Source: Rhodanobacter sp. (GTDB lineage: Bacteria; Pseudomonadota; Gammaproteobacteria; Xanthomonadales; Rhodanobacteraceae). From it: 64,000 bases of DNA. Shown here piece by piece: positions 1-64,000 of the stretch. The stretch's first letter is position 1, and every line of letters starts with the position of its first letter. Position numbers and translations under genes: made by a program. The DNA lies in contig SCRO01000046.1 in NCBI GenBank assembly GCA_004298505.1, positions 23,589 to 87,588 of the forward strand, in the 5' to 3' direction. The notes under the pieces were generated by a model. That model did not search any database. It was not told where the DNA came from and worked only from the letters and a program-made list of their open reading frames with translations.

Positions 1-604
1 ACAAATTGACCAGGTCGGTGCTGCGTTGTTCGGCCAGCGCCTCGGTCGCGCGTAATTGCTGGCCGAGCACACTGCACAGGGCGGTGGTGGCGAAGTAGGC
101 CAGGCCGAACAGGGCGCCCTCCAGCAGATCGCGATCACCCGGATGGGCAGCAAGAGACCAGCCGAAGAAGGAAATCCCGAGTATGCCCAGCGTAGCCAGC
201 GCGGCAAAGAACCCGGACAGGCGCAGCGGCAGGATCAGCGCGCCGGCGCAGAGGTTCACGGCCAACATCATCGCGATCCCGATGCGTGCATCGCGCATCG
301 ATGCGATCGCCATCATCGCCGCGGCGATGTCAACCACCAGCGTCACCCCCACCGCCATGCGCACGTGGGCCATGCTGCGCCGGTTGAGCAGCAACGCCGC
401 CAGCGCGAAAACCAGGTAAGTCGTAGCCAGCGTGCGCGCAAAGCCTGGCGCGGACAGTTGCGGCCAGCCTATGCCGCCCGGGCCGAACGCCAGGCCGACA
501 TACACCAGGGACTGCACCAGCCGGAATATATTGAGGAATGACAGCTCGTGGTGGATCGTTGCCGTACCTGCGCGCGGATCTATGAGCAATGCTGGACTGG
601 ACAC
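1..604 (-). CDS. pilS: PilS-like sensor histidine kinase, N-terminal membrane domain (runs off left edge)
   Basis: Reverse-strand reading frame open to the window edge: ...LLIDPRAGTATIHHELSFLNIFRLVQSLVYVGLAFGP...LATTYLVFALAALLLNRRSMAHVRMAVGVTLVVDIAAAMMAI..., several TM segments; position next to sucCD. GTG start at 604 is a guess. Confidence 0.6.
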   Translation of the reverse strand, partial: MSSPALLIDPRAGTATIHHELSFLNIFRLVQSLVYVGLAFGPGGIGWPQLSAPGFARTLATTYLVFALAALLLNRRSMAHVRMAVGVTLVVDIAAAMMAIASMRDARIGIAMMLAVNLCAGALILPLRLSGFFAALATLGILGISFFGWSLAAHPGDRDLLEGALFGLAYFATTALCSVLGQQLRATEALAEQRSTDLVNL

Positions 605-900
605 GTGGCGGATGATTCCAAGGCGGTTGCGGGCGAGTATATGACGGGCGGGCGGGCCGGTTGTGGCGCTGCGGTGGCCCCGGGCCGCATGAAACCGCCC
701 TGCGCGGGCTATCTGACAGGACACCCTTTCCATTGCGGCCCGCTTCCGCGAAAATAGGCGGCCGTATGGTGCGGCTCAGCCCGTGTCTGCTCGGCTATGC
801 CGTGTCCCGGCAGCGCGTCATGCCACCGTCCGACTCTCTTGACCCACGCCCGGTTTCGCGCGTGCGGCCGTCACGTTTCTCCATTCGCTCGAGGTATCGA

Positions 901-2061
901 ATGAATTTTCACGAATACCAAGCCAAAGAACTGTTCGCGCAGTACGGTATCGCCGTGCCCCCGGGCAAGGTCGCCAACTCCCCCGACACCGCTGTCGATG
1001 CCGCCAAGGCGCTCGGCGGCTCGCAATGGATGGTCAAGGCGCAGATCCACGCCGGTGGCCGCGGCAAGTCCGGCGGCGTCAAGTTCTGTCGCAGCTTCGA
1101 CGATGTGCACGCCGCCGCCAAGGACATGCTCGGCACCAACATGGAAACCTACCAGTCCGCCGGCCGCGCGCTGCCAGTGAACCTGGTGCTGGTGACCGAC
1201 GCCGCCAACATCGCCCGCGAGCTGTACCTGTCGATCCTGGTCGACCGCGACTCCAAGGCCATTTCGTTCATCGCCTCCAAGCACGGCGGCGTGGACATCG
1301 AGCAGGTCGCCAAAGAAACGCCCGAGGATATCCACACCATCGTGGTCGACTTCGTCGAAGGCTTGCAGCCCTACCAGTGCCGCCAGCTCGGCTTCGCAAT
1401 GGACCTGACCGCCAAGCAGGTCAACCAGCTGACGAAGATCATGCTGGGCCTGTACAAGCTATTCAACGAAAAGGACCTGTCGCTGGTCGAGCTGAACCCG
1501 CTGGCCGTGCTCGAAGATGGCAGCCTGGCCGCGCTCGACGGCAAGGTCAACTCCGATGACAACGCCGAGTACCGTCACCCGGATCTGGCCGCGATGCGTG
1601 ACCTGACCCAGGAAGACGCGGCCGAAGCCGCCGCGGTGAAATACAACCTCAACTACGTGACGATGGACGGCTCGATCGGCTGCATGGTCAACGGTGCTGG
1701 CCTGGCGATGGCCACCATGGACGTGATCAAGCTGGCAGGCGGCGAGCCGGCCAACTTCCTCGACGTCGGCGGCGGCGCCACCAAGGAGCGCGTGACCGAG
1801 GCGTTCAAGCTGATCCTGTCCTCGGACAAGGTCAACTGCATCCTGGTCAACATCTTCGGCGGCATCGTGCGCTGCGACCTGATCGCCGAGGGCATCATCG
1901 CGGCGGTCAAGGAAGTGGGCCTGAAGATTCCCGTGGTGGTGCGCCTGCAGGGCACCAATGTCGATCAGGGTCGCGCGCTGCTGGCCAACTCCGGTCTGGC
2001 CATCACGCCGGCAGATGATCTCAACGACGCGGCGCAGAAAGCCGTGGCTGCGGCCCACTAA
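901..2061 (+). CDS. sucC: Succinyl-CoA synthetase beta subunit
   Basis: [23 protein letters not shown]... ATP-grasp; start placed at internal ATG 901 rather than ORF start 661. Confidence 0.97.
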
Positions 2062-2067
2062 CCACCG

Positions 2068-2155
2068 GTAGGAGCCTGCTCGCGGGCGATGCTTTTGATT
2101 TGATTTTCGACGTGCATCACAGCAAGAGCATCGCCCGCAAGCGGGCTCCTACGCG
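2068..2155. repeat. REP-like inverted repeat between sucC and sucD
   Basis: TAGGAGCCTGCTCGCGGGCGATGCTTTTG ... CAAGAGCATCGCCCGCAAGCGGGCTCCTAC; arms are near-perfect reverse complements; GTAGGAGC-type ends recur at 47406-47508. Confidence 0.8.
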
Positions 2156-2171
2156 ATCCAAGGATATTTTC

Positions 2172-3044
<873 letters not shown>

Positions 3045-3067
3045 GCGTTTGCTGCAGGTAAGAAGCG

Positions 3068-3100
3068 AAGGCCGCGCGTTTGCGTGGCCTTTTGCTTTGT
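3068..3100 (+). terminator. Intrinsic terminator after sucD
   Basis: AAGGCCGCGC-GTTT-GCGTGGCCTT followed by TTGCTTTG. Confidence 0.7.
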
Positions 3101-3177
3101 GTGTGGGGGCATAGCCCTTGACTCTGCCCGATTGAATTACCATTCCTCGTTTACCCCTCCCAGGAACACCTTCCGCC

Positions 3178-4860
3178 ATGGCAAAGCTGCGTCTGGCATT
3201 GGCCCAACATGATTTTCCGGTCGGCGCCGTGGCGGCGAATGCTGCCAAGGTCGCTGGCCTGATCACTCAGGCGCGCAGCGATGGCGCCGGGCTGGTGGTG
3301 TTTCCCGAGCTGACCCTCAGCGGCTACCCGCCGGAGGACTTGTTGCTGCGTCCGAGCTTCCTGGCTGCCTGTGACGATCAACTGCAGTCATTGGCCGCGC
3401 AGACCCACGGCATCGCCGCCCTGGTCGGCCATCCGCACAGCGAAGGTGAGGTATTCAATGCAGTCAGCCTGCTGCGCGATGGACGCATCGAGACCACCGC
3501 GCACAAGCAGGCGCTGCCAAACTACGGCGTGTTCGACGACAAACGCTATTTTCGACCCGGTCACGCGTCGGTCACGGCGGTGATCGAGGGTGTCCGCGTC
3601 GGCCTGCTGATCTGTGAGGATGTGTGGGAGCCGGAGCCGGTGGCGCGGGCTGCGACAGCCGGGGCGCAGTTGATCGTGGTAATCAACGCCTCGCCGTGGG
3701 ACGAGCACAAACAAGGCGAACGCGAGGCCGTGCTGCAGGCGCGGGCGCGCGAAAGCGGTTGCGCGATCGCCTACCTCAATCTGGTCGGCGGCCAGGACGA
3801 GGTGGTCTACGACGGCGGCTCTACCCTGGTCAATGGTGATGGCTCGATCGTCGCGCGCGCGCCGGCCTTCGTCGATGCGCTGCTGTGGGCCACGTTCGAT
3901 CCGGACACGCGCACGCTGCAGGCGCAAGCCTGGCCGGTGCCTGTCGATGCCTCGCGCGCGGCGGTGCTGTACGCCGCACTGGTCCGCGGCACCCGCGATT
4001 ACATCGACAAGAACGGCTTTCCCGGCGTGCTGCTCGGTCTGTCCGGTGGTATCGATTCGGCGCTGACCCTGGCGTTGGCGGTGGACGCACTGGGCCCCGA
4101 TCGCGTTACCGCGGTGATGCTGCCTACTCGCTACACCTCGGCGCTGTCGCTGGATGGCGCGCGCGTGCAGGCCGAACGGCTGGGCGTGGACTACCACGTC
4201 ATCGATATCGAACCGACGGTCGATGCGTTCATTAGCGCATTGACGCCGGCCTTCGCCGGCAAGGCCAGCGACACCACCGAGGAAAACCTGCAGTCGCGTA
4301 CTCGTGGCGTAATGCTGATGGCGCTGTCCAACAAGCACCGCATGTTGCTGCTGGCTACTGGCAACAAGAGTGAAATGGCGGTGGGCTATTGCACGCTGTA
4401 TGGCGACATGTGCGGGGCGTACGCGCCGCTGAAGGACGTCTACAAGACCGCGGTCTACCAATTGGCGCGCTGGCGTAATGCGGTCGGGAATGGAGAATGG
4501 GGAATGGGGAATCGCTTGGGCGCCCCTGACCTCCGTACTTCGATTTCCGACTCCCGATCCCCGATTCCCGTGGAGGTCATCGAACGGCCGCCCTCGGCGG
4601 AACTGCGCGAAAACCAGACCGACCAGGATTCGTTACCGCCGTATGCCGAACTTGACGGCATTCTGCAACGCTTCATCGAGGGCGAGCAATCCCAGGCCGA
4701 GATCGCGGCTCAAGGGTTCGCACCTGATACCGTGCGCCTGGTGGTGCGGTTGGTACTACTGAACGAGTTCAAGCGCCGTCAGTCGGCGCCGGGCCCGCGC
4801 GTGACCACCCGTGCATTCGGCCGCGAACGACGCTACCCCATTACTTCCGGCTGGCACTGA
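3178..4860 (+). CDS. nadE: Glutamine-dependent NAD+ synthetase, carrying an in-frame repeat insertion at about 4482-4570
   Basis: N-terminal nitrilase domain (MAKLRLALAQHDFPVGAVAAN), SGGIDSALT PP-loop, RPPSAELRENQTDQDSLPPY. Confidence 0.95.
   Translation: MAKLRLALAQHDFPVGAVAANAAKVAGLITQARSDGAGLVVFPELTLSGYPPEDLLLRPSFLAACDDQLQSLAAQTHGIAALVGHPHSEGEVFNAVSLLRDGRIETTAHKQALPNYGVFDDKRYFRPGHASVTAVIEGVRVGLLICEDVWEPEPVARAATAGAQLIVVINASPWDEHKQGEREAVLQARARESGCAIAYLNLVGGQDEVVYDGGSTLVNGDGSIVARAPAFVDALLWATFDPDTRTLQAQAWPVPVDASRAAVLYAALVRGTRDYIDKNGFPGVLLGLSGGIDSALTLALAVDALGPDRVTAVMLPTRYTSALSLDGARVQAERLGVDYHVIDIEPTVDAFISALTPAFAGKASDTTEENLQSRTRGVMLMALSNKHRMLLLATGNKSEMAVGYCTLYGDMCGAYAPLKDVYKTAVYQLARWRNAVGNGEWGMGNRLGAPDLRTSISDSRSPIPVEVIERPPSAELRENQTDQDSLPPYAELDGILQRFIEGEQSQAEIAAQGFAPDTVRLVVRLVLLNEFKRRQSAPGPRVTTRAFGRERRYPITSGWH
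4485..4570. repeat. G-rich/C-rich mini inverted-repeat element (copy A) inside nadE
   Basis: CGGGAATGGAGAATGGGGAATGGGGAATCG...CGATTTCCGACTCCCGATCCCCGATTCCCG. Confidence 0.85.
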
Positions 4861-4910
4861 GTGTGCCTGCCGCGAAAGGCACGCTTTTGCGAATTCCGAA
4901 TCCCGAAAAA

Positions 4911-5777
4911 TCAGTGATGTCCCGAGAACGGGATCAACTTGCGCAAAGTGGACGGCGAACGCGGCCATTTGGGATCGGTCAGGTACGGGTGGTGCGGATA
5001 ATTCAACGCCAGTACCTCGCGGGTCTGGGCGGCCAGATCCTTGCGATCCACCGCGAGGTAGCTGCGGGTGAGAATCGCCAGCGCATCACCGGTCTGCGGG
5101 GCCTGCTGGTAATGCTCAATCACGTATTGCGAACGGTCCGCGGCGGCGATATAGGCCTTGTTGCGGAGATAGAACTCGGCCACGTTGATTTCGTACTGTG
5201 CCAGCAGATTGCGCAGATAGATCATGCGCTGGCGTGCGTCGGCGGTGTACGCACTATCGGGGAAGCGCCGCGACAGCTCCGAAAAGTCGTCGAACGACTG
5301 CAAATTGTAAGCCTGGTCGCGCCGCGACTGGCCGCCGCTACTCTTGGTATAGCGCTCGACGAAACCGGTGGTGCGGCCAAAATTGATCAGGCCGCGCAAG
5401 TAATAGGCATAATCGACATGCTTGTTGGCCGGATAGGTCTTGATGAAGCGGTTGACCGTCGACAGGGCGTCGTCCGGCTGGTTGTCCTTGTATTGCGAGT
5501 AGGCCAGGTCGAGCTGGGCCTGCTCGTTGTAGGGACCTGACGGGAAGCGCGCGATCAGACGCTGGTAGGCTTGGCTGGCGGCCGCATAATCGCCGTTTTC
5601 CAGCGAAGTGTGTGCCTTGCTGTAGAGCGCTTCTAGCGGCATCGTGTCGATGGAGTTGCGCTTGTGGCCAAACATCGAGCATGCGCTGATCGACATGACC
5701 AGCACGAACGCGGCGAGCAGCTTTACGGCAGGCAGTGAGAGTAACGACAACGTGGGCGAGCCGCTTGATAGGCGCAT
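4911..5777 (-). CDS. bamD: Outer membrane assembly lipoprotein BamD (ComL/YfiO)
   Basis: Signal peptide with lipobox (SISACS), TPR-like YQRLIARFPSGPYNEQAQLDLAYSQY; divergent from rluD. Confidence 0.93.
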   Translation of the reverse strand: MRLSSGSPTLSLLSLPAVKLLAAFVLVMSISACSMFGHKRNSIDTMPLEALYSKAHTSLENGDYAAASQAYQRLIARFPSGPYNEQAQLDLAYSQYKDNQPDDALSTVNRFIKTYPANKHVDYAYYLRGLINFGRTTGFVERYTKSSGGQSRRDQAYNLQSFDDFSELSRRFPDSAYTADARQRMIYLRNLLAQYEINVAEFYLRNKAYIAAADRSQYVIEHYQQAPQTGDALAILTRSYLAVDRKDLAAQTREVLALNYPHHPYLTDPKWPRSPSTLRKLIPFSGHH

Positions 5778-5848
5778 AGGATTGAATTTCAGATGTTTGA
5801 ACGAAAAGGCATGATAGCCGAAACCGGCTTCGGCCCGCGGGCATCGGC

Positions 5849-6823
5849 ATGACCACGATCCGGCAGCAGGCGGAAGTTCCGTTGAGCGCGGCAGGACGTC
5901 GCTTCGACCAGGCTTTGGCCGAGATGTTCCCGGATTACTCGCGTTCGCGCCTCAGCGGCTGGATCAAGGCCGGTGCAGTGACACTGGATGGTGTTGCCGC
6001 GCCCCCGCGCCAGTTGCTGCGCGGCGGCGAGCAGGTGGCGCTGGAGGTCGAGCTCGAAACCGAGGTGCACAGTCAGCCTGAAGCCATCTCGCTGCACATC
6101 GTGTACGAGGACGAGTATCTGCTGGTGCTGGACAAGCCGGCCGGTCTGGTGGTCCATCCCGGCGCCGGCAATCCGGCCGGGACCCTGTTGAACGGCTTGC
6201 TGCACCATGATGCGAAGCTGGCCGAGCTGCCGCGCGCCGGCATCGTGCACCGGCTGGACAAGGACACCTCCGGCCTGATGGTGGTCGCGCGAACGCTGCC
6301 GACGTACACCGCGCTGGTCGACCTGTTGTCGCGACACGAGGTGGAGCGCCAGTACGAGGCGGTGGTACTGGGCAGCATGGTCGCCGGCGGCACGGTGGAT
6401 GAACCGATCGGTCGCAGCATGGGTGACCGCCTGCGGCAAGCCGTGCGCGACGAGGAGGACGGCAAGCGCGCGGTGACCCATTACCGCCTGCGCGAACGCT
6501 TCCGCACCCACACCCTGCTGCAATGCCAGCTGGAAACCGGTCGCACCCACCAGATTCGCGTGCACCTAGCACACATCGGCCACCCGCTGGTCGGCGACCC
6601 GCTCTACGGCGGCGGCCTGAAACTACCCAAGGGCGCCACTGCGGAACTTGTTGCCGCGTTGCGCGGCTTCCGCCGCCAGGCGCTGCACGCCGAGAAACTC
6701 TCGTTCGTCCATCCGGCCACCGGCGAGGCGATGTCATTCGCCGTCGATCGCCCGGTTGACCAGCAAGGCCTGATCGGCGCATTGCGCGCCGATCAGGCCT
6801 TGCACGGATCGGACGACTACTGA
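5849..6823 (+). CDS. rluD: 23S rRNA pseudouridine synthase RluD family
   Basis: S4 domain then [19 protein letters not shown]. Confidence 0.95.
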
Positions 6824-6867
6824 TCGCGCAGCCGGACCCGGCGTAGAGATGGGTGTGCGATGCTCTA

Positions 6868-6899
6868 CATTCCCCATTCCCCATTCCCCATTCCCGCAA
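6868..6899. repeat. Tandem ATTCCCC half-element (copy B) immediately 5' of pgeF
   Basis: CATTCCCCATTCCCCATTCCCCATTCCCG. Confidence 0.8.
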
Positions 6900-6901
6900 C
6901 C

Positions 6902-7657
6902 ATGACCGACAGCTGGATCTTCCCCGACTGGCCGGCCCCGCCGCAGGTGCATGCCGCAATCACCACCCGGCATGGCCCTGGCATTTCGACGCCGCCGTTC
7001 GAGCGCTTCAATCTCGGCCTGCGCAGCGGCGATGCCAGCGATGCCGTCCAGGCCAATCGCGAGGCCTTGCAGCAGGTGCTCGGCTTGCCATCTGCGCCGC
7101 GCTGGTTGCACCAGGTGCATGGCGTCAACGTCGCCCAGCTCGGTCCGCTACCCAGCGCCGACGAGCTGGAGGCAGACGCCGCAGTCTCGCACATCCCCGG
7201 CACCGTACTGGCGATCCTCACCGCCGATTGCCTGCCGGTGCTGTTTTGCGCTGACGACGGCAGCGAGATCGGCGCAGCCCATGCCGGCTGGCGTGGGCTG
7301 GCTGCGGGCGTGCTCGAAGCCACGCTGACCCAGCTGGAAACGCCGCCGAAGCGCCTGCTGGCATGGCTGGGACCTTGCATTGGTGCCGCCTCGTACGAAG
7401 TCGGCAAGGAGGTACGCGCTGCGTTCGTTGATCAGGCTGCAGGCGCAGCGGCCTGTTTCGAGGCGACCCGGCCGGGGCATTGGACTTGTGATTTGGCCGG
7501 CCTGGCGCGACAGCGTCTGGCGATGGCCGGACTGGACCGCATGCATGGCGGCGGGTTTGACACCCGGCTCGACCCGCGCTTTTATTCCTACCGCCGCGAT
7601 GGTGTCTGCAGCGGCCGCTTTGCCAGTTTGATCTGGCTGAGCGAGAGCCGTGTTTGA
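6902..7657 (+). CDS. pgeF: Multicopper polyphenol oxidase/laccase-domain protein (YfiH/PgeF)
   Basis: MTDSWIFPDWPAPPQVHAAITTRHGPGIS..., ILTADCLPVLF, GAAHAGWRGL. Confidence 0.9.
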   Translation: MTDSWIFPDWPAPPQVHAAITTRHGPGISTPPFERFNLGLRSGDASDAVQANREALQQVLGLPSAPRWLHQVHGVNVAQLGPLPSADELEADAAVSHIPGTVLAILTADCLPVLFCADDGSEIGAAHAGWRGLAAGVLEATLTQLETPPKRLLAWLGPCIGAASYEVGKEVRAAFVDQAAGAAACFEATRPGHWTCDLAGLARQRLAMAGLDRMHGGGFDTRLDPRFYSYRRDGVCSGRFASLIWLSESRV

Positions 7658-7721
7658 CCGACAGTCACCGGTAATCCACTGAGTTGACCATCACGACATC
7701 GCTGGGCAGCGGAGTTGCCGG

Positions 7722-9113
7722 TCAGTTGCCACGAAGCACGTTCAGGAATGTGCTGCGCCAGCGCGTGATGTCGTTGTCGCGCAGTACCTCTATCATGGCA
7801 GCCCAGCGCTCGCGCCGCTCGCGCTGAGGCATGCGCAACGCTTGCTGAAGTGCATCGGCCACTTCTTCGGTATCGGCGGGGTTGACCAGCAGCGCCTCGC
7901 GAAGCTCCTGCGCCGCACCGGCAAAGCGCGACAACACCAGCACGCCGGGGTCGGCCGGGTCCTGACTGGCCACGTACTCTTTCGCCACCAGGTTCATCCC
8001 ATCGCGCAACGGCGTCACCAGGCCGACGCGTGCGCTGCGGTAGTAACCCATCAGCAGCGCCTGGGGAAACGACTTTCCGATGTAGCGGATCGGCACCCAG
8101 TGCGGTGCCGCGTACTGGCCGTTGATGTGGCCGGCTGTGCGTTCCAGCTCGTGGCGGATCTGGCGGTATTCCTTGACGGAGCCACGGGAGGGCTGCGCGA
8201 TTTGCAGAAAAGTGACCCGTCGGCGCAACTCAGGATCCCGCATTAGCAGGCGGCCATAGGCCTCGAATCGCTGCGGCAGCCCTTTGGAGTAATCGAGCCG
8301 GTCGACACCGATGATCAATGCCTGCTCTCCCAGGCTTTCGCGCAACTTCTTGATTTCGGGATGGGACGCGGCCATTCGCGCCGCGCCTTCCACGCCGGCT
8401 GTGTCGATGCTGATCGGGAAGGCTGCGGCGCGGAACAGCCGTCCGTCAGGCATCCGCAGTTGTCCGCCCAGGCGCATCGCCGCGCCAGCCTCGTGCAGGA
8501 AGTAGTCTTCCAGCGCGCGCAGGTCACGCGAGGTATGCACGCCGATCAGGTCGTAGCTGGCCAGCGTCTCCAGCAACTGGCGGTGGTTGGGCAAGGCGAT
8601 CAGCAACCCGGCGGCGGGTAGCGGCGTATGCAGGAAGAAGCCGATGCGGTTCTTCAAACCCAGGCGGCGCAGGATCGAGGCCAGCGGGATCAAGTGATAA
8701 TCGTGGATCCACAGCGTGTCAGCCGGACGCACCAGCGGTTGCAGCCGTTGCGCGAAAATTTCGTTGACCCGCATATAGCCGGCCAGGTGGCCGCGCTGGT
8801 ACTCCACCACATCGGGCCGGTAGTGCAGTATCGGCCACAGCGCGCCATTGGCGAAGCCGGTGTAGTAGGCCTGATGGTCCTCGTGCGAAAGGTCGACCGT
8901 GGCGTACTCGACGTTGCCTTTCTGCACGTGATGCACTTCACCGGCAGTTTCCGCGGCGAGCTTGCCGCTCCAGCCGAACCACAGACCACCGCAGTCCCGC
9001 AGCGCCGCTTGCAGCGCCGAGGCAAGGCCACCTGGCGCCGACCTCTGTGGCAGCGCCACACGATTGGACACCACGACGAGGCGTCCGCCGCTCTTCCTTG
9101 CCGTCGTCGTCAC
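7722..9113 (-). CDS. otsA: Alpha,alpha-trehalose-phosphate synthase (GT20)
   Basis: RLVVVSNRVALP, WIHDYHLIPLA, GVDRLDYSKGLPQR, NLVAKEYVA. Confidence 0.95.
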   Translation of the reverse strand: MTTTARKSGGRLVVVSNRVALPQRSAPGGLASALQAALRDCGGLWFGWSGKLAAETAGEVHHVQKGNVEYATVDLSHEDHQAYYTGFANGALWPILHYRPDVVEYQRGHLAGYMRVNEIFAQRLQPLVRPADTLWIHDYHLIPLASILRRLGLKNRIGFFLHTPLPAAGLLIALPNHRQLLETLASYDLIGVHTSRDLRALEDYFLHEAGAAMRLGGQLRMPDGRLFRAAAFPISIDTAGVEGAARMAASHPEIKKLRESLGEQALIIGVDRLDYSKGLPQRFEAYGRLLMRDPELRRRVTFLQIAQPSRGSVKEYRQIRHELERTAGHINGQYAAPHWVPIRYIGKSFPQALLMGYYRSARVGLVTPLRDGMNLVAKEYVASQDPADPGVLVLSRFAGAAQELREALLVNPADTEEVADALQQALRMPQRERRERWAAMIEVLRDNDITRWRSTFLNVLRGN

Positions 9114-10921
9114 AGCGCATCCTCCCAGCTGCGCGACAGTCGCAGGGCGGCCTGGATCAGGCCAACCATCGAGTAGGTCTGGGGAAAGTTGCCCCAGGCC
9201 TCGCCGCTGCCCGGCGCGATGTCCTCGGACAACAACCCCAGCGCATTGCGCTGCTCGAGCATGTTTTCAAACAGCAGGCGAGCGCGATCCTTGCGCCCGG
9301 TGGCGGCGAGCGCCTCGATGTACCAGAACGTGCACACGCTGAAACTGGTTTTCGGCGTGCCGAAATCGTCCGGTGCCACGTAGCGGAACAGGTATTCACC
9401 TTGGCCAAGCTTTTCGCCGATCGCATCGACGGTGGCCACGAAGCGCGGATCGCTGGCGTCGATGAAACCAATGTTGGAAAGCAGCAACAGGCTCGCATCG
9501 AGGTTCTCGCCCTCGTAAGACTCGACAAAATGGCCCAGTTCGTCGCTCCATGCGCGCTTTTCGATGTCTTTGTGCAGTTTCACCGCGCTGTCATGCCAGT
9601 ACCTGGCCCGATCATCCAGCCCCAGTTCGGTGGCGATGTGAGCCAGCCGATTGCAGGCAGCCCAGCACATGGCTGCCGAGTAGGTATGCACGGCCGCGCG
9701 GCCACGGTATTCCCACAAACCCGCGTCGGGTTGCTCGGCCATGCGCAGCGCCTCGTCGCCCATGCGCTCCAGCCGATGAAAAGTCAGCTCATCGCCGCGA
9801 TGTTCCAGACGGCAGTCGAAAAACAGTTGCGCTGCCGCCAGTACCACCGAGCCGTAGACGTCGTTCTGGCGCTGACGCCATGCGTCGTTGCCCACCCGCA
9901 CCGGCCCCATGCCGCGGTAGCCGGCGAGGCTGTCGCACTGGCGCTCGGTCAGTTCGCGCTCGAAGGTGATGCCGAACACCGGACCGATCTCGCCGCCCTC
10001 CTCGCCGTCGGCAGCGATTACGTTGAAGACATAGTGGATATATTCCTCCATGCTGCGCGTGACGCCGAGTCGGTTCATCGCGCGCACGGTGAAGCCCGCG
10101 TCGCGCAGCCAGCAATAACGATAATCCCAGTTGCGCGAACTGCCCGGAAACTCGGGGATCGATGTAGTCAGCGCCGCGACGATGGCGCCCGTGGCCTCGT
10201 ACTGGCACAGCTTGAGGGTGATCGCCGCGCGGATCACCGGCTCTTGCCATTCATAGGGCACGGCTAGGTAACGCGACCACTCACGCCAGTAGCTGGCGGT
10301 GCGCTCGAGCATGTGGTGGATATAGTCGGCGGGGCTCTGATCCAGCGTCTCGTCCGGGCCGAACACGAAATGTGCGGGGTGTTCCAGCCCGAAAGCCAGG
10401 CCGCGCTCGATCATCGGCGTGGACACGTCGCTGGTCAGCCGCTGCACCGTATCGCTGAGCAGGTAGCGGATATGGTTGCTGCCCGAGGTGGTTTTTGGCG
10501 AGGTGGCACCGTAGTCGCACAGCGGGCGCATGCGTACGCGGATGCGCGGCGAACCGCTGAGCGGATTGACCCGCCGTGCCAGGGTGACCGGATGATAGAG
10601 GCGACCCTTCACGTTGTGTCGGGGGGCGAAATCGATCACTTCGATGACGCCGCCGTGACGATCGAACATGCGCGTGATCAACACCGCCGTGTTCGGCAGG
10701 TAATGCTGTTCGGAACGCTCGAAATCCTCCAGCTCGATCGTCCAGTCGCCGTCGCCGGATGTCGGAGACAGCAGGGCGCAGAAGCTGGCGTCCGCGTCAA
10801 AGCGCGGTAGGCAGCACCACACGATGCTTGCGCGGTCGTCGATGAGGGCAGCGATGCTGCCATTGCCGATGACACCCAAATCAAGACTGACTTGGCGGGA
10901 TTTCTCGGGGGAGTCCGACAT
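9110..10921 (-). CDS. Glycoside hydrolase family 15 protein (glucoamylase/trehalase-like)
   Basis: MSDSPEKSRQVSLDLGVIGNGSIAALIDDRASIVWCCLPRFD..., NWDYRYCWLRDAGFTVRAM; start set to 10921. Confidence 0.9.
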   Translation of the reverse strand: MSDSPEKSRQVSLDLGVIGNGSIAALIDDRASIVWCCLPRFDADASFCALLSPTSGDGDWTIELEDFERSEQHYLPNTAVLITRMFDRHGGVIEVIDFAPRHNVKGRLYHPVTLARRVNPLSGSPRIRVRMRPLCDYGATSPKTTSGSNHIRYLLSDTVQRLTSDVSTPMIERGLAFGLEHPAHFVFGPDETLDQSPADYIHHMLERTASYWREWSRYLAVPYEWQEPVIRAAITLKLCQYEATGAIVAALTTSIPEFPGSSRNWDYRYCWLRDAGFTVRAMNRLGVTRSMEEYIHYVFNVIAADGEEGGEIGPVFGITFERELTERQCDSLAGYRGMGPVRVGNDAWRQRQNDVYGSVVLAAAQLFFDCRLEHRGDELTFHRLERMGDEALRMAEQPDAGLWEYRGRAAVHTYSAAMCWAACNRLAHIATELGLDDRARYWHDSAVKLHKDIEKRAWSDELGHFVESYEGENLDASLLLLSNIGFIDASDPRFVATVDAIGEKLGQGEYLFRYVAPDDFGTPKTSFSVCTFWYIEALAATGRKDRARLLFENMLEQRNALGLLSEDIAPGSGEAWGNFPQTYSMVGLIQAALRLSRSWEDAL

Positions 10922-11711
10922 CGGGGGGGTCTCCTTGCGACATGGCTTCCAGGACGCGTTGAAGCCAGGTCTGTGCCGAAGCAGGACCTGGCAGTGTGAA
11001 ATGGGCCAGCGTGGGTTCGCGCGAACCCACGCGAACACTGATGCCGTGGGCGCGGTTGATCTGCTCGAAGGCGTGCTCATCGGTGAGGTCATCGCCCAGA
11101 TAGACCGGGGTGCAGCCAAGAAACGGAGGTTGGCCCAGCAACCGCCGCACGGCCTCGCCCTTGTCCATGCCGGCAGGCCGGAATTCCAGCACTTGCCGTC
11201 CCGGTTGCAGTTCGTAGTCCGTCAGCTGCGGCAGCAGCGCTTCGGCCGCGACGCGCAACGCCGCCAGCTGGTCGGGATCGGCGCGGCAATGCAGGGCAAC
11301 TGCGTGCCGTTTGTCTTCAAGCTCGACACCCGCGAAGCGCGTAGCGAGCTCACCCGCCTTCTCGCGCATGCGTGCCCGGCTGGCGGCACTGATGTGCCCA
11401 CGTCGAAAACTGCCATTGGCGTACCGCAATTCCATCCCGTGCAGACCGGCTGCCGCCCAATGCGTTCTTCCGAAGATGCGATCGATATCGTCCAGTGCGC
11501 GACCACTGACCAGCGCCATTGCCCCGCCCAGTGCAGCATGCAGGCCGTGCAGCAGGCCAGTCAGCTTTGACGTGGCGACTACCAACTGTGGATCGTGGCT
11601 GAAATCCAGCAAGGTGCCATCGACGTCCAGCAGCAACCCCCAGCGCGCACCTGCACGAGGCAGGGGTGGTGCCGGCAAGGACGCGTTTTGTCCAGACGAG
11701 CCGTTAAACAT
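10881..11711 (-). CDS. otsB: Trehalose-6-phosphate phosphatase (HAD superfamily)
   Basis: LLLDVDGTLLDFSHDP, VYLGDDLTDEHAFEQ; 41 bp overlap with the GH15 gene, operon with otsA. Confidence 0.93.
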   Translation of the reverse strand: MFNGSSGQNASLPAPPLPRAGARWGLLLDVDGTLLDFSHDPQLVVATSKLTGLLHGLHAALGGAMALVSGRALDDIDRIFGRTHWAAAGLHGMELRYANGSFRRGHISAASRARMREKAGELATRFAGVELEDKRHAVALHCRADPDQLAALRVAAEALLPQLTDYELQPGRQVLEFRPAGMDKGEAVRRLLGQPPFLGCTPVYLGDDLTDEHAFEQINRAHGISVRVGSREPTLAHFTLPGPASAQTWLQRVLEAMSQGDPPDVGLPREIPPSQS

Positions 11712-11765
11712 GCGTCGACCGTATCAAAGCAAATGTGAAAGTCGCCTGCCGGGCCCGCTGGGGCG

Positions 11766-11794
11766 CTTGAACCGGGAGTTGGAAGTCCACATCT
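11766..11794 (+). promoter_or_regulatory. Candidate sigma-32 (RpoH) promoter of clpB
   Basis: CTTGAAC-N14-CCACATCT versus consensus CTTGAAA-N11..16-CCCCATNT; about 50 bp before clpB. Confidence 0.65.
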
Positions 11795-11843
11795 CTTGCG
11801 CAGCGACGGGTTGCCGTCGAACGATCAGCGAGGACACAAGCTC

Positions 11844-14429
<2,586 letters not shown>

Positions 14430-14447
14430 TACCAGGTGCGCCGTCGA

Positions 14448-15692
14448 TCAGGTCGATGGCGCATCCGGCATCTCGGGCCCGTCGGTTTCCGGCATCAGCT
14501 CCAGGGCCGACGGCGTGGTGCGCAGCATCGGACGGAAGTGCGCTTCATCGGCACCGGTGCGACGGAACGTCTGGTAGCGATATCCCGCATACACCGCGAT
14601 GGCGCCATGTACCAGTGCGAACCATCCGAACAGCGACCACGGGCCTGTTGCCGACATCAGTGCGCCGGCGATCAACGGGCCCAGCGCCGAGCCGACGCCG
14701 TAGAGCAACAACACACTGCTGCTGGCCGCCATCAGGTCCTCCGGCGGCAGGTGGTCGACCAGGTGCGCGACCACGATCGGATAGACCGCGAAGGCCGTGC
14801 CGCCGTACAGGAAGATTATCGTCAGCGAGGCCATCCGCAATCCCGCGAGGAAAGGTGCCACGATCGCCAGTGCACCGGCGGCAGCGCAGACCAAGGCCAA
14901 CGCGATGCGCCGGTCGTGGCGGTCGGACAACCGGCCCAGCGGCCATTGCAGCAAGGCGCCACCCACGATGGCCACACTCATGTAGGTGCCCACCTCGGCC
15001 GCCTCGAAGCCGGTGTTCTTGACATAGACCGGCAACAATCCCCAGAACGCGCCCATCCCCAGGCCCGACAGCAGGGCGCCAACGCCGGCACTGGGGGCGG
15101 CGGCGAACAGTCGGCTCAGGCGCAACTTTGGCGTCGGTTGCAACACTGGCTGGGCCAGCCGTGTCGCCACCACCGGCAGCGTGGCGGCGCAGATCAGCAA
15201 TGCCACCACGGTAAACAGCACGAACGGCTGGCCGTCGATGCGCAACAGCTGCTGCGCCAGCGCCAGCGCGCCCAGGTTCACCACCATGTAGGCCGCGAAC
15301 ACGCTGCCGCGCTGCGCCGGTTGTGCGCTGGCGTTCAGCCAGCTCTCGATCAGCATGTACAGGCCGACCAGCACGACCCCCGTCAGCAGGCGCAGCGCCA
15401 GCCACAGCAGCGGCGCATGGCTGAGCGCGTGCAACAGCACCACGCAGGCCACGCAGGCGGTGCAAAACGCAAACGTGCGGATGTAACCGATGCGCTGCAC
15501 CAGCGGCGGGATCGTGAACGTGCCCACGAGGTAACCGGCATAGTAGGCCGAGGTCAGGCCCCCGAGCAGGGTGTTCGAATACCCGTACATGTCGCCGCGC
15601 AGCGGGATCAGGGTATTGAGCAAACCCACGCCGAGCAGCAGCAATGCGGTGCCGGCAAGCAGCGAGGCAATCGGGCGCAACGTGCGAAGCAT
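14448..15692 (-). CDS. MFS transporter (YcaD-like)
   Basis: MLRTLRPIASLLAGTALLLLGVGLLNTLIPLRGDMYGYSNTLLGGLTSAYYAGYLVGTF, 12 TM-like. Confidence 0.85.
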   Translation of the reverse strand: MLRTLRPIASLLAGTALLLLGVGLLNTLIPLRGDMYGYSNTLLGGLTSAYYAGYLVGTFTIPPLVQRIGYIRTFAFCTACVACVVLLHALSHAPLLWLALRLLTGVVLVGLYMLIESWLNASAQPAQRGSVFAAYMVVNLGALALAQQLLRIDGQPFVLFTVVALLICAATLPVVATRLAQPVLQPTPKLRLSRLFAAAPSAGVGALLSGLGMGAFWGLLPVYVKNTGFEAAEVGTYMSVAIVGGALLQWPLGRLSDRHDRRIALALVCAAAGALAIVAPFLAGLRMASLTIIFLYGGTAFAVYPIVVAHLVDHLPPEDLMAASSSVLLLYGVGSALGPLIAGALMSATGPWSLFGWFALVHGAIAVYAGYRYQTFRRTGADEAHFRPMLRTTPSALELMPETDGPEMPDAPST

Positions 15693-15877
15693 GGAATGAA
15701 CGCGAACCTCAGGCGTGTCGGCAAGCGCCCACTGTAACAACTGCGCGTATTCGCGACCGGAAGCGTGATAGCTGTGCCGCGGTGGCCGGATCGATCACGC
15801 CCACGCTCCCGCAAGCGCGATTCGCGGGAAGCCCGTCACGGCGTGAATGCGCTCCAGTGCGACGCTCCACGCTGCGA

Positions 15878-16345
15878 TCAGTGCGCCAGTTCGAGCTTGT
15901 CCGAGAGCACCCAGCCGATGTCGGTCTTGTCGGCATGGCCCTGCTCCAGCGCGACCTGTTCGGTCGAACGCACGTCGGTCAGGGTCAACACCACGTCGGC
16001 CGTTTTCTTCGACAGGCCGATGCCGCCCACGAGCGCGCCGATTCGATGCCCAAGAAATCCGCCAAGGATTCCACCGATGCGATCGCCGCCGGCGTTTCCA
16101 TTGCGGCTGGCGATGTCAGGAATCAGTACGTAGTCCGCCGCCTTCATCTGCCCTTTGCCGACATTCGAGCCGACACGCTCCTCGCCGTTCGCCGCCAGGG
16201 CACGCTCGGTTTCCGCAGCCTGCAATCCGGTGCCGCGATCGACCAGTTTCAAACATCCCGACTCTGAGACGTACACCTTGATCAGCGCGGCGGGCGATGA
16301 CTTGACGTTGCTCACGCATCGCCAATATCTCGGCCCGTATTCGTA
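15878..16345 (-). pseudogene. Relic of a CsgG/HfaB-like lipoprotein-family gene
   Basis: ALIKVYVSESGCLKLVDRGTGLQAAETERALA...SNVGKGQMKAADYVLIPDIASRNGNAGG...LSKKTADVVLTLTDVRSTEQVALEQGHADKTDIGW; no signal peptide, abrupt N-terminus. Confidence 0.5.
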
Positions 16346-16413
16346 AATTTTGCGCATTGCCTCGGTTGGCCGCAGCGGGCATTTTTTTCAACGCTGCGGC
16401 CTGACCATCGAGT

Positions 16414-17335
16414 TCACCAGCTGTAGCGTACCTTGCCGTACACGTAGGCACCGTTGTAGCCGAACGGCGAGAAGATTGAGTACTTCAGGGTGCCATGGTT
16501 GGTGTTGTTGGGGATGTTCCGATCCGGGTAGGTATCGAGCGCGTTGTCCGCACCAACGGTGAACATCCAGTTTTGCAGGTGGTAGTTCACCGCCAGATCA
16601 AGGATCCACTTGGGTGTGAAGGTCTGGTCGACCACGGGTGGCGTTGCATTCGGCTTGTAGTTGCCCAGACTGCTGACGTAGCTGGTGTAACGGCCGTAGC
16701 GGGTCAGCGTGCCGGTCACGCCCCAGTTCCCCAGGTTGTACTGCTCGCTGAGGATCAGCTTGCTGCGCGGGCTCGAATTGGCCAGGTAGCCCTTGATGTC
16801 CTGTCGATTCAGGCGGACGAAATTGACACCCAGATTGTTCAGGAGCGCCGGATTGGGTTTGACGCTGGTCACCTTGTTCTGGTTGTAGTTGGCGCTCAGC
16901 GTGCTGGCGAGCGTCCCGGCACTGCCGAAGTCAGCGAAATACGTGCCCACCAGATCGACGCCACGCGTGCGCGTATTGGCGGCGTTGGTGAAGTAATCGA
17001 TGCTGCGGAAATTCAGATTGCTGATGCCGTTGTTCGCCAGATAGCTGACCACGTTCGGCGCAGTAGTCGAAATCGCGCCGGACAGGGCGATCCGGTTGCG
17101 GATGTTGATCTGGTAGACGTCCAGGCTGAGGGTAAGCGCGTTGCTGGGGTTCCACACTGTGCCCAGGGTGAAGTTCGTCGATTTCTCCGGTCGCAGCGGT
17201 TCGGAGCCGAGCAGTTTCGCGATCTGGCTTCCTACCGGCACCAGGCCCGCGTTGTAGATCCCGGCGGGCAGGCCCGCCGAATTGCCGTTGGCGAAAAACA
17301 GCGAGGAGGTCTGCGAAAAGTATTCCTGACTAAGT
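16414..17335 (-). pseudogene. C-terminal remnant of a TonB-dependent receptor
   Basis: ALSQEYFSQTSSLFFANGNSAGLP...LGSEPLRPEKSTNFTLGTVWNPSNALTLSLDVYQINIRNRIALSG...GAYVYGKVRYSW*; plug and most of barrel missing; in-frame TGA just upstream. Confidence 0.8.
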
Positions 17336-17619
17336 GCACGCGGAACCCGCTGTCAACCGTGAAGGGTTTATGGCGACGCGCAACCCGCGCCTGCAGTTCT
17401 TGCCGCAAGGACCATCAGCCGGCAGGGCAACCCGCGCCCTGCGCATCGTGGCGCGGCAGCGTTACGGGTGTTATGCGCGGCCCGCGGCGTGCCCTGCACG
17501 GTGGGAGGAGCTGGAACCGGGTGCCGCCGTACGGTGGCGTTGCATTGAAATCGGCTTCTGCGACCCGATAATGCGCTCTGGCCATCCAAGGATTGGCCGG
17601 AGACTTCCAAGGAATACCC

Positions 17620-17961
17620 ATGCCCATTTATGAATTTGAATGCAGCGGTTGTGGCCATCGCTTCGATCATCTGCAGAAACTGTCCGATACCGACCCCACG
17701 ATTTGTCCCGCCTGCGCGGCCGCGCAGTTGCGCCGGCGCGTCAGCGCCCCCGCGTTCCGGCTGGCCGGCAGCGGCTGGTATGAGACAGACTTCAAGAAGA
17801 ACGGCGAAAAGAAACACAACCTCGCCGGGACCGCCGGCAGCGACGCGGCCAAGCCAGCCCCGGACAGCAAGCCAGCCCCGGACAGCAAGCCAGCGGCGTC
17901 ACCAGCCCCATCACCTGCACCGGCGGAAGCATCCACCAGGGCCGCGGCGGCTGGCGACTGA
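17620..17961 (+). CDS. FmdB-family zinc ribbon protein
   Basis: MPIYEFECSGCGHRFDHLQKLSDTDPTICPAC, Pro/Ala-rich tail. Confidence 0.9.
   Translation: MPIYEFECSGCGHRFDHLQKLSDTDPTICPACAAAQLRRRVSAPAFRLAGSGWYETDFKKNGEKKHNLAGTAGSDAAKPAPDSKPAPDSKPAASPAPSPAPAEASTRAAAAGD
17851..17894. repeat. 18-bp direct repeat in fmdB-like gene
   Basis: AAGCCAGCCCCGGACAGC x2 plus partial third, coding KPAPDS KPAPDS KPA. Confidence 0.9.
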
Positions 17962-18123
17962 GTCACGCGATCGCGTTGTTCTGCTGGCGTCCGTCACTGG
18001 TATCCGACGGGGTGGCGTGGGTCATCCCCCCGGTGGCAATGGCCCGCCGGGGGCTGCGGCAATGCTAATATTCTGGGTCTTTTCACTTGTTCACGCCGCC
18101 TCGCGGCCCGGAGTTTCCAGCGC

Positions 18124-19908
18124 ATGCGCACGCATTACTGCGGCCTTATCGATGAGTCGCTGATCGGCCAGACCGTCACCCTGTGCGGGTGGGTCAACAA
18201 GATTCGCCTGCAGGCCCACGTCGCCTTTGTCGACCTACGTGATCACGAAGGCCTGGCCCAGGTGGTGATCGAGCGCGAGAACGCAGGGGGCTTTGCCGTC
18301 GCCAGCGAGATCGGCAACGAATACTGCCTGCGCGTCACCGGTACCTTGCGCAAGCGCATCGCGGTCAACGACAAGCTCAAGACCGGCACGGTCGAGCTGC
18401 TTGCCGAGACGGTGGAGATCCTCAATGCCGCGAAGGATCTGCCATTCGCGCTGCACGAGAACCCGAACGAGGACATGCGGATGACCTACCGCTACCTCGA
18501 CCTGCGCCGCCCCGAGATGCAGGCGATGATACGCAAGCGGATCCGTCTGGTGCAGGTGCTGCGCCGCTATCTCGACGAGCGTGGTTTCCAGGATGTGGAA
18601 ACGCCGATCCTGACCAAGGCCACGCCCGAGGGCGCACGTGACTACCTGGTACCCAGCCGCGTGCACCCGGGCCAGTTCTACGCGCTGCCGCAGTCGCCGC
18701 AGCTGTTCAAGCAGATCCTGATGGTGGCCGGCTTCGATCGTTACTACCAGATTGCGCGTTGCTTCCGCGACGAGGACCTGCGTGCGGATCGCCAGCCGGA
18801 ATTCACCCAGCTCGACCTGGAGTTCGCCTTCGTCGAGGAAAAGGATGTGCAGGACTTCGTAGAGGATTTGATCCGCCACGTATTCCGCCAGGTGCAGGGC
18901 GTGGAACTGGAGGCGACGTTCCCGCGCATGAGCTGGATAGAGGCGATGCGTCGCTTCGGCTCGGACAAGCCGGACCTGCGTATCGCGCTGGAGTTGGTGG
19001 ATGTGGCCGACGCCCTGAAGCACCTCGAGTTCAAGGTATTCGCCGGGCCGGCGAATGATCCGGCCGGCCGTGTCGCCGCGCTGCGCGTGCCAGGCGGCAG
19101 CACGCTGTCGCGCAAGGATATCGACGGGTTGACCGGGTATGCCTCGCGCTACGGTGCAAAAGGCCTCGCCTGGCTCAAGGTCGAGGATCGGGCGAAAGGC
19201 CGCGACGGGATCAATTCGCCGGTGGCGAAGTTCCTCGACGACATCGCGCTGGACGGCGTGCTCACGGCCACGGCCGCGCAGACCGGCGATATCGTGTTCT
19301 TCGGCGCCGGCGCCTGGAAGACGGTCAGCGACTTCATGGGCGCGGTGCGGCTGAAAGTTGCCAGGGATCGCGGCCTGGTCGAGGACAGCTGGAAGCCGCT
19401 GTGGGTCACCGATTTTCCGATGTTCGAGTACGCCTCGGAGGAGCAGCGCTACGTCGCGCTGCATCACCCGTTCACCGCGCCGAAGATCGACGACATCGCC
19501 GACCTGCGCGCGCACGCGGCAACCGCGGTGAGCCGCGGCTACGACATGGTGCTCAACGGCAACGAGATCGGCGGTGGTTCGATCCGTATCCACCGGCCAG
19601 ACATGCAGAGTGCGGTATTCGAGCTGCTCGGCATCGGCGCCGAGGAAGCCGAGGCGAAGTTCGGCTTCCTGCTCAAGGCGCTGAAGTTTGGCGCGCCCCC
19701 GCATGGCGGCATTGCCTTCGGGGTTGATCGGATTGCCGCGCTGATGGCCGGTACCGAATCCATCCGCGACGTGATCGCGTTCCCCAAGACCACCAGCGCG
19801 CAGGACCTGATGACCGACGCGCCGTCGCCGATTGCCGCAGCGCAGTTGAAAGAATTGCACGTGCTGGTCACCCATGGGAAACGGGAAACGGGGAACGGGG
19901 AACGCTAG
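18124..19908 (+). CDS. aspS: Aspartyl-tRNA synthetase
   Basis: [28 protein letters not shown]..., [17 protein letters not shown]-terminus [12 protein letters not shown] encoded by repeat. Confidence 0.97.
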
Positions 19909-20020
19909 TGCGCTCGCTCCGGCCCCGCGTTTGCAGGAGGATTGGACTGTAGACATCGGCGGCTTTGTGGCCTTCAGGATGTTGCCGAATGATGGCTGTT
20001 CCCTGTTCCCCGTTCTCGAG
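19874..20020. repeat. G-rich/C-rich mini element (copy C) at aspS 3' end
   Basis: GGGAAACGGGAAACGGGGAACGGGGAACG ... GTTCCCTGTTCCCCGTTC. Confidence 0.85.
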
Positions 20021-20028
20021 TTCACCTG

Positions 20029-20667
20029 ATGTCCGAACACGTAATCCTGCTGCATGGCCTGTGGATGCGCGGATTCGCGCTATCCATGCTGCACCGTCGG
20101 TTGATGGAGGCAGGCTTTCGCGTGCATCGCTTCGACTACCTGAGCGTGGCCGGGAGCGAACAACATATCCTCGACCGCCTGCATGTGCGCATGGCCGGGC
20201 TGGCGGGCGAGGCCGAGGCCGTGCACCTGGTCGGGCACAGTCTGGGTGGACTGCTCGCGCTGCGCGCCTGCGGTGAACCGGATACCCTTCCGCCAGGGCG
20301 TATCGTCTGCCTCGGCTCACCGTTGCGCGGCAGTGCGGCAGCCCGCGAAATGGCGCGATGGGGCCGTGGCGGGGAGCTCCTGCTGGGTCATAATCGGCAA
20401 CTGATTGAACAGGGTTTCGAGCGCTGGGACGGCGCGCGCGAGGTCGGCGCGATCGCCGGTCGCATGCCGCTGGGCCTGGGGGCCATGCTGGGCCATTTCG
20501 AGGGCGAGCATGACGGCACGGTGGCGGTGGAGGAAACCCGCCTGCCAGGTCTGGCCGACCATTGCGTGGTGGAATCGAACCACACCAGCCTGCTGTTTTC
20601 GCCGGAAGTGGCGCGATTGGTGGCCGGGTTCCTCTACACCGGGCATTTCCCCGCACCCCCGCGCTGA
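20029..20667 (+). CDS. Alpha/beta hydrolase (lipase-like)
   Basis: MSEHVILLHGLWMRG..., HLVGHSLGGLLAL. Confidence 0.88.
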   Translation: MSEHVILLHGLWMRGFALSMLHRRLMEAGFRVHRFDYLSVAGSEQHILDRLHVRMAGLAGEAEAVHLVGHSLGGLLALRACGEPDTLPPGRIVCLGSPLRGSAAAREMARWGRGGELLLGHNRQLIEQGFERWDGAREVGAIAGRMPLGLGAMLGHFEGEHDGTVAVEETRLPGLADHCVVESNHTSLLFSPEVARLVAGFLYTGHFPAPPR

Positions 20668-20750
20668 GCTGCCGCAGGGTCGCTACCGGCACGCCGGCCC
20701 GTTTCGGGTAAAATCAATCGCTTGTCCAATTGCATCGTGCAGGAATCGTC

Positions 20751-21476
20751 ATGGGTAGGGGTCCGTCGATCGAAGGTCGCAAGAATGCCGAAGACGCCAA
20801 GCGCGCCAAGGTGTTCACCAAGCTGATCCGCGAAATCACCGTCGCCACGCGTGCCGGCGTGGTCGACCCGGCCGGCAACCCGCGTTTGCGCGCGGCGGTC
20901 GACAAGGCGCTGTCGGCGAACATGACCCGCGACACCATCGAGCGTGCGATCAAGCGCGGCTCGGGGACGGAGGGCGGCGCAGACATGCAGGAACTGCGCT
21001 ACGAGGGCTACGGCCCCGCCGGCATCGCGTTGATCATCGATTGTTTCACCGACAACCCCACCCGCACCGTGGCCGACGTGCGCTATGCGCTGGCCAAGCA
21101 CGGCGGCAATCTTGGTACGTCGGGCTCGGTGGCGTTCCAGTTCACCCGTTGCGGTGAACTGGTGTTCGCGACCGAAGACAAGGCGAGCGCCGAGGAATTC
21201 GTGCTGGAGTCGGCGCTGGAGGCCGGCGCCGACGATGTCATCAACGAGCATGGCGAAAGCATCGTGTTGTGCGCACCGGAAAATTTCGAGGCGGTACAAC
21301 AGGCGCTGATCGACGCCGGGCTGAGTGCCGTGCATGCTGGCGTGGTGATGCGGCCGAACAATCGCGTCGAGGTGCCCGCGGAGGCGCTCGAATCGTTGCA
21401 GGATTTACTCGAGAAGCTCGATTCACTGGACGATGTGAGCGACGTGTCGCATAACGCCTTGCTGCCTGTAACGTGA
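20751..21476 (+). CDS. yebC: YebC/PmpR-family regulatory protein
   Basis: MGRGPSIEGRKNAEDAKRAKVFTKLIREITVA. Confidence 0.95.
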   Translation: MGRGPSIEGRKNAEDAKRAKVFTKLIREITVATRAGVVDPAGNPRLRAAVDKALSANMTRDTIERAIKRGSGTEGGADMQELRYEGYGPAGIALIIDCFTDNPTRTVADVRYALAKHGGNLGTSGSVAFQFTRCGELVFATEDKASAEEFVLESALEAGADDVINEHGESIVLCAPENFEAVQQALIDAGLSAVHAGVVMRPNNRVEVPAEALESLQDLLEKLDSLDDVSDVSHNALLPVT

Positions 21477-21477
21477 T

Positions 21478-21622
21478 GTCGGGAGTCGGGATTCGGGATT
21501 CGGAAGTGCGGCAGCATGCGAATCGCAGCACACCGCGAGGCCCGGTGCTACGGTTCTCCTGTGCGATTGCCGGCAGGCTTGGTGCGGCGCGTGACTGACG
21601 AATCCCGAATCCCGACTGCCGG
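21478..21622. repeat. G-rich/C-rich mini element (copy D) between yebC and ruvC
   Basis: GTCGGGAGTCGGGATTCGGGATTCG ... CGAATCCCGAATCCCGACTGCCGG. Confidence 0.88.
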
Positions 21623-22175
21623 CTCTCAACAGCCGAACGGCTGGTCATCCCGGAGTGTCAGGATCATCGGCATCGACCCGGGCAGCCAACGCACCGGCGT
21701 CGGCATTATCGACGTCGACGCCGCCGGCAAACTGGTGCATGTGTTTCATGGCGCGCTGGTGGTGGCTGGCGAGGCCAGCTTTCCGCTGCGCCTGAAACGC
21801 ATCTTTGACGAACTGTGTGACATTATCGCCGCGCATCAGCCGGTCGAGTGCGGCGTCGAACGCGTGTTCATGGCGCGCAATCCGGATTCGGCGCTCAAGC
21901 TGGGGCAGGCACGCGGCGCCGCGATCTGCGCGGTGGTCAGTCGGGGGATCGTGGTGCACGAATACGCGGCAACTGAGGTCAAGCAATCCGTGGTCGGCAA
22001 TGGCCGCAGCGACAAGACCCAGGTTCAGCACATGGTCGGCGTACTGCTTGGCCTGAAGGGGCCGCTGCAGGCAGATGCGGCCGACGCGCTGGCGATTGCG
22101 CTGACCCACGCCCACACCCGCGCCAGCCTGGCCCGGGTCGGTATTCCGCGAATGGCCTGGAGGCGCCGGCGATGA
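21591..22175 (+). CDS. ruvC: Holliday junction resolvase RuvC; start codon uncertain (GTG 21591, GTG 21582 or ATG 21516)
   Basis: [20 protein letters not shown]..., [23 protein letters not shown]. Confidence 0.93.
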
Positions 22176-22768
22176 TCGGTCGACTGCGTGGCATCCTGGT
22201 TTCGAAGCAGCCGCCGTCACTGCTGGTCGAGGTGGGCGGCGTCGGCTACGAGGTCGAGGCGCCGATGTCGACGATCTACGACCTGCCCGGCATCGGCAAG
22301 GAAGTGATCCTGCTCACCCATCATGCGGTGAAGGAAGACGCCGTCACGCTGTACGGCTTCCTGCACGAAAGCGAGCGGACGCTGTTCCGCAACCTGCTCA
22401 AGGTCAGCGGAATCGGCGCGAAGATCGCCCTGGCGGTACTCTCTGGCGTATCCACCGATCACTTCGCGCGGCTGGTGCAGGCCGGCGACGTGGTCGCGCT
22501 GACCAGGATTCCCGGCATCGGCAAGAAGACCGCCGAGCGCATGGTGGTGGAGCTTCGCGACCGCCTCGACGGCATGTCCAGCGTGCCCGGAGTATCCATG
22601 TCGGGTGTGGTAGCGCCACTGGATGCCGCGGGAGAAGCCACCGTGGCGCTGCTGCAACTGGGCTACAAGTCGGCGGAAGTGAGTCGGCTGGTGCAGAAAG
22701 TCGCCGCCGAAGGCGACAGCGCCGAATCCATCATCCGCAAGGCGCTGCGTGCTGCGCTGGGCGCCTAG
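22172..22768 (+). CDS. ruvA: Holliday junction helicase subunit RuvA
   Basis: [34 protein letters not shown]. Confidence 0.97.
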
Positions 22769-22784
22769 GCCGCGAGGATTTTTC

Positions 22785-24707
22785 ATGAGCGAGCAAGTGC
22801 AGGATCAGGCGGCCTCGTCCGCCGCCGAGGAGAACGGCACGCGCCACAGTGCGAAGTCGGCGTTGATCCTCGGCGCGATCGGGGTGGTATTCGGCGACAT
22901 CGGTACCAGCCCGCTGTACACGATGCACGAGACCTTCCTGCCCAAACACGGCCTGCATCCGCATCCGAGCACCGTGCTGGGCATCCTGTCGCTGGTGACC
23001 TGGTCGCTGATCATGGTGGTGGCGGTGAAGTATGTCAGCCTGGTCATGCGCGCGGACAACAAGGGCGAGGGCGGCATCATGGCCCTGATGACGCTGGCCC
23101 AGCGCGCCAGTGGCAAGTCGCTGCGGGCGCGCCGGGTGATCATGCTGATGGCCTTGCTGGGTGCGGCACTGTTTTTCGGCGATGGCGTGATCACGCCGTC
23201 GATTTCCGTGCTTTCCGCAGTCGAGGGCCTGGAGGTGGCGACGCCGGGATTGAAGGAGTGGGTGGTGCCGATCACGGTGGTGGTGCTGATCGGCCTGTTT
23301 TGGCTCCAGCGCCACGGCACGGCCAAGGTCGGTGCCGTGTTCGGGCCGATCATGGTGTTGTGGTTTCTCACCCTGGCGGTCATCGGCGTGTCCAACATCA
23401 TGCATACCCCTGGTGTGCTGTGGGCACTTGATCCTACATACGCGGTGCGGTTTTTCATGACCCACGGCAAGACCTCGATCCTGGCGCTGGGTTCGGTGGT
23501 GTTGTGCGTCACCGGTGCCGAGGCGCTGTATACGGACATGAGCCATTTCGGGCGATTCCCGATACGTGCGGCGTGGTTCGGCTTCGTGATGCCGGCGCTG
23601 CTGATCAACTATTACGGTCAGGGCGCCCTGCTGCTGGTCCATCGAGATGCGATCGCCAATCCCTTCTATTACTCGGTTCCGTCATGGGGCCTGTATCCGA
23701 TGATCGGGCTGGCCACCGCGGCCACCGTGATCGCCTCGCAGGCAGTGATCTCCGGCGCTTTCACGGTGACGCGGCAGGCGATCCAGCTCGGCTTCCTGCC
23801 GCGCATGCAGGTGGTGCATACCTCGCGCGAGGCGATCGGACAGATCTTCCTGCCGTGGGTCAACCGCGGCCTCATGGTGGCGGTACTTGCCACCGTGATC
23901 GGGTTCGGTTCGTCCAACGCGCTGGCCGGCGCGTACGGCATCGCCGTGACCGGCACCATGGCGATCGACACAATTCTGACCATGGTCGTGGCGCGCCGCA
24001 TGTGGCATTGGAGCCGCATGGTTGTGATCCTGACCGGCCTGGTGCTGCTGACCATCGATCTGAGTTACTTCGGCGCCAATACGCTGAAGATCCCTGACGG
24101 TGGCTGGTTTCCGCTGGTGCTGGGCGTGATCCTGTTCACCGTGATGACCACCTGGCGGCGCGGCCGCGAACTGGTGGTACGCGAGATCAAGCAAAGCGGC
24201 CTGGCACTGGCGCCGTTCATCCAGAACATGACCGAGCATCCACCGACGCGCGTGCCGGGTACGGCGGTGTTCCTCACCGCCAACCTGGAGGCCGTGCCGC
24301 ACGCCTTGTTGCACAACCTCAAGCACAACAAGGTGCTGCACGAACGCAACGTGCTGCTGACGGTAGCGATTCTCGAGACGCCGGTGGCCGAGGCCGCTGA
24401 GCGCATTCAACTTACGGCCCTGAGCGACGACTTCTACAGCCTGGAACTGCATTTCGGCTTCGCCGAGGATCCCAACATCCCGCTGGCGCTTTCGCAGTGT
24501 TCGCGCGAGGGCCTGGGCTTTGACATGATGGACACCACGTTCTTCCTGTCGCGCGAAAGCATCGTTTCCAACGAGCGCCGTCCCGGCATGGCACGCTGGC
24601 GCGACAAGCTGTTTGCCTTCATGGCGCGCAATGCGTTGCCGGCCACCGCGTTCTTCCAGATTCCCGGCAACCGGCTGATCGAGCTGGGTGCGCAGGTGGA
24701 GATCTGA
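22785..24707 (+). CDS. kup: Potassium transporter Kup
   Basis: [25 protein letters not shown]...; located between ruvA and ruvB. Confidence 0.96.
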
Positions 24708-24762
24708 GCTCGCATTTGCGTTGGGCTCCTACAACAACGCACGAGCCTGCCATAATTCCCTC

Positions 24763-25804
<1,042 letters not shown>

Positions 25805-25812
<8 letters not shown>

Positions 25813-26221
25813 GCCACGCGCAACGCCATTCCGCTGGCCCGTGCGGGTCTACTGGGAAGACACCGACGCTGGCGGAGTGGTTTACCACGCCGGCTATCTG
25901 CGCTTCATGGAGCGTGCCCGCAGCGAGTGGATGCGTGCGCTCGGAGTCGACCAGATCGCGTTCAAGCGGGCCACCGGGCTGGCCTTCATGGTGCGCGACA
26001 TGCAGATCGACTTCCTCAAGCCAGCCCTGCTGGATGATGAACTGGCGGTAACGGTTGAAGTCAAAGCGCGGCGCGCAGCCAGTATCCTGTTCGCCCAGAC
26101 GATCACGAACGCGGACGGCTGTTGCCTGATCCGCGCCAGCGTGCGGGTGGCCTGCGTCGATCTGGAGCGCATGCGTCCGGCGCTGATCCCGTCCGACCTT
26201 ATCCCGCAACCTGCATCCTGA
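25805..26221 (+). CDS. ybgC: Tol-Pal associated acyl-CoA thioesterase YbgC
   Basis: [36 protein letters not shown]. Confidence 0.95.
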
Positions 26222-26257
26222 CCCACCCGAGCCGAACCGGCGGAGAATCTGCAAGCA

Positions 26258-26944
26258 ATGAACAGTGGACTGAACGTTTTCACGCTGGTCGCGCAGTCGA
26301 GCGTGCCGGTGCAACTGGTGCTTCTGATCCTGCTGGTATTCTCGTTTCTGTCGTGGGTGATCATCATCCGCAAGTACGCGCAGACCCGGGCGGCGCTGGA
26401 GGATGCCGAGGCGTTCGAGGAGCGCTTCTGGTCCGGCGGCGACCTGGCCCAGCTGTTTCGCGAGGTCAGCACCCGCGCCGGCGACAGTGGCGGCATCGAG
26501 AACATCTTCGAGTCCGGCTTCCGCGAGTTCGCCCGCCAGCGCCAGCGCAAGACGCATGACACGCGCAGCGCGATCGAAGGCTCCGAGCGCGCCATGCAGG
26601 TGGCCGGCACGCGCGAGATCGGCCTGCTCGAGCGCAACCTGGAGTTCCTCGCCAACGTCGGTTCAATCAGCCCCTACGTGGGCCTGTTCGGCACGGTGTG
26701 GGGCATCATGGGCGCGTTCCAGGGCCTGGGCGACATGAAGGATGTGACCATCGCGGTGGTCGCACCGCATATCTCCGAGGCGCTGATCGCCACCGCCATG
26801 GGCCTGTTCGCGGCGATTCCGGCGCAGTGGGCGTACAACCGCTATGCCACCAAGGTCGAGCGCATCGCCTCGCGCTACGACGTGTTCCAGGAGGAGTTCT
26901 CCTCCGTCCTGCAGCGGCAGATCCAGACCGACGAAGTCGCCTGA
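26258..26944 (+). CDS. tolQ: TolQ proton channel
   Basis: MNSGLNVFTLVAQSSVPVQLVLLILLVFSFLSW...VGLFGTVWGIMGAFQGL. Confidence 0.96.
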   Translation: MNSGLNVFTLVAQSSVPVQLVLLILLVFSFLSWVIIIRKYAQTRAALEDAEAFEERFWSGGDLAQLFREVSTRAGDSGGIENIFESGFREFARQRQRKTHDTRSAIEGSERAMQVAGTREIGLLERNLEFLANVGSISPYVGLFGTVWGIMGAFQGLGDMKDVTIAVVAPHISEALIATAMGLFAAIPAQWAYNRYATKVERIASRYDVFQEEFSSVLQRQIQTDEVA

Positions 26945-26958
26945 GCGGAGCTGCGGCC

Positions 26959-27423
26959 ATGCCTACCCCTAGGCGCCAGAAGCGCTACAAGCTCAAATCC
27001 GAAATCAACGTGGTGCCCTACATCGACGTGATGCTGGTGCTCTTGATCATCTTCATGGTTACCACGCCGATGCTCAACTCAAGCGTCGACGTGCAACTGC
27101 CGCAGGCCAATGCCAAGTCGCTGCAGCAGAAGAAGAACCCGGTGCTGGTCGCGGTGCTGCAGGATGGCCAGATGTACCTGACTCTCAGCGGTGCCAGGAA
27201 GGAACTGGTCGACGAGGACACGCTCAAGCTCAAAGTCGGTGCGTTCGTGCGCGCGAATCCCGAGGTCAGCGTGCTGGTCGGTGGCGATGAGCGCGGCAGC
27301 TACGGCGGTGTATTCAAGGTGCTGGCCGACCTGCAGCAGGCTGGCGTGGCCAAGGTCGGCCTGATGGGGCAGCCAGGGGAGCCGACGGGTCAGGACAAGA
27401 GTACGTCCCATGGACGAAAGTAG
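26959..27423 (+). CDS. tolR: TolR
   Basis: KRYKLKSEINVVPYIDVMLVLLIIFMVTTPML. Confidence 0.96.
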   Translation: MPTPRRQKRYKLKSEINVVPYIDVMLVLLIIFMVTTPMLNSSVDVQLPQANAKSLQQKKNPVLVAVLQDGQMYLTLSGARKELVDEDTLKLKVGAFVRANPEVSVLVGGDERGSYGGVFKVLADLQQAGVAKVGLMGQPGEPTGQDKSTSHGRK

Positions 27424-28354
27424 GGCGACGCCGAAGGCGGTCGTACTCTCTGCCATCCTGCACCTGGGCATCGTGGCGTTCTTGTTCCTCGCGGTTCTGC
27501 CGTGCTCGAAGTACGAGGCCTTCGTGACCGCGCTCGGCTTGCCGGCGTCGATGAATCCGATCACCTGCACCGAGCCGTTGCACCTGCAGGGGCCAATCAT
27601 CGAGGCGACCCTGATCGGCCCCACCGGCAGCCCGCCGCCGAAGGCGGTCAAGGTCAAACCGGTACCCAATACGGTACCGCCACCGCCGACCGTGACGCCG
27701 CCCACGCCACCACCACCGGACAAGCCGGCGGTGAGCCAGTTGCCGCCGCCGCCGAAACACCCCGATACGGTCGATCAGGAGCGCGTGGTCGAGGATGCCG
27801 CGCTGAAAGCCGACCAGGCCAAGAAGTTGCAGGAGAAGAAGGAGCGTCAACGCCAGTCGGAGTTGAATGCCCAGGCGGCCAAGAAGAAGGCCGAGGAAAA
27901 GAAGAAGATCGATGCACTGTTCGCCAAGATGGACGCGGCGTCGGCTCAGACCAAGCAACTGGACAGCAAGGCCCGGCAGGCCAGACAACAAATGGAAGAC
28001 CTGAAGAACGCGCAGGACAACGCCCGCTCCGATGTGCCCAATGCGAGCCAGTTGCAGACCGGCAACAACAGCCCGGACAGCGACCTGAGCAGCGAATACA
28101 AAGCGGCCATTCAGAATGCGGTCACACCGAACTGGCTGCGTCCGGATAACATGCCGAGTGTTCCGTGCGATGTTCACATCGTGCAATCACCTGGCGGCGA
28201 CGTCCTGAGCGCCACTGTTGACCCCAGCTGTCCCTACGACGAGGCCGGCAGGCGCTCGCTGGAAAATGCGGTATTGCGCACCAAGACCTTGCCTTACAAG
28301 GGTTTCGAAAAAGTGTTCCAACGCGAGCTCACCTTCACCTTCAGGCCGCAATGA
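27410..28354 (+). CDS. tolA: TolA
   Basis: N-terminal TM, Pro/Lys-rich middle, C-terminal domain; position in tol operon. Confidence 0.92.
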   Translation: MDESRATPKAVVLSAILHLGIVAFLFLAVLPCSKYEAFVTALGLPASMNPITCTEPLHLQGPIIEATLIGPTGSPPPKAVKVKPVPNTVPPPPTVTPPTPPPPDKPAVSQLPPPPKHPDTVDQERVVEDAALKADQAKKLQEKKERQRQSELNAQAAKKKAEEKKKIDALFAKMDAASAQTKQLDSKARQARQQMEDLKNAQDNARSDVPNASQLQTGNNSPDSDLSSEYKAAIQNAVTPNWLRPDNMPSVPCDVHIVQSPGGDVLSATVDPSCPYDEAGRRSLENAVLRTKTLPYKGFEKVFQRELTFTFRPQ

Positions 28355-29679
28355 TCAAGCCCATGCGCAAATTCAGGTCAAGCCTCGCCATCATCGTGCT
28401 GGCGCTGGCGGCACTATTCGTCGGCCCGGTTGCCGCACAGTCGCCGTTGACGGTCGATATCGTGGGTGGGGTCAAGACTGCCACCCCGATCGTGGTGGTG
28501 CCGTTTGCCCAGCAAGGCGGTACGCCGCTGACGACCGACGTCGCCGCCGTGATGCGCAACGATTTCAACCGTTCGGGCAAGTTCCGTTCGCTGGCCAAGA
28601 GCGACATCGTGGAGACGCCGTCGCAGGGTTCGGACATCAAGTTCGCCACCTGGCGCCTGCTCAAGCAGGACTACATCGTGGTCGGCCGTATCAGCGATGC
28701 CGGCAGCGCTACGCTCAAGGTCGATTTCGAGCTATGGGATGTCAACAAGCAACAGGAACTGCTCGGCGGCAGTTTCACCAGCCCGGCCGGCGACCTGCGC
28801 AGCGTCGCGCACCGCATCGCCGACAAGGTCTACGAGAAGGTCACCGGGGTGCGTGGTGCGTTCTGGACCCGCATCGCCTACATCACCGCGGTTGGCCTGG
28901 GCGACAAGACGACCTATTCGTTGATCGTGGCCGATTCGGATGGCTACAACCCGCAGGTGGCGGTGCGCTCGCGCGAGTCGCTGCTGTCGCCGGCGTGGTC
29001 GCCGGATGGTTCAAGCATCGCCTACGTCTCGTTCGAGGATGGCAATTCGTCGATCCGCATCCAGAACATCATCACCGGCGCGCGCCAGCTGGTGTCGGCG
29101 CGCAAGGGTATCAATGGCGCCCCGGCGTGGTCGCCGGATGGCAGGAAGCTGGCCGTGTCGCTGTCCTATGTCGGCAATCCGGAAATCTTCGTGATCGATC
29201 TGGCCAGCCACCAGGAAACCCGCCTGACGCACAGCCTTTCGATCGACACCGAGCCGGTGTGGGCGCCCGACGGCCAGAGCATCTATTTCACCTCGGATCG
29301 TTCCGGCCGGCCGCAGATCTACCAGATTTCAGCCACTGGTGGCACGCCCCAGCGAATCACGTTCCAGGGGCAGTACAACGCCAAGGCCTCGGTCAGCTAC
29401 GACGGCAAGCAGCTCGCGATGGTGCAGGGCAACGGGAACGTGTATCGTATTGTTGTTCAGGATCAGAGTCTGGGCGGGCAGCAGCGCTTCATCTCGCCCG
29501 GTCCGCTGGACGACGCGGTCAGCTTCGCACCCAATGCCGGCATGCTCCTGTATGCCGCAACCGAAGGTAGCCGCGGAGTCCTGTATTCGGTATCCAGTGA
29601 CGGGTTGGTTCGCGAGAGGCTCAAGCTGGCAGAGGGCAACGTCCAGGAGCCTGCCTGGGGCCCCTTCCGCGAGCGTTGA
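28351..29679 (+). CDS. tolB: TolB
   Basis: Signal peptide, WD40-like repeats LLSPAWSPDGSSIAYVSFEDG. Confidence 0.96.
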   Translation: MIKPMRKFRSSLAIIVLALAALFVGPVAAQSPLTVDIVGGVKTATPIVVVPFAQQGGTPLTTDVAAVMRNDFNRSGKFRSLAKSDIVETPSQGSDIKFATWRLLKQDYIVVGRISDAGSATLKVDFELWDVNKQQELLGGSFTSPAGDLRSVAHRIADKVYEKVTGVRGAFWTRIAYITAVGLGDKTTYSLIVADSDGYNPQVAVRSRESLLSPAWSPDGSSIAYVSFEDGNSSIRIQNIITGARQLVSARKGINGAPAWSPDGRKLAVSLSYVGNPEIFVIDLASHQETRLTHSLSIDTEPVWAPDGQSIYFTSDRSGRPQIYQISATGGTPQRITFQGQYNAKASVSYDGKQLAMVQGNGNVYRIVVQDQSLGGQQRFISPGPLDDAVSFAPNAGMLLYAATEGSRGVLYSVSSDGLVRERLKLAEGNVQEPAWGPFRER

Positions 29680-29934
29680 TTTTTCCATGCTGTCGTGCAT
29701 GCATATGCGCGACGGCATCATGCCCATGGACGGGCCCGAGCGGCGCCAATGGCGCGTTTCGGTTTCCGGCGAGGACGCGCTTGTCGCGGCCTCGCCAGCC
29801 AGAGCGATGGTGCAGCATCACGTACCGTCGATCTTTCGGATGTCAGAATAACAGCCGGTACACCGGCGAAAACTGTTTTTGTAACCCCAATCGTCATCTG
29901 TTTATCGGAACTCAACTCGTTAAGGAATGCCACC

Positions 29935-30441
29935 ATGAATAAGACCGTTCGCATCGCCCTGGTTGCCCTGCTCAGTGTAGGTGCGGCCGCTTGCGCCAAG
30001 AAGCAGGAAGTCAAACCGCAGCCGCCGGTGGAGCAGCCGACCCAGCCGCAGGCCCCGGTTGCCAATGACAAGTACACCCCGGCCGATCTCAATACCGATG
30101 CCTGCCTGCGTCAGCGCGTCGTGTACTTCGATTTCGACAAGAGCGAAATCAAGCCGGAATTCCAGCAGATCATGGCTTGCCATGCGAAGTACCTGCAGGA
30201 TCGTCCGACCGCCCAGATGCGTCTGGAAGGCAACACCGACGAGCGTGGCACCCGCGAGTACAACCTGGGTCTGGGCGAGCGTCGTGGCAATGCCGTGTCA
30301 AGCGCGCTGCAGGCCAATGGCGCCTCGGCCAGCCAGATGACCGTGATCAGCTACGGCAAGGAAAAGCCGGTTTGCCGTGAGCACAACGAGGATTGCTGGA
30401 GCAAGAACCGCCGCGTCGAGATCGTCTACACGGCTGAGTAA
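29935..30441 (+). CDS. pal: Peptidoglycan-associated lipoprotein Pal
   Basis: Lipobox GAAAC; OmpA-like VYFDFDKSEIKPEFQ...LEGNTDERGTREYNLGLGERRGNAV. Confidence 0.96.
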   Translation: MNKTVRIALVALLSVGAAACAKKQEVKPQPPVEQPTQPQAPVANDKYTPADLNTDACLRQRVVYFDFDKSEIKPEFQQIMACHAKYLQDRPTAQMRLEGNTDERGTREYNLGLGERRGNAVSSALQANGASASQMTVISYGKEKPVCREHNEDCWSKNRRVEIVYTAE

Positions 30442-31274
30442 TGATGAAGCGACTGGCTAGAAATTTTGCAGCCAGGTACAGCATGGCGGGCGCGATCGCG
30501 TCCGCCATGCTGTTTGCGTACCCGGCATTTGCGCAGGACTCGCGCTTGAGCCTGGCCGACCGCGTCACCCGGCTGGAGCAGCAGGCGCAGAGCCGCGACC
30601 AGGGCGGTACCGGTCTGGTCAACCAGATCCAGCAGTTGAGCGACCAGATGCGCCAGTTGCAGGGACAGGTCGAAGAACTGCAGCATCAGTTGCAAGTACT
30701 CAACGACAAGAACAAGGCCCAGTACGCTGACCTCGACGCGCGCCTCGCGCGCCTCGAAGGTGGTGGTGCGGGCAACACGGGCAGGCCGCAGGCACAGGCG
30801 GTCAATCCGGCGGCGGCTACGACGGCGACGCTCGCGTCGAGTCAGCCGGCCGCAGCAGCCTCCAGTGGCGGCGTTGCCGATCCGGTCGCGGCCCAGGCAG
30901 CTTATGACACTGCCTTCCAGTCGATCCGTGCGGGTAACTACGTGGCGGCCTCACGGGAATTTCGCAGTTTCATCCAGCAGTATCCGAATCACGCATTGGT
31001 GCCCAACGCCTGGTACTGGCTGGGACAATCGTATTTCGTCACCACCAATTACGCAGTTGCGCTGGATGCGTTCAAGCACCTGGTAGCCCAGTACCCGCAG
31101 AGCGACAAGCTGCCTGATGCGCTGCTCAAGGTCGGCTACTGCCAGATCGAGCTGAAGCAGACCGCGGCGGCCAAGGCCACGTTGAAACAGGTCATCGCCA
31201 AGTATCCGGGTTCGGACTCGGCCAGCCTGGCGCAGGAGCGCCTGCAGCGTCTGCAGCTGCAGTCCGGCAGCTGA
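30441..31274 (+). CDS. cpoB: Cell division coordinator CpoB (YbgF)
   Basis: Signal peptide, coiled coil, C-terminal TPR ([31 protein letters not shown]). Confidence 0.92.
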
Positions 31275-31282
31275 GTTTCGCC

Positions 31283-31975
31283 ATGAGTGGCGACGAAGCA
31301 CCCATGGTGCCCACCACGGCTGCCGTCAAGGCACCCGCTCGATTGCGCATCACCGAGATTTTCCATTCGATCCAGGGCGAGGCAGATGCGATCGGCTGGC
31401 GCACGGTGTTCGTCCGGCTGACGGGTTGCCCGCTGCGCTGTGTCTGGTGCGACACCGAATACTCGTTCCATGGCGGCGACTGGCACGCGATCGACGACAT
31501 CCTGGCCGAGGTCGCCACGCATGGCGCGAAGCATGTCTGCGTCACCGGCGGCGAGCCATTGGCGCAGAAGCGCTGCCTGATCCTGTTGCGCAAGCTGTGC
31601 GATGCCGGTTATCAGGTATCGCTGGAAACCTCGGGGGCGCTCGATGTGTCGGCGGTGGATCCGCGCGTGCGCAAGGTGATGGATCTGAAGGCGCCGGGCT
31701 CGGGCGAAAGCCGGCGCAACCTGTGGTCGAACCTCGACCATCTGCTACCGCACGACCAGATCAAGATCGTCCTGGCCAGCCGTGCCGATTACGAATGGGC
31801 GTGCGCCATGCTGGCAGAACATGCGCTGGCCGATCGCTGCATGGTGCTGTTCTCACCTGTACATGGTGCGGTGGAGCCGCGCGACCTGGCCGAGTGGATC
31901 CTCGCCGACAAGCTGCCGGTGCGTTTCCAGCTGCAGTTGCACAAGCTGCTGTGGAACGATGCCGCCGGAAAGTAA
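31283..31975 (+). CDS. queE: 7-carboxy-7-deazaguanine synthase
   Basis: Radical [17 protein letters not shown]. Confidence 0.95.
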
Positions 31976-32040
31976 TTGCAAGCTGGTGCTGCCGGTGGCG
32001 TTCGCAGCCGGTGACGGTCACAACCCGTGTGGAACAAGTC

Positions 32041-32727
32041 ATGGCAGATAAAACGTTGCGCAAGGCCGTCGTGCTGGTATCAGGCGGCATGGATTCTGCG
32101 GTCACCATCGCGCTGGCGCGGGAGCAGGGCTATCGGGTGCACGCGTTGAGCGTGGCCTATGGCCAACGGCACCACTCCGAACTGGCAGCGTCCGATCGAG
32201 TGGCGGCCATGCTCGGTGCGGTCGAGCACAAGACCGTCGCGATCGACCTGCGCAGCATCGGCGGCTCGGCGCTTACGGCGGATATCGATGTGCCGCTCGA
32301 TGCGGTCGACAGCGCTGCCATTCCGGTGACCTACGTGCCGGCGCGCAATACAATCATGTTATCGATCGCACTGGGCTGGGCCGAGGTGCTGGGTTCGAGC
32401 GACATCTGGTGCGGGGTCAACGCCGTCGATTATTCGGGCTACCCGGATTGTCGCCCGGCCTTCATCGAGGCGTTCGAGCAGTTGGCCAACGTTGCGACCA
32501 AGGCCGGCGTCGAGGGTGCCGGTATCCGCATCCATGCACCGTTGGTGCGCATGAGCAAGGCGGACATCGCGCGCGAGGGCCAACGCCTGGGTGTGGATTT
32601 CTCCGCCACGGTCAGCTGTTACCAGGCCGATGACCAAGGCCGGGCCTGCGGCCATTGCGACGCATGCAGGTTGCGCGCGCAGGGCTTTCGCGAGGCCGGC
32701 ATCGCCGATCCCACCCGCTACGTTTGA
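32041..32727 (+). CDS. queC: 7-cyano-7-deazaguanine synthase
   Basis: [18 protein letters not shown]; start at 32041 within longer ORF; C-terminal Cys cluster [10 protein letters not shown]. Confidence 0.95.
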
Positions 32728-32809
32728 GCACGCGCTTGCTTGTGTGCCCGTGGTGCAGGCCGTAAAATCGCGGGCTTGGCCTGGTACCGTCAGGCGCGTC
32801 TTGCAACCC

Positions 32810-32885
32810 GGGTCGTTAGCTCAGTTGGTAGAGCAGTAGACTTTTAATCTATTGGTCCCGGGTTCGAGTCCCGGACGACCCACCA
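32810..32885 (+). tRNA. tRNA-Lys (anticodon TTT)
   Basis: GGGTCGTTAGCTCAGTTGGTAGAGCAGTAGACTTTTAATCTATTGGTCCCGGGTTCGAGTCCCGGACGACCCACCA; full cloverleaf with encoded CCA. Confidence 0.97.
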
Positions 32886-32910
32886 ATACGCCATCCGATG
32901 GCATTCAACG

Positions 32911-32955
32911 AAGGCCGGCAAGCCAAGCAACAGCAAGACTTCCGGCCTTTTTCTT
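32911..32955 (+). terminator. Candidate terminator after tRNA-Lys
   Basis: AAGGCCGG...CCGGCCTTTTTCTTG (long loop). Confidence 0.5.
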
Positions 32956-33050
32956 GTCCGATACCGTCTGGGGGCATCCGTTGCAATCCGGCTGACATCG
33001 GGGGCATGGGGCATTCTTCAATGTGCGATGCCCCCAGCGAGGATGCCCCC

Positions 33051-33262
33051 ATGCTCACCGATGAGTGGCTGGCATTGCAGACATAGGCGGACGACTACCG
33101 GGTGAAAGTAGAGGCCCGGATGGTTCACGACGCATTTCCCTACGTCGGCGAGCGCCCCGCCGCCGAACTGAGCGCACCGGAGTTCCTGACATCGTGGTTG
33201 CCGCTTCCACCGACGCGGCGGCGATCACGAAGTTTGCTGCAGGCGCCTCGACTCAGCAGTGA
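33051..33262 (+). pseudogene. Remnant of P4-type tyrosine integrase next to tRNA-Lys
   Basis: MLTDEWLALQT*ADDYRVKVEARMVHDAFPYVGERPAAELSAPEFL resembles the SAM-like region of P4 integrases; preceded by ATGCCCCC-type repeats typical upstream of such genes; in-frame TAG, no catalytic domain. Confidence 0.65.
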
Positions 33263-33396
33263 GAGCAGTGAGCCGATTCTTCAGGAATCTTGTGGCTGCT
33301 CAAGATGCTGTTCTGCACTCTGGACGGTAGGCGGAGCGCGGACGCTGAGGTTGCTTGAGAGGTACACCAGCTGTCCGGAGCAGCATCGAGCTGCGT

Positions 33397-34110
33397 TCAG
33401 TCGGACGTGTCGCGGTCGCGCCGGTGCCTGGTCATTCGTTCGATCAGCAGTGGCAGCAGGGCGAGCAGGGCGATGGCACCCAGCGGCAGCAACACCTCGC
33501 GGTGTAGCAGCAAGCCGATACCGAACTTGTCGCTCTGGCTCATCGCGTCGCCCAGACCGGCGCCGATCGAGGTCTCGAAAAGCAGCGATATCGTGCCACC
33601 CAGCCAGCTGGCGCCGAGGAACAGCCACAGCGGACAACGCAGCCATGCCAGCGCCACGGTCACCGCGCCGAACGGCAGTACCGGCACGAAACGCAGAAAC
33701 AGGGTGTAGCTGACCGGGTGCCGTTCGAAGCCGTGATGCAGCCGTGCCACCAGCGGTGGCGGCTGCCGGCTGCCGGGGCCGAACGCGTAGCGACTGGCCA
33801 GATACAGGATCAGCGCGCCCAGGATGAGTCCCACCGACGAGGTCAGGGTGGCGTCGACCACGCCGAAGGCGAAGCCGCCGGCGAGGATGATCACGATGGT
33901 GCCGGGGATGCCGGTGGCTACCCCCAGGGTCAACAACCCGACGTAGGCCAGCCGGCTGAACCAGGGGTGGAGCGCGATCTGCGCGTGCAGCTCGGCCTGA
34001 TGGGCAACCAGCTGGCGCGGGGTCAGGGCATCGAGTGAACCGGAGGCGAACAACACGATGCCCGCCAGCAGCAGCAGGAGCAGCGGTAGCGCGGCACGCC
34101 AGCGGCTCAA
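33397..34110 (-). CDS. TVP38/TMEM64 family membrane protein
   Basis: GVATGIPGTIVIILAGGFAFGVVDATLTSSVGLILGALILYLASRYAFG. Confidence 0.85.
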   Translation of the reverse strand: MSRWRAALPLLLLLLAGIVLFASGSLDALTPRQLVAHQAELHAQIALHPWFSRLAYVGLLTLGVATGIPGTIVIILAGGFAFGVVDATLTSSVGLILGALILYLASRYAFGPGSRQPPPLVARLHHGFERHPVSYTLFLRFVPVLPFGAVTVALAWLRCPLWLFLGASWLGGTISLLFETSIGAGLGDAMSQSDKFGIGLLLHREVLLPLGAIALLALLPLLIERMTRHRRDRDTSD

Positions 34111-34667
34111 TACGAGGGGCCGCTGGTGGCATAGGCAGTGAGCACGTCGCGCGCCTCGTCGCGCAGGATGTCGCGGCGCACGGCGATATGGCGGCGGGTG
34201 AGTTCGCCGATCCAGTCACTCGGCAACGGGCCTTCGTCGAATTCGGTGAGTTCCTCGACATCCTCGGTGCGCGCGCCGATCAGCAACTCGTCGATGCCCG
34301 CCCAGACGCTCGCGCCGTAGCATTGGCAGCAGGGCTGCGAGCTGGTGGCCAGCACGTAGTGGCCGCCATCTTCGTTCAGCCGATGCCTGCCGAGACGCTG
34401 CTGGGCAATCATCATCGCCAGGATTTCCGCGTGCGCCAGCGAGCAGCCCTGCGGCACTACGCGGTTCACGCCGACTGCGACCAGCCGGCCGCTGTGGTCG
34501 TTGAACACCGCCGCACCGAATGGCCCGCCGCCAGCGCGATCCACATTCTGCCGCGACAGTTCGATCGCCAGGCCGACGCGTTCCTCGTCGCTCTGATAAC
34601 GCTTGTTGGTGTCCGCCACCTCACCGATCCACGGCGGCAGGGTCAGATGAATTTGCAAGGGCAGCAT
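34107..34667 (-). CDS. Nucleoside deaminase (CMP/dCMP-type zinc-binding)
   Basis: GGPFGAAVFND...LAHAEILAMM...SSQPCCQCYGA; 4-bp overlap with the TVP38 gene. Confidence 0.88.
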   Translation of the reverse strand: MLPLQIHLTLPPWIGEVADTNKRYQSDEERVGLAIELSRQNVDRAGGGPFGAAVFNDHSGRLVAVGVNRVVPQGCSLAHAEILAMMIAQQRLGRHRLNEDGGHYVLATSSQPCCQCYGASVWAGIDELLIGARTEDVEELTEFDEGPLPSDWIGELTRRHIAVRRDILRDEARDVLTAYATSGPSY

Positions 34668-34736
34668 GTTGGTTCGGCCAGATGAAGTTTCAAACAGCTT
34701 GAGGAGATTCGACGATCGTCGCCGCGACGATCGTTT

Positions 34737-34765
34737 TCCTTCCCCCGCAGAGCGGGGGAAGCGTA
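34737..34765 (-). terminator. Candidate terminator downstream of glnS
   Basis: GGAAAACG context; stem CTTCCCCCGC-TCT-GCGGGGGAAG on reverse strand. Confidence 0.4.
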
Positions 34766-34854
34766 TGCAACGACTCGCGGCGGCTGCATGCTTCGCGAAA
34801 ATCCTGTGGATCTGGGTTCAGGCATCGCTTGGCCGCGTAAATAGTTCCTTCCGT

Positions 34855-36618
34855 TCACTGGTTAACGTTGCGCGCCCATACGTCGCGCAAGGTCACCGTG
34901 CGGTTGAAGACCGGTGCGTCGGCGCGATGGTCGACGCGGTCGGCCACGAAATAGCCCAGGCGCTCGAACTGGAAGCGTTGTTCTGGCGCAACGTTCGCCG
35001 CGGCGGGCTCCAGCCAGCCCTGTACCACGTGCTTGGCCTCGGGATTGATGTGTTCGAGCCAGCTCTTGCCGTCTTCCTCGCTGTCCGGCGCCGCTGCGTT
35101 GAACAGGCGATCGTAGAGACGAACCTCGGTGGCCACCGCATGCTTCGCGCTGACCCAGTGGATGGTTCCCTTCACCTTGCGCTCGGCGCCGGGCAGGCCG
35201 TGGCGGGTTTGCGGATCGAGCGTGCCGTGCAGTTCGGTCACCTGGCCCTCGGCGTCCTTGATGATGTCGGTGCATTTCACGATGCCCACACCGCGCAGAC
35301 GTACCTCGCCCTCGGGCTTGAGCCGGTGGAATCCCTTCGGCGGTACCTCGGCGAAGTCGTCACGTTCGATCCACACCTCGCGCGCGAACGGCACTTCGCG
35401 CGTGCCGAAGCTCTCGTCCTTGGGATGATTCGGGAAGCACAGCGTTTCCTCGTGGCCTTCCGGCACGTTGGTCAGCACCAGCTTCAGCGGATCGAGCACC
35501 GCCATGCGCCGCGCGGCGGTGGCGTCCAGATCCTCGCGGATGCAGCCCTCCAGCACGGCATAGTCGATCACGCTGTTCTGTTTGCTCACGCCCACGCGCT
35601 CGATCAGCAGGCGCAGCCCGGTCGGCGTGAAGCCGCGCCGACGCAGCCCGCGCAGCGTGTTCATGCGCGGGTCGTCCCAGCCGTCCACGAACTTCTCGCT
35701 GACCAGCTGGGCCAGCTTGCGCTTGCTGGTGATCGAGTAGCTGAGGTTCAAGCGCGAAAATTCGATCTGGCGCGGTTTGGCCGGCTGGGTGGGCAGGCCC
35801 GCGTCGAGCAGCGGCTGCCACAGCTCAGGGTGGTTCGGCAGGTCGACCTTGTCGACGAACCAGTCGTACAGCGGGCGGTGATCCTCGAACTCCAGCGTGC
35901 ACAATGAATGGGTGATGCCTTCCAGCGCATCGGACAGGCAGTGCGCGTAGTCGTACATCGGGTAGATCGGCCACGCATCGCCGGTGTTCTGGTGGACGAC
36001 CTTGCGTACCCGGTAGATTGCCGGGTCGCGCAGGTTGATGTTGCCCGAGGCCATGTCTATCTTCGCGCGTAGCGTCTTGCTGCCGTCGGCGAATTCACCG
36101 GCGCGCATGCGCCGGAACAGATCAAGGCTTTCCTCCACCGAACGCCCGCGATACGGCGAGTCGCGGCCTGGTTCGGTCAGCGTGCCGCGGTACAGGCGCA
36201 CCTGCTCGGCGTCGAGGTCGTCGACGTAGGCCACGCCGTCCTCGATCAGCTTGCAGGCGGCGCGGTAGAACACCTCGAAGTAATCCGAGGCATGCCGCAG
36301 TTCATGCCATTGGAAACCGAGCCAGTGCACATCGTCCTTGATGCCCTCGACGAATTCGGGGTCTTCCTTGCCCGGGTTGGTGTCGTCCAGGCGCAGGTTG
36401 CACCAGCCGCTGAACTCTTTCGCGATGCCGAAGCTCAGGCAGATCGCCTTGGCATGGCCGATGTGCAGGTAGCCGTTCGGCTCCGGCGGAAAGCGGGTGT
36501 GGATTGCCGTGTGCTTGCCCGACGCCAGGTCGTCGCGCACGATCTGCCGGATGAAATCCTGGTGCGTCGTGGCCGCCGCGGGCGGGGTGGACGCAAGGAC
36601 GGGGTTATCGTTCGACAT
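34855..36618 (-). CDS. glnS: Glutaminyl-tRNA synthetase
   Basis: [26 protein letters not shown]. Confidence 0.97.
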
Positions 36619-36739
36619 CGGGCGACGCTCGCGAGCGGTGGCGGAAACGACCAAGTTTACCCTTTCGCCCGTGCCAGGCGCAGGGCAGGTACCCTGCGCG
36701 GCCTTGCTCTGCCACGCGCGGCGGGTTAGCGTGGATGCC

Positions 36740-37018
36740 ATGCACATCGTCTACCGCGCCGAAAACCTGTTCGATGCCCATCTGGTCAAGGATGCGCTGG
36801 CGGCCGCCGAGATCCCGGCGCATATCGCCGGCGAGTATCTCACCGGCGGCGTGGGCCAGCTGCCGGCGATGGATTACATCGCGGTAATGGTGCCCGATTC
36901 GAGCATGCCTCGGGCCCAAGCCGTCGTGCACGAGGTCGAGGCCACGTTGAGCGAAGCGCGCCAGGCGATACAGGACATCGGCGCACTGCCCGACGATCCG
37001 CTGGTCATGCCCTGCTGA
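36740..37018 (+). CDS. DUF2007-type putative signal transducing protein
   Basis: [44 protein letters not shown]. Confidence 0.8.
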
Positions 37019-37053
37019 GAGGCTGTGAAAAAATCGCCCACCTACTGCGAACA

Positions 37054-38004
37054 ATGCATCCAGCCCATATCCGACTGATTGCCCCTTCCGGCCATGCTTG
37101 CGATGCCGCCGCCATGGCCCGCGGCGTGGCCCGGCTGCGCGAGGCGGGTTGCATGGTGGAGCGTACCGAGGTACTCGACCGGGTCGAACTGCGCTTTGCC
37201 GGCAGCGATGCCGAGCGTGCCGCGGATATCAACGCGCTGGCGACGCTGGACATCCTGCCGGATATCGCCCTGGCCACGCGCGGTGGCTACGGCGTAGGGC
37301 GGTTGCTGGCGCGGCTGAATTACGGCGCCTTGCGCGAGCGCCTGCACGACGCACCGCTGGCCCTCGTCGGCCACAGCGATTTCACCGCCTTGCAATTGGC
37401 GCTGCATGCCATGAGCGGCCTGTGCACGTTCAGTGGGCCCCTGCTGGCAGATCTCGGCGCCGAAGCGCGCAGCGAGTCCACCTGGCGGCAATTCTGGGCC
37501 ACGCTGACCTCGCCGGCCACGAATGTGGCGTGGAGCAGCCGCACCGAGGCCGATCTCGACCTGCATGGGCCGCTATGGGGTGGCAATCTCGCCGTGCTGT
37601 GCAGCCTGCTGGGTACGCCGTACTTCCCCACGATCGAGGGCGGCATCCTGTTCGTCGAGGATGTTTGCGAATCGCCGTACCGGATCGAGCGGATGCTCTA
37701 CCAGTTGCACCAGTCCGGCGTGCTGGCCCGGCAGCAGGCGCTGCTGCTGGGCAACTTCAGCCAGTGCGAGCCCGGCAGCCGCGACAACGGCTACAACCTG
37801 GCCGCTGCATTCGCCCAGATTCGCGCCGTGGCCGGCATCCCGCTGATCGACGGCCTGCCGCACGGCCATGCGGGCCAGCAGCTCACGCTGCCGTTCGGCG
37901 CGCCCGCGCGGCTGCGCGTGGATGGCCACGCGGCACGGCTGCAGGTGAGCGGCTATCCGCATCTCGACGGTGTCGTTTGGGTCAGCGGCGCCGAAAACCC
38001 GTAA
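37054..38004 (+). CDS. ldcA: LD-carboxypeptidase (S66 family)
   Basis: IALATRGGYGVGRLLARLNY, LVGHSDFTALQLALHA, GGNLAVLCSLLGTPYFP. Confidence 0.9.
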   Translation: MHPAHIRLIAPSGHACDAAAMARGVARLREAGCMVERTEVLDRVELRFAGSDAERAADINALATLDILPDIALATRGGYGVGRLLARLNYGALRERLHDAPLALVGHSDFTALQLALHAMSGLCTFSGPLLADLGAEARSESTWRQFWATLTSPATNVAWSSRTEADLDLHGPLWGGNLAVLCSLLGTPYFPTIEGGILFVEDVCESPYRIERMLYQLHQSGVLARQQALLLGNFSQCEPGSRDNGYNLAAAFAQIRAVAGIPLIDGLPHGHAGQQLTLPFGAPARLRVDGHAARLQVSGYPHLDGVVWVSGAENP

Positions 38005-38045
38005 AATAGGCGGCCCACACGGGCTGGTCCCCAGGAAACCCAAGC

Positions 38046-38507
38046 ATGAAAACCATCGAAGGCGATTTCGCCACGCCCAAGGGCCGTTTTGCCATCGTCG
38101 CCGGCCGCTTCAACGGCTTCGTCGTGGAGGCGCTGGTGGCCGGCGCGCGCGACGTGTTGCTGCGCCATGGCGTGAAGGATGACGCGATCGACCTGATCCG
38201 CGTTCCCGGGGCCTGGGAAATCGCGCTGGCGGCCAACAAGCTGGCACATTCCGGCAAGTACGTGGTGGTGATCGCGTTGGGCGCGGTGATCCGCGGCGCC
38301 ACCCCGCACTTCGATTTTGTCGCCGGTGAATGCGCCAAGGGCCTGGCTCAGGCCGCCTACGGCTCCGGCGTGCCGGTCGCGTTCGGCGTGCTGACCACCG
38401 ACAGCATCGAGCAGGCGATCGAGCGCTCCGGCACCAAGGCCGGCAACAAGGGTGTCGACGCCGCGCTGGCCGCGCTGGAAATGGTCAACCTGTACGGGAA
38501 ACTCTGA
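38046..38507 (+). CDS. ribH: 6,7-dimethyl-8-ribityllumazine synthase
   Basis: [29 protein letters not shown]...[16 protein letters not shown]. Confidence 0.96.
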
Positions 38508-38953
38508 TGGCGCAGCCGGCGCACGGGCTCAATCTGCAGGCACGTTCGCGTGCCCGCCGCCGCGCGCTGCAGGCGTTGTATGCGTGGCAGCTCAGCGGCA
38601 GCCACATGAACGCGGTGATCGAGCAGTTCCGTCACGAGCAGGACATGCAAGTGGCCGACCTCGAGTATTTCGAGGACCTGCTGCATGGCGTGGAAAAGAA
38701 CGTCGACGCGCTCGACACCTCCCTGCGCCCGCACCTCGACCGCGAGGTGGCGCAGGTCGATCCGATCGAGCGCGCCGTATTGCGGCTGGCCGCGTATGAG
38801 CTGAAATACCGCCCCGACGTGCCTTATCGCGTGGTGCTCAACGAGGCAATCGAGGTCACCAAGCGCTTCGGCGCCGATCATGGCCACAGCTATGTCAACG
38901 GCGTGCTGGACAAACTCGCGGCCGAGCTGCGCGCGGTCGAGAAGCGCGGCTGA
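38507..38953 (+). CDS. nusB: Transcription antitermination factor NusB
   Basis: ARSRARRRALQALYAWQLSG...YRVVLNEAIEVTKRFGADHGHSYVNGVLDKLA. Confidence 0.96.
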   Translation: MAQPAHGLNLQARSRARRRALQALYAWQLSGSHMNAVIEQFRHEQDMQVADLEYFEDLLHGVEKNVDALDTSLRPHLDREVAQVDPIERAVLRLAAYELKYRPDVPYRVVLNEAIEVTKRFGADHGHSYVNGVLDKLAAELRAVEKRG

Positions 38954-39014
38954 TGAGCGGCGGCAACGCGAGCGCATTCACCGACCAGCTCGTGCCGGCA
39001 TTGGAAACCGAGTC

Positions 39015-39128
39015 GATCCGGCAAACGCCGCGTCGATCCGTGTCGCGGTGAAGGCGGGCTTTCGTCTTGCGCACGAATCCACCCGGCAAGACGAGCCCGT
39101 CCAGGTGTTCGTGCACGACGATGGGTGA
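39015..39128 (+). pseudogene. C-terminal fragment of a GNAT acetyltransferase
   Basis: DPANAASIRVAVKAGFRLAHESTRQDEPVQVFVHDDG* resembles the GNAT C-terminal motif (N.ASIRVAEKAGF). Confidence 0.7.
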
Positions 39129-40107
39129 CGCTACGACAGCGATGGAATTCGACCTGATCGAACTGATCCGCCAACGCACCGCGCAGCCGCGCGACGATGT
39201 GCGCCTGGGTATCGGCGATGATGCTGCCGTGCTGGCCGTGCCGGCTGGACAGGAGCTGGCGGTAGCCATCGACACCCTGGTTGACGGGGTGCACTTCCCA
39301 CGCGGCACGGCACCGGCCGACATCGGTTGGAAGGCGCTGGCAGTGAACCTGTCCGATCTCGCCGCGATGGGCGCCAGCCCGGCCTGGGCCCTGCTGAGCT
39401 TGACCCTGCCGCAAGCCGACAGCGCGTTTGTCGAAGGTTTCGTCGAGGGCTTTGTCCAGTTGGCGCAGCCGCATCGGCTGGCCCTGGTCGGTGGCGACAC
39501 CACGCGTGGACCATTGACCGTCAGCATCGCGGTGCACGGCTTCGTGCCGCCAGGCCAGGCGCTGACCCGGCAGGGCGCGCGCGTCGGCGATGTCGTGCTG
39601 GTCACCGGCACGCTCGGCGATGCCGCCGCCGGGCTGCACGTTCTGCAACAACCCGCGCGGCATGACGATGGCAGCAGCCTGCGTGAATTCCTGGTCGGCC
39701 GACTCAATCGCCCCACCGCACGCGTGGCTGCCGGCATCGCGCTGCGCGAGCAGGCGCATGCGTGCATCGACGTATCCGATGGCCTGCTCGCTGATCTCGG
39801 CCACATCTGCACCGCCAGCGGTGTCGGTGCCGAAATCGATGCTGCCTTATTGCCGCGCTCCTCGGCGCTGCTCGGTCTGTACGACAACACCACCGCGCTG
39901 CAGTTTGCCCTCAGCGGCGGCGACGATTACGAGCTGTGCTTCTGCGTACCGGCCAGTCGCCTGGCCCAGGTGCAGGCCGACCTGTCCCGCCTCGGCGGCG
40001 GCGCCACCCGGATCGGTCGCATCGTGGCAGGCGCGGGCGTGCGCGTGCGCGGGCGTGACGGGACCTGGTTGGAGTCTGGATCATCGGGCTGGGAGCATTT
40101 CGCATGA
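39121..40107 (+). CDS. thiL: Thiamine-monophosphate kinase (start 39121 or 39142)
   Basis: MEFDLIELIRQRTAQPRDDVRLGIGDDAAVL. Confidence 0.95.
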   Translation: MGDATTAMEFDLIELIRQRTAQPRDDVRLGIGDDAAVLAVPAGQELAVAIDTLVDGVHFPRGTAPADIGWKALAVNLSDLAAMGASPAWALLSLTLPQADSAFVEGFVEGFVQLAQPHRLALVGGDTTRGPLTVSIAVHGFVPPGQALTRQGARVGDVVLVTGTLGDAAAGLHVLQQPARHDDGSSLREFLVGRLNRPTARVAAGIALREQAHACIDVSDGLLADLGHICTASGVGAEIDAALLPRSSALLGLYDNTTALQFALSGGDDYELCFCVPASRLAQVQADLSRLGGGATRIGRIVAGAGVRVRGRDGTWLESGSSGWEHFA

Positions 40108-40628
40108 GTGCCAGGAAAAATCTGAGTGGCGAACAACGGCGAGCCTTGCTCGCCACCCCGGCGGGCTGGCTGGCCTGCGGCTTCGGCTCTGGTCTGGCGC
40201 CGGTGGCGCAAGGCAGCTTCGGTTCGCTGGCCGCGCTGTTGCCGTGGTTGCTGTTGCGCCAGTTGCCGTTGTCGATTTACCTGATCGTGCTGCTGGTCGG
40301 CTTTGGAATCGGTGTATGGGCGTGCGACGTGGCCGGCCGTGCACTCCATGTCGAGGACCACCGCAGCCTGGTCTGGGACGAATTCATCGGCCAGTGGATT
40401 GCGCTGATTCCACTGCTGCTTCCATCACTGCTGCCGGCCGACGATTTTCGCTGGTGGATGCTGGTGCCCGGCTTCGTGTTGTTCCGCCTGTTCGACGTGT
40501 GGAAGCCGTGGCCCATTCGCTGGTTTGATCGCCGGGTCAAGGGTGGCGTCGGGGTGATGATCGATGACGTAGTGGCGGGTTTTTTTGCCGCGGTGGTGTT
40601 GGCGATCGGGCTTCATTTCATGCCCTGA
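40104..40628 (+). CDS. pgpA: Phosphatidylglycerophosphatase A
   Basis: LACGFGSGLAPVAQGSFGSLAALLPW...VWDEFIGQWIAL. Confidence 0.95.
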   Translation: MSARKNLSGEQRRALLATPAGWLACGFGSGLAPVAQGSFGSLAALLPWLLLRQLPLSIYLIVLLVGFGIGVWACDVAGRALHVEDHRSLVWDEFIGQWIALIPLLLPSLLPADDFRWWMLVPGFVLFRLFDVWKPWPIRWFDRRVKGGVGVMIDDVVAGFFAAVVLAIGLHFMP

Positions 40629-40629
40629 A

Positions 40630-41050
40630 TGGTTGGCGTTGGCATCGGCGGGAAACACGTAGGCGCCGCCGTTGCCCAGCTCGGCGCCGCTCTTGGTGTT
40701 GATGTCGATCCCCGCGGCGGTGCGCAGGCCGTACTGTGCGGGGAGCGCGCCGTCGAGTAGCTTCACGCTCTTGATAGTGCGCACGTCCAAGGTCTGGCCG
40801 AAGCCGGAGATCGACTCGGGAATGATCACCCCGTTGATCCGATACTGCAGGTTGGCGTGATCGCCACGCACGTAGATGTTGCCGGCATTGCCCTGCACTA
40901 CGCCCGGCGCTTGCAGCGGTACCTGGTTGAGCGGGGTGGATGCGCCCAGCGGCAGTTGGGCAATCGCCTTCTGGTCGATCACGTACTGGCTGCTGCCGGT
41001 TTCCGGCGACAATGCATTGCGCGCCTAGTCCAGTGCTGTCGAGACCTCGC
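40630..41050 (-). pseudogene. Plug-domain remnant of a TonB-dependent receptor
   Basis: TALD*ARNALSPETGSSQYVIDQKAIAQLPLGASTPLNQVPLQAPGVVQGNAGNIYVRGDHANLQYRINGVIIPESISGFGQTLD...YGLRTAAGIDINTKSGAELGNGGAYVF; internal TAG, no signal sequence, no barrel. Confidence 0.85.
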
Positions 41051-41077
41051 AGTAGACAGCCACGACGAAACAACCGC

Positions 41078-41827
41078 TTACCGCAAGGCACGATCAAGCA
41101 GTGCGGTTGCCCACATCAAGAACAAACCGGCAGACGCTCCCAATACTGGCGCGAAGCGATTGCTCGCTCCGAGGCTTTGCCACAAACCCGGAATGACATC
41201 TGCGAGGGCCAGATAGATCGTTGCGCCTGCGGCCAAGGCAAGACTGGAGCCAATGAAGACCAGCGAATGCCCGATCGCCGTCATGCCGATCGCCCCCAGC
41301 GGAATGGCCAGCGTCGTGGCCACCGAAAGGGCGAACGCACGCTTGGGCGCAAAACCACCAGCTACCAGGACGCCCGCATTTCCTGCTTCCCGGGGCAATT
41401 CGTGCAGCAGGATAGCCAAAGCCACCAAGACGCCAGGCGTCGGCCCTATCTCGAAACTCGCACCAATCACGATGCCATCCACCAAGTGGTGCGCACAGTC
41501 CCCGACGATGGTCATCTTGGCGAATGTGGCGGTGGCTGCGGCGCGGTTCATGGCGCGCAGGACGCATTCGACGCCCAGCAAACCAAGCATGCCGACAGCG
41601 AGACATGCGCCCAACCGTGTGGCCGAGACGCCGCGTCCGATGGCCTCAGGCATCATGTGAAGCAGCGCATCCCCGAGCAGCAGGCCTGCGGCCGTCGCCT
41701 GCATCCAGGGCAACCACTGCCGAAGGCAGGCCGCTCGTATCCAGACGACGAGCCGGCTGACCAGTGCCGCACAGGCCACGACGACAGAGGCGACGATCGC
41801 GCCCGCCGTGCTTTCCAAAGGTGTCAT
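41078..41827 (-). CDS. ZIP family metal (zinc) transporter
   Basis: GDALLHMMPEAIG, DCAHHLVDGIVIGASFEIG, LHELPREAGNAGVLVAGG. Confidence 0.88.
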   Translation of the reverse strand: MTPLESTAGAIVASVVVACAALVSRLVVWIRAACLRQWLPWMQATAAGLLLGDALLHMMPEAIGRGVSATRLGACLAVGMLGLLGVECVLRAMNRAAATATFAKMTIVGDCAHHLVDGIVIGASFEIGPTPGVLVALAILLHELPREAGNAGVLVAGGFAPKRAFALSVATTLAIPLGAIGMTAIGHSLVFIGSSLALAAGATIYLALADVIPGLWQSLGASNRFAPVLGASAGLFLMWATALLDRALR

Positions 41828-41855
41828 TTCAGGGCGCTAGAAGTTATAGAATCTC

Positions 41856-41878
41856 TGTATGTTATAATATAACGCTTG
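41856..41878 (-). promoter_or_regulatory. Candidate Zur operator upstream of the ZIP gene
   Basis: TGTATGTTATAATATAACGCTTG; core ATGTTATAATATAAC matches consensus GAAATGTTATANTATAACATTTC; about 35 bp before the ZIP start codon. Confidence 0.8.
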
Positions 41879-41954
41879 GGTTCTACAATTGATGAAGCTC
41901 ATGGCACGTCCCCTAGCGACACCGATGCGCCGGTGCATGGCTTCGCTGTGCTGG

Positions 41955-42378
41955 CATGCCGGGCATCTCCCCCTACGTGCAGGTTGATCGACGTGGGGTC
42001 TCGAAAAAGGAGGCTTACGTCAGCAGGGTCACCGGCAAGATCTTCTGGTTATCGAGAAGCACCGATAATGGTCAAGCAATCAGGAGCTTGCTCCCGTCAC
42101 CCGGCGCACCAAAAGAGAGGGTGCCCGATCACGCCGGTTATCGCGACCAGCGCATCCTCGGCTTCGAGGTGGGTTACACCGACCTCGGCAGTGTAAGTGC
42201 GGGCGACAAGTTCGGCGACCACGTCAAAGTGTCGGGTGACGGAGGGACGTTCGGTCTCAATGGCCACTTCAACCCAACCCAGCATGGGTACATCTCCTCG
42301 CATGTCGGTGGCTTCCTGTGGAAGCTGCATGGCAAGGCGCGCCTCGTGTACAACGACAACACCTCCGATAGCGCAAGA
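41955..42378 (+). pseudogene. Remnant of an OmpA-like/OmpW-like small beta-barrel outer membrane protein
   Basis: GYRDQRILGFEVGYTDLGSVSAGDKFGDHVKVSGDGGTFGLNGHFNPTQHGYISSHVGGFLWKLHGKARLVYNDNTSDS; truncated. Confidence 0.6.
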
Positions 42379-42746
42379 TGCTCGAACGCGACGGCGACGA
42401 GGTAGTCCGCGCCACCTCCATCGTGTGCTACGCAGCGGGTTCGCGCTTCACCCGCCATGTGCATGAGCTGGGTGAAGAACTGTTCATGCTGGATGGGGAG
42501 TTCCGCACCGAGCACACCGCGCTGGTGCGCTGGGCGCTGGCAACGTATTTCAATCCTCACCGCTATTACGGGGGTGAAGAGATCCTGGTGGTCGAAGGCG
42601 TGTTCGAGGACGAGCATGGCCGCAATCCGGCCGGCAGCTGGATCCGCAGCCCTCACCTTGGCCAGCACCAGCCCTTCAGTCGCGAAGGCTGCATCATCCT
42701 GGTCAAGACCGGGCACCTCGTTACCGAGGCCGAGGTAGCCCCATGA
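42378..42746 (+). CDS. ChrR-like cupin protein, possibly a deletion-fused tandem cupin
   Basis: ATSIVCYAAGSRFTRHVHELGEELFMLDGEF...TALVRWALATYFNPHRYYGGEEILVVEGVFEDEHGRNPAGSWIRSPHLGQHQPFSREGC. Confidence 0.6.
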   Translation: MLERDGDEVVRATSIVCYAAGSRFTRHVHELGEELFMLDGEFRTEHTALVRWALATYFNPHRYYGGEEILVVEGVFEDEHGRNPAGSWIRSPHLGQHQPFSREGCIILVKTGHLVTEAEVAP

Positions 42747-42769
42747 GTGTAGAGCGTAACCGGGTCACC

Positions 42770-43365
42770 CAGGCATGACGGGGCTTGGGCAAGTGCCATT
42801 CGGGTCAGAGACAATTTCTGCACGCGCGTACCCTGCAGCAGTAACATGGGCGGGTCGTTGGCGTGCACGAAGGTCATGGGGTCGGCGCGTTGTTGTTGGG
42901 CGGGTTGCTTGCCGAAGAGGTGGCGTATGCCGGTCTCTGTCTTCCTCACAGGCACGAAATCGTAGACGCCGGCCAGGCCGATGAAGCCGGCCAGATCGTG
43001 CAGCGACAGGCCATCGGCGGCGAGCATGACGGATCGGTAGCGAGTAGGCCGGCAATCTGACCACCGGAAGAGTGGCCCATCCCAAAGAGGTTTCGTGGAT
43101 CACCGCCCAGCTCGGTGGCGTGTCGATGCGACCAGGCCAGCGCGCGTGCCGCGTCCTGCATGAACCCGTCCAGAAGACGCACCCGTGGATACTTGCGATA
43201 GTCCGGAATCACGGTGACGACGCCATGCGCGGCCAGCGTGGTGCCGACGAACCGGTACCACTGGCGCTTGCCATGCGTCCAGTCGCCACCGTAGAAAAAC
43301 ACCACCACTGGAGCCTGTCGCGCATGCAGGGTAGGCAAACGAGTCTCCCTGATCATGGGTGTTCG
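42770..43365 (-). pseudogene. Frameshifted alpha/beta hydrolase (carboxylesterase-like)
   Basis: APVVVFFYGGDWTHGKRQWYRFVGTTLAAHGVVTVIPDYRKYP...LFGMGHSSGGQIAGLLATDPS (frame 1) continues as MLAADGLSLHDLAGFIGLAGVYDFVPV (frame 2) around 43025-43040. Confidence 0.8.
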
Positions 43366-43563
43366 AGGGGCGGGCAAGTGGGTGCGTGTAGCGACAAAGT
43401 GGCAACGGGCGATGCTACCGGTCGGATAACAAATCTGATTTCGAGCAGGCGCAAGGCATGAGGCCAGCGGAACCCGGAGGCCCTGGCTGCGCACCCCCAT
43501 CGACATCATTATGACGACAGACGTGCCATGATTTCCATTTCCCGTTCCCCAAGGAGCTCTACC

Positions 43564-44535
43564 ATGCAATATCGTCGCGTTGGTACATCCGGCCTGCAAC
43601 TTTCCACGCTTTCCTTCGGCGCCTGGGTCACGTTCGGCAAGCAGGTGGGGCGGGGACAGGCGCGCGACATGCTGGCGTTGGCGCACGAGCGTGGAGTAAA
43701 TTACTTCGACAACGCCGAGACCTACAACAACGGCGTGGCCGAGCAGGTGATGGGCGATGTGCTGGCAGACCTGCGCTTCCCGCGCGACAGCTACTGTGTC
43801 TCCAGCAAGGTTTTCTATGGCGCCGTCGACGATCCCCTGCCGACCCAACGCGGGCTGTCGCGCAAGCATGTGACGGAGGCCTGTCACCAGGCGCTGCAGC
43901 GGCTGCGGGTGGACTATCTGGACCTGTATTTCTGCCATCGGCCCGATCCGGATACGCCGATCGTCGAGACGGTGGCGGCGATGGATACGCTGATCCGCCA
44001 GGGCAAGGTGTTGTACTGGGGCACCAGCGAATGGCCGGCGGCGGCGATCGAGGAGGCACATCGTGTCGCACGCGAAAACTACCTCTACGCACCGGTGGTC
44101 GAACAGCCACAGTACAACTTGCTACATCGTGAGCGGGTGGAAGTGGAGTACGCGCCGTTGTACGAAAAATACGGCATGGGCACCACGATCTGGTCGCCAC
44201 TCGGCTCGGGGCTGTTGAGCGGCAAGTACAACGATGGCATTCCAGCCGACTCGCGATTGGCGCAGCCGGGCTACGAATGGCTGCGCAAGAGTGTGCTGGG
44301 CGAGGGTGACGAACGCCTGGCCAAGGTGCGTGCGTTGCAACCGATCGCGGACGAACTGGGCTCCGGTCTGGCGCAGCTTGCGATCGCCTGGTGCCTGCTC
44401 AATCCGCATGTCTCCACGGTGATGCTCGGCGCCAGCAAACGTGAACAACTGGTACAGAACCTGGATGCACTGGATCTGTCGCCGCGGCTCGACGAGTCGA
44501 TTGCCCGACGCATTCGGCAGGCTGTGGATGGCTGA
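43564..44535 (+). CDS. Aldo/keto reductase (KAB/YghZ-like)
   Basis: MQYRRVGTSGLQLSTLSFGAWVTFGKQV...NYFDNAETYNNG...VEQPQYNLLHRERVEVEYAPLYEKYG. Confidence 0.92.
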   Translation: MQYRRVGTSGLQLSTLSFGAWVTFGKQVGRGQARDMLALAHERGVNYFDNAETYNNGVAEQVMGDVLADLRFPRDSYCVSSKVFYGAVDDPLPTQRGLSRKHVTEACHQALQRLRVDYLDLYFCHRPDPDTPIVETVAAMDTLIRQGKVLYWGTSEWPAAAIEEAHRVARENYLYAPVVEQPQYNLLHRERVEVEYAPLYEKYGMGTTIWSPLGSGLLSGKYNDGIPADSRLAQPGYEWLRKSVLGEGDERLAKVRALQPIADELGSGLAQLAIAWCLLNPHVSTVMLGASKREQLVQNLDALDLSPRLDESIARRIRQAVDG

Positions 44536-44559
44536 GGGGCAAGGTCGACAGGAGGGAGG

Positions 44560-44587
44560 TTGACACATGAATGAGAATGATTAGTAT
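44560..44587 (+). promoter_or_regulatory. Promoter with overlapping Fur box upstream of hemP
   Basis: TTGACA-16-TAGTAT; Fur-like GAATGAGAATGATTAGTAT (7-1-7 TGAGAAT-G-ATTAGTA) spans the spacer and -10. Confidence 0.75.
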
Positions 44588-44619
44588 GCAGGTGTCACTG
44601 ACCTGCGGTGGAAAATCTG

Positions 44620-44829
44620 ATGTCGATCCTCTCCCTGCGCTCACCCGCATACCTGGCGATGCCGCGCCGTGCCGCGCGGACGTTACCACTCCCCATCGCA
44701 CACGTGGCCAGCCGCCGGGTGCCCAGCGAGGTGTTGCTCGACGGGCATCGCGAACTGGTGATCCAGCATCAGGGCAGCGAGTACCACCTGCGTCTGACCC
44801 GCAACGACAAGCTGATCCTGACCAAATAG
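44620..44829 (+). CDS. hemP: Hemin uptake protein HemP family (start 44608 or 44620)
   Basis: VPSEVLLDGHRELVIQHQGSEYHLRLTRNDKLILTK*. Confidence 0.88.
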   Translation: MSILSLRSPAYLAMPRRAARTLPLPIAHVASRRVPSEVLLDGHRELVIQHQGSEYHLRLTRNDKLILTK

Positions 44830-45100
44830 TGATGGCCACGCGACTCCATAGTGTGGCTTTGCTGCGGCGGGTAGCGGCAGCAATCGCTCTGCCGGGTTGG
44901 CGCTTGCAGACAACCGGCGCGGGCGCGTGGCATCCGGTGAGTGCGCAGATGCTGCGCTGTGGCATGCGTCGCCTGGCTGGTCTACAAATTCTGAGCAGCA
45001 ACACGGAGAGCAATGTGTCGACGTTGAGCCTCCGACTGGTCACCCGGCTCGCCCGCGGCGAGGTGGCCTGACGCCGACGCAAGGGTGGCGGATCGGCCTG

Positions 45101-45133
45101 CGTCCGTCTGTCCGCAAAGTGTCCGCGGACACT
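45101..45133 (+). promoter_or_regulatory. Candidate enhancer/UAS: perfect 16-bp palindrome plus TGTCCG half-sites
   Basis: CGTCCGTCTGTCCGCAAAGTGTCCGCGGACACT; AGTGTCCGCGGACACT (45118-45133) is its own reverse complement; about 100 bp upstream of the predicted sigma-54 start. Confidence 0.75.
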
Positions 45134-45197
45134 CGCATGGCGTGGATGAAATCCCGCAAGCTGTTGAATTGCAGTACCTGATTCAGTTTCCGTGGCG

Positions 45198-45213
45198 TGG
45201 CACGCGGATTGCA
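45198..45213 (+). promoter_or_regulatory. Sigma-54 (RpoN) -24/-12 promoter
   Basis: TGGCACG-CGGA-TTGCA, exact match to TGGCACG-N4-TTGCA; about 45 bp before the adaptor gene. Confidence 0.9.
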
Positions 45214-45257
45214 GAGCCTCGTGTGTAACCGCATGGCATGCGGTCAGGGACGGCACG

Positions 45258-46529
45258 ATGATCCGCGATACCTCCGCAACCGACCGCCTGGTCGAGGTCA
45301 AGCCCAATCGCAAGCGACAGCTGATCCTGGCCGGTATCGGCGTTGTCGTCGTGGCCCTGCTGGTATGGCTGGCGCCGAGGATCGGCCGGCTGTTCTCGGC
45401 CTCCGGCTCGGTGAGCGCATCGCGCCTGTCGTTCGCCACCGTCGAGCGCGGGCCGTTCGTGCGCGACATCGCCGCCGAGGGCAAGGTGGTCGCCGCGGTC
45501 AGCCCCACCTTGTACGCCACCTCCGGCGGTGCGGTCACCCTCAAGGTGCACGCCGGCGACACGGTGACCAAGGGCCAGGTGCTGGCCACCATCGACAGCC
45601 CCGAGCTGACCAACAAGCTGGCGCAGGAGCAGAGCAACGCCGACGCGATGCAGGTCGATTACCTGCGCGCGCAGGTGGATGCGCGCAAGCAGCGTTCGGC
45701 GCTGCAGAAGGCCTACGACAACGCCAAGATCGACCAGCAGACGGCCGAACGCGACCTGGCCCGCTACGCAAAAGCCTTTCACGAGGGTGCCGTGCCGAGC
45801 ATGGACGTCGACCGCGCCAAGGACACCCTGGACAAGGCCAACATCGCTGTCGCGCATGCACGCAGTGATCTGGGCATGGACAACGCCAGCCTCAATTTCG
45901 ACATCCAGTCGAAAAAGCTGGCACACGATCGCCAGCTGCTGCTGGTGGGCGACCTCAAGCGCCAGGTCGATGACCTCAACGTGAAGTCGCCGGTGGATGG
46001 CCAGGTCGGCCAGCTGTTCATCGCCGAAAAGGCCACCGTCGCCAAGGACGCCAAGCTGCTCAGCGTGATCGACCTGTCGGCGTTGCAGGTGGAAATGCAG
46101 GTGCCGGAAAGCTTCGCGCGCGATCTTGGCATCGGCATGACCGGCGAGATCAGTGGCAACGGCCATACCTGGAAGGGCATCGTCAGTGCAATTTCGCCCG
46201 AAGTGGTCAACGGCCAGGTCGCCGCCCGCCTGCGCTTCGATGGCAGCACGCCCAAACAGCTGCGCCAGAACCAGCGCCTGTCGGTACGCGTGCTGCTGGA
46301 CAAGCGCAGCAACGTGCTGACCGTGCAGCGCGGCTCCTTCGTCGACGAATCCGGCGGCAGCTATGCCTACGTGGTACGCGACGGCATCGCGACCAAGACC
46401 CCGATCCGCGTCGGCGCCTCCAGCATCGACAAGGTGGAGATTCTCGAAGGCCTGAAGGAAGGCGACAAGATCGTGATTTCCGGGACCGACAATTTCAAGG
46501 GCACGGCGAAGGTCGCGATCAGTAACTGA
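45258..46529 (+). CDS. Periplasmic adaptor subunit (HlyD/MacA-like)
   Basis: N-terminal TM, VEVKPNRKRQLILAGIGVVVVALLVWL; coiled coil; lipoyl-like KVHAGDTVTKGQVLATIDSPEL. Confidence 0.9.
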   Translation: MIRDTSATDRLVEVKPNRKRQLILAGIGVVVVALLVWLAPRIGRLFSASGSVSASRLSFATVERGPFVRDIAAEGKVVAAVSPTLYATSGGAVTLKVHAGDTVTKGQVLATIDSPELTNKLAQEQSNADAMQVDYLRAQVDARKQRSALQKAYDNAKIDQQTAERDLARYAKAFHEGAVPSMDVDRAKDTLDKANIAVAHARSDLGMDNASLNFDIQSKKLAHDRQLLLVGDLKRQVDDLNVKSPVDGQVGQLFIAEKATVAKDAKLLSVIDLSALQVEMQVPESFARDLGIGMTGEISGNGHTWKGIVSAISPEVVNGQVAARLRFDGSTPKQLRQNQRLSVRVLLDKRSNVLTVQRGSFVDESGGSYAYVVRDGIATKTPIRVGASSIDKVEILEGLKEGDKIVISGTDNFKGTAKVAISN

Positions 46530-46534
46530 CTGCC

Positions 46535-46615
46535 GGGAATGGGTAATGGGTAATGGGTAAGGCGAAAGGCATGCGGCCCAGGGCTTTTAACTATTCTCCA
46601 TTCCCTATTCCCACT
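46535..46615. repeat. G-rich/C-rich mini element (copy E) with canonical G4 motif
   Basis: GGGAATGGGTAATGGGTAATGGG ... CTATTCTCCATTCCCTATTCCCA. Confidence 0.85.
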
Positions 46616-46673
46616 CCATCGAACCACACATTCCGAACCACTGTGCACTTCAACGACAACGAGTAACCACGCT

Positions 46674-47393
46674 ATGTTGAAAATGACTCACCTGTCCAAG
46701 GTCTACCGCACCGAAGTGGTGGAAACCTATGCGTTGCGCGATTTCAACATCGACGTGAAAGAGGGCGAGTTCGTCGCCGTGACCGGCCCGTCCGGTTCGG
46801 GCAAGACCACCTTCCTGACCATCGCCGGCCTGCTGGAGACTTTTTCCGGTGGCGAATACCACCTCGACGGCATTGAGGTGAGCAACCTCAACGACAACGC
46901 GCGCTCGAAGATCCGCAACGAGAAGATCGGCTTCATCTTCCAGGCGTTCAACCTGATTCCCGACCTCAACGTGTTCGACAACATCGAGGTGCCGCTGCGC
47001 TACCGCGGCATGAAGGGTGCCGAGCGCAAGCAGCGCATCATGGAATCGCTGGAGCGCGTCGGCCTGGTCTCGCGCGCCAAGCACTACCCGGCCGAACTCT
47101 CCGGCGGCCAGCAGCAACGCGTGGCGATCGCCCGCGCGCTGGCCGGCGGCCCGCGCCTGTTGCTGGCCGATGAACCGACCGGCAACCTCGACACCCAGAT
47201 GGCGCGCAGCGTGCTGGAGTTGATCGAGGACATCCACCGCGACGGCGCCACCATCGTGATGGTCACGCACGACCCGGAACTGGCCGCCCGCGCCCAGCGC
47301 AACGTGCACATCATCGACGGCCAGGTGGTCGATCTGGCGGAGGAGCCGCGCTTCCACACGCACGCCGATGCAGCCGCGCAAACCCACCCCTGA
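46674..47393 (+). CDS. ABC transporter ATP-binding protein (MacB/LolD type)
   Basis: [50 protein letters not shown]. Confidence 0.95.
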   Translation: MLKMTHLSKVYRTEVVETYALRDFNIDVKEGEFVAVTGPSGSGKTTFLTIAGLLETFSGGEYHLDGIEVSNLNDNARSKIRNEKIGFIFQAFNLIPDLNVFDNIEVPLRYRGMKGAERKQRIMESLERVGLVSRAKHYPAELSGGQQQRVAIARALAGGPRLLLADEPTGNLDTQMARSVLELIEDIHRDGATIVMVTHDPELAARAQRNVHIIDGQVVDLAEEPRFHTHADAAAQTHP

Positions 47394-47405
47394 TCCGTGC
47401 GTTGT

Positions 47406-47508
47406 TGTAGGAGCGCACCCTGTCCACAAGGGACTTCCTGCGGTCGTGCGCGAATGCTTTTCGGTGATGTGGCAAAAGCTCGCGCACAGGGTGCGCTCCT
47501 ACAAATTT
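47406..47508. repeat. REP-like inverted repeat between ABC ATPase and permease
   Basis: GTAGGAGCGCACCCTGTCCACAAGGG... / ...GCGCACAGGGTGCGCTCCTAC. Confidence 0.8.
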
Positions 47509-47539
47509 GCTGACGAACACCACTGCACAGGTATTTCGA

Positions 47540-48850
47540 ATGTTCGCTTATTACCTCCAACTCGGCCTGCGCAGCCTGCGCCGCAATCCGGCGCTGACCG
47601 CCCTGATGGTGATTGCGATCGGCTTCGGCGTGGCCGCGTCGATGACCACCTATGCGGTGTTCCGGGCGGTGTCGGGTGATCCGATCCCGTGGAAGTCGGG
47701 TCAGTTGTTCGTGCCGCAGATCGACAGCTGGGGCCCGGGTCAGGGTCGTCAGGCCGGCGATCTGCCGGATGCGTTGAGCTATACCGATGCGATGGCGCTG
47801 ATGCGGGCACACGTCGCTCATCGGCAAACCGTGATCTATCCGGTGGGCTTGTCGTTGATTCCGACCGGGCAGACCGCCAAACCCATTGCGGCGCACGGCT
47901 ACGCCACCTATACCGACTTTTTCAGCATGTTCGACGTGCCGTTCCTGTACGGCAGCAGCTGGCCGGTGTCGGACGATACCGGGCGCGGCAATGCCGTGGT
48001 GATTACCCGCAAGCTCAATCAGCGCCTGTTCGGTGGCGCCGACAGTGTCGGCAAGGTGATCAACCTGGACGGTAGCGACTACCGCGTGAGTGGCGTGATC
48101 CGGGACTGGAATCCCAAGCCGCGCTTCTTCGACGTGGCCAATGGCAGCGGGTTCGGTGGCGAAGCAGACTTCTATATGCCGTTCACACGCGCCATCGATT
48201 TGCAGATCGGTACCGACGGCAACAACAACTGCACCAAGGTGGCGGCTGCCGGCTGGGACGGCTGGCTGCATTCGAGTTGCGTGTGGATCGCGTATTGGGT
48301 GGAGTTGCCGACGGCCGCGGCGGTCGCGCGCTATCGCGACTATCTCAAGGGCTACGCCGCCGATCAGCGCAAGTCGGGTCGTTTCGACTGGACTCCAGCG
48401 GTGCGATTGAGCGATGTATCGCAATGGCTAAACCTCCAACACGTGGTGCCGCCGGAGACGCGAGTATCGATGCTTATCTCGCTGGGCTTCCTGGTGGTGT
48501 GCCTGGTCAACACGATCGGCCTGCTGCTGGCCAAGTTCATGCGCCGTGCACCGGAGATCGGCGTGCGTCGCGCATTGGGGGCGTCGCGGCGCGAAATCTA
48601 CAAGCAGTTTTTGCTGGAGGCGGCTGCCGTGGGGCTTGCCGGCGGTGTTCTGGGTCTGTTGCTGACAGGCGTCGGCATGCTGGGCGTGGGGCTGGTATTC
48701 GAAGCGGACGTCGCCCGACTGGCGCACATGAACCTGTCGCTGGTGATGCTGACTGTGCTGGTGGCCGTGGTCGCCACGCTGCTGGCGGCGCTCTACCCGA
48801 CCTGGCGCGCGGCCAGCGTGCAGCCGGCCTGGCAGCTGAAGTCCAACTGA
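47540..48850 (+). CDS. ABC transporter permease 1 (FtsX/MacB type)
   Basis: MFAYYLQLGLRSLRRNPALTALMVIAIGFGVAASMTTYAVFRAVSGDPIP...APEIGVRRALGASRREIYKQFLLEAA. Confidence 0.92.
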   Translation: MFAYYLQLGLRSLRRNPALTALMVIAIGFGVAASMTTYAVFRAVSGDPIPWKSGQLFVPQIDSWGPGQGRQAGDLPDALSYTDAMALMRAHVAHRQTVIYPVGLSLIPTGQTAKPIAAHGYATYTDFFSMFDVPFLYGSSWPVSDDTGRGNAVVITRKLNQRLFGGADSVGKVINLDGSDYRVSGVIRDWNPKPRFFDVANGSGFGGEADFYMPFTRAIDLQIGTDGNNNCTKVAAAGWDGWLHSSCVWIAYWVELPTAAAVARYRDYLKGYAADQRKSGRFDWTPAVRLSDVSQWLNLQHVVPPETRVSMLISLGFLVVCLVNTIGLLLAKFMRRAPEIGVRRALGASRREIYKQFLLEAAAVGLAGGVLGLLLTGVGMLGVGLVFEADVARLAHMNLSLVMLTVLVAVVATLLAALYPTWRAASVQPAWQLKSN

Positions 48851-48867
48851 CAGCGAGGAGATCGACC

Positions 48868-50091
48868 GTGCAGATCAAACCGATTCTCACCGCCCTGCGC
48901 CATCACAAGGCCGGCACCGTATTGATCGTGGTGCAGATCGCGCTGACCTTGGCGATCGTCTGCAACGCGCTGTTCATCATCCATCAGCGCGTGGCACAAC
49001 TGTCACAACCCAGTGGCCTTGAAGAGGCGAACCTTATCCGCATCCAGAACCAGTGGGTAGGCAAAGCCGACGACAAGGCCTACGGCTCATTGATGGCAAC
49101 CGATCTGGCTACCTTGCGAAGGCTGCCCGGTGTCGCCGATGCCTATGCCACCAACTCGGTGCCTTTGAGTGGTGGTGGCTGGTCGATGTCGCTGCGGCTC
49201 AAGGCTGATCAATCGGCACCGAGCGCGCAGACGGCCATCTATTTTTCGGACGACCACACGCTCTCCACGCTGGGCCTGAAACTGGTGGCAGGGCGCAACT
49301 TTCGCGCTGACGACATCCGCCCGATGAGTGCCAAGGACGATCTCCTGCACCCGGCGGTAATCATCGTCACCCGCACGTTGGCCGACAAGCTGTTTCCGAC
49401 CTCCACGGCCGTGGGAAAGACGGTCTACCTGGCCAACCACGTCAGCACCATCATCGGTGTGGTCGAGCGCATGCAAACTCCCTGGTTGGGCATGAGCTGG
49501 GGCAGCGCCGCATCGACATTGGTGCCATTTCGGCTGCTCACCGATGGCACTAATTACGTGATCCGTACCCAACCCGGGCAGCTCGACAGGGTGCGGCGCA
49601 GCGCACCGGAGGCCTTGTTTGCGCAGAACCGGATGCGGGTGATCCCTGACCAGCATGGGGTGGAGACGTTCCGGCAGATCCGCGCCGATGCCTATGCCAG
49701 CGATCGCGGCATGGCGATTCTGATGGCGGTGATCTGCGTCATGCTGCTGGCGATTACCGCCGCGGGCATTGTCGGCTTGACCAGCTTCTGGGTCGGTCAG
49801 CGGCGCAAGCAGATCGGCGTGCGCCGTGCGCTCGGCGCCACCCGCGGCGACATCCTCAGTTACTTCCTCACCGAAAACCTGCTCATCGGCATGGGCGGGG
49901 TGTTGCTTGGTATCGCCCTGGCGATCGGCCTGAACCTGTGGATGGTGACCCGCTTCGAGATGCAGCACCTGTCGCTGTGGTACGTGCTGGCCGGTGCCGT
50001 CGCGCTGCTGCTGCTCGGTCAGGGCGCGGTGCTGGCGCCCGCGCTGCGTGCGTCGCGGGTGCCGCCGGTAGAAGCGACGAGGTCCGTGTGA
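48868..50091 (+). CDS. ABC transporter permease 2 (FtsX/MacB type), GTG start
   Basis: VQIKPILTALRHHKAGTVLIVVQIALTLAIVCNALFIIHQR...KQIGVRRALGATRGDILSYFLTENLL. Confidence 0.9.
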   Translation: MQIKPILTALRHHKAGTVLIVVQIALTLAIVCNALFIIHQRVAQLSQPSGLEEANLIRIQNQWVGKADDKAYGSLMATDLATLRRLPGVADAYATNSVPLSGGGWSMSLRLKADQSAPSAQTAIYFSDDHTLSTLGLKLVAGRNFRADDIRPMSAKDDLLHPAVIIVTRTLADKLFPTSTAVGKTVYLANHVSTIIGVVERMQTPWLGMSWGSAASTLVPFRLLTDGTNYVIRTQPGQLDRVRRSAPEALFAQNRMRVIPDQHGVETFRQIRADAYASDRGMAILMAVICVMLLAITAAGIVGLTSFWVGQRRKQIGVRRALGATRGDILSYFLTENLLIGMGGVLLGIALAIGLNLWMVTRFEMQHLSLWYVLAGAVALLLLGQGAVLAPALRASRVPPVEATRSV

Positions 50092-50227
50092 TGCCGAAAA
50101 ACCGGCCACAGCCACGCAGGGTGGCCACTGCCCGCCGCGCCACCTCACCAGGCCAAGGCTTTTTCATGGGACGAGCGGATGGCGGACGGTGCCCGCCCTG
50201 CGACGGCGACGTTTTGGAGGGGACGTG

Positions 50228-51270
50228 ATGTTTGGCTATTACCTGGAACTGGTACTGCGCAGTCTCAAGCGCAACAAGGTGCTGACCGCGCTGATGGTGC
50301 TGGCGATCGCACTGGGCATCGGTGCGTCGATGACCACGCTGACCGTGCTGCATGTGCTGTCGGGTGATCCGCTGCCAGGGCGCAGCAGCACGTCGTATTA
50401 CCCGCAGATCGATCCGCGCGACAGGTGGCTATGCCAGAAACAAGGCGCCGCCAGATCAGTTGGCCTGGATCGACGCGATGAATCTGCTGCATGCCCGTCG
50501 CGCCGTGCGCCAGGTGGCGATGACCGCGGGCCAGGTGGTGGTGCAGCCGCCGCAGGGAAGTAGCCGTGCGTTCTTTGCCAGTGCGCGCTATACCTCGGCC
50601 GATTTCTTCACGATGTTCGAGGTGCCGTTTGCCTACGGCAGCGGCTGGACGGCGGCGGACGATGCGCGGCAGGCGCATGTAGTGGTCATTGCGCGTGATC
50701 TTGCCGTCAAGCTTTATGGCGCGGATCACGCGGTCGGCAAGTCGCTGCGGCTTGGCAAGGATGTTTTTCGTGTGGTCGGGGTGATCGATCCGTGGCAGCC
50801 GGTACCGCGTTTCTACGACCTGACCCAGGGCAGCTATGCCAAGGTCGAGCAGGTGTTCATGCCGCTGGAAACCGCGATAGCGCTGAAGCAGCCGACTGAA
50901 GGAAACTTCATGTGCTGGGGCGATCAGGCCCTCAACAACAAGGACATGAAATGGGCCTCCTGCACCTGGATTCAGTTCTGGGCACAGCTGGATACGCCCG
51001 CCCAGGTGGTGAGCTATCGCGATTATCTGGTGCATTACTCGCAGAAACAAAAAGCGCTGGGTCGTTTCCAGCGGCCGCCAAATGTCCGCTTGCACGACTT
51101 GATGGGTTGGCTTGATGTCAATCATGTCGTGCCGGGCAGTGTGCAGTTGCAGACGCTGCTGGCGCTTGGCTTCATGCTGGTATGCCTGGTCAATACCGTG
51201 GCCTTGTTGCTGGTGAAATTCTTGCGACGCGGCGCTGAACTGGGTATCCGCAGGGCGATGGGCGCTTCGA
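50228..51270 (+). pseudogene. Frameshifted, truncated paralog of permease 1
   Basis: MFGYYLELVLRSLKRNKVLTALMVLAIALGIGASMTTLTVLHVLSGDPLPGRSSTSYYPQIDPRD then frame change near 50420-50432 to GGYARNKAPPDQLAWIDAMNLLHA...FLRRGAELGIRRAMGAS. Confidence 0.9.
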
Positions 51271-51802
51271 ATATGTGCTGCGCACGGCGCCGGGTGCGCG
51301 CGACGCCACGTTGCACGACCTGCCCAGGGTGCTCGATGGCGTCGACAGTCGTCGCATCATCACCGAACGCCACAGCTATGCGCAGACGGTGAAGTCCTAT
51401 TTTCACGACGACCGCGCGCTGATCTGGTTGCTGCTGCTGGTGGTGATCGGCTGCCTGCTGGCCTTGTCCGCACTGGGCGTGGTTGGGCTGTCCAGTTTCT
51501 GGGTGCAGCAGCGCACGCACCAGATCGGCATTCGTCGCGCCATCGGTGCCACCCGGCGCGACATCATGCTGTATTTCCAGATCGAGAACCTGCTGATTGT
51601 AGGTGTCGGCATCGCGCTGGGTTCGCTGTGTGCAGTGGTGTTGAACTTGTTGCTGATGAAGCACTACGAACTGCCACGGCTGCCGTTGTCCTACCTGTCG
51701 ATCGGCGCGCTGGTTCTGTGGCTGCTTGGCCAGCTGGCGGTGCATGGCCCGGCACTGCGTGCGGCTGCCGTGCCGCCGGTGGTGGTGACGCGGAGTGTGT
51801 GA
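51270..51802 (+). pseudogene. C-terminal remnant paralogous to permease 2, joined by deletion to the preceding permease
   Basis: EYVLRTAPGARDATL...GVVGLSSFWVQQRTHQIGIRRAIGATRRDIMLYFQIENLLI...PPVVVTRSV parallels permease 2 NYVIRTQPGQLDRV...PPVEATRSV. Confidence 0.88.
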
Positions 51803-51968
51803 AATGACTGTGTCAGGTATACGCGCGCCGCCGCATGGCGACCGCTACAAGGCAGCCCGTACGGGTTGCCTACATGGCGGCGTTATCACTCGGTCGTGTA
51901 TCGACATACACTCTCTCACTCTTCCTTGCCCTGCGGTCAACCCGATCCCGGCGCGAGGTGCTCGGGAT

Positions 51969-53330
51969 ATGAAGGCAGGCTCTGAAATGACCCGCAGCGT
52001 ACTGATCATCGATGACAACCCGGCCGTGGGCGAGGCGTTGTCGCTGGCGTTGTCATTGCACGACATCCATCCGCTTACGGCGCTGACGCCGGAGCAGGGG
52101 CTGGCGCTGCTGGGGCGCGAGACGGTCGACGTGGTGATCCAGGACATGAACTTCAGCGCCGACACCACCTCGGGCACGGAAGGCGTGGCGTTGTTCCGCG
52201 CGATCCGCGAGCGCTATCCGGACCTGCCGGTCATCCTGCTCACCGCGTGGACGCATCTGGAAACCGCGGTGGAACTGGTCAAGGCCGGTGCCGCCGACTA
52301 TCTGGCCAAGCCGTGGGACGACAACAAGCTGTTGGCCACGGTGGAGAACCTGCTGGAGCTGTCCGAGTCCAGTCGCGAGGTGAGCCGCAGTCGACGCGAA
52401 CGCCGCCAGCGGCGCGAAGCGCTGCGCCAGAAGTACGACCTGGATGGTCTGGTGTTCGCGTCCGAGGCCATGGCGCGCACCCTGGACCTGGCCTGCCAGG
52501 TCGCCCGCTCCGACGTGTCGGTACTGATCACCGGCCCCAACGGTACCGGCAAGGAACGCATCGCTACGATCATGCATGCGAACTCGCCGGTGGCGCGCGG
52601 TCCGTTCATCGCGGTCAATTGCGGTGCGCTGCCGGGCGAGTTGATCGAAGCGGAACTGTTCGGTGCCGAGGCCGGTGCCTATACCGGCGCGAACAAGGCG
52701 CGCGAGGGCCGCTTCGAACTGGCCGATGGCGGCACGCTGCTGCTGGACGAGATCGGCAACCTGCCGCTGCCGGGCCAGATGAAGCTGCTGCGCGTGCTGG
52801 AAACCGGTCGGTTCGAGCGACTCGGTTCCGGCAAGACGCGCCAGGCCAAGGTGCGCGTGCTGAGCGCGACCAATGCTGACCTCAAGGCGATGATCCGCGC
52901 CGGCACCTTCCGTGAGGATCTGTACTACCGGCTCAACGTGATCGAGGTGAACCTGCCGCCGCTCGCCGGGCGCAACGACGATATCCTGCCGCTGGCCGAG
53001 TTCTTCCTCGACGGCCGGGGCGAGTTGGGTGACCCTGCGCGCGAGGCCCTGCTCGGCTATCCGTGGCCGGGCAACGTGCGCGAACTGAAGAATGCGATCG
53101 AGCGCGCCGCCTTGCTGGCCGGGGACGGCCCGATCACGCCGGAGCTGCTCAACTTGCCGCAGTATGTCTCCACCGTCCGCCGAGATCTCGACGAACCCAG
53201 TCGCGAGGTGGTAGAGAACGCGTTGCAACAGGCTGGCGGTGTAGTCAGCCGCGCGGCGCGGCAGCTGGGTCTGTCGCGGCAGGCGCTGTACCGGCGGATA
53301 GAGCGCTACGGACTGGCGGCGTCGAACTGA
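51969..53330 (+). CDS. NtrC-family sigma-54-dependent response regulator (start 51969 or 51987)
   Basis: Receiver VLIIDDNPAVGEALSLALS; AAA+ ELFGAEAGAYTGANKAREGRFELADGGTLLLDEIGNL; C-terminal Fis HTH SRAARQLGLSRQALYRRIERYGL. Confidence 0.95.
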   Translation: MKAGSEMTRSVLIIDDNPAVGEALSLALSLHDIHPLTALTPEQGLALLGRETVDVVIQDMNFSADTTSGTEGVALFRAIRERYPDLPVILLTAWTHLETAVELVKAGAADYLAKPWDDNKLLATVENLLELSESSREVSRSRRERRQRREALRQKYDLDGLVFASEAMARTLDLACQVARSDVSVLITGPNGTGKERIATIMHANSPVARGPFIAVNCGALPGELIEAELFGAEAGAYTGANKAREGRFELADGGTLLLDEIGNLPLPGQMKLLRVLETGRFERLGSGKTRQAKVRVLSATNADLKAMIRAGTFREDLYYRLNVIEVNLPPLAGRNDDILPLAEFFLDGRGELGDPAREALLGYPWPGNVRELKNAIERAALLAGDGPITPELLNLPQYVSTVRRDLDEPSREVVENALQQAGGVVSRAARQLGLSRQALYRRIERYGLAASN

Positions 53331-53584
53331 GATCGCGTACTTGTCGCACTACCGCCGTCGTACAAAGATGGACCATGGAAACGGAGGAGTTGTCGCATGA
53401 TTTTCCCAGGTCCACTGGCCGTCTTGGCGACGCTGCTTGCCGCCGCCACGGGCCGACAACATGGCTGCCGTGATGAGTCCGCAGCGGCCGTGGCAGAATG
53501 CCCGTCCGCCGGTGGATGGCGCACTGGAACCGAGGGGCCCGGCATGTCGATGAGCGGTTCACGCCCTATCGGGGGCCGCCGGCG

Positions 53585-55006
53585 ATGTGGCGCCATCTGA
53601 CCACGCTGCGCGCGCGGCTGAGCCTGCTCCTGCTCGCCGCTGGGGTGGCCGGTGCGCTGATCTTCGCGGGGGTCACGCAGTGGCCGTTGCCGCAATTCCT
53701 GGCGTGGCTGCACACTCAATTGACGGTCCCGGTTGATGTGACGGCCGTGCCGGCCAAGGCGCCGCCGCTACCGCATCTGGATATCTACACTGCGTTGGCG
53801 ATCGGGCTGGTGCTGCTGTTGCTGGCCGCCATCTGGCTGGCCGGACGCGCGATGGCGCCGGTGAGCCGTTTGCTGCGTGCGCTGGAAGGCGCGGTGGCTA
53901 GTTATCGGGATGGTGATTTCAGTTTTTCGATCGCCGTCGACCGGCGCGACGAGCTGGGTCGGCTGATCCGCATGCACAACGACCTGGGCCATACCCTGCG
54001 CGAGCAGCGCCAGCACCTGGCCCAGCGCGAACTGTTGCTGGATACGGTGGTGCAGAACACGCCGGTGGCGCTGGTGCTGACCGACCCCGTCGGCCGCGTC
54101 GCCTACGCGAATATCGCCTCGCGGCATTTGTTCAACGAAGGCCGCAGTCTCAGCGGGCTGGAGTTCGCTCAATTGCTGCTCAATGCGCCGAAAGTGTTGC
54201 GGCAGGCGGTGGATAGTGGTGAAGACACCCTGCTCACGGTGGAGATGGACGGCAACGAGGAGACCTTCCACCTGTCGCAACGTGCCTTCCGCTTGCAGGG
54301 GCGACCGCATCGGCTGCATTCGTTCCGGCGCATGACGCGCGAGCTGTCGCGGCAGGAGGTGGCGACCTGGAAGCGGGTGATCCGGGTGATCAGCCACGAG
54401 CTCAACAATTCGCTGGCGCCGATTTTCTCGCTGGCACATTCGGGCGCGGAGCTGGCCCGGCGGGGCGACATCGAGCGCCTGCCGCATGTGTTCGCCACCA
54501 TCGGCGAACGCGCCCGCCATCTGCACGGGTTCATCGCTGGCTACGCCAGTTTCGCCAAGTTGCCCACGCCGCAGCCGGTGGCGGTGGCCTGGCCGGCATT
54601 TCTGGAAAGCCTGTCGCTGCATTGCCAGTATCGACTGGCGACCCCGCTGCCGGAGCGACCAACGTGGTTCGACGCGGCACAGATCGAACAGGTGCTGATC
54701 AACCTGATCAAGAACGCGCACGAAGCCGATGGCGCGGCCGGTGAAGTGACCCTGTCCATACTGCAAAACGCACATGATCTACGCATCGAGGTGGCCGATC
54801 GCGGCCCCGGCATGAGTGACGCCGTGCTTTCGCAGGCGTTGATTCCGTTCTATTCGACCAAGCGCTCCGGCACCGGCCTGGGCCTGGCACTGGCGCGGGA
54901 AATCACCGAGGCGCATGGCGGGCGCATTGCACTGGCGAATCGGGAGGCGGGCGGTCTGCGTGTCACCTTGCTTTTGCCGTCGACGAATCGCCAGGAGCGC
55001 GCTTGA
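53585..55006 (+). CDS. Sensor histidine kinase (NtrY-like, HAMP/PAS/HATPase)
   Basis: Two TM segments, VIRVISHELNNSLAPIFSLAHS H-box, IEQVLINLIKNAHEA N-box, GTGLGLALAREI. Confidence 0.93.
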   Translation: MWRHLTTLRARLSLLLLAAGVAGALIFAGVTQWPLPQFLAWLHTQLTVPVDVTAVPAKAPPLPHLDIYTALAIGLVLLLLAAIWLAGRAMAPVSRLLRALEGAVASYRDGDFSFSIAVDRRDELGRLIRMHNDLGHTLREQRQHLAQRELLLDTVVQNTPVALVLTDPVGRVAYANIASRHLFNEGRSLSGLEFAQLLLNAPKVLRQAVDSGEDTLLTVEMDGNEETFHLSQRAFRLQGRPHRLHSFRRMTRELSRQEVATWKRVIRVISHELNNSLAPIFSLAHSGAELARRGDIERLPHVFATIGERARHLHGFIAGYASFAKLPTPQPVAVAWPAFLESLSLHCQYRLATPLPERPTWFDAAQIEQVLINLIKNAHEADGAAGEVTLSILQNAHDLRIEVADRGPGMSDAVLSQALIPFYSTKRSGTGLGLALAREITEAHGGRIALANREAGGLRVTLLLPSTNRQERA

Positions 55007-55744
55007 CTACGGCGGGTCTGACTTGGTGGACAAGCCGGAAAAGTCCGCGCTGGCCGTTCGGTCGAGTTTCTTGCGTTGCGCCGGCAACGGCTCTCCCGTG
55101 GCCTGGAACCACACGTTCTCGGCGATATTGGTGGCGTGGTCGCCGATGCGCTCGATGTTCTTGGCCATGAACAGCAGGTGCGTGCACGGCGTGATGTTGC
55201 GCGGGTCTTCCATCATGTAGGTCAGCAACTGGCGGAAGTAGCCGGTGTAGGCCTCGTCCAGCACTGTGTCGTTCTTCCACACCGCGTAGGCGCGTTCGGT
55301 GTCCCGATCGTGATAGGCCGCCAGTACGTCGCGCACGCCGGTTGCCGCCAGTCTTGCCAGGTGTTCGAGGCCGGCCGCAGGCCGGACCGGTGCCACCATC
55401 GATAGCGGGATCGAGCGCTTGGCCACGTTGGCGGCGTAGTCGCCGATGCGCTCGATATCCGCCGCAATGCGCAGCGCGGCAAACACGTTGCGCAGGTCGC
55501 CAGCCATCGGCGCGCGCAAGGCCAGCAGGCGCACGACATCGTGACTGACCTCCTGCTCCATCCGGTCGATCGTGTCGTCGTTGTCGACCACGCGCTGGGC
55601 GGCCCGCTCGTCGCGGCGTTCCACCACGTCGATCGCCGCCTCCAGTTGCTTCACCGACAACTCGCCCATGTGCACGATTTCGCCAGTCAGTCGGCTCAGT
55701 TCGGCGTCGTAACTCTTGATGATGTGATCTTTGCTGGTGGTCAT
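55007..55744 (-). CDS. phoU: Phosphate transport regulator PhoU
   Basis: MTTSKDHIIKSYDAELSRLTGEIVHMGELSVKQLEAAI. Confidence 0.95.
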   Translation of the reverse strand: MTTSKDHIIKSYDAELSRLTGEIVHMGELSVKQLEAAIDVVERRDERAAQRVVDNDDTIDRMEQEVSHDVVRLLALRAPMAGDLRNVFAALRIAADIERIGDYAANVAKRSIPLSMVAPVRPAAGLEHLARLAATGVRDVLAAYHDRDTERAYAVWKNDTVLDEAYTGYFRQLLTYMMEDPRNITPCTHLLFMAKNIERIGDHATNIAENVWFQATGEPLPAQRKKLDRTASADFSGLSTKSDPP

Positions 55745-55754
55745 GCGATGCCTC

Positions 55755-55826
55755 GGGGTGGGAACGGGGAACGGGGAACGGGGAGCATCAGATTTGCAAC
55801 AAACCACATGTTCCCCCGTTTCCCGC
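55755..55826. repeat. G-rich/C-rich mini element (copy F) between pstB and phoU
   Basis: GGGGTGGGAACGGGGAACGGGGAACGGGG ... TTCCCCCGTTTCCCGCC. Confidence 0.85.
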
Positions 55827-55831
55827 CTTCA

Positions 55832-56635
55832 TCAGCCGAAGCGGCCGGTGATGTAGTCCTCGGTCTGCTTCTTGTCCGGTTTGGTGAAGATCTTTTCGGT
55901 CTGCTCGAACTCGATCAGTTCGCCCAGATACATGAAGGCGGTCTGGTCGGAACAGCGGGCCGCCTGTTGCATGTTGTGGGTGACCATGACGATGGTGAAC
56001 TGGCTCTTGAGCTCTTCCACCAATTGTTCGATGCGACCGGTGGCGATCGGATCCAGCGCCGAGGTGGGCTCATCGAGCAACAGCACCTCGGGTTTGAGGG
56101 CGATCGCGCGCGCGATGCAGAGGCGCTGCTGCTGGCCGCCGGACAGGCTCAACGCGTTCTGCTTCAGCTTGTCCTTGACCTCGCTCCACAGCGCAGCGCT
56201 GTGCAATGCCTCTTCCACGCGGTTGGCCATGTTCGCCTTCGACAGCTTCTCGTGGTGGCGGATACCGTAGGCGACGTTTTCGAAGATCGTCATCGGGAAC
56301 GGAACCGGCTTCTGGAACACCATGCCGATCTTGCTGCGCAGCCGATTCATCGAGTAGCGCGTATCGAGAATGTCTTCACCGTCGACCAGGATCTTGCCTT
56401 TCGCCTCCATCCCAGGATAGATCGCATAGATCCGGTTGAAGATCCGCAGCAGCGTGGATTTGCCACAACCCGACGGCCCGATGATGGCGGTGACCTGCTT
56501 CTCGGGAATATCCATGCTGATGCCCTTCAGGGCATGGAATTCCTTGTAATGGAAATGCAGGTCATGCACCCGGATCTTGATACGGTGCGCGGTATCGGCC
56601 GCGGGTGTCGCGATGGCGCTGGCGCGATCATCCAT
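55832..56635 (-). CDS. pstB: Phosphate ABC transporter ATP-binding protein
   Basis: [38 protein letters not shown]. Confidence 0.97.
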
Positions 56636-57500
56636 AGCTCACCTTCTTTCTCGAAAAAAACAGGCGCGTAAGCAGGCTCAACGCCAGAACGAACAGCGTG
56701 ATCACCAGTGCGCCAGCCCAGGCAATGGCGTGCAGGGTCGGGTCCGGATCGTTGGTGTATTGATAGATGGCCACCGGCACGCTGGCCATCTTGTCCAGCG
56801 GATGCGCGGTCATGAAGTTGTTGCCGAAGGCGGTAAACAGCAACGGTGCGGTTTCGCCGGCCAATCGGGCCAGAGCCAGCAGTACGCCGGTGACGATGCC
56901 TGAGCTGGCCGCGCGCAGCAGGATCTGCATGGTGAGTTTCCATTGCGGCACCCCCAGCGCCAGCGCGGCTTCGCGCAGCGTGCTCGGCACCAGTTGCAGC
57001 ATTTCGTCGGTGGTACGAACGATCACCGGCAGGCCGATAAGCGCCAGTGCCACACCGCCGGCGAAACCGGAGAACGACACAGCGCCGTGGGTCATGTTCG
57101 ACATCGGCAGCACAATGATCATGTAGACGAACAGACCGAGCACGATCGATGGCGCGGACAGCAGGATGTCGTTGAGAAAGCGGATCACCGTGCCCAGCCG
57201 GGTGAGTCGGGCGTATTCCGCCAGCCACGTGCCGGCCATCACGCCGATCGGCGTGCAGATCAGCAAGGCGATGAGATCCATCATCAGGCTGCCGACGATG
57301 GCATTGGCCAGGCCGCCCTGCGGGCCGTAGGCGGTAATTTTGGTGAACAGGCTGCCGTGCAGGGCGCTGATGCCATTGATCAGGGTCAGCCAGAGGATCC
57401 AGACCAGGAAGAACAGGCCCAGCACGGTGGCGGCGGTGCCGAACGTCATCGCGATGGCGTTGGTGATGCGGCGACGGGTATAGAGGCCCTGGGCAGACAT
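56628..57500 (-). CDS. pstA: Phosphate ABC transporter permease PstA
   Basis: Membrane protein; [22 protein letters not shown]. Confidence 0.95.
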
Positions 57501-58471
57501 TACTTGCCCTCCCGCCTGGCCAGCTGATGCAGCATCAGGCGTGCGATCAGCAGCACGATGAAAGTCACCACGAACAGCAGGAAGCCCAGTGCGATCAGCG
57601 CCGAGCGATGCACGCCCACCGCCTCGTTGAATTCATTGGCGATGCTGGAGGAGATCGAGGTGCCGGGCATCAGCAGCGACGAGGTGATGTTGTAGGAATT
57701 GCCCAGCACGAAGGTGACCGCCATGGTCTCGCCGAGCGCACGGCCCAGGCCCAGGATGATGCCACCGATGACCGCCGAGCGCGTGTAGGGCAGCACGATA
57801 TCCCATAGTACCTCCCAGCGGGTCGAGCTGAGCGCATAGGCCGACTCTTTCAGTCGCGTGGGAACGGTCTGGAACACCTCGCGCATCACCGAGGTGATGA
57901 AAGGCAGGATCATCACCGCCAGCACGATCCCCGCGGTGAGCAGGCCCAGCCCCAGCGGCGGCCCCTGGAACAGCTTGCCGATCAGCGGGATCCGGCCCAG
58001 CGTGGCGCTGAGCGCCGGCTCGATGCCGGACATGAAAGGTACAAACACGAACAGGCCCCACATGCCATAGATGATCGACGGGATGCCGGCCAGCAATTCG
58101 ATCGCCGAGCTGACCGGGCCGCGCATCCAGGTGGGCGCGATTTCGGTCAGGAACATCGCCACACCGAAACTCACCGGCACCGCCAGGACGATCGCGATCA
58201 ACGAGGTGACCAGGGTGCCGAAGATCGGAGACAGCGCACCATAATCGTCCTTGACCGGGTTCCAGGCGTCGCTGGTCAGGAAGTGCAGCCCTTGACCGAA
58301 CAGAACCTCGCGCCCGCCCCATAACGTGGATAGCGCCGCGCCCAGCAAGGCCGCCAAGACCAACAGGGCACAGAACTTCAGGACACCGCGGAATATCCGG
58401 TCATACCGGGCATCGAGATGAGCGCGCCTCTCGCTGTCGCGGACCAACTGTCTGGTAAGCGTCACTTGCAT
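57500..58471 (-). CDS. pstC: Phosphate ABC transporter permease PstC
   Basis: DAWNPVKDDYGALSPIFGTLVTSLIAIVLAVPVSFGVAMFLTEIAP; start set to 58471. Confidence 0.95.
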   Translation of the reverse strand: MQVTLTRQLVRDSERRAHLDARYDRIFRGVLKFCALLVLAALLGAALSTLWGGREVLFGQGLHFLTSDAWNPVKDDYGALSPIFGTLVTSLIAIVLAVPVSFGVAMFLTEIAPTWMRGPVSSAIELLAGIPSIIYGMWGLFVFVPFMSGIEPALSATLGRIPLIGKLFQGPPLGLGLLTAGIVLAVMILPFITSVMREVFQTVPTRLKESAYALSSTRWEVLWDIVLPYTRSAVIGGIILGLGRALGETMAVTFVLGNSYNITSSLLMPGTSISSSIANEFNEAVGVHRSALIALGFLLFVVTFIVLLIARLMLHQLARREGK

Positions 58472-58602
58472 TGTCGTGGATCGTCTGCCGGTTGTCTTCG
58501 GTTGTTTGAAGCGGAAATGCCCCGTGCGCAACCTGGGTTGACGCACGAGGCACTGACTCATGGATCCAGCCCGCGCAGCATGGGCCGAAGTTGTCATGTT
58601 TT

Positions 58603-59622
58603 CTACATCTTGAAGTCGGTTTTCCAATAGTTCTTGATCTGGTTCACCAGGCTCTGCGGCAGCGGTACGTAGTCGAGCGAGCGTGCCTGCTGCTGGCCAT
58701 GCTCGTAGGACCACTTGAAGAAGTCCATCACCACTTTTGCATTGGCGGCATTGCGTGGCTGTTTGTACATGATCACCCACGAAGTGGCGGTGATCGGCCA
58801 GGCCGTTGCGCCCGGGGCGTTGGTCATCAGCAGGTTGAAGTTCTTGGCATCTTTCCAGTCGGCCGTATCAGCGGCGGCCTGGAACGTGGCGATGGTCGGG
58901 GCGACCACCTTGCCGGCGGCATTCTTCATCAGGGCGTAGCCGATGTGGTTCTGCAGGGCGTAGGCGTATTCGACATAGCCGATCGAGTTCTTGATCTGCT
59001 TGACGTAGGCCGAGACGCCCTGGTTGCCCTTGCCGCCGATACCGACCGGCCACTGGACCGCGGTGCCTTCACCGACCTTCGCTTTCCACTCCGGGCTGAC
59101 CTTGGACAGGTAGTCGCTGAAGTTGAAGGTGGTGCCCGAGCCGTCGGAGCGGTGTACGACGGTGATCTTCGTGTCCGGCAGCTTCACGCCGGGGTTCAGT
59201 GCGGCGATTGCCGCATCCTTCCAGCTGGTGATCTTGCCGAGGTAGATGTCGGCCAGGACCTGGCCATCCAGCACCAGCTTGCCCGGTGCAATCCCCTCGA
59301 CGTTGAACGCCGGCACAATGCCGCCGATCACGTCGGGGAATTGACCCAGGCCAAATTTCTGCAGGGTTGCCTCATCTAGCGGCATGTCGGAGGCGCCGAA
59401 ATCGACTGTGCCCGCCTTGATCTGGGCAATGCCGCCGCCGGATCCGATGGACTGGTAGTTGATCTGGTTACCGGTTTTTTCGGCGTAGGTCGCCGACCAT
59501 TTGGAAACCACCGGATAGACAAAGCTCGATCCGGCCCCGGTTACATCGGTGGCATGGGCGGCCATGCCGAACGTGGATGCCACGATGATCGCGGCGGCGA
59601 ATGTTTTGCATGAGTTCAACAT
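58603..59622 (-). CDS. pstS: Phosphate-binding protein PstS
   Basis: TDVTGAGSSFVYPVVSKWSATYAEKTGNQINYQSIGSGGGIAQIKAGTVDFGASDMPL. Confidence 0.96.
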   Translation of the reverse strand: MLNSCKTFAAAIIVASTFGMAAHATDVTGAGSSFVYPVVSKWSATYAEKTGNQINYQSIGSGGGIAQIKAGTVDFGASDMPLDEATLQKFGLGQFPDVIGGIVPAFNVEGIAPGKLVLDGQVLADIYLGKITSWKDAAIAALNPGVKLPDTKITVVHRSDGSGTTFNFSDYLSKVSPEWKAKVGEGTAVQWPVGIGGKGNQGVSAYVKQIKNSIGYVEYAYALQNHIGYALMKNAAGKVVAPTIATFQAAADTADWKDAKNFNLLMTNAPGATAWPITATSWVIMYKQPRNAANAKVVMDFFKWSYEHGQQQARSLDYVPLPQSLVNQIKNYWKTDFKM

Positions 59623-59781
59623 GGTTGCTCCTTGAGAGGCTCGTCGAATGGACCACGCCATTTAAGGGGTTGCGTATTGCAATGAGATGAGATGAATGTT
59701 TCAAACAGATGACAGTCGTCGATGTTTGTCATCTTTCAGGGTGTTGCGTCGAGCGCGTTGCCCAGCCGGAGTGTCTCGAAG

Positions 59782-59799
59782 TTGTCATGAAATCTGCAT
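59782..59799 (+). promoter_or_regulatory. Candidate Pho box upstream of the porin gene
   Basis: TTGTCAT-GAAA-TCTGCAT versus CTGTCAT-N4-CTGTCAT. Confidence 0.4.
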
Positions 59800-59906
59800 C
59801 GAACGGTAAACAGTTGCCGGCATCCTGCCTCCCGTTCCTTTGCTTGGCCGACCATCTGGATCGAGGGGGCGGTTGAGATGACTTCTACCATCATGCGGAG
59901 AATGAC

Positions 59907-61139
59907 ATGCGTTCGAGACTACTTGCCGTGGCGATTGCTGCCGGTTTGGGCGTCAGCGGCTTCATCCCTGTTGCGGCTGCAGCCCAGACCCGGATGCCCC
60001 CAGCGGCGACCAGCAGTGACACCGAACTGGCGCAGCTGAAGGCGCAACTGGCGGCGCTGCAGTCCAGGGTCGACCAGATGCAGCAGCAGCGAGTCCGGAC
60101 GCAGACGGTGAGCACGCCGTCTGCGTCCACCGATGCACGCCTGGCGGCGCTGGAGAAGGCGGTAGACGACACCACGATCGGTGGCAAGATGTATTTCGAT
60201 TACACCAATATCGATCAGAAGAACAGCCTAACCGGCAAGACCAATGCATCGGGTACCGGTATTGATGTGAAACGCTTCTACCTCGGCGTCACGCACCAGT
60301 TCAGCGACATCTGGTCGGCCAACCTGACCACCGACTTCAATTACGTCAGCAACGACGGCGAAACCAATCTGTTCGTCAAGAAGGCGTACGTGCAGGGCAA
60401 GTTCGACCAGGCGGCAGTCTTGCGGATCGGCTCCGCAGACATGCCGTGGATCCCGTTTGTCGAGAACTACTACGGCTTCCGCTACGTCGAAAATACGCTG
60501 ACCGATCGCCTCAAGTACGCCAATTCGGCCGATTGGGGCATCAACCTGAGCGGCGACCTTGGCCAGCGCAAATACCTCAACTACTCGGTGTCCGCGGTCA
60601 ACGGCAATGGCTACAAGAACCCCAGCCGCAGCAACAACGTGGACTTCGAAGGTCGCGTCGGTTTCGTGCCGTTCAAGGGCATGGTCGTGGCGGTGGGCGG
60701 CTACACCGGCGATCGCGGCCACGGGCTGCAGAACGTCAACACCATTCACACCGCTCAGCGTTTCGATGTCATGGTGGCCTATGCCGGTCCGCGGTTTCGT
60801 GCCGGTGGTGAGTACTTCGACGCCAAGAGCTGGAACAATGTGCTGACTCCGCTGGCCGACAAGGCCGACGGCTATTCCTTCTGGGGTAGCGTGGATCTGC
60901 CGGCCAGGTTCAGCCTGTTCGCCCGTTACGACCACGCCTCGCTGAGCAAGGACATCAATCCGTCGGCCAAGGATGTGTATTACAACGCAGGCGTGCAGTA
61001 CGAGGTCACCAAGGGCTTCCAGCTTGCGCTGGTGTACAAGCACGAGAAGGGCGATGTCTCCGGCAGCACGCCGCTGCCGCTGCCGCTGGTCAACGTGAAG
61101 ACCGACGAAGTGGGCGTGTTCGGCCAGGTGGCCTTCTAG
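59907..61139 (+). CDS. OprO/OprP-like phosphate/polyphosphate-selective porin
   Basis: Signal peptide, N-terminal coiled coil, GGKMYFDYTNIDQKN...KRFYLGVTHQFSDIWSANLTTDFNY...barrel ending GVFGQVAF; divergent from pstS. Confidence 0.88.
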   Translation: MRSRLLAVAIAAGLGVSGFIPVAAAAQTRMPPAATSSDTELAQLKAQLAALQSRVDQMQQQRVRTQTVSTPSASTDARLAALEKAVDDTTIGGKMYFDYTNIDQKNSLTGKTNASGTGIDVKRFYLGVTHQFSDIWSANLTTDFNYVSNDGETNLFVKKAYVQGKFDQAAVLRIGSADMPWIPFVENYYGFRYVENTLTDRLKYANSADWGINLSGDLGQRKYLNYSVSAVNGNGYKNPSRSNNVDFEGRVGFVPFKGMVVAVGGYTGDRGHGLQNVNTIHTAQRFDVMVAYAGPRFRAGGEYFDAKSWNNVLTPLADKADGYSFWGSVDLPARFSLFARYDHASLSKDINPSAKDVYYNAGVQYEVTKGFQLALVYKHEKGDVSGSTPLPLPLVNVKTDEVGVFGQVAF

Positions 61140-61238
61140 ACGATTGGTGACCGGGAATGTTCGCTACGCGACGGTAGCCAGGCGTCATCCCGGTCGCACG
61201 CAACCGTTATAGCAAGGGAGTTTGACCCAGGGAAGGAA

Positions 61239-61275
61239 AGCGGCGGGCCTGGATGGCCCGCCGTTTGCTTTTGTG
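61239..61275 (+). terminator. Intrinsic terminator after porin gene
   Basis: GCGGCGGGCC-TGGAT-GGCCCGCCG-TTTGCTTTT. Confidence 0.75.
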
Positions 61276-61345
61276 CGCCAGGCATGGCGCGTAGCGCCGT
61301 GACTGGCGCTGTCCTGGCTATCCGCCGCTTTCTTGACCCATGGAA

Positions 61346-62530
61346 TCACGATGCGCCTGCCGATCCTCGTTGTCTGTCCTCGCACAGCTGAATTCTCGCC
61401 TCAACCGGCAGAGCCCGACACACTGCCAGAGAATTCAGCAGCTTCTCGAACTCGGCGATTACCGCATCCGGTGGGCAATGTTGCGCGGCGCGTCGGGCGT
61501 TGGCGCCCAGCACCCGGCATGCCTCGGGATCCAGGCCAAGTTGGTAGGCCGCTGTGATGAATCCTCGTGCGTCCGTTGTCGGTACCAGCAGCCCGGAGAT
61601 GCCGTTGGCCACGTGCTCCTGCGCGGCTGCCCGGTCGAAGGCGACGACCGGCAGGCCCGACGCCATGGCCTCCAGCACGACGTTGCCGAAGGTCTCCGAC
61701 AGGCTCGGAAACAGGAACAGGTCCGCACTGGCGTAGTGCGCGGCCAGTTCCGTGCCGCGCTTCGCTCCGACGAACAACGCATCCGGATAAGCGGCGGCCA
61801 GCGCATCGCGCTGGGGGCCGTCGCCGACCAGGACGATACGCGCGCGGGGTAGACGCGCGTGCAAGGCGCGGCAAGCCTGCACGGCGAACCCGAGGTTTTT
61901 TTCCGCGGCGAGCCGGCCGACGCACAACAATACCGGGGTGTCGTCGTGGACGCCCCAACTCCTACGCAAGGCAAGGTCGCGCCGTTCCGGCGTGAACAGC
62001 CTGCTGTCGACGCCGCGGCGCAGTTTCTGTACGTGGTCGATGCCGGCGTCCGTCAATTCGGCGCGCAAGGCGCCGGTAGGAACCAGCGTCATTTGCGCGC
62101 GCCGGTGGAAGCGCAGCAGGTGTTTGCGTACCAGCGGCGCCAGAAGTTCGATGCCGTAGTGTGCGGCGTAGTCGTGGAAGTGCGTGTGGAAGCCAGTCAC
62201 GACGGGTATGCCCAAGGTGTTTGCCGCGCGCATCGCCGATACGCCCAGCAGACCCTCCGTCGCGATATATATCGCATCGGGCCGCTGCGCGATCCAGCGC
62301 CTGCGCAGGGCGTTTCCCGCGGGCAGGCCAAACTGCACACTCGGGTAGCCCGGCATGGCTACGCCAGGCGCACACACCAGACCGACGTTGCCGGCGCGGC
62401 CGTTTGCACCCGGTCGCACTACCTCGACGTCAAAATCGCGCGCGGCCAGTCCCTCGGCGAGCGTGCGCACGCTCAGGGCCACGCCATGCCCCTGGGGTGG
62501 CCAGGTTTGTGTGACAAAGGTGATCCGCAT
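61346..62530 (-). CDS. Glycosyltransferase family 4 (SqdX/PimB-like)
   Basis: MRITFVTQTWPPQGHGVALSVRTLAEGLAARDFDVEVVRP...TGFHTHFHDYAAHYG...LFLFPSLSETFGNVVLEAMASGLPVVAFDRAA. Confidence 0.9.
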   Translation of the reverse strand: MRITFVTQTWPPQGHGVALSVRTLAEGLAARDFDVEVVRPGANGRAGNVGLVCAPGVAMPGYPSVQFGLPAGNALRRRWIAQRPDAIYIATEGLLGVSAMRAANTLGIPVVTGFHTHFHDYAAHYGIELLAPLVRKHLLRFHRRAQMTLVPTGALRAELTDAGIDHVQKLRRGVDSRLFTPERRDLALRRSWGVHDDTPVLLCVGRLAAEKNLGFAVQACRALHARLPRARIVLVGDGPQRDALAAAYPDALFVGAKRGTELAAHYASADLFLFPSLSETFGNVVLEAMASGLPVVAFDRAAAQEHVANGISGLLVPTTDARGFITAAYQLGLDPEACRVLGANARRAAQHCPPDAVIAEFEKLLNSLAVCRALPVEARIQLCEDRQRGSAGAS

Positions 62531-62585
62531 GCCTATTCTCCCGCCGGAACTGGAGCTGATTTTCGCGCAGTTGTGTTGCACGAAA

Positions 62586-62603
62586 GCGACTGGGGCATGA
62601 CTG
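62586..62603 (-). promoter_or_regulatory. Candidate Pho box upstream of the glycosyltransferase gene
   Basis: Reverse strand CAGTCAT-GCCC-CAGTCGC (7-4-7 direct repeat). Confidence 0.4.
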
Positions 62604-62633
62604 CGGCGTGGATCCCTTCCACGCCGCTTTTTT
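62603..62633 (+). terminator. Strong intrinsic terminator on + strand with no + gene upstream
   Basis: GCGGCGTGGA-TCCCT-TCCACGCCGC-TTTTTT, 10-bp perfect stem. Confidence 0.75.
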
Positions 62634-62707
62634 CCCGCCAGGCTCCTAGGTGCACCCTCCGCTAGACGCACCCTATGGCGATAGCATCATCTCGCTCTCC
62701 GAAGTTT

Positions 62708-63991
62708 CTACAGCCCACGCTCCTGGGCTCGGCGGACGCCATCGTTTTCCGGCGGCAGCACGCGCGAGGCATCCATCACGCAGGAGAATGTCGAGCCCCG
62801 TCCAGGCTCGCTTTCGATGACCAGGCGTCCCTGGTGCAGGTTGAGCACGTGCTTGACGATCGAGAGCCCGAGGCCGGTACCGCCGGATTCACGCGAGCGG
62901 CTGGACGACACGCGATAGAAGCGTTCGGTGAGGCGACTGAGATGCTCCGTGGAGATACCCAGCCCGCTGTCACGCACCGAGAAGGTGGCTGCGCCGTCGG
63001 CAGTCTGCCGCCAGCCAATCACGATCTGACCGCCGCTGGGCGTGTAGCGCACGGCATTGCTCACCAGGTTGGAGAAGGCGCTGTGCAAGTGGTGGATCGA
63101 GCCACGCAAGCGAGCCTGGCTGCCCGCGTCAACGGTAATGTCATGCCGGCCCCGGCTGAGCGCTTCGGCTTCGCGACGCAGCGTCTCCAGCAGCGGAACC
63201 ATGTCCACCTCCTCGTCGGGCAGGGCCTCTCGTGTTTCCAGTCGCGACAGCGTCAGCAGGTCCTCGACGATTTGCCGCATCCGTTGCGATTGCAGGCGCA
63301 TCTCGCTCAGCACCGGCGCCAGCTCGGGCATGTCCGCCGGATCGAGCAGTTCCAGGTAACCATGAATGACGGTCAGCGGCGTGCGCAATTCATGTGATAC
63401 GTTGGCGACGAAATCGCGTCGCACTTGTTCCAGCCGGCTCAGCGTGCTGATGTCGCGCGCCAGCAGCAAGCGCAGCTGTGATCCGAACGGCATGATCGTC
63501 ACGGCCAGTCGCAGCGAGGCGTCTGCCGGTGCGGGCATGTCGGTCGCCGGTTGGTGCAGGTCGGTCAGCAGCCATGCGCCGAGTTCGCTGCCATCGAGCT
63601 GCTCGGCCAGCGGACCATCGGGGTGTCGCTTGCGCAACCCCAGCAGGCGGTTGGCTGCGGCATTGCGCCAGCGCACATTCCCCGTGCGGTCGAGCAGCAC
63701 GATGGCATCGGGCAGGGAACTCGCCGCGTCACGCACGTCGCGCAGCTGCGCCAGCAGGCGGCGTTGGCGCGTTCGCTGTGGGCACGATCGAAGTCGCGCC
63801 TGGTGCGGTTCGCGAGCCCTGGTTCTCGCCTCGGACAGCTGCCACAGCAACACGATGACTGGGCCACCGAGCGCCACGCAGAAAGCCCACCACGTGAGCC
63901 CCCACAGTCCAGCCACCATGACGGCCAGGGCCAGGGTCGTGAGCAGGATGGCCGCGGGCCACGCTGAAAACCGGGTGTTCGCGCTGCCCAC
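62708..63991 (-). CDS. phoR: Phosphate regulon sensor kinase PhoR (GTG start near window edge)
   Basis: N-terminal TMs, PAS region, RRDFVANVSHELRTPLTVIHGYLELL, GTGLGLSIVKHVLNLHQG; Pho context. Confidence 0.9.
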   Translation of the reverse strand: MGSANTRFSAWPAAILLTTLALAVMVAGLWGLTWWAFCVALGGPVIVLLWQLSEARTRAREPHQARLRSCPQRTRQRRLLAQLRDVRDAASSLPDAIVLLDRTGNVRWRNAAANRLLGLRKRHPDGPLAEQLDGSELGAWLLTDLHQPATDMPAPADASLRLAVTIMPFGSQLRLLLARDISTLSRLEQVRRDFVANVSHELRTPLTVIHGYLELLDPADMPELAPVLSEMRLQSQRMRQIVEDLLTLSRLETREALPDEEVDMVPLLETLRREAEALSRGRHDITVDAGSQARLRGSIHHLHSAFSNLVSNAVRYTPSGGQIVIGWRQTADGAATFSVRDSGLGISTEHLSRLTERFYRVSSSRSRESGGTGLGLSIVKHVLNLHQGRLVIESEPGRGSTFSCVMDASRVLPPENDGVRRAQERGL

Positions 63992-64000
63992 GCTCCTAGG

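Follow-up and report, generated by a model that had tools for sequence, protein, structure and literature searches.

The nadE gene (3178..4860, + strand) of the window, the 64,000-nucleotide stretch of Rhodanobacter DNA analysed here, encodes a glutamine-dependent NAD(+) synthetase of 560 residues with PF00795 and PF02540 domains. In a profile search its product scores 738 bits against NF010588 over residues 2-559, well above the cut-off of 479, which makes it a full-length member of the family. No other full-length NAD synthetase was found in the genome, the remaining PF02540 matches being short and partial, and its closest solved structures are 4f4h and 5kha. Within the gene, positions 4485-4570 form an imperfect inverted repeat of the type (GGGAATN)4 - 26 nt - (NATTCCC)4, the two arms of which are 30 nt each, 77% complementary and 26 nt apart in the inverted-repeat search. 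The 5' arm (4485..4514, + strand) consists of the four G-rich heptamers GGGAATG, GAGAATG, GGGAATG and GGGAATC, one unit being mutated, and the 3' arm (4541..4570, + strand) of four C-rich heptamers, the reverse complement of the G-rich unit, with a final ATTCCC that encodes a conserved Ile-Pro. The spacer between them (4515..4540, + strand), which we compared with the spacers of the nadE inserts of related genomes, is translated too, as the LGAPDLRTS region. The inverted repeat is thus read in frame as residues 436-464 of NadE, and the translated insert spans V436-V465 (VGNGEWGMGNRLGAPDLRTSISDSRSPIPV; 4483..4572, + strand). Both the DNA and the NadE translation quoted in the preliminary description, which had reported a repeat copy read in frame within an NAD synthetase, are confirmed. 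Predicted tryptic peptides across the region are NAVGNGEWGMGNR, LGAPDLR, TSISDSR and SPIPVEVIER.

The insert occupies the linker that joins the RWRN helix to the IP..VI.RPPSAEL segment. In insert-less nadE genes, this native linker has about 18 codons between RWRN and RPPSAEL (e.g. AQAARAGEGDMIPAAVIE), and the RN...RPPSAEL gap measures 105 nt in the present gene versus 54 nt in insert-less relatives, indicating a net gain of 17 codons and partial loss of the native linker. The expected insertion of a multiple of three nucleotides holds with regard to frame, which is always kept, but the event was not a clean one, as the 18-codon linker was partly replaced. In an AlphaFold2 model of NadE built from 44 sequences (pLDDT 89 overall, pTM 0.90), the sole segment with pLDDT below 50 comprises residues 442-457. 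Because this only very-low-confidence segment falls within the insert, between helices 423-436 and 465-469, the insert is likely a flexible loop, in agreement with the placement initially proposed.

The insert belongs to a dispersed repeat, as first supposed: BLAST with the nadE insert finds 26 places in the genome, the insert itself included, and a strict four-unit heptamer pattern gives 47 matches genome-wide, overlapping registers included, many of them arranged as plus/minus pairs. In the window, three consecutive GGGAATN units with up to 3 mismatches occur 10 times, compared to 0.01 expected. The heptamer matches include a single four-unit arm upstream of pgeF (6869..6896, - strand) and two copies without assigned strand, namely an intergenic paired copy with a G-rich arm, a GCGAAAGGC...GGGCTTTTAAC inner box and a C-rich arm (46535..46612), and a GGGGAAC-type copy whose second arm is degenerate (55760..55803). 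At the intergenic copies, the full element comprises an arm, the inner box GGAAAAGC, a variable spacer, the inner box GCTTTTCC and a second arm, and several copies have GCC/GGC outer ends. The ends of the nadE insert are GCCGGG...CCCGGC-like, and neither a GTAG nor a CGTC tag is found there. Tandem units, mutually correcting arms and variation in repeat number would fit slippage and quasipalindrome correction, that is, an origin without any mobility, with in-place expansion of a short G-rich stretch in the native linker and a second arm copied from a hairpin template. We regard this origin as very improbable indeed: intergenic copies at many loci have the inner box GGAAAAGC...GCTTTTCC and the GCCGGG ends as well, which means that the whole element is present and not just a tract, and other repeat families are found in the same loops of valS and uvrD, described below.

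This family is essentially one already known, the GGGNATC heptamer repeat that Rehm et al. (2015, PMC4692102) reported from Xanthomonas and Nostoc, in which four units are preferred and convergent inverted pairs are frequent, numbering 70 and 75 in two Xanthomonas genomes. Most of the Xanthomonas heptamers lie between genes, 7-11% being at least partly intragenic, and the search definition accepts mutated units, four intact G-tracts being optional. The present repeats share with that family the GGGAATC/GGGANTN unit, in tandems of at least 14 bp containing GGGAATC, as well as the dispersal and the convergent inverted pairs. They differ in that the unit varies by genome (AAT, ATT, AAC, ACC) and that the coding copy follows this variation. 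Rehm et al. do not mention Rhodanobacter, and the parts of their paper considered here describe neither in-frame colonised loops of named essential genes nor species-specific dialects.

Repeats inside protein genes are known from other systems, so the view that repeat-derived coding sequence is unusual needs qualification: the phenomenon at nadE is real, but in-frame palindromes in housekeeping genes have been published (PMC2229807, PMC3733652, PMC10969869), and the family itself is known in Xanthomonas (PMC4692102). The RPE of Rickettsia (Ogata et al.; PMC2229807, PMC10969869) are palindromes of about 100 nt found in frame in genes of conserved proteins, where they are tolerated, the gmk product being active. 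Both systems have an in-frame palindrome inside a conserved protein gene, a likeness judged without comparison of RPE sequences; the RPE host is however an obligate intracellular bacterium and its palindrome of a different kind, whereas here heptamer arms occur in an apparently free-living gammaproteobacterium and are repeatedly replaced at a single site. Intragenic GTAG/CGTC REPs, which occur in many free-living bacteria, encode 20-30 amino acids in housekeeping genes, including those of tRNA synthetases and UvrD/REP helicase, and in recB of two Xanthomonas species nearly the same position is occupied by different REPs (Di Nocera et al. 2013, PMC3733652). The heptamer elements are of another class, without the GTAG/CGTC tag; the main text of that paper does not name NAD synthetase, and its parts considered here contain no tracking of dialects. 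Finally, REPINs consist of two inverted repeats around a variable spacer, make up a population within each genome that has a master sequence of its own, and are copied by RAYT (Bertels and co-workers, PMC8049555). The heptamer elements are alike in their two inverted repeats and variable spacer and in forming such a population, but no PF01797 (Y1_Tnp) match is found in the heptamer-rich relatives G010 and G028, despite 114 and 75 heptamer matches, respectively, so that RAYT is rejected as a required driver. The present genome (G000) has six PF01797 matches, which may be of the RAYT or the IS200 class.

We compared the nadE site of 44 related Rhodanobacter/Dyella genomes in which it could be read (designated by G numbers). 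Recognisable heptamer inserts, with at least two heptamers, are present in at least 16 of the 44, all of them in frame, and three further genomes have degenerate inserts. The gap between RWRN and RPPSAEL reaches 67 codons across the relatives, always with the frame kept, compared to 35 codons in the allele studied here; this frame conservation is weak independent evidence, since a frameshift in an indispensable gene would be eliminated in any case. Insert-bearing genomes are richer in heptamers than insert-less ones (Mann-Whitney p = 1e-6, kinship ignored). The relatives do not share a conserved non-repeat sequence of this length, their sequences at the site being repeat-derived and variable. 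The insert is thus not the one-off event in this strain that it first seemed to be, as inserts occur in frame at the same site across the genus, and likewise in valS and uvrD. A misassembly, a pseudogene or a segment removed from the RNA or protein is an extremely improbable account of these data: although repeats broke the contigs of two relatives (G002 and G033), in-frame inserts at the same site occur in independent assemblies, including the complete genomes G009, G008 and G001, no second full-length NAD synthetase was found in the genome, and splicing systems acting on such an element are not known. The G002 and G033 assemblies break inside the nadE insert itself, and draft genomes may therefore yield too low a count of repeat-bearing alleles. 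One relative also has a second NAD synthetase gene (G016:C11:276400-278600), 48% identical and without insert.

The persistence of the inserts across much of the genus could be taken to indicate a function, with the extra loop or its G-rich, hairpin-forming mRNA regulating NadE amount, oligomerisation or ammonia channelling, and G-rich heptamers of Xanthomonas are able to form G-quadruplexes in vitro (PMC4692102). Such a co-option seems very unlikely to us. Whether an insert is present, how long it is and what its sequence is all vary freely, also among near sisters, and the insert segment is predicted with pLDDT below 50. The insert RNA folds no better than shuffled sequences (z = -0.39), so RNA structure was rejected as a conserved feature, and an Rfam search gave only sub-threshold matches. 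Moreover, the 5' arm of this nadE contains three G-tracts of 3 or more rather than the four present in other copies of the family in the genome, its second unit being GAGAATG.

The nadE linker is not the only coding site of this kind. In the present genome, valS carries in-frame heptamers in the loop before RWIL (ARFVLMH-LEDGNRESGIGNRQEPVTEAE-RWIL; C10:9303-9326, - strand) and uvrD has an in-frame heptamer insert of the GGGATT type (C95:68622-69227, - strand). In the window, heptamers of the GGGAAAC/GGGGAAC type end the aspS gene (19876..19908, + strand), where they encode a 10-residue C-terminal tail followed by the stop, past the family profile. Among the approximately 34 heptamer places listed for G009, the three internal to conserved genes are precisely nadE, valS and uvrD; in the uvrD gene of this relative the insertion is clean, with 31 extra residues between those equivalent to E. 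coli UvrD residues 473 and 474, which are adjacent in E. coli. Across the relatives, the valS loop contains, in frame, three different repeat families, including CCCTCTCC-type and TGTGGGAGCGACTTCAGTCGCGAT-type palindromes, and the uvrD loop contains, also in frame, either heptamers or CCCTCTCC-type palindromes. Since other palindromic families are present in them as well, the valS and uvrD loops are general landing sites. As a separate observation, both the CCCTCTCC...GGGAGAGGG and the TGTGGGAGCGACTTCAGTCGCGAT palindromes serve as coding sequence at the valS/uvrD loci.

Four unit types, GGGAAT, GGGATT, GGGAAC and GGGACC, were counted in 45 genomes, and most repeat-rich genomes show a single dominant type. 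Each genome has its own heptamer dialect, which the nadE insert tends to follow. We expressed this match as the probability that a genomic heptamer, the genome's own insert being removed, has the type of the insert; over 16 genomes its mean is 0.647, compared to 0.314 +/- 0.075 for shuffled pairings (p = 5e-5), in a permutation where the 16 genomes are related and kinship is corrected no further than sister pairs. In two sister pairs the insert type switches together with the genome type, as the own pairing matches far better than the swapped one in both G000/G014 (0.89 vs 0.09) and G043/G008 (0.76 vs 0.21). Two other sister pairs are uninformative or do not switch, the swapped pairing fitting equally well in G009/G042, and the insert flavour differs from the main genomic dialect in three genomes (G003, G042 and G022). 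The GGGACC dialect has 37 matches in G020 and none in the 44 other genomes, and the nadE insert of G020 has 8 GGGACC units.

The inserts also turn over independently of their flanks. G043 agrees with its sister G008 at 85% of 4-fold sites and over 53% of the spacer core, and with the more distant G009 at 69% of 4-fold sites and over 79% of the spacer core, the kinship of G043 and G008 being seen in two unlinked gene trees (nadE and valS), which are only partly resolved. G007 has no insert, although it shares about 95% flank identity with the insert-bearing G010 and G028. At a flank identity that is also about 95%, G009 and G042 differ in their spacers and in the length of their insert regions (114 and 174 nt). 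A single insertion, simply inherited in vertical descent and altered by drift, was rejected because insert divergence and flank divergence disagree. The nadE spacers are nevertheless more alike across dialects than expected, with 9.9 of 19 positions identical versus 5.6 for shuffles (p = 0.0017), and this resemblance between AAT and ATT spacers makes a distant common origin of many nadE inserts likely. Conversion of the arms only, with one ancestral spacer kept, is weakened because spacer similarity tracks arm type and the 3' arm of the AAT group is offset by one base from that of the ATT group.

Part of this pattern would be expected if the distribution of inserts came mainly from homologous recombination (through natural transformation, for instance), in which species exchange short loop alleles by way of the conserved RWRN and RPPSAEL flanks, instead of from repeat mobility or ectopic conversion within genomes. 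G043, G009 and G012 share spacer and arm type even though G008 is the sister of G043 in both trees, the insert-less alleles within the insert-bearing clade (G007, G044, G032 and G038) have native-type linkers, with AVI in place of EVI, and the relatedness of spacers of different dialects points in the same direction. Nevertheless, exchange by itself leaves the insert's match to the recipient's own dialect unexplained, unrelated repeat families share a loop both in valS and in uvrD, and sister-level flank identity right up to the insert would require very short exchanged tracts. We therefore consider recombination as the main cause to be possible, if somewhat doubtful.

Our preferred reading, which we hold to be very probable, is that the insert is a tolerated and repeatedly replaced dispersed repeat in a permissive loop of NadE, its frame kept by selection, which tends to carry the dialect of its genome. 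The insert would be a copy of a dispersed, non-autonomous, REPIN-like palindrome, with tandem heptamer arms inverted around a variable spacer, and would be translated as a flexible hydrophilic loop in the variable linker. A permissive linker would account for its tolerance, with selection on NadE demanding no more than an open frame and a length of 3n; the loop itself would then be neutral. The heptamer units would suit a coding role: repeated in tandem, those of the main dialects contain no stop on either strand (GNRESGI/DSRFPIP and relatives). Stop-free six-frame coding was rejected as a special property of the unit, as 204 of the 256 GGGNNNN heptamers are open on both strands. The nadE, valS and uvrD loops would repeatedly gain, replace and lose repeats, so that the insert would tend toward the current heptamer dialect of its genome. 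Copying could proceed by ectopic conversion, by enzymatic re-insertion or by exchange of loop alleles through homologous recombination, and probably more than one of these routes is at work. Alternatively, a genome-wide, RAYT-independent homogenising process might rewrite the heptamers of all copies, coding ones included, to one dialect per lineage, mostly in the arms and leaving the spacers. We find this unlikely; if true, homogenisation would continually re-edit loops in essential enzymes, NadE, ValS and UvrD among them.

With regard to the open-access literature, three aspects seem to be new: the heptamer family as nadE coding sequence, several repeat families in one loop across a genus, and a coding copy that matches the dialect of its genome. 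Loops of essential enzymes serve here as landing sites in which the past of a genome's repeat families is recorded, and nadE, valS and uvrD together offer a comparative system for asking how each species keeps a single dialect among its dispersed short repeats and how proteins can take up selfish DNA and still function. Variable loops in alignments of conserved enzymes should be viewed with caution, as they may be repeat-derived rather than adaptive.

One further copy in the same genome resembles the nadE insert closely. C52:87332-87378 comprises a lone arm and a partial spacer, is 88% identical over 46 nt to the 3' half of the nadE insert and shares unusual unit variants with it, which suggests a possible exchange between the two loci.
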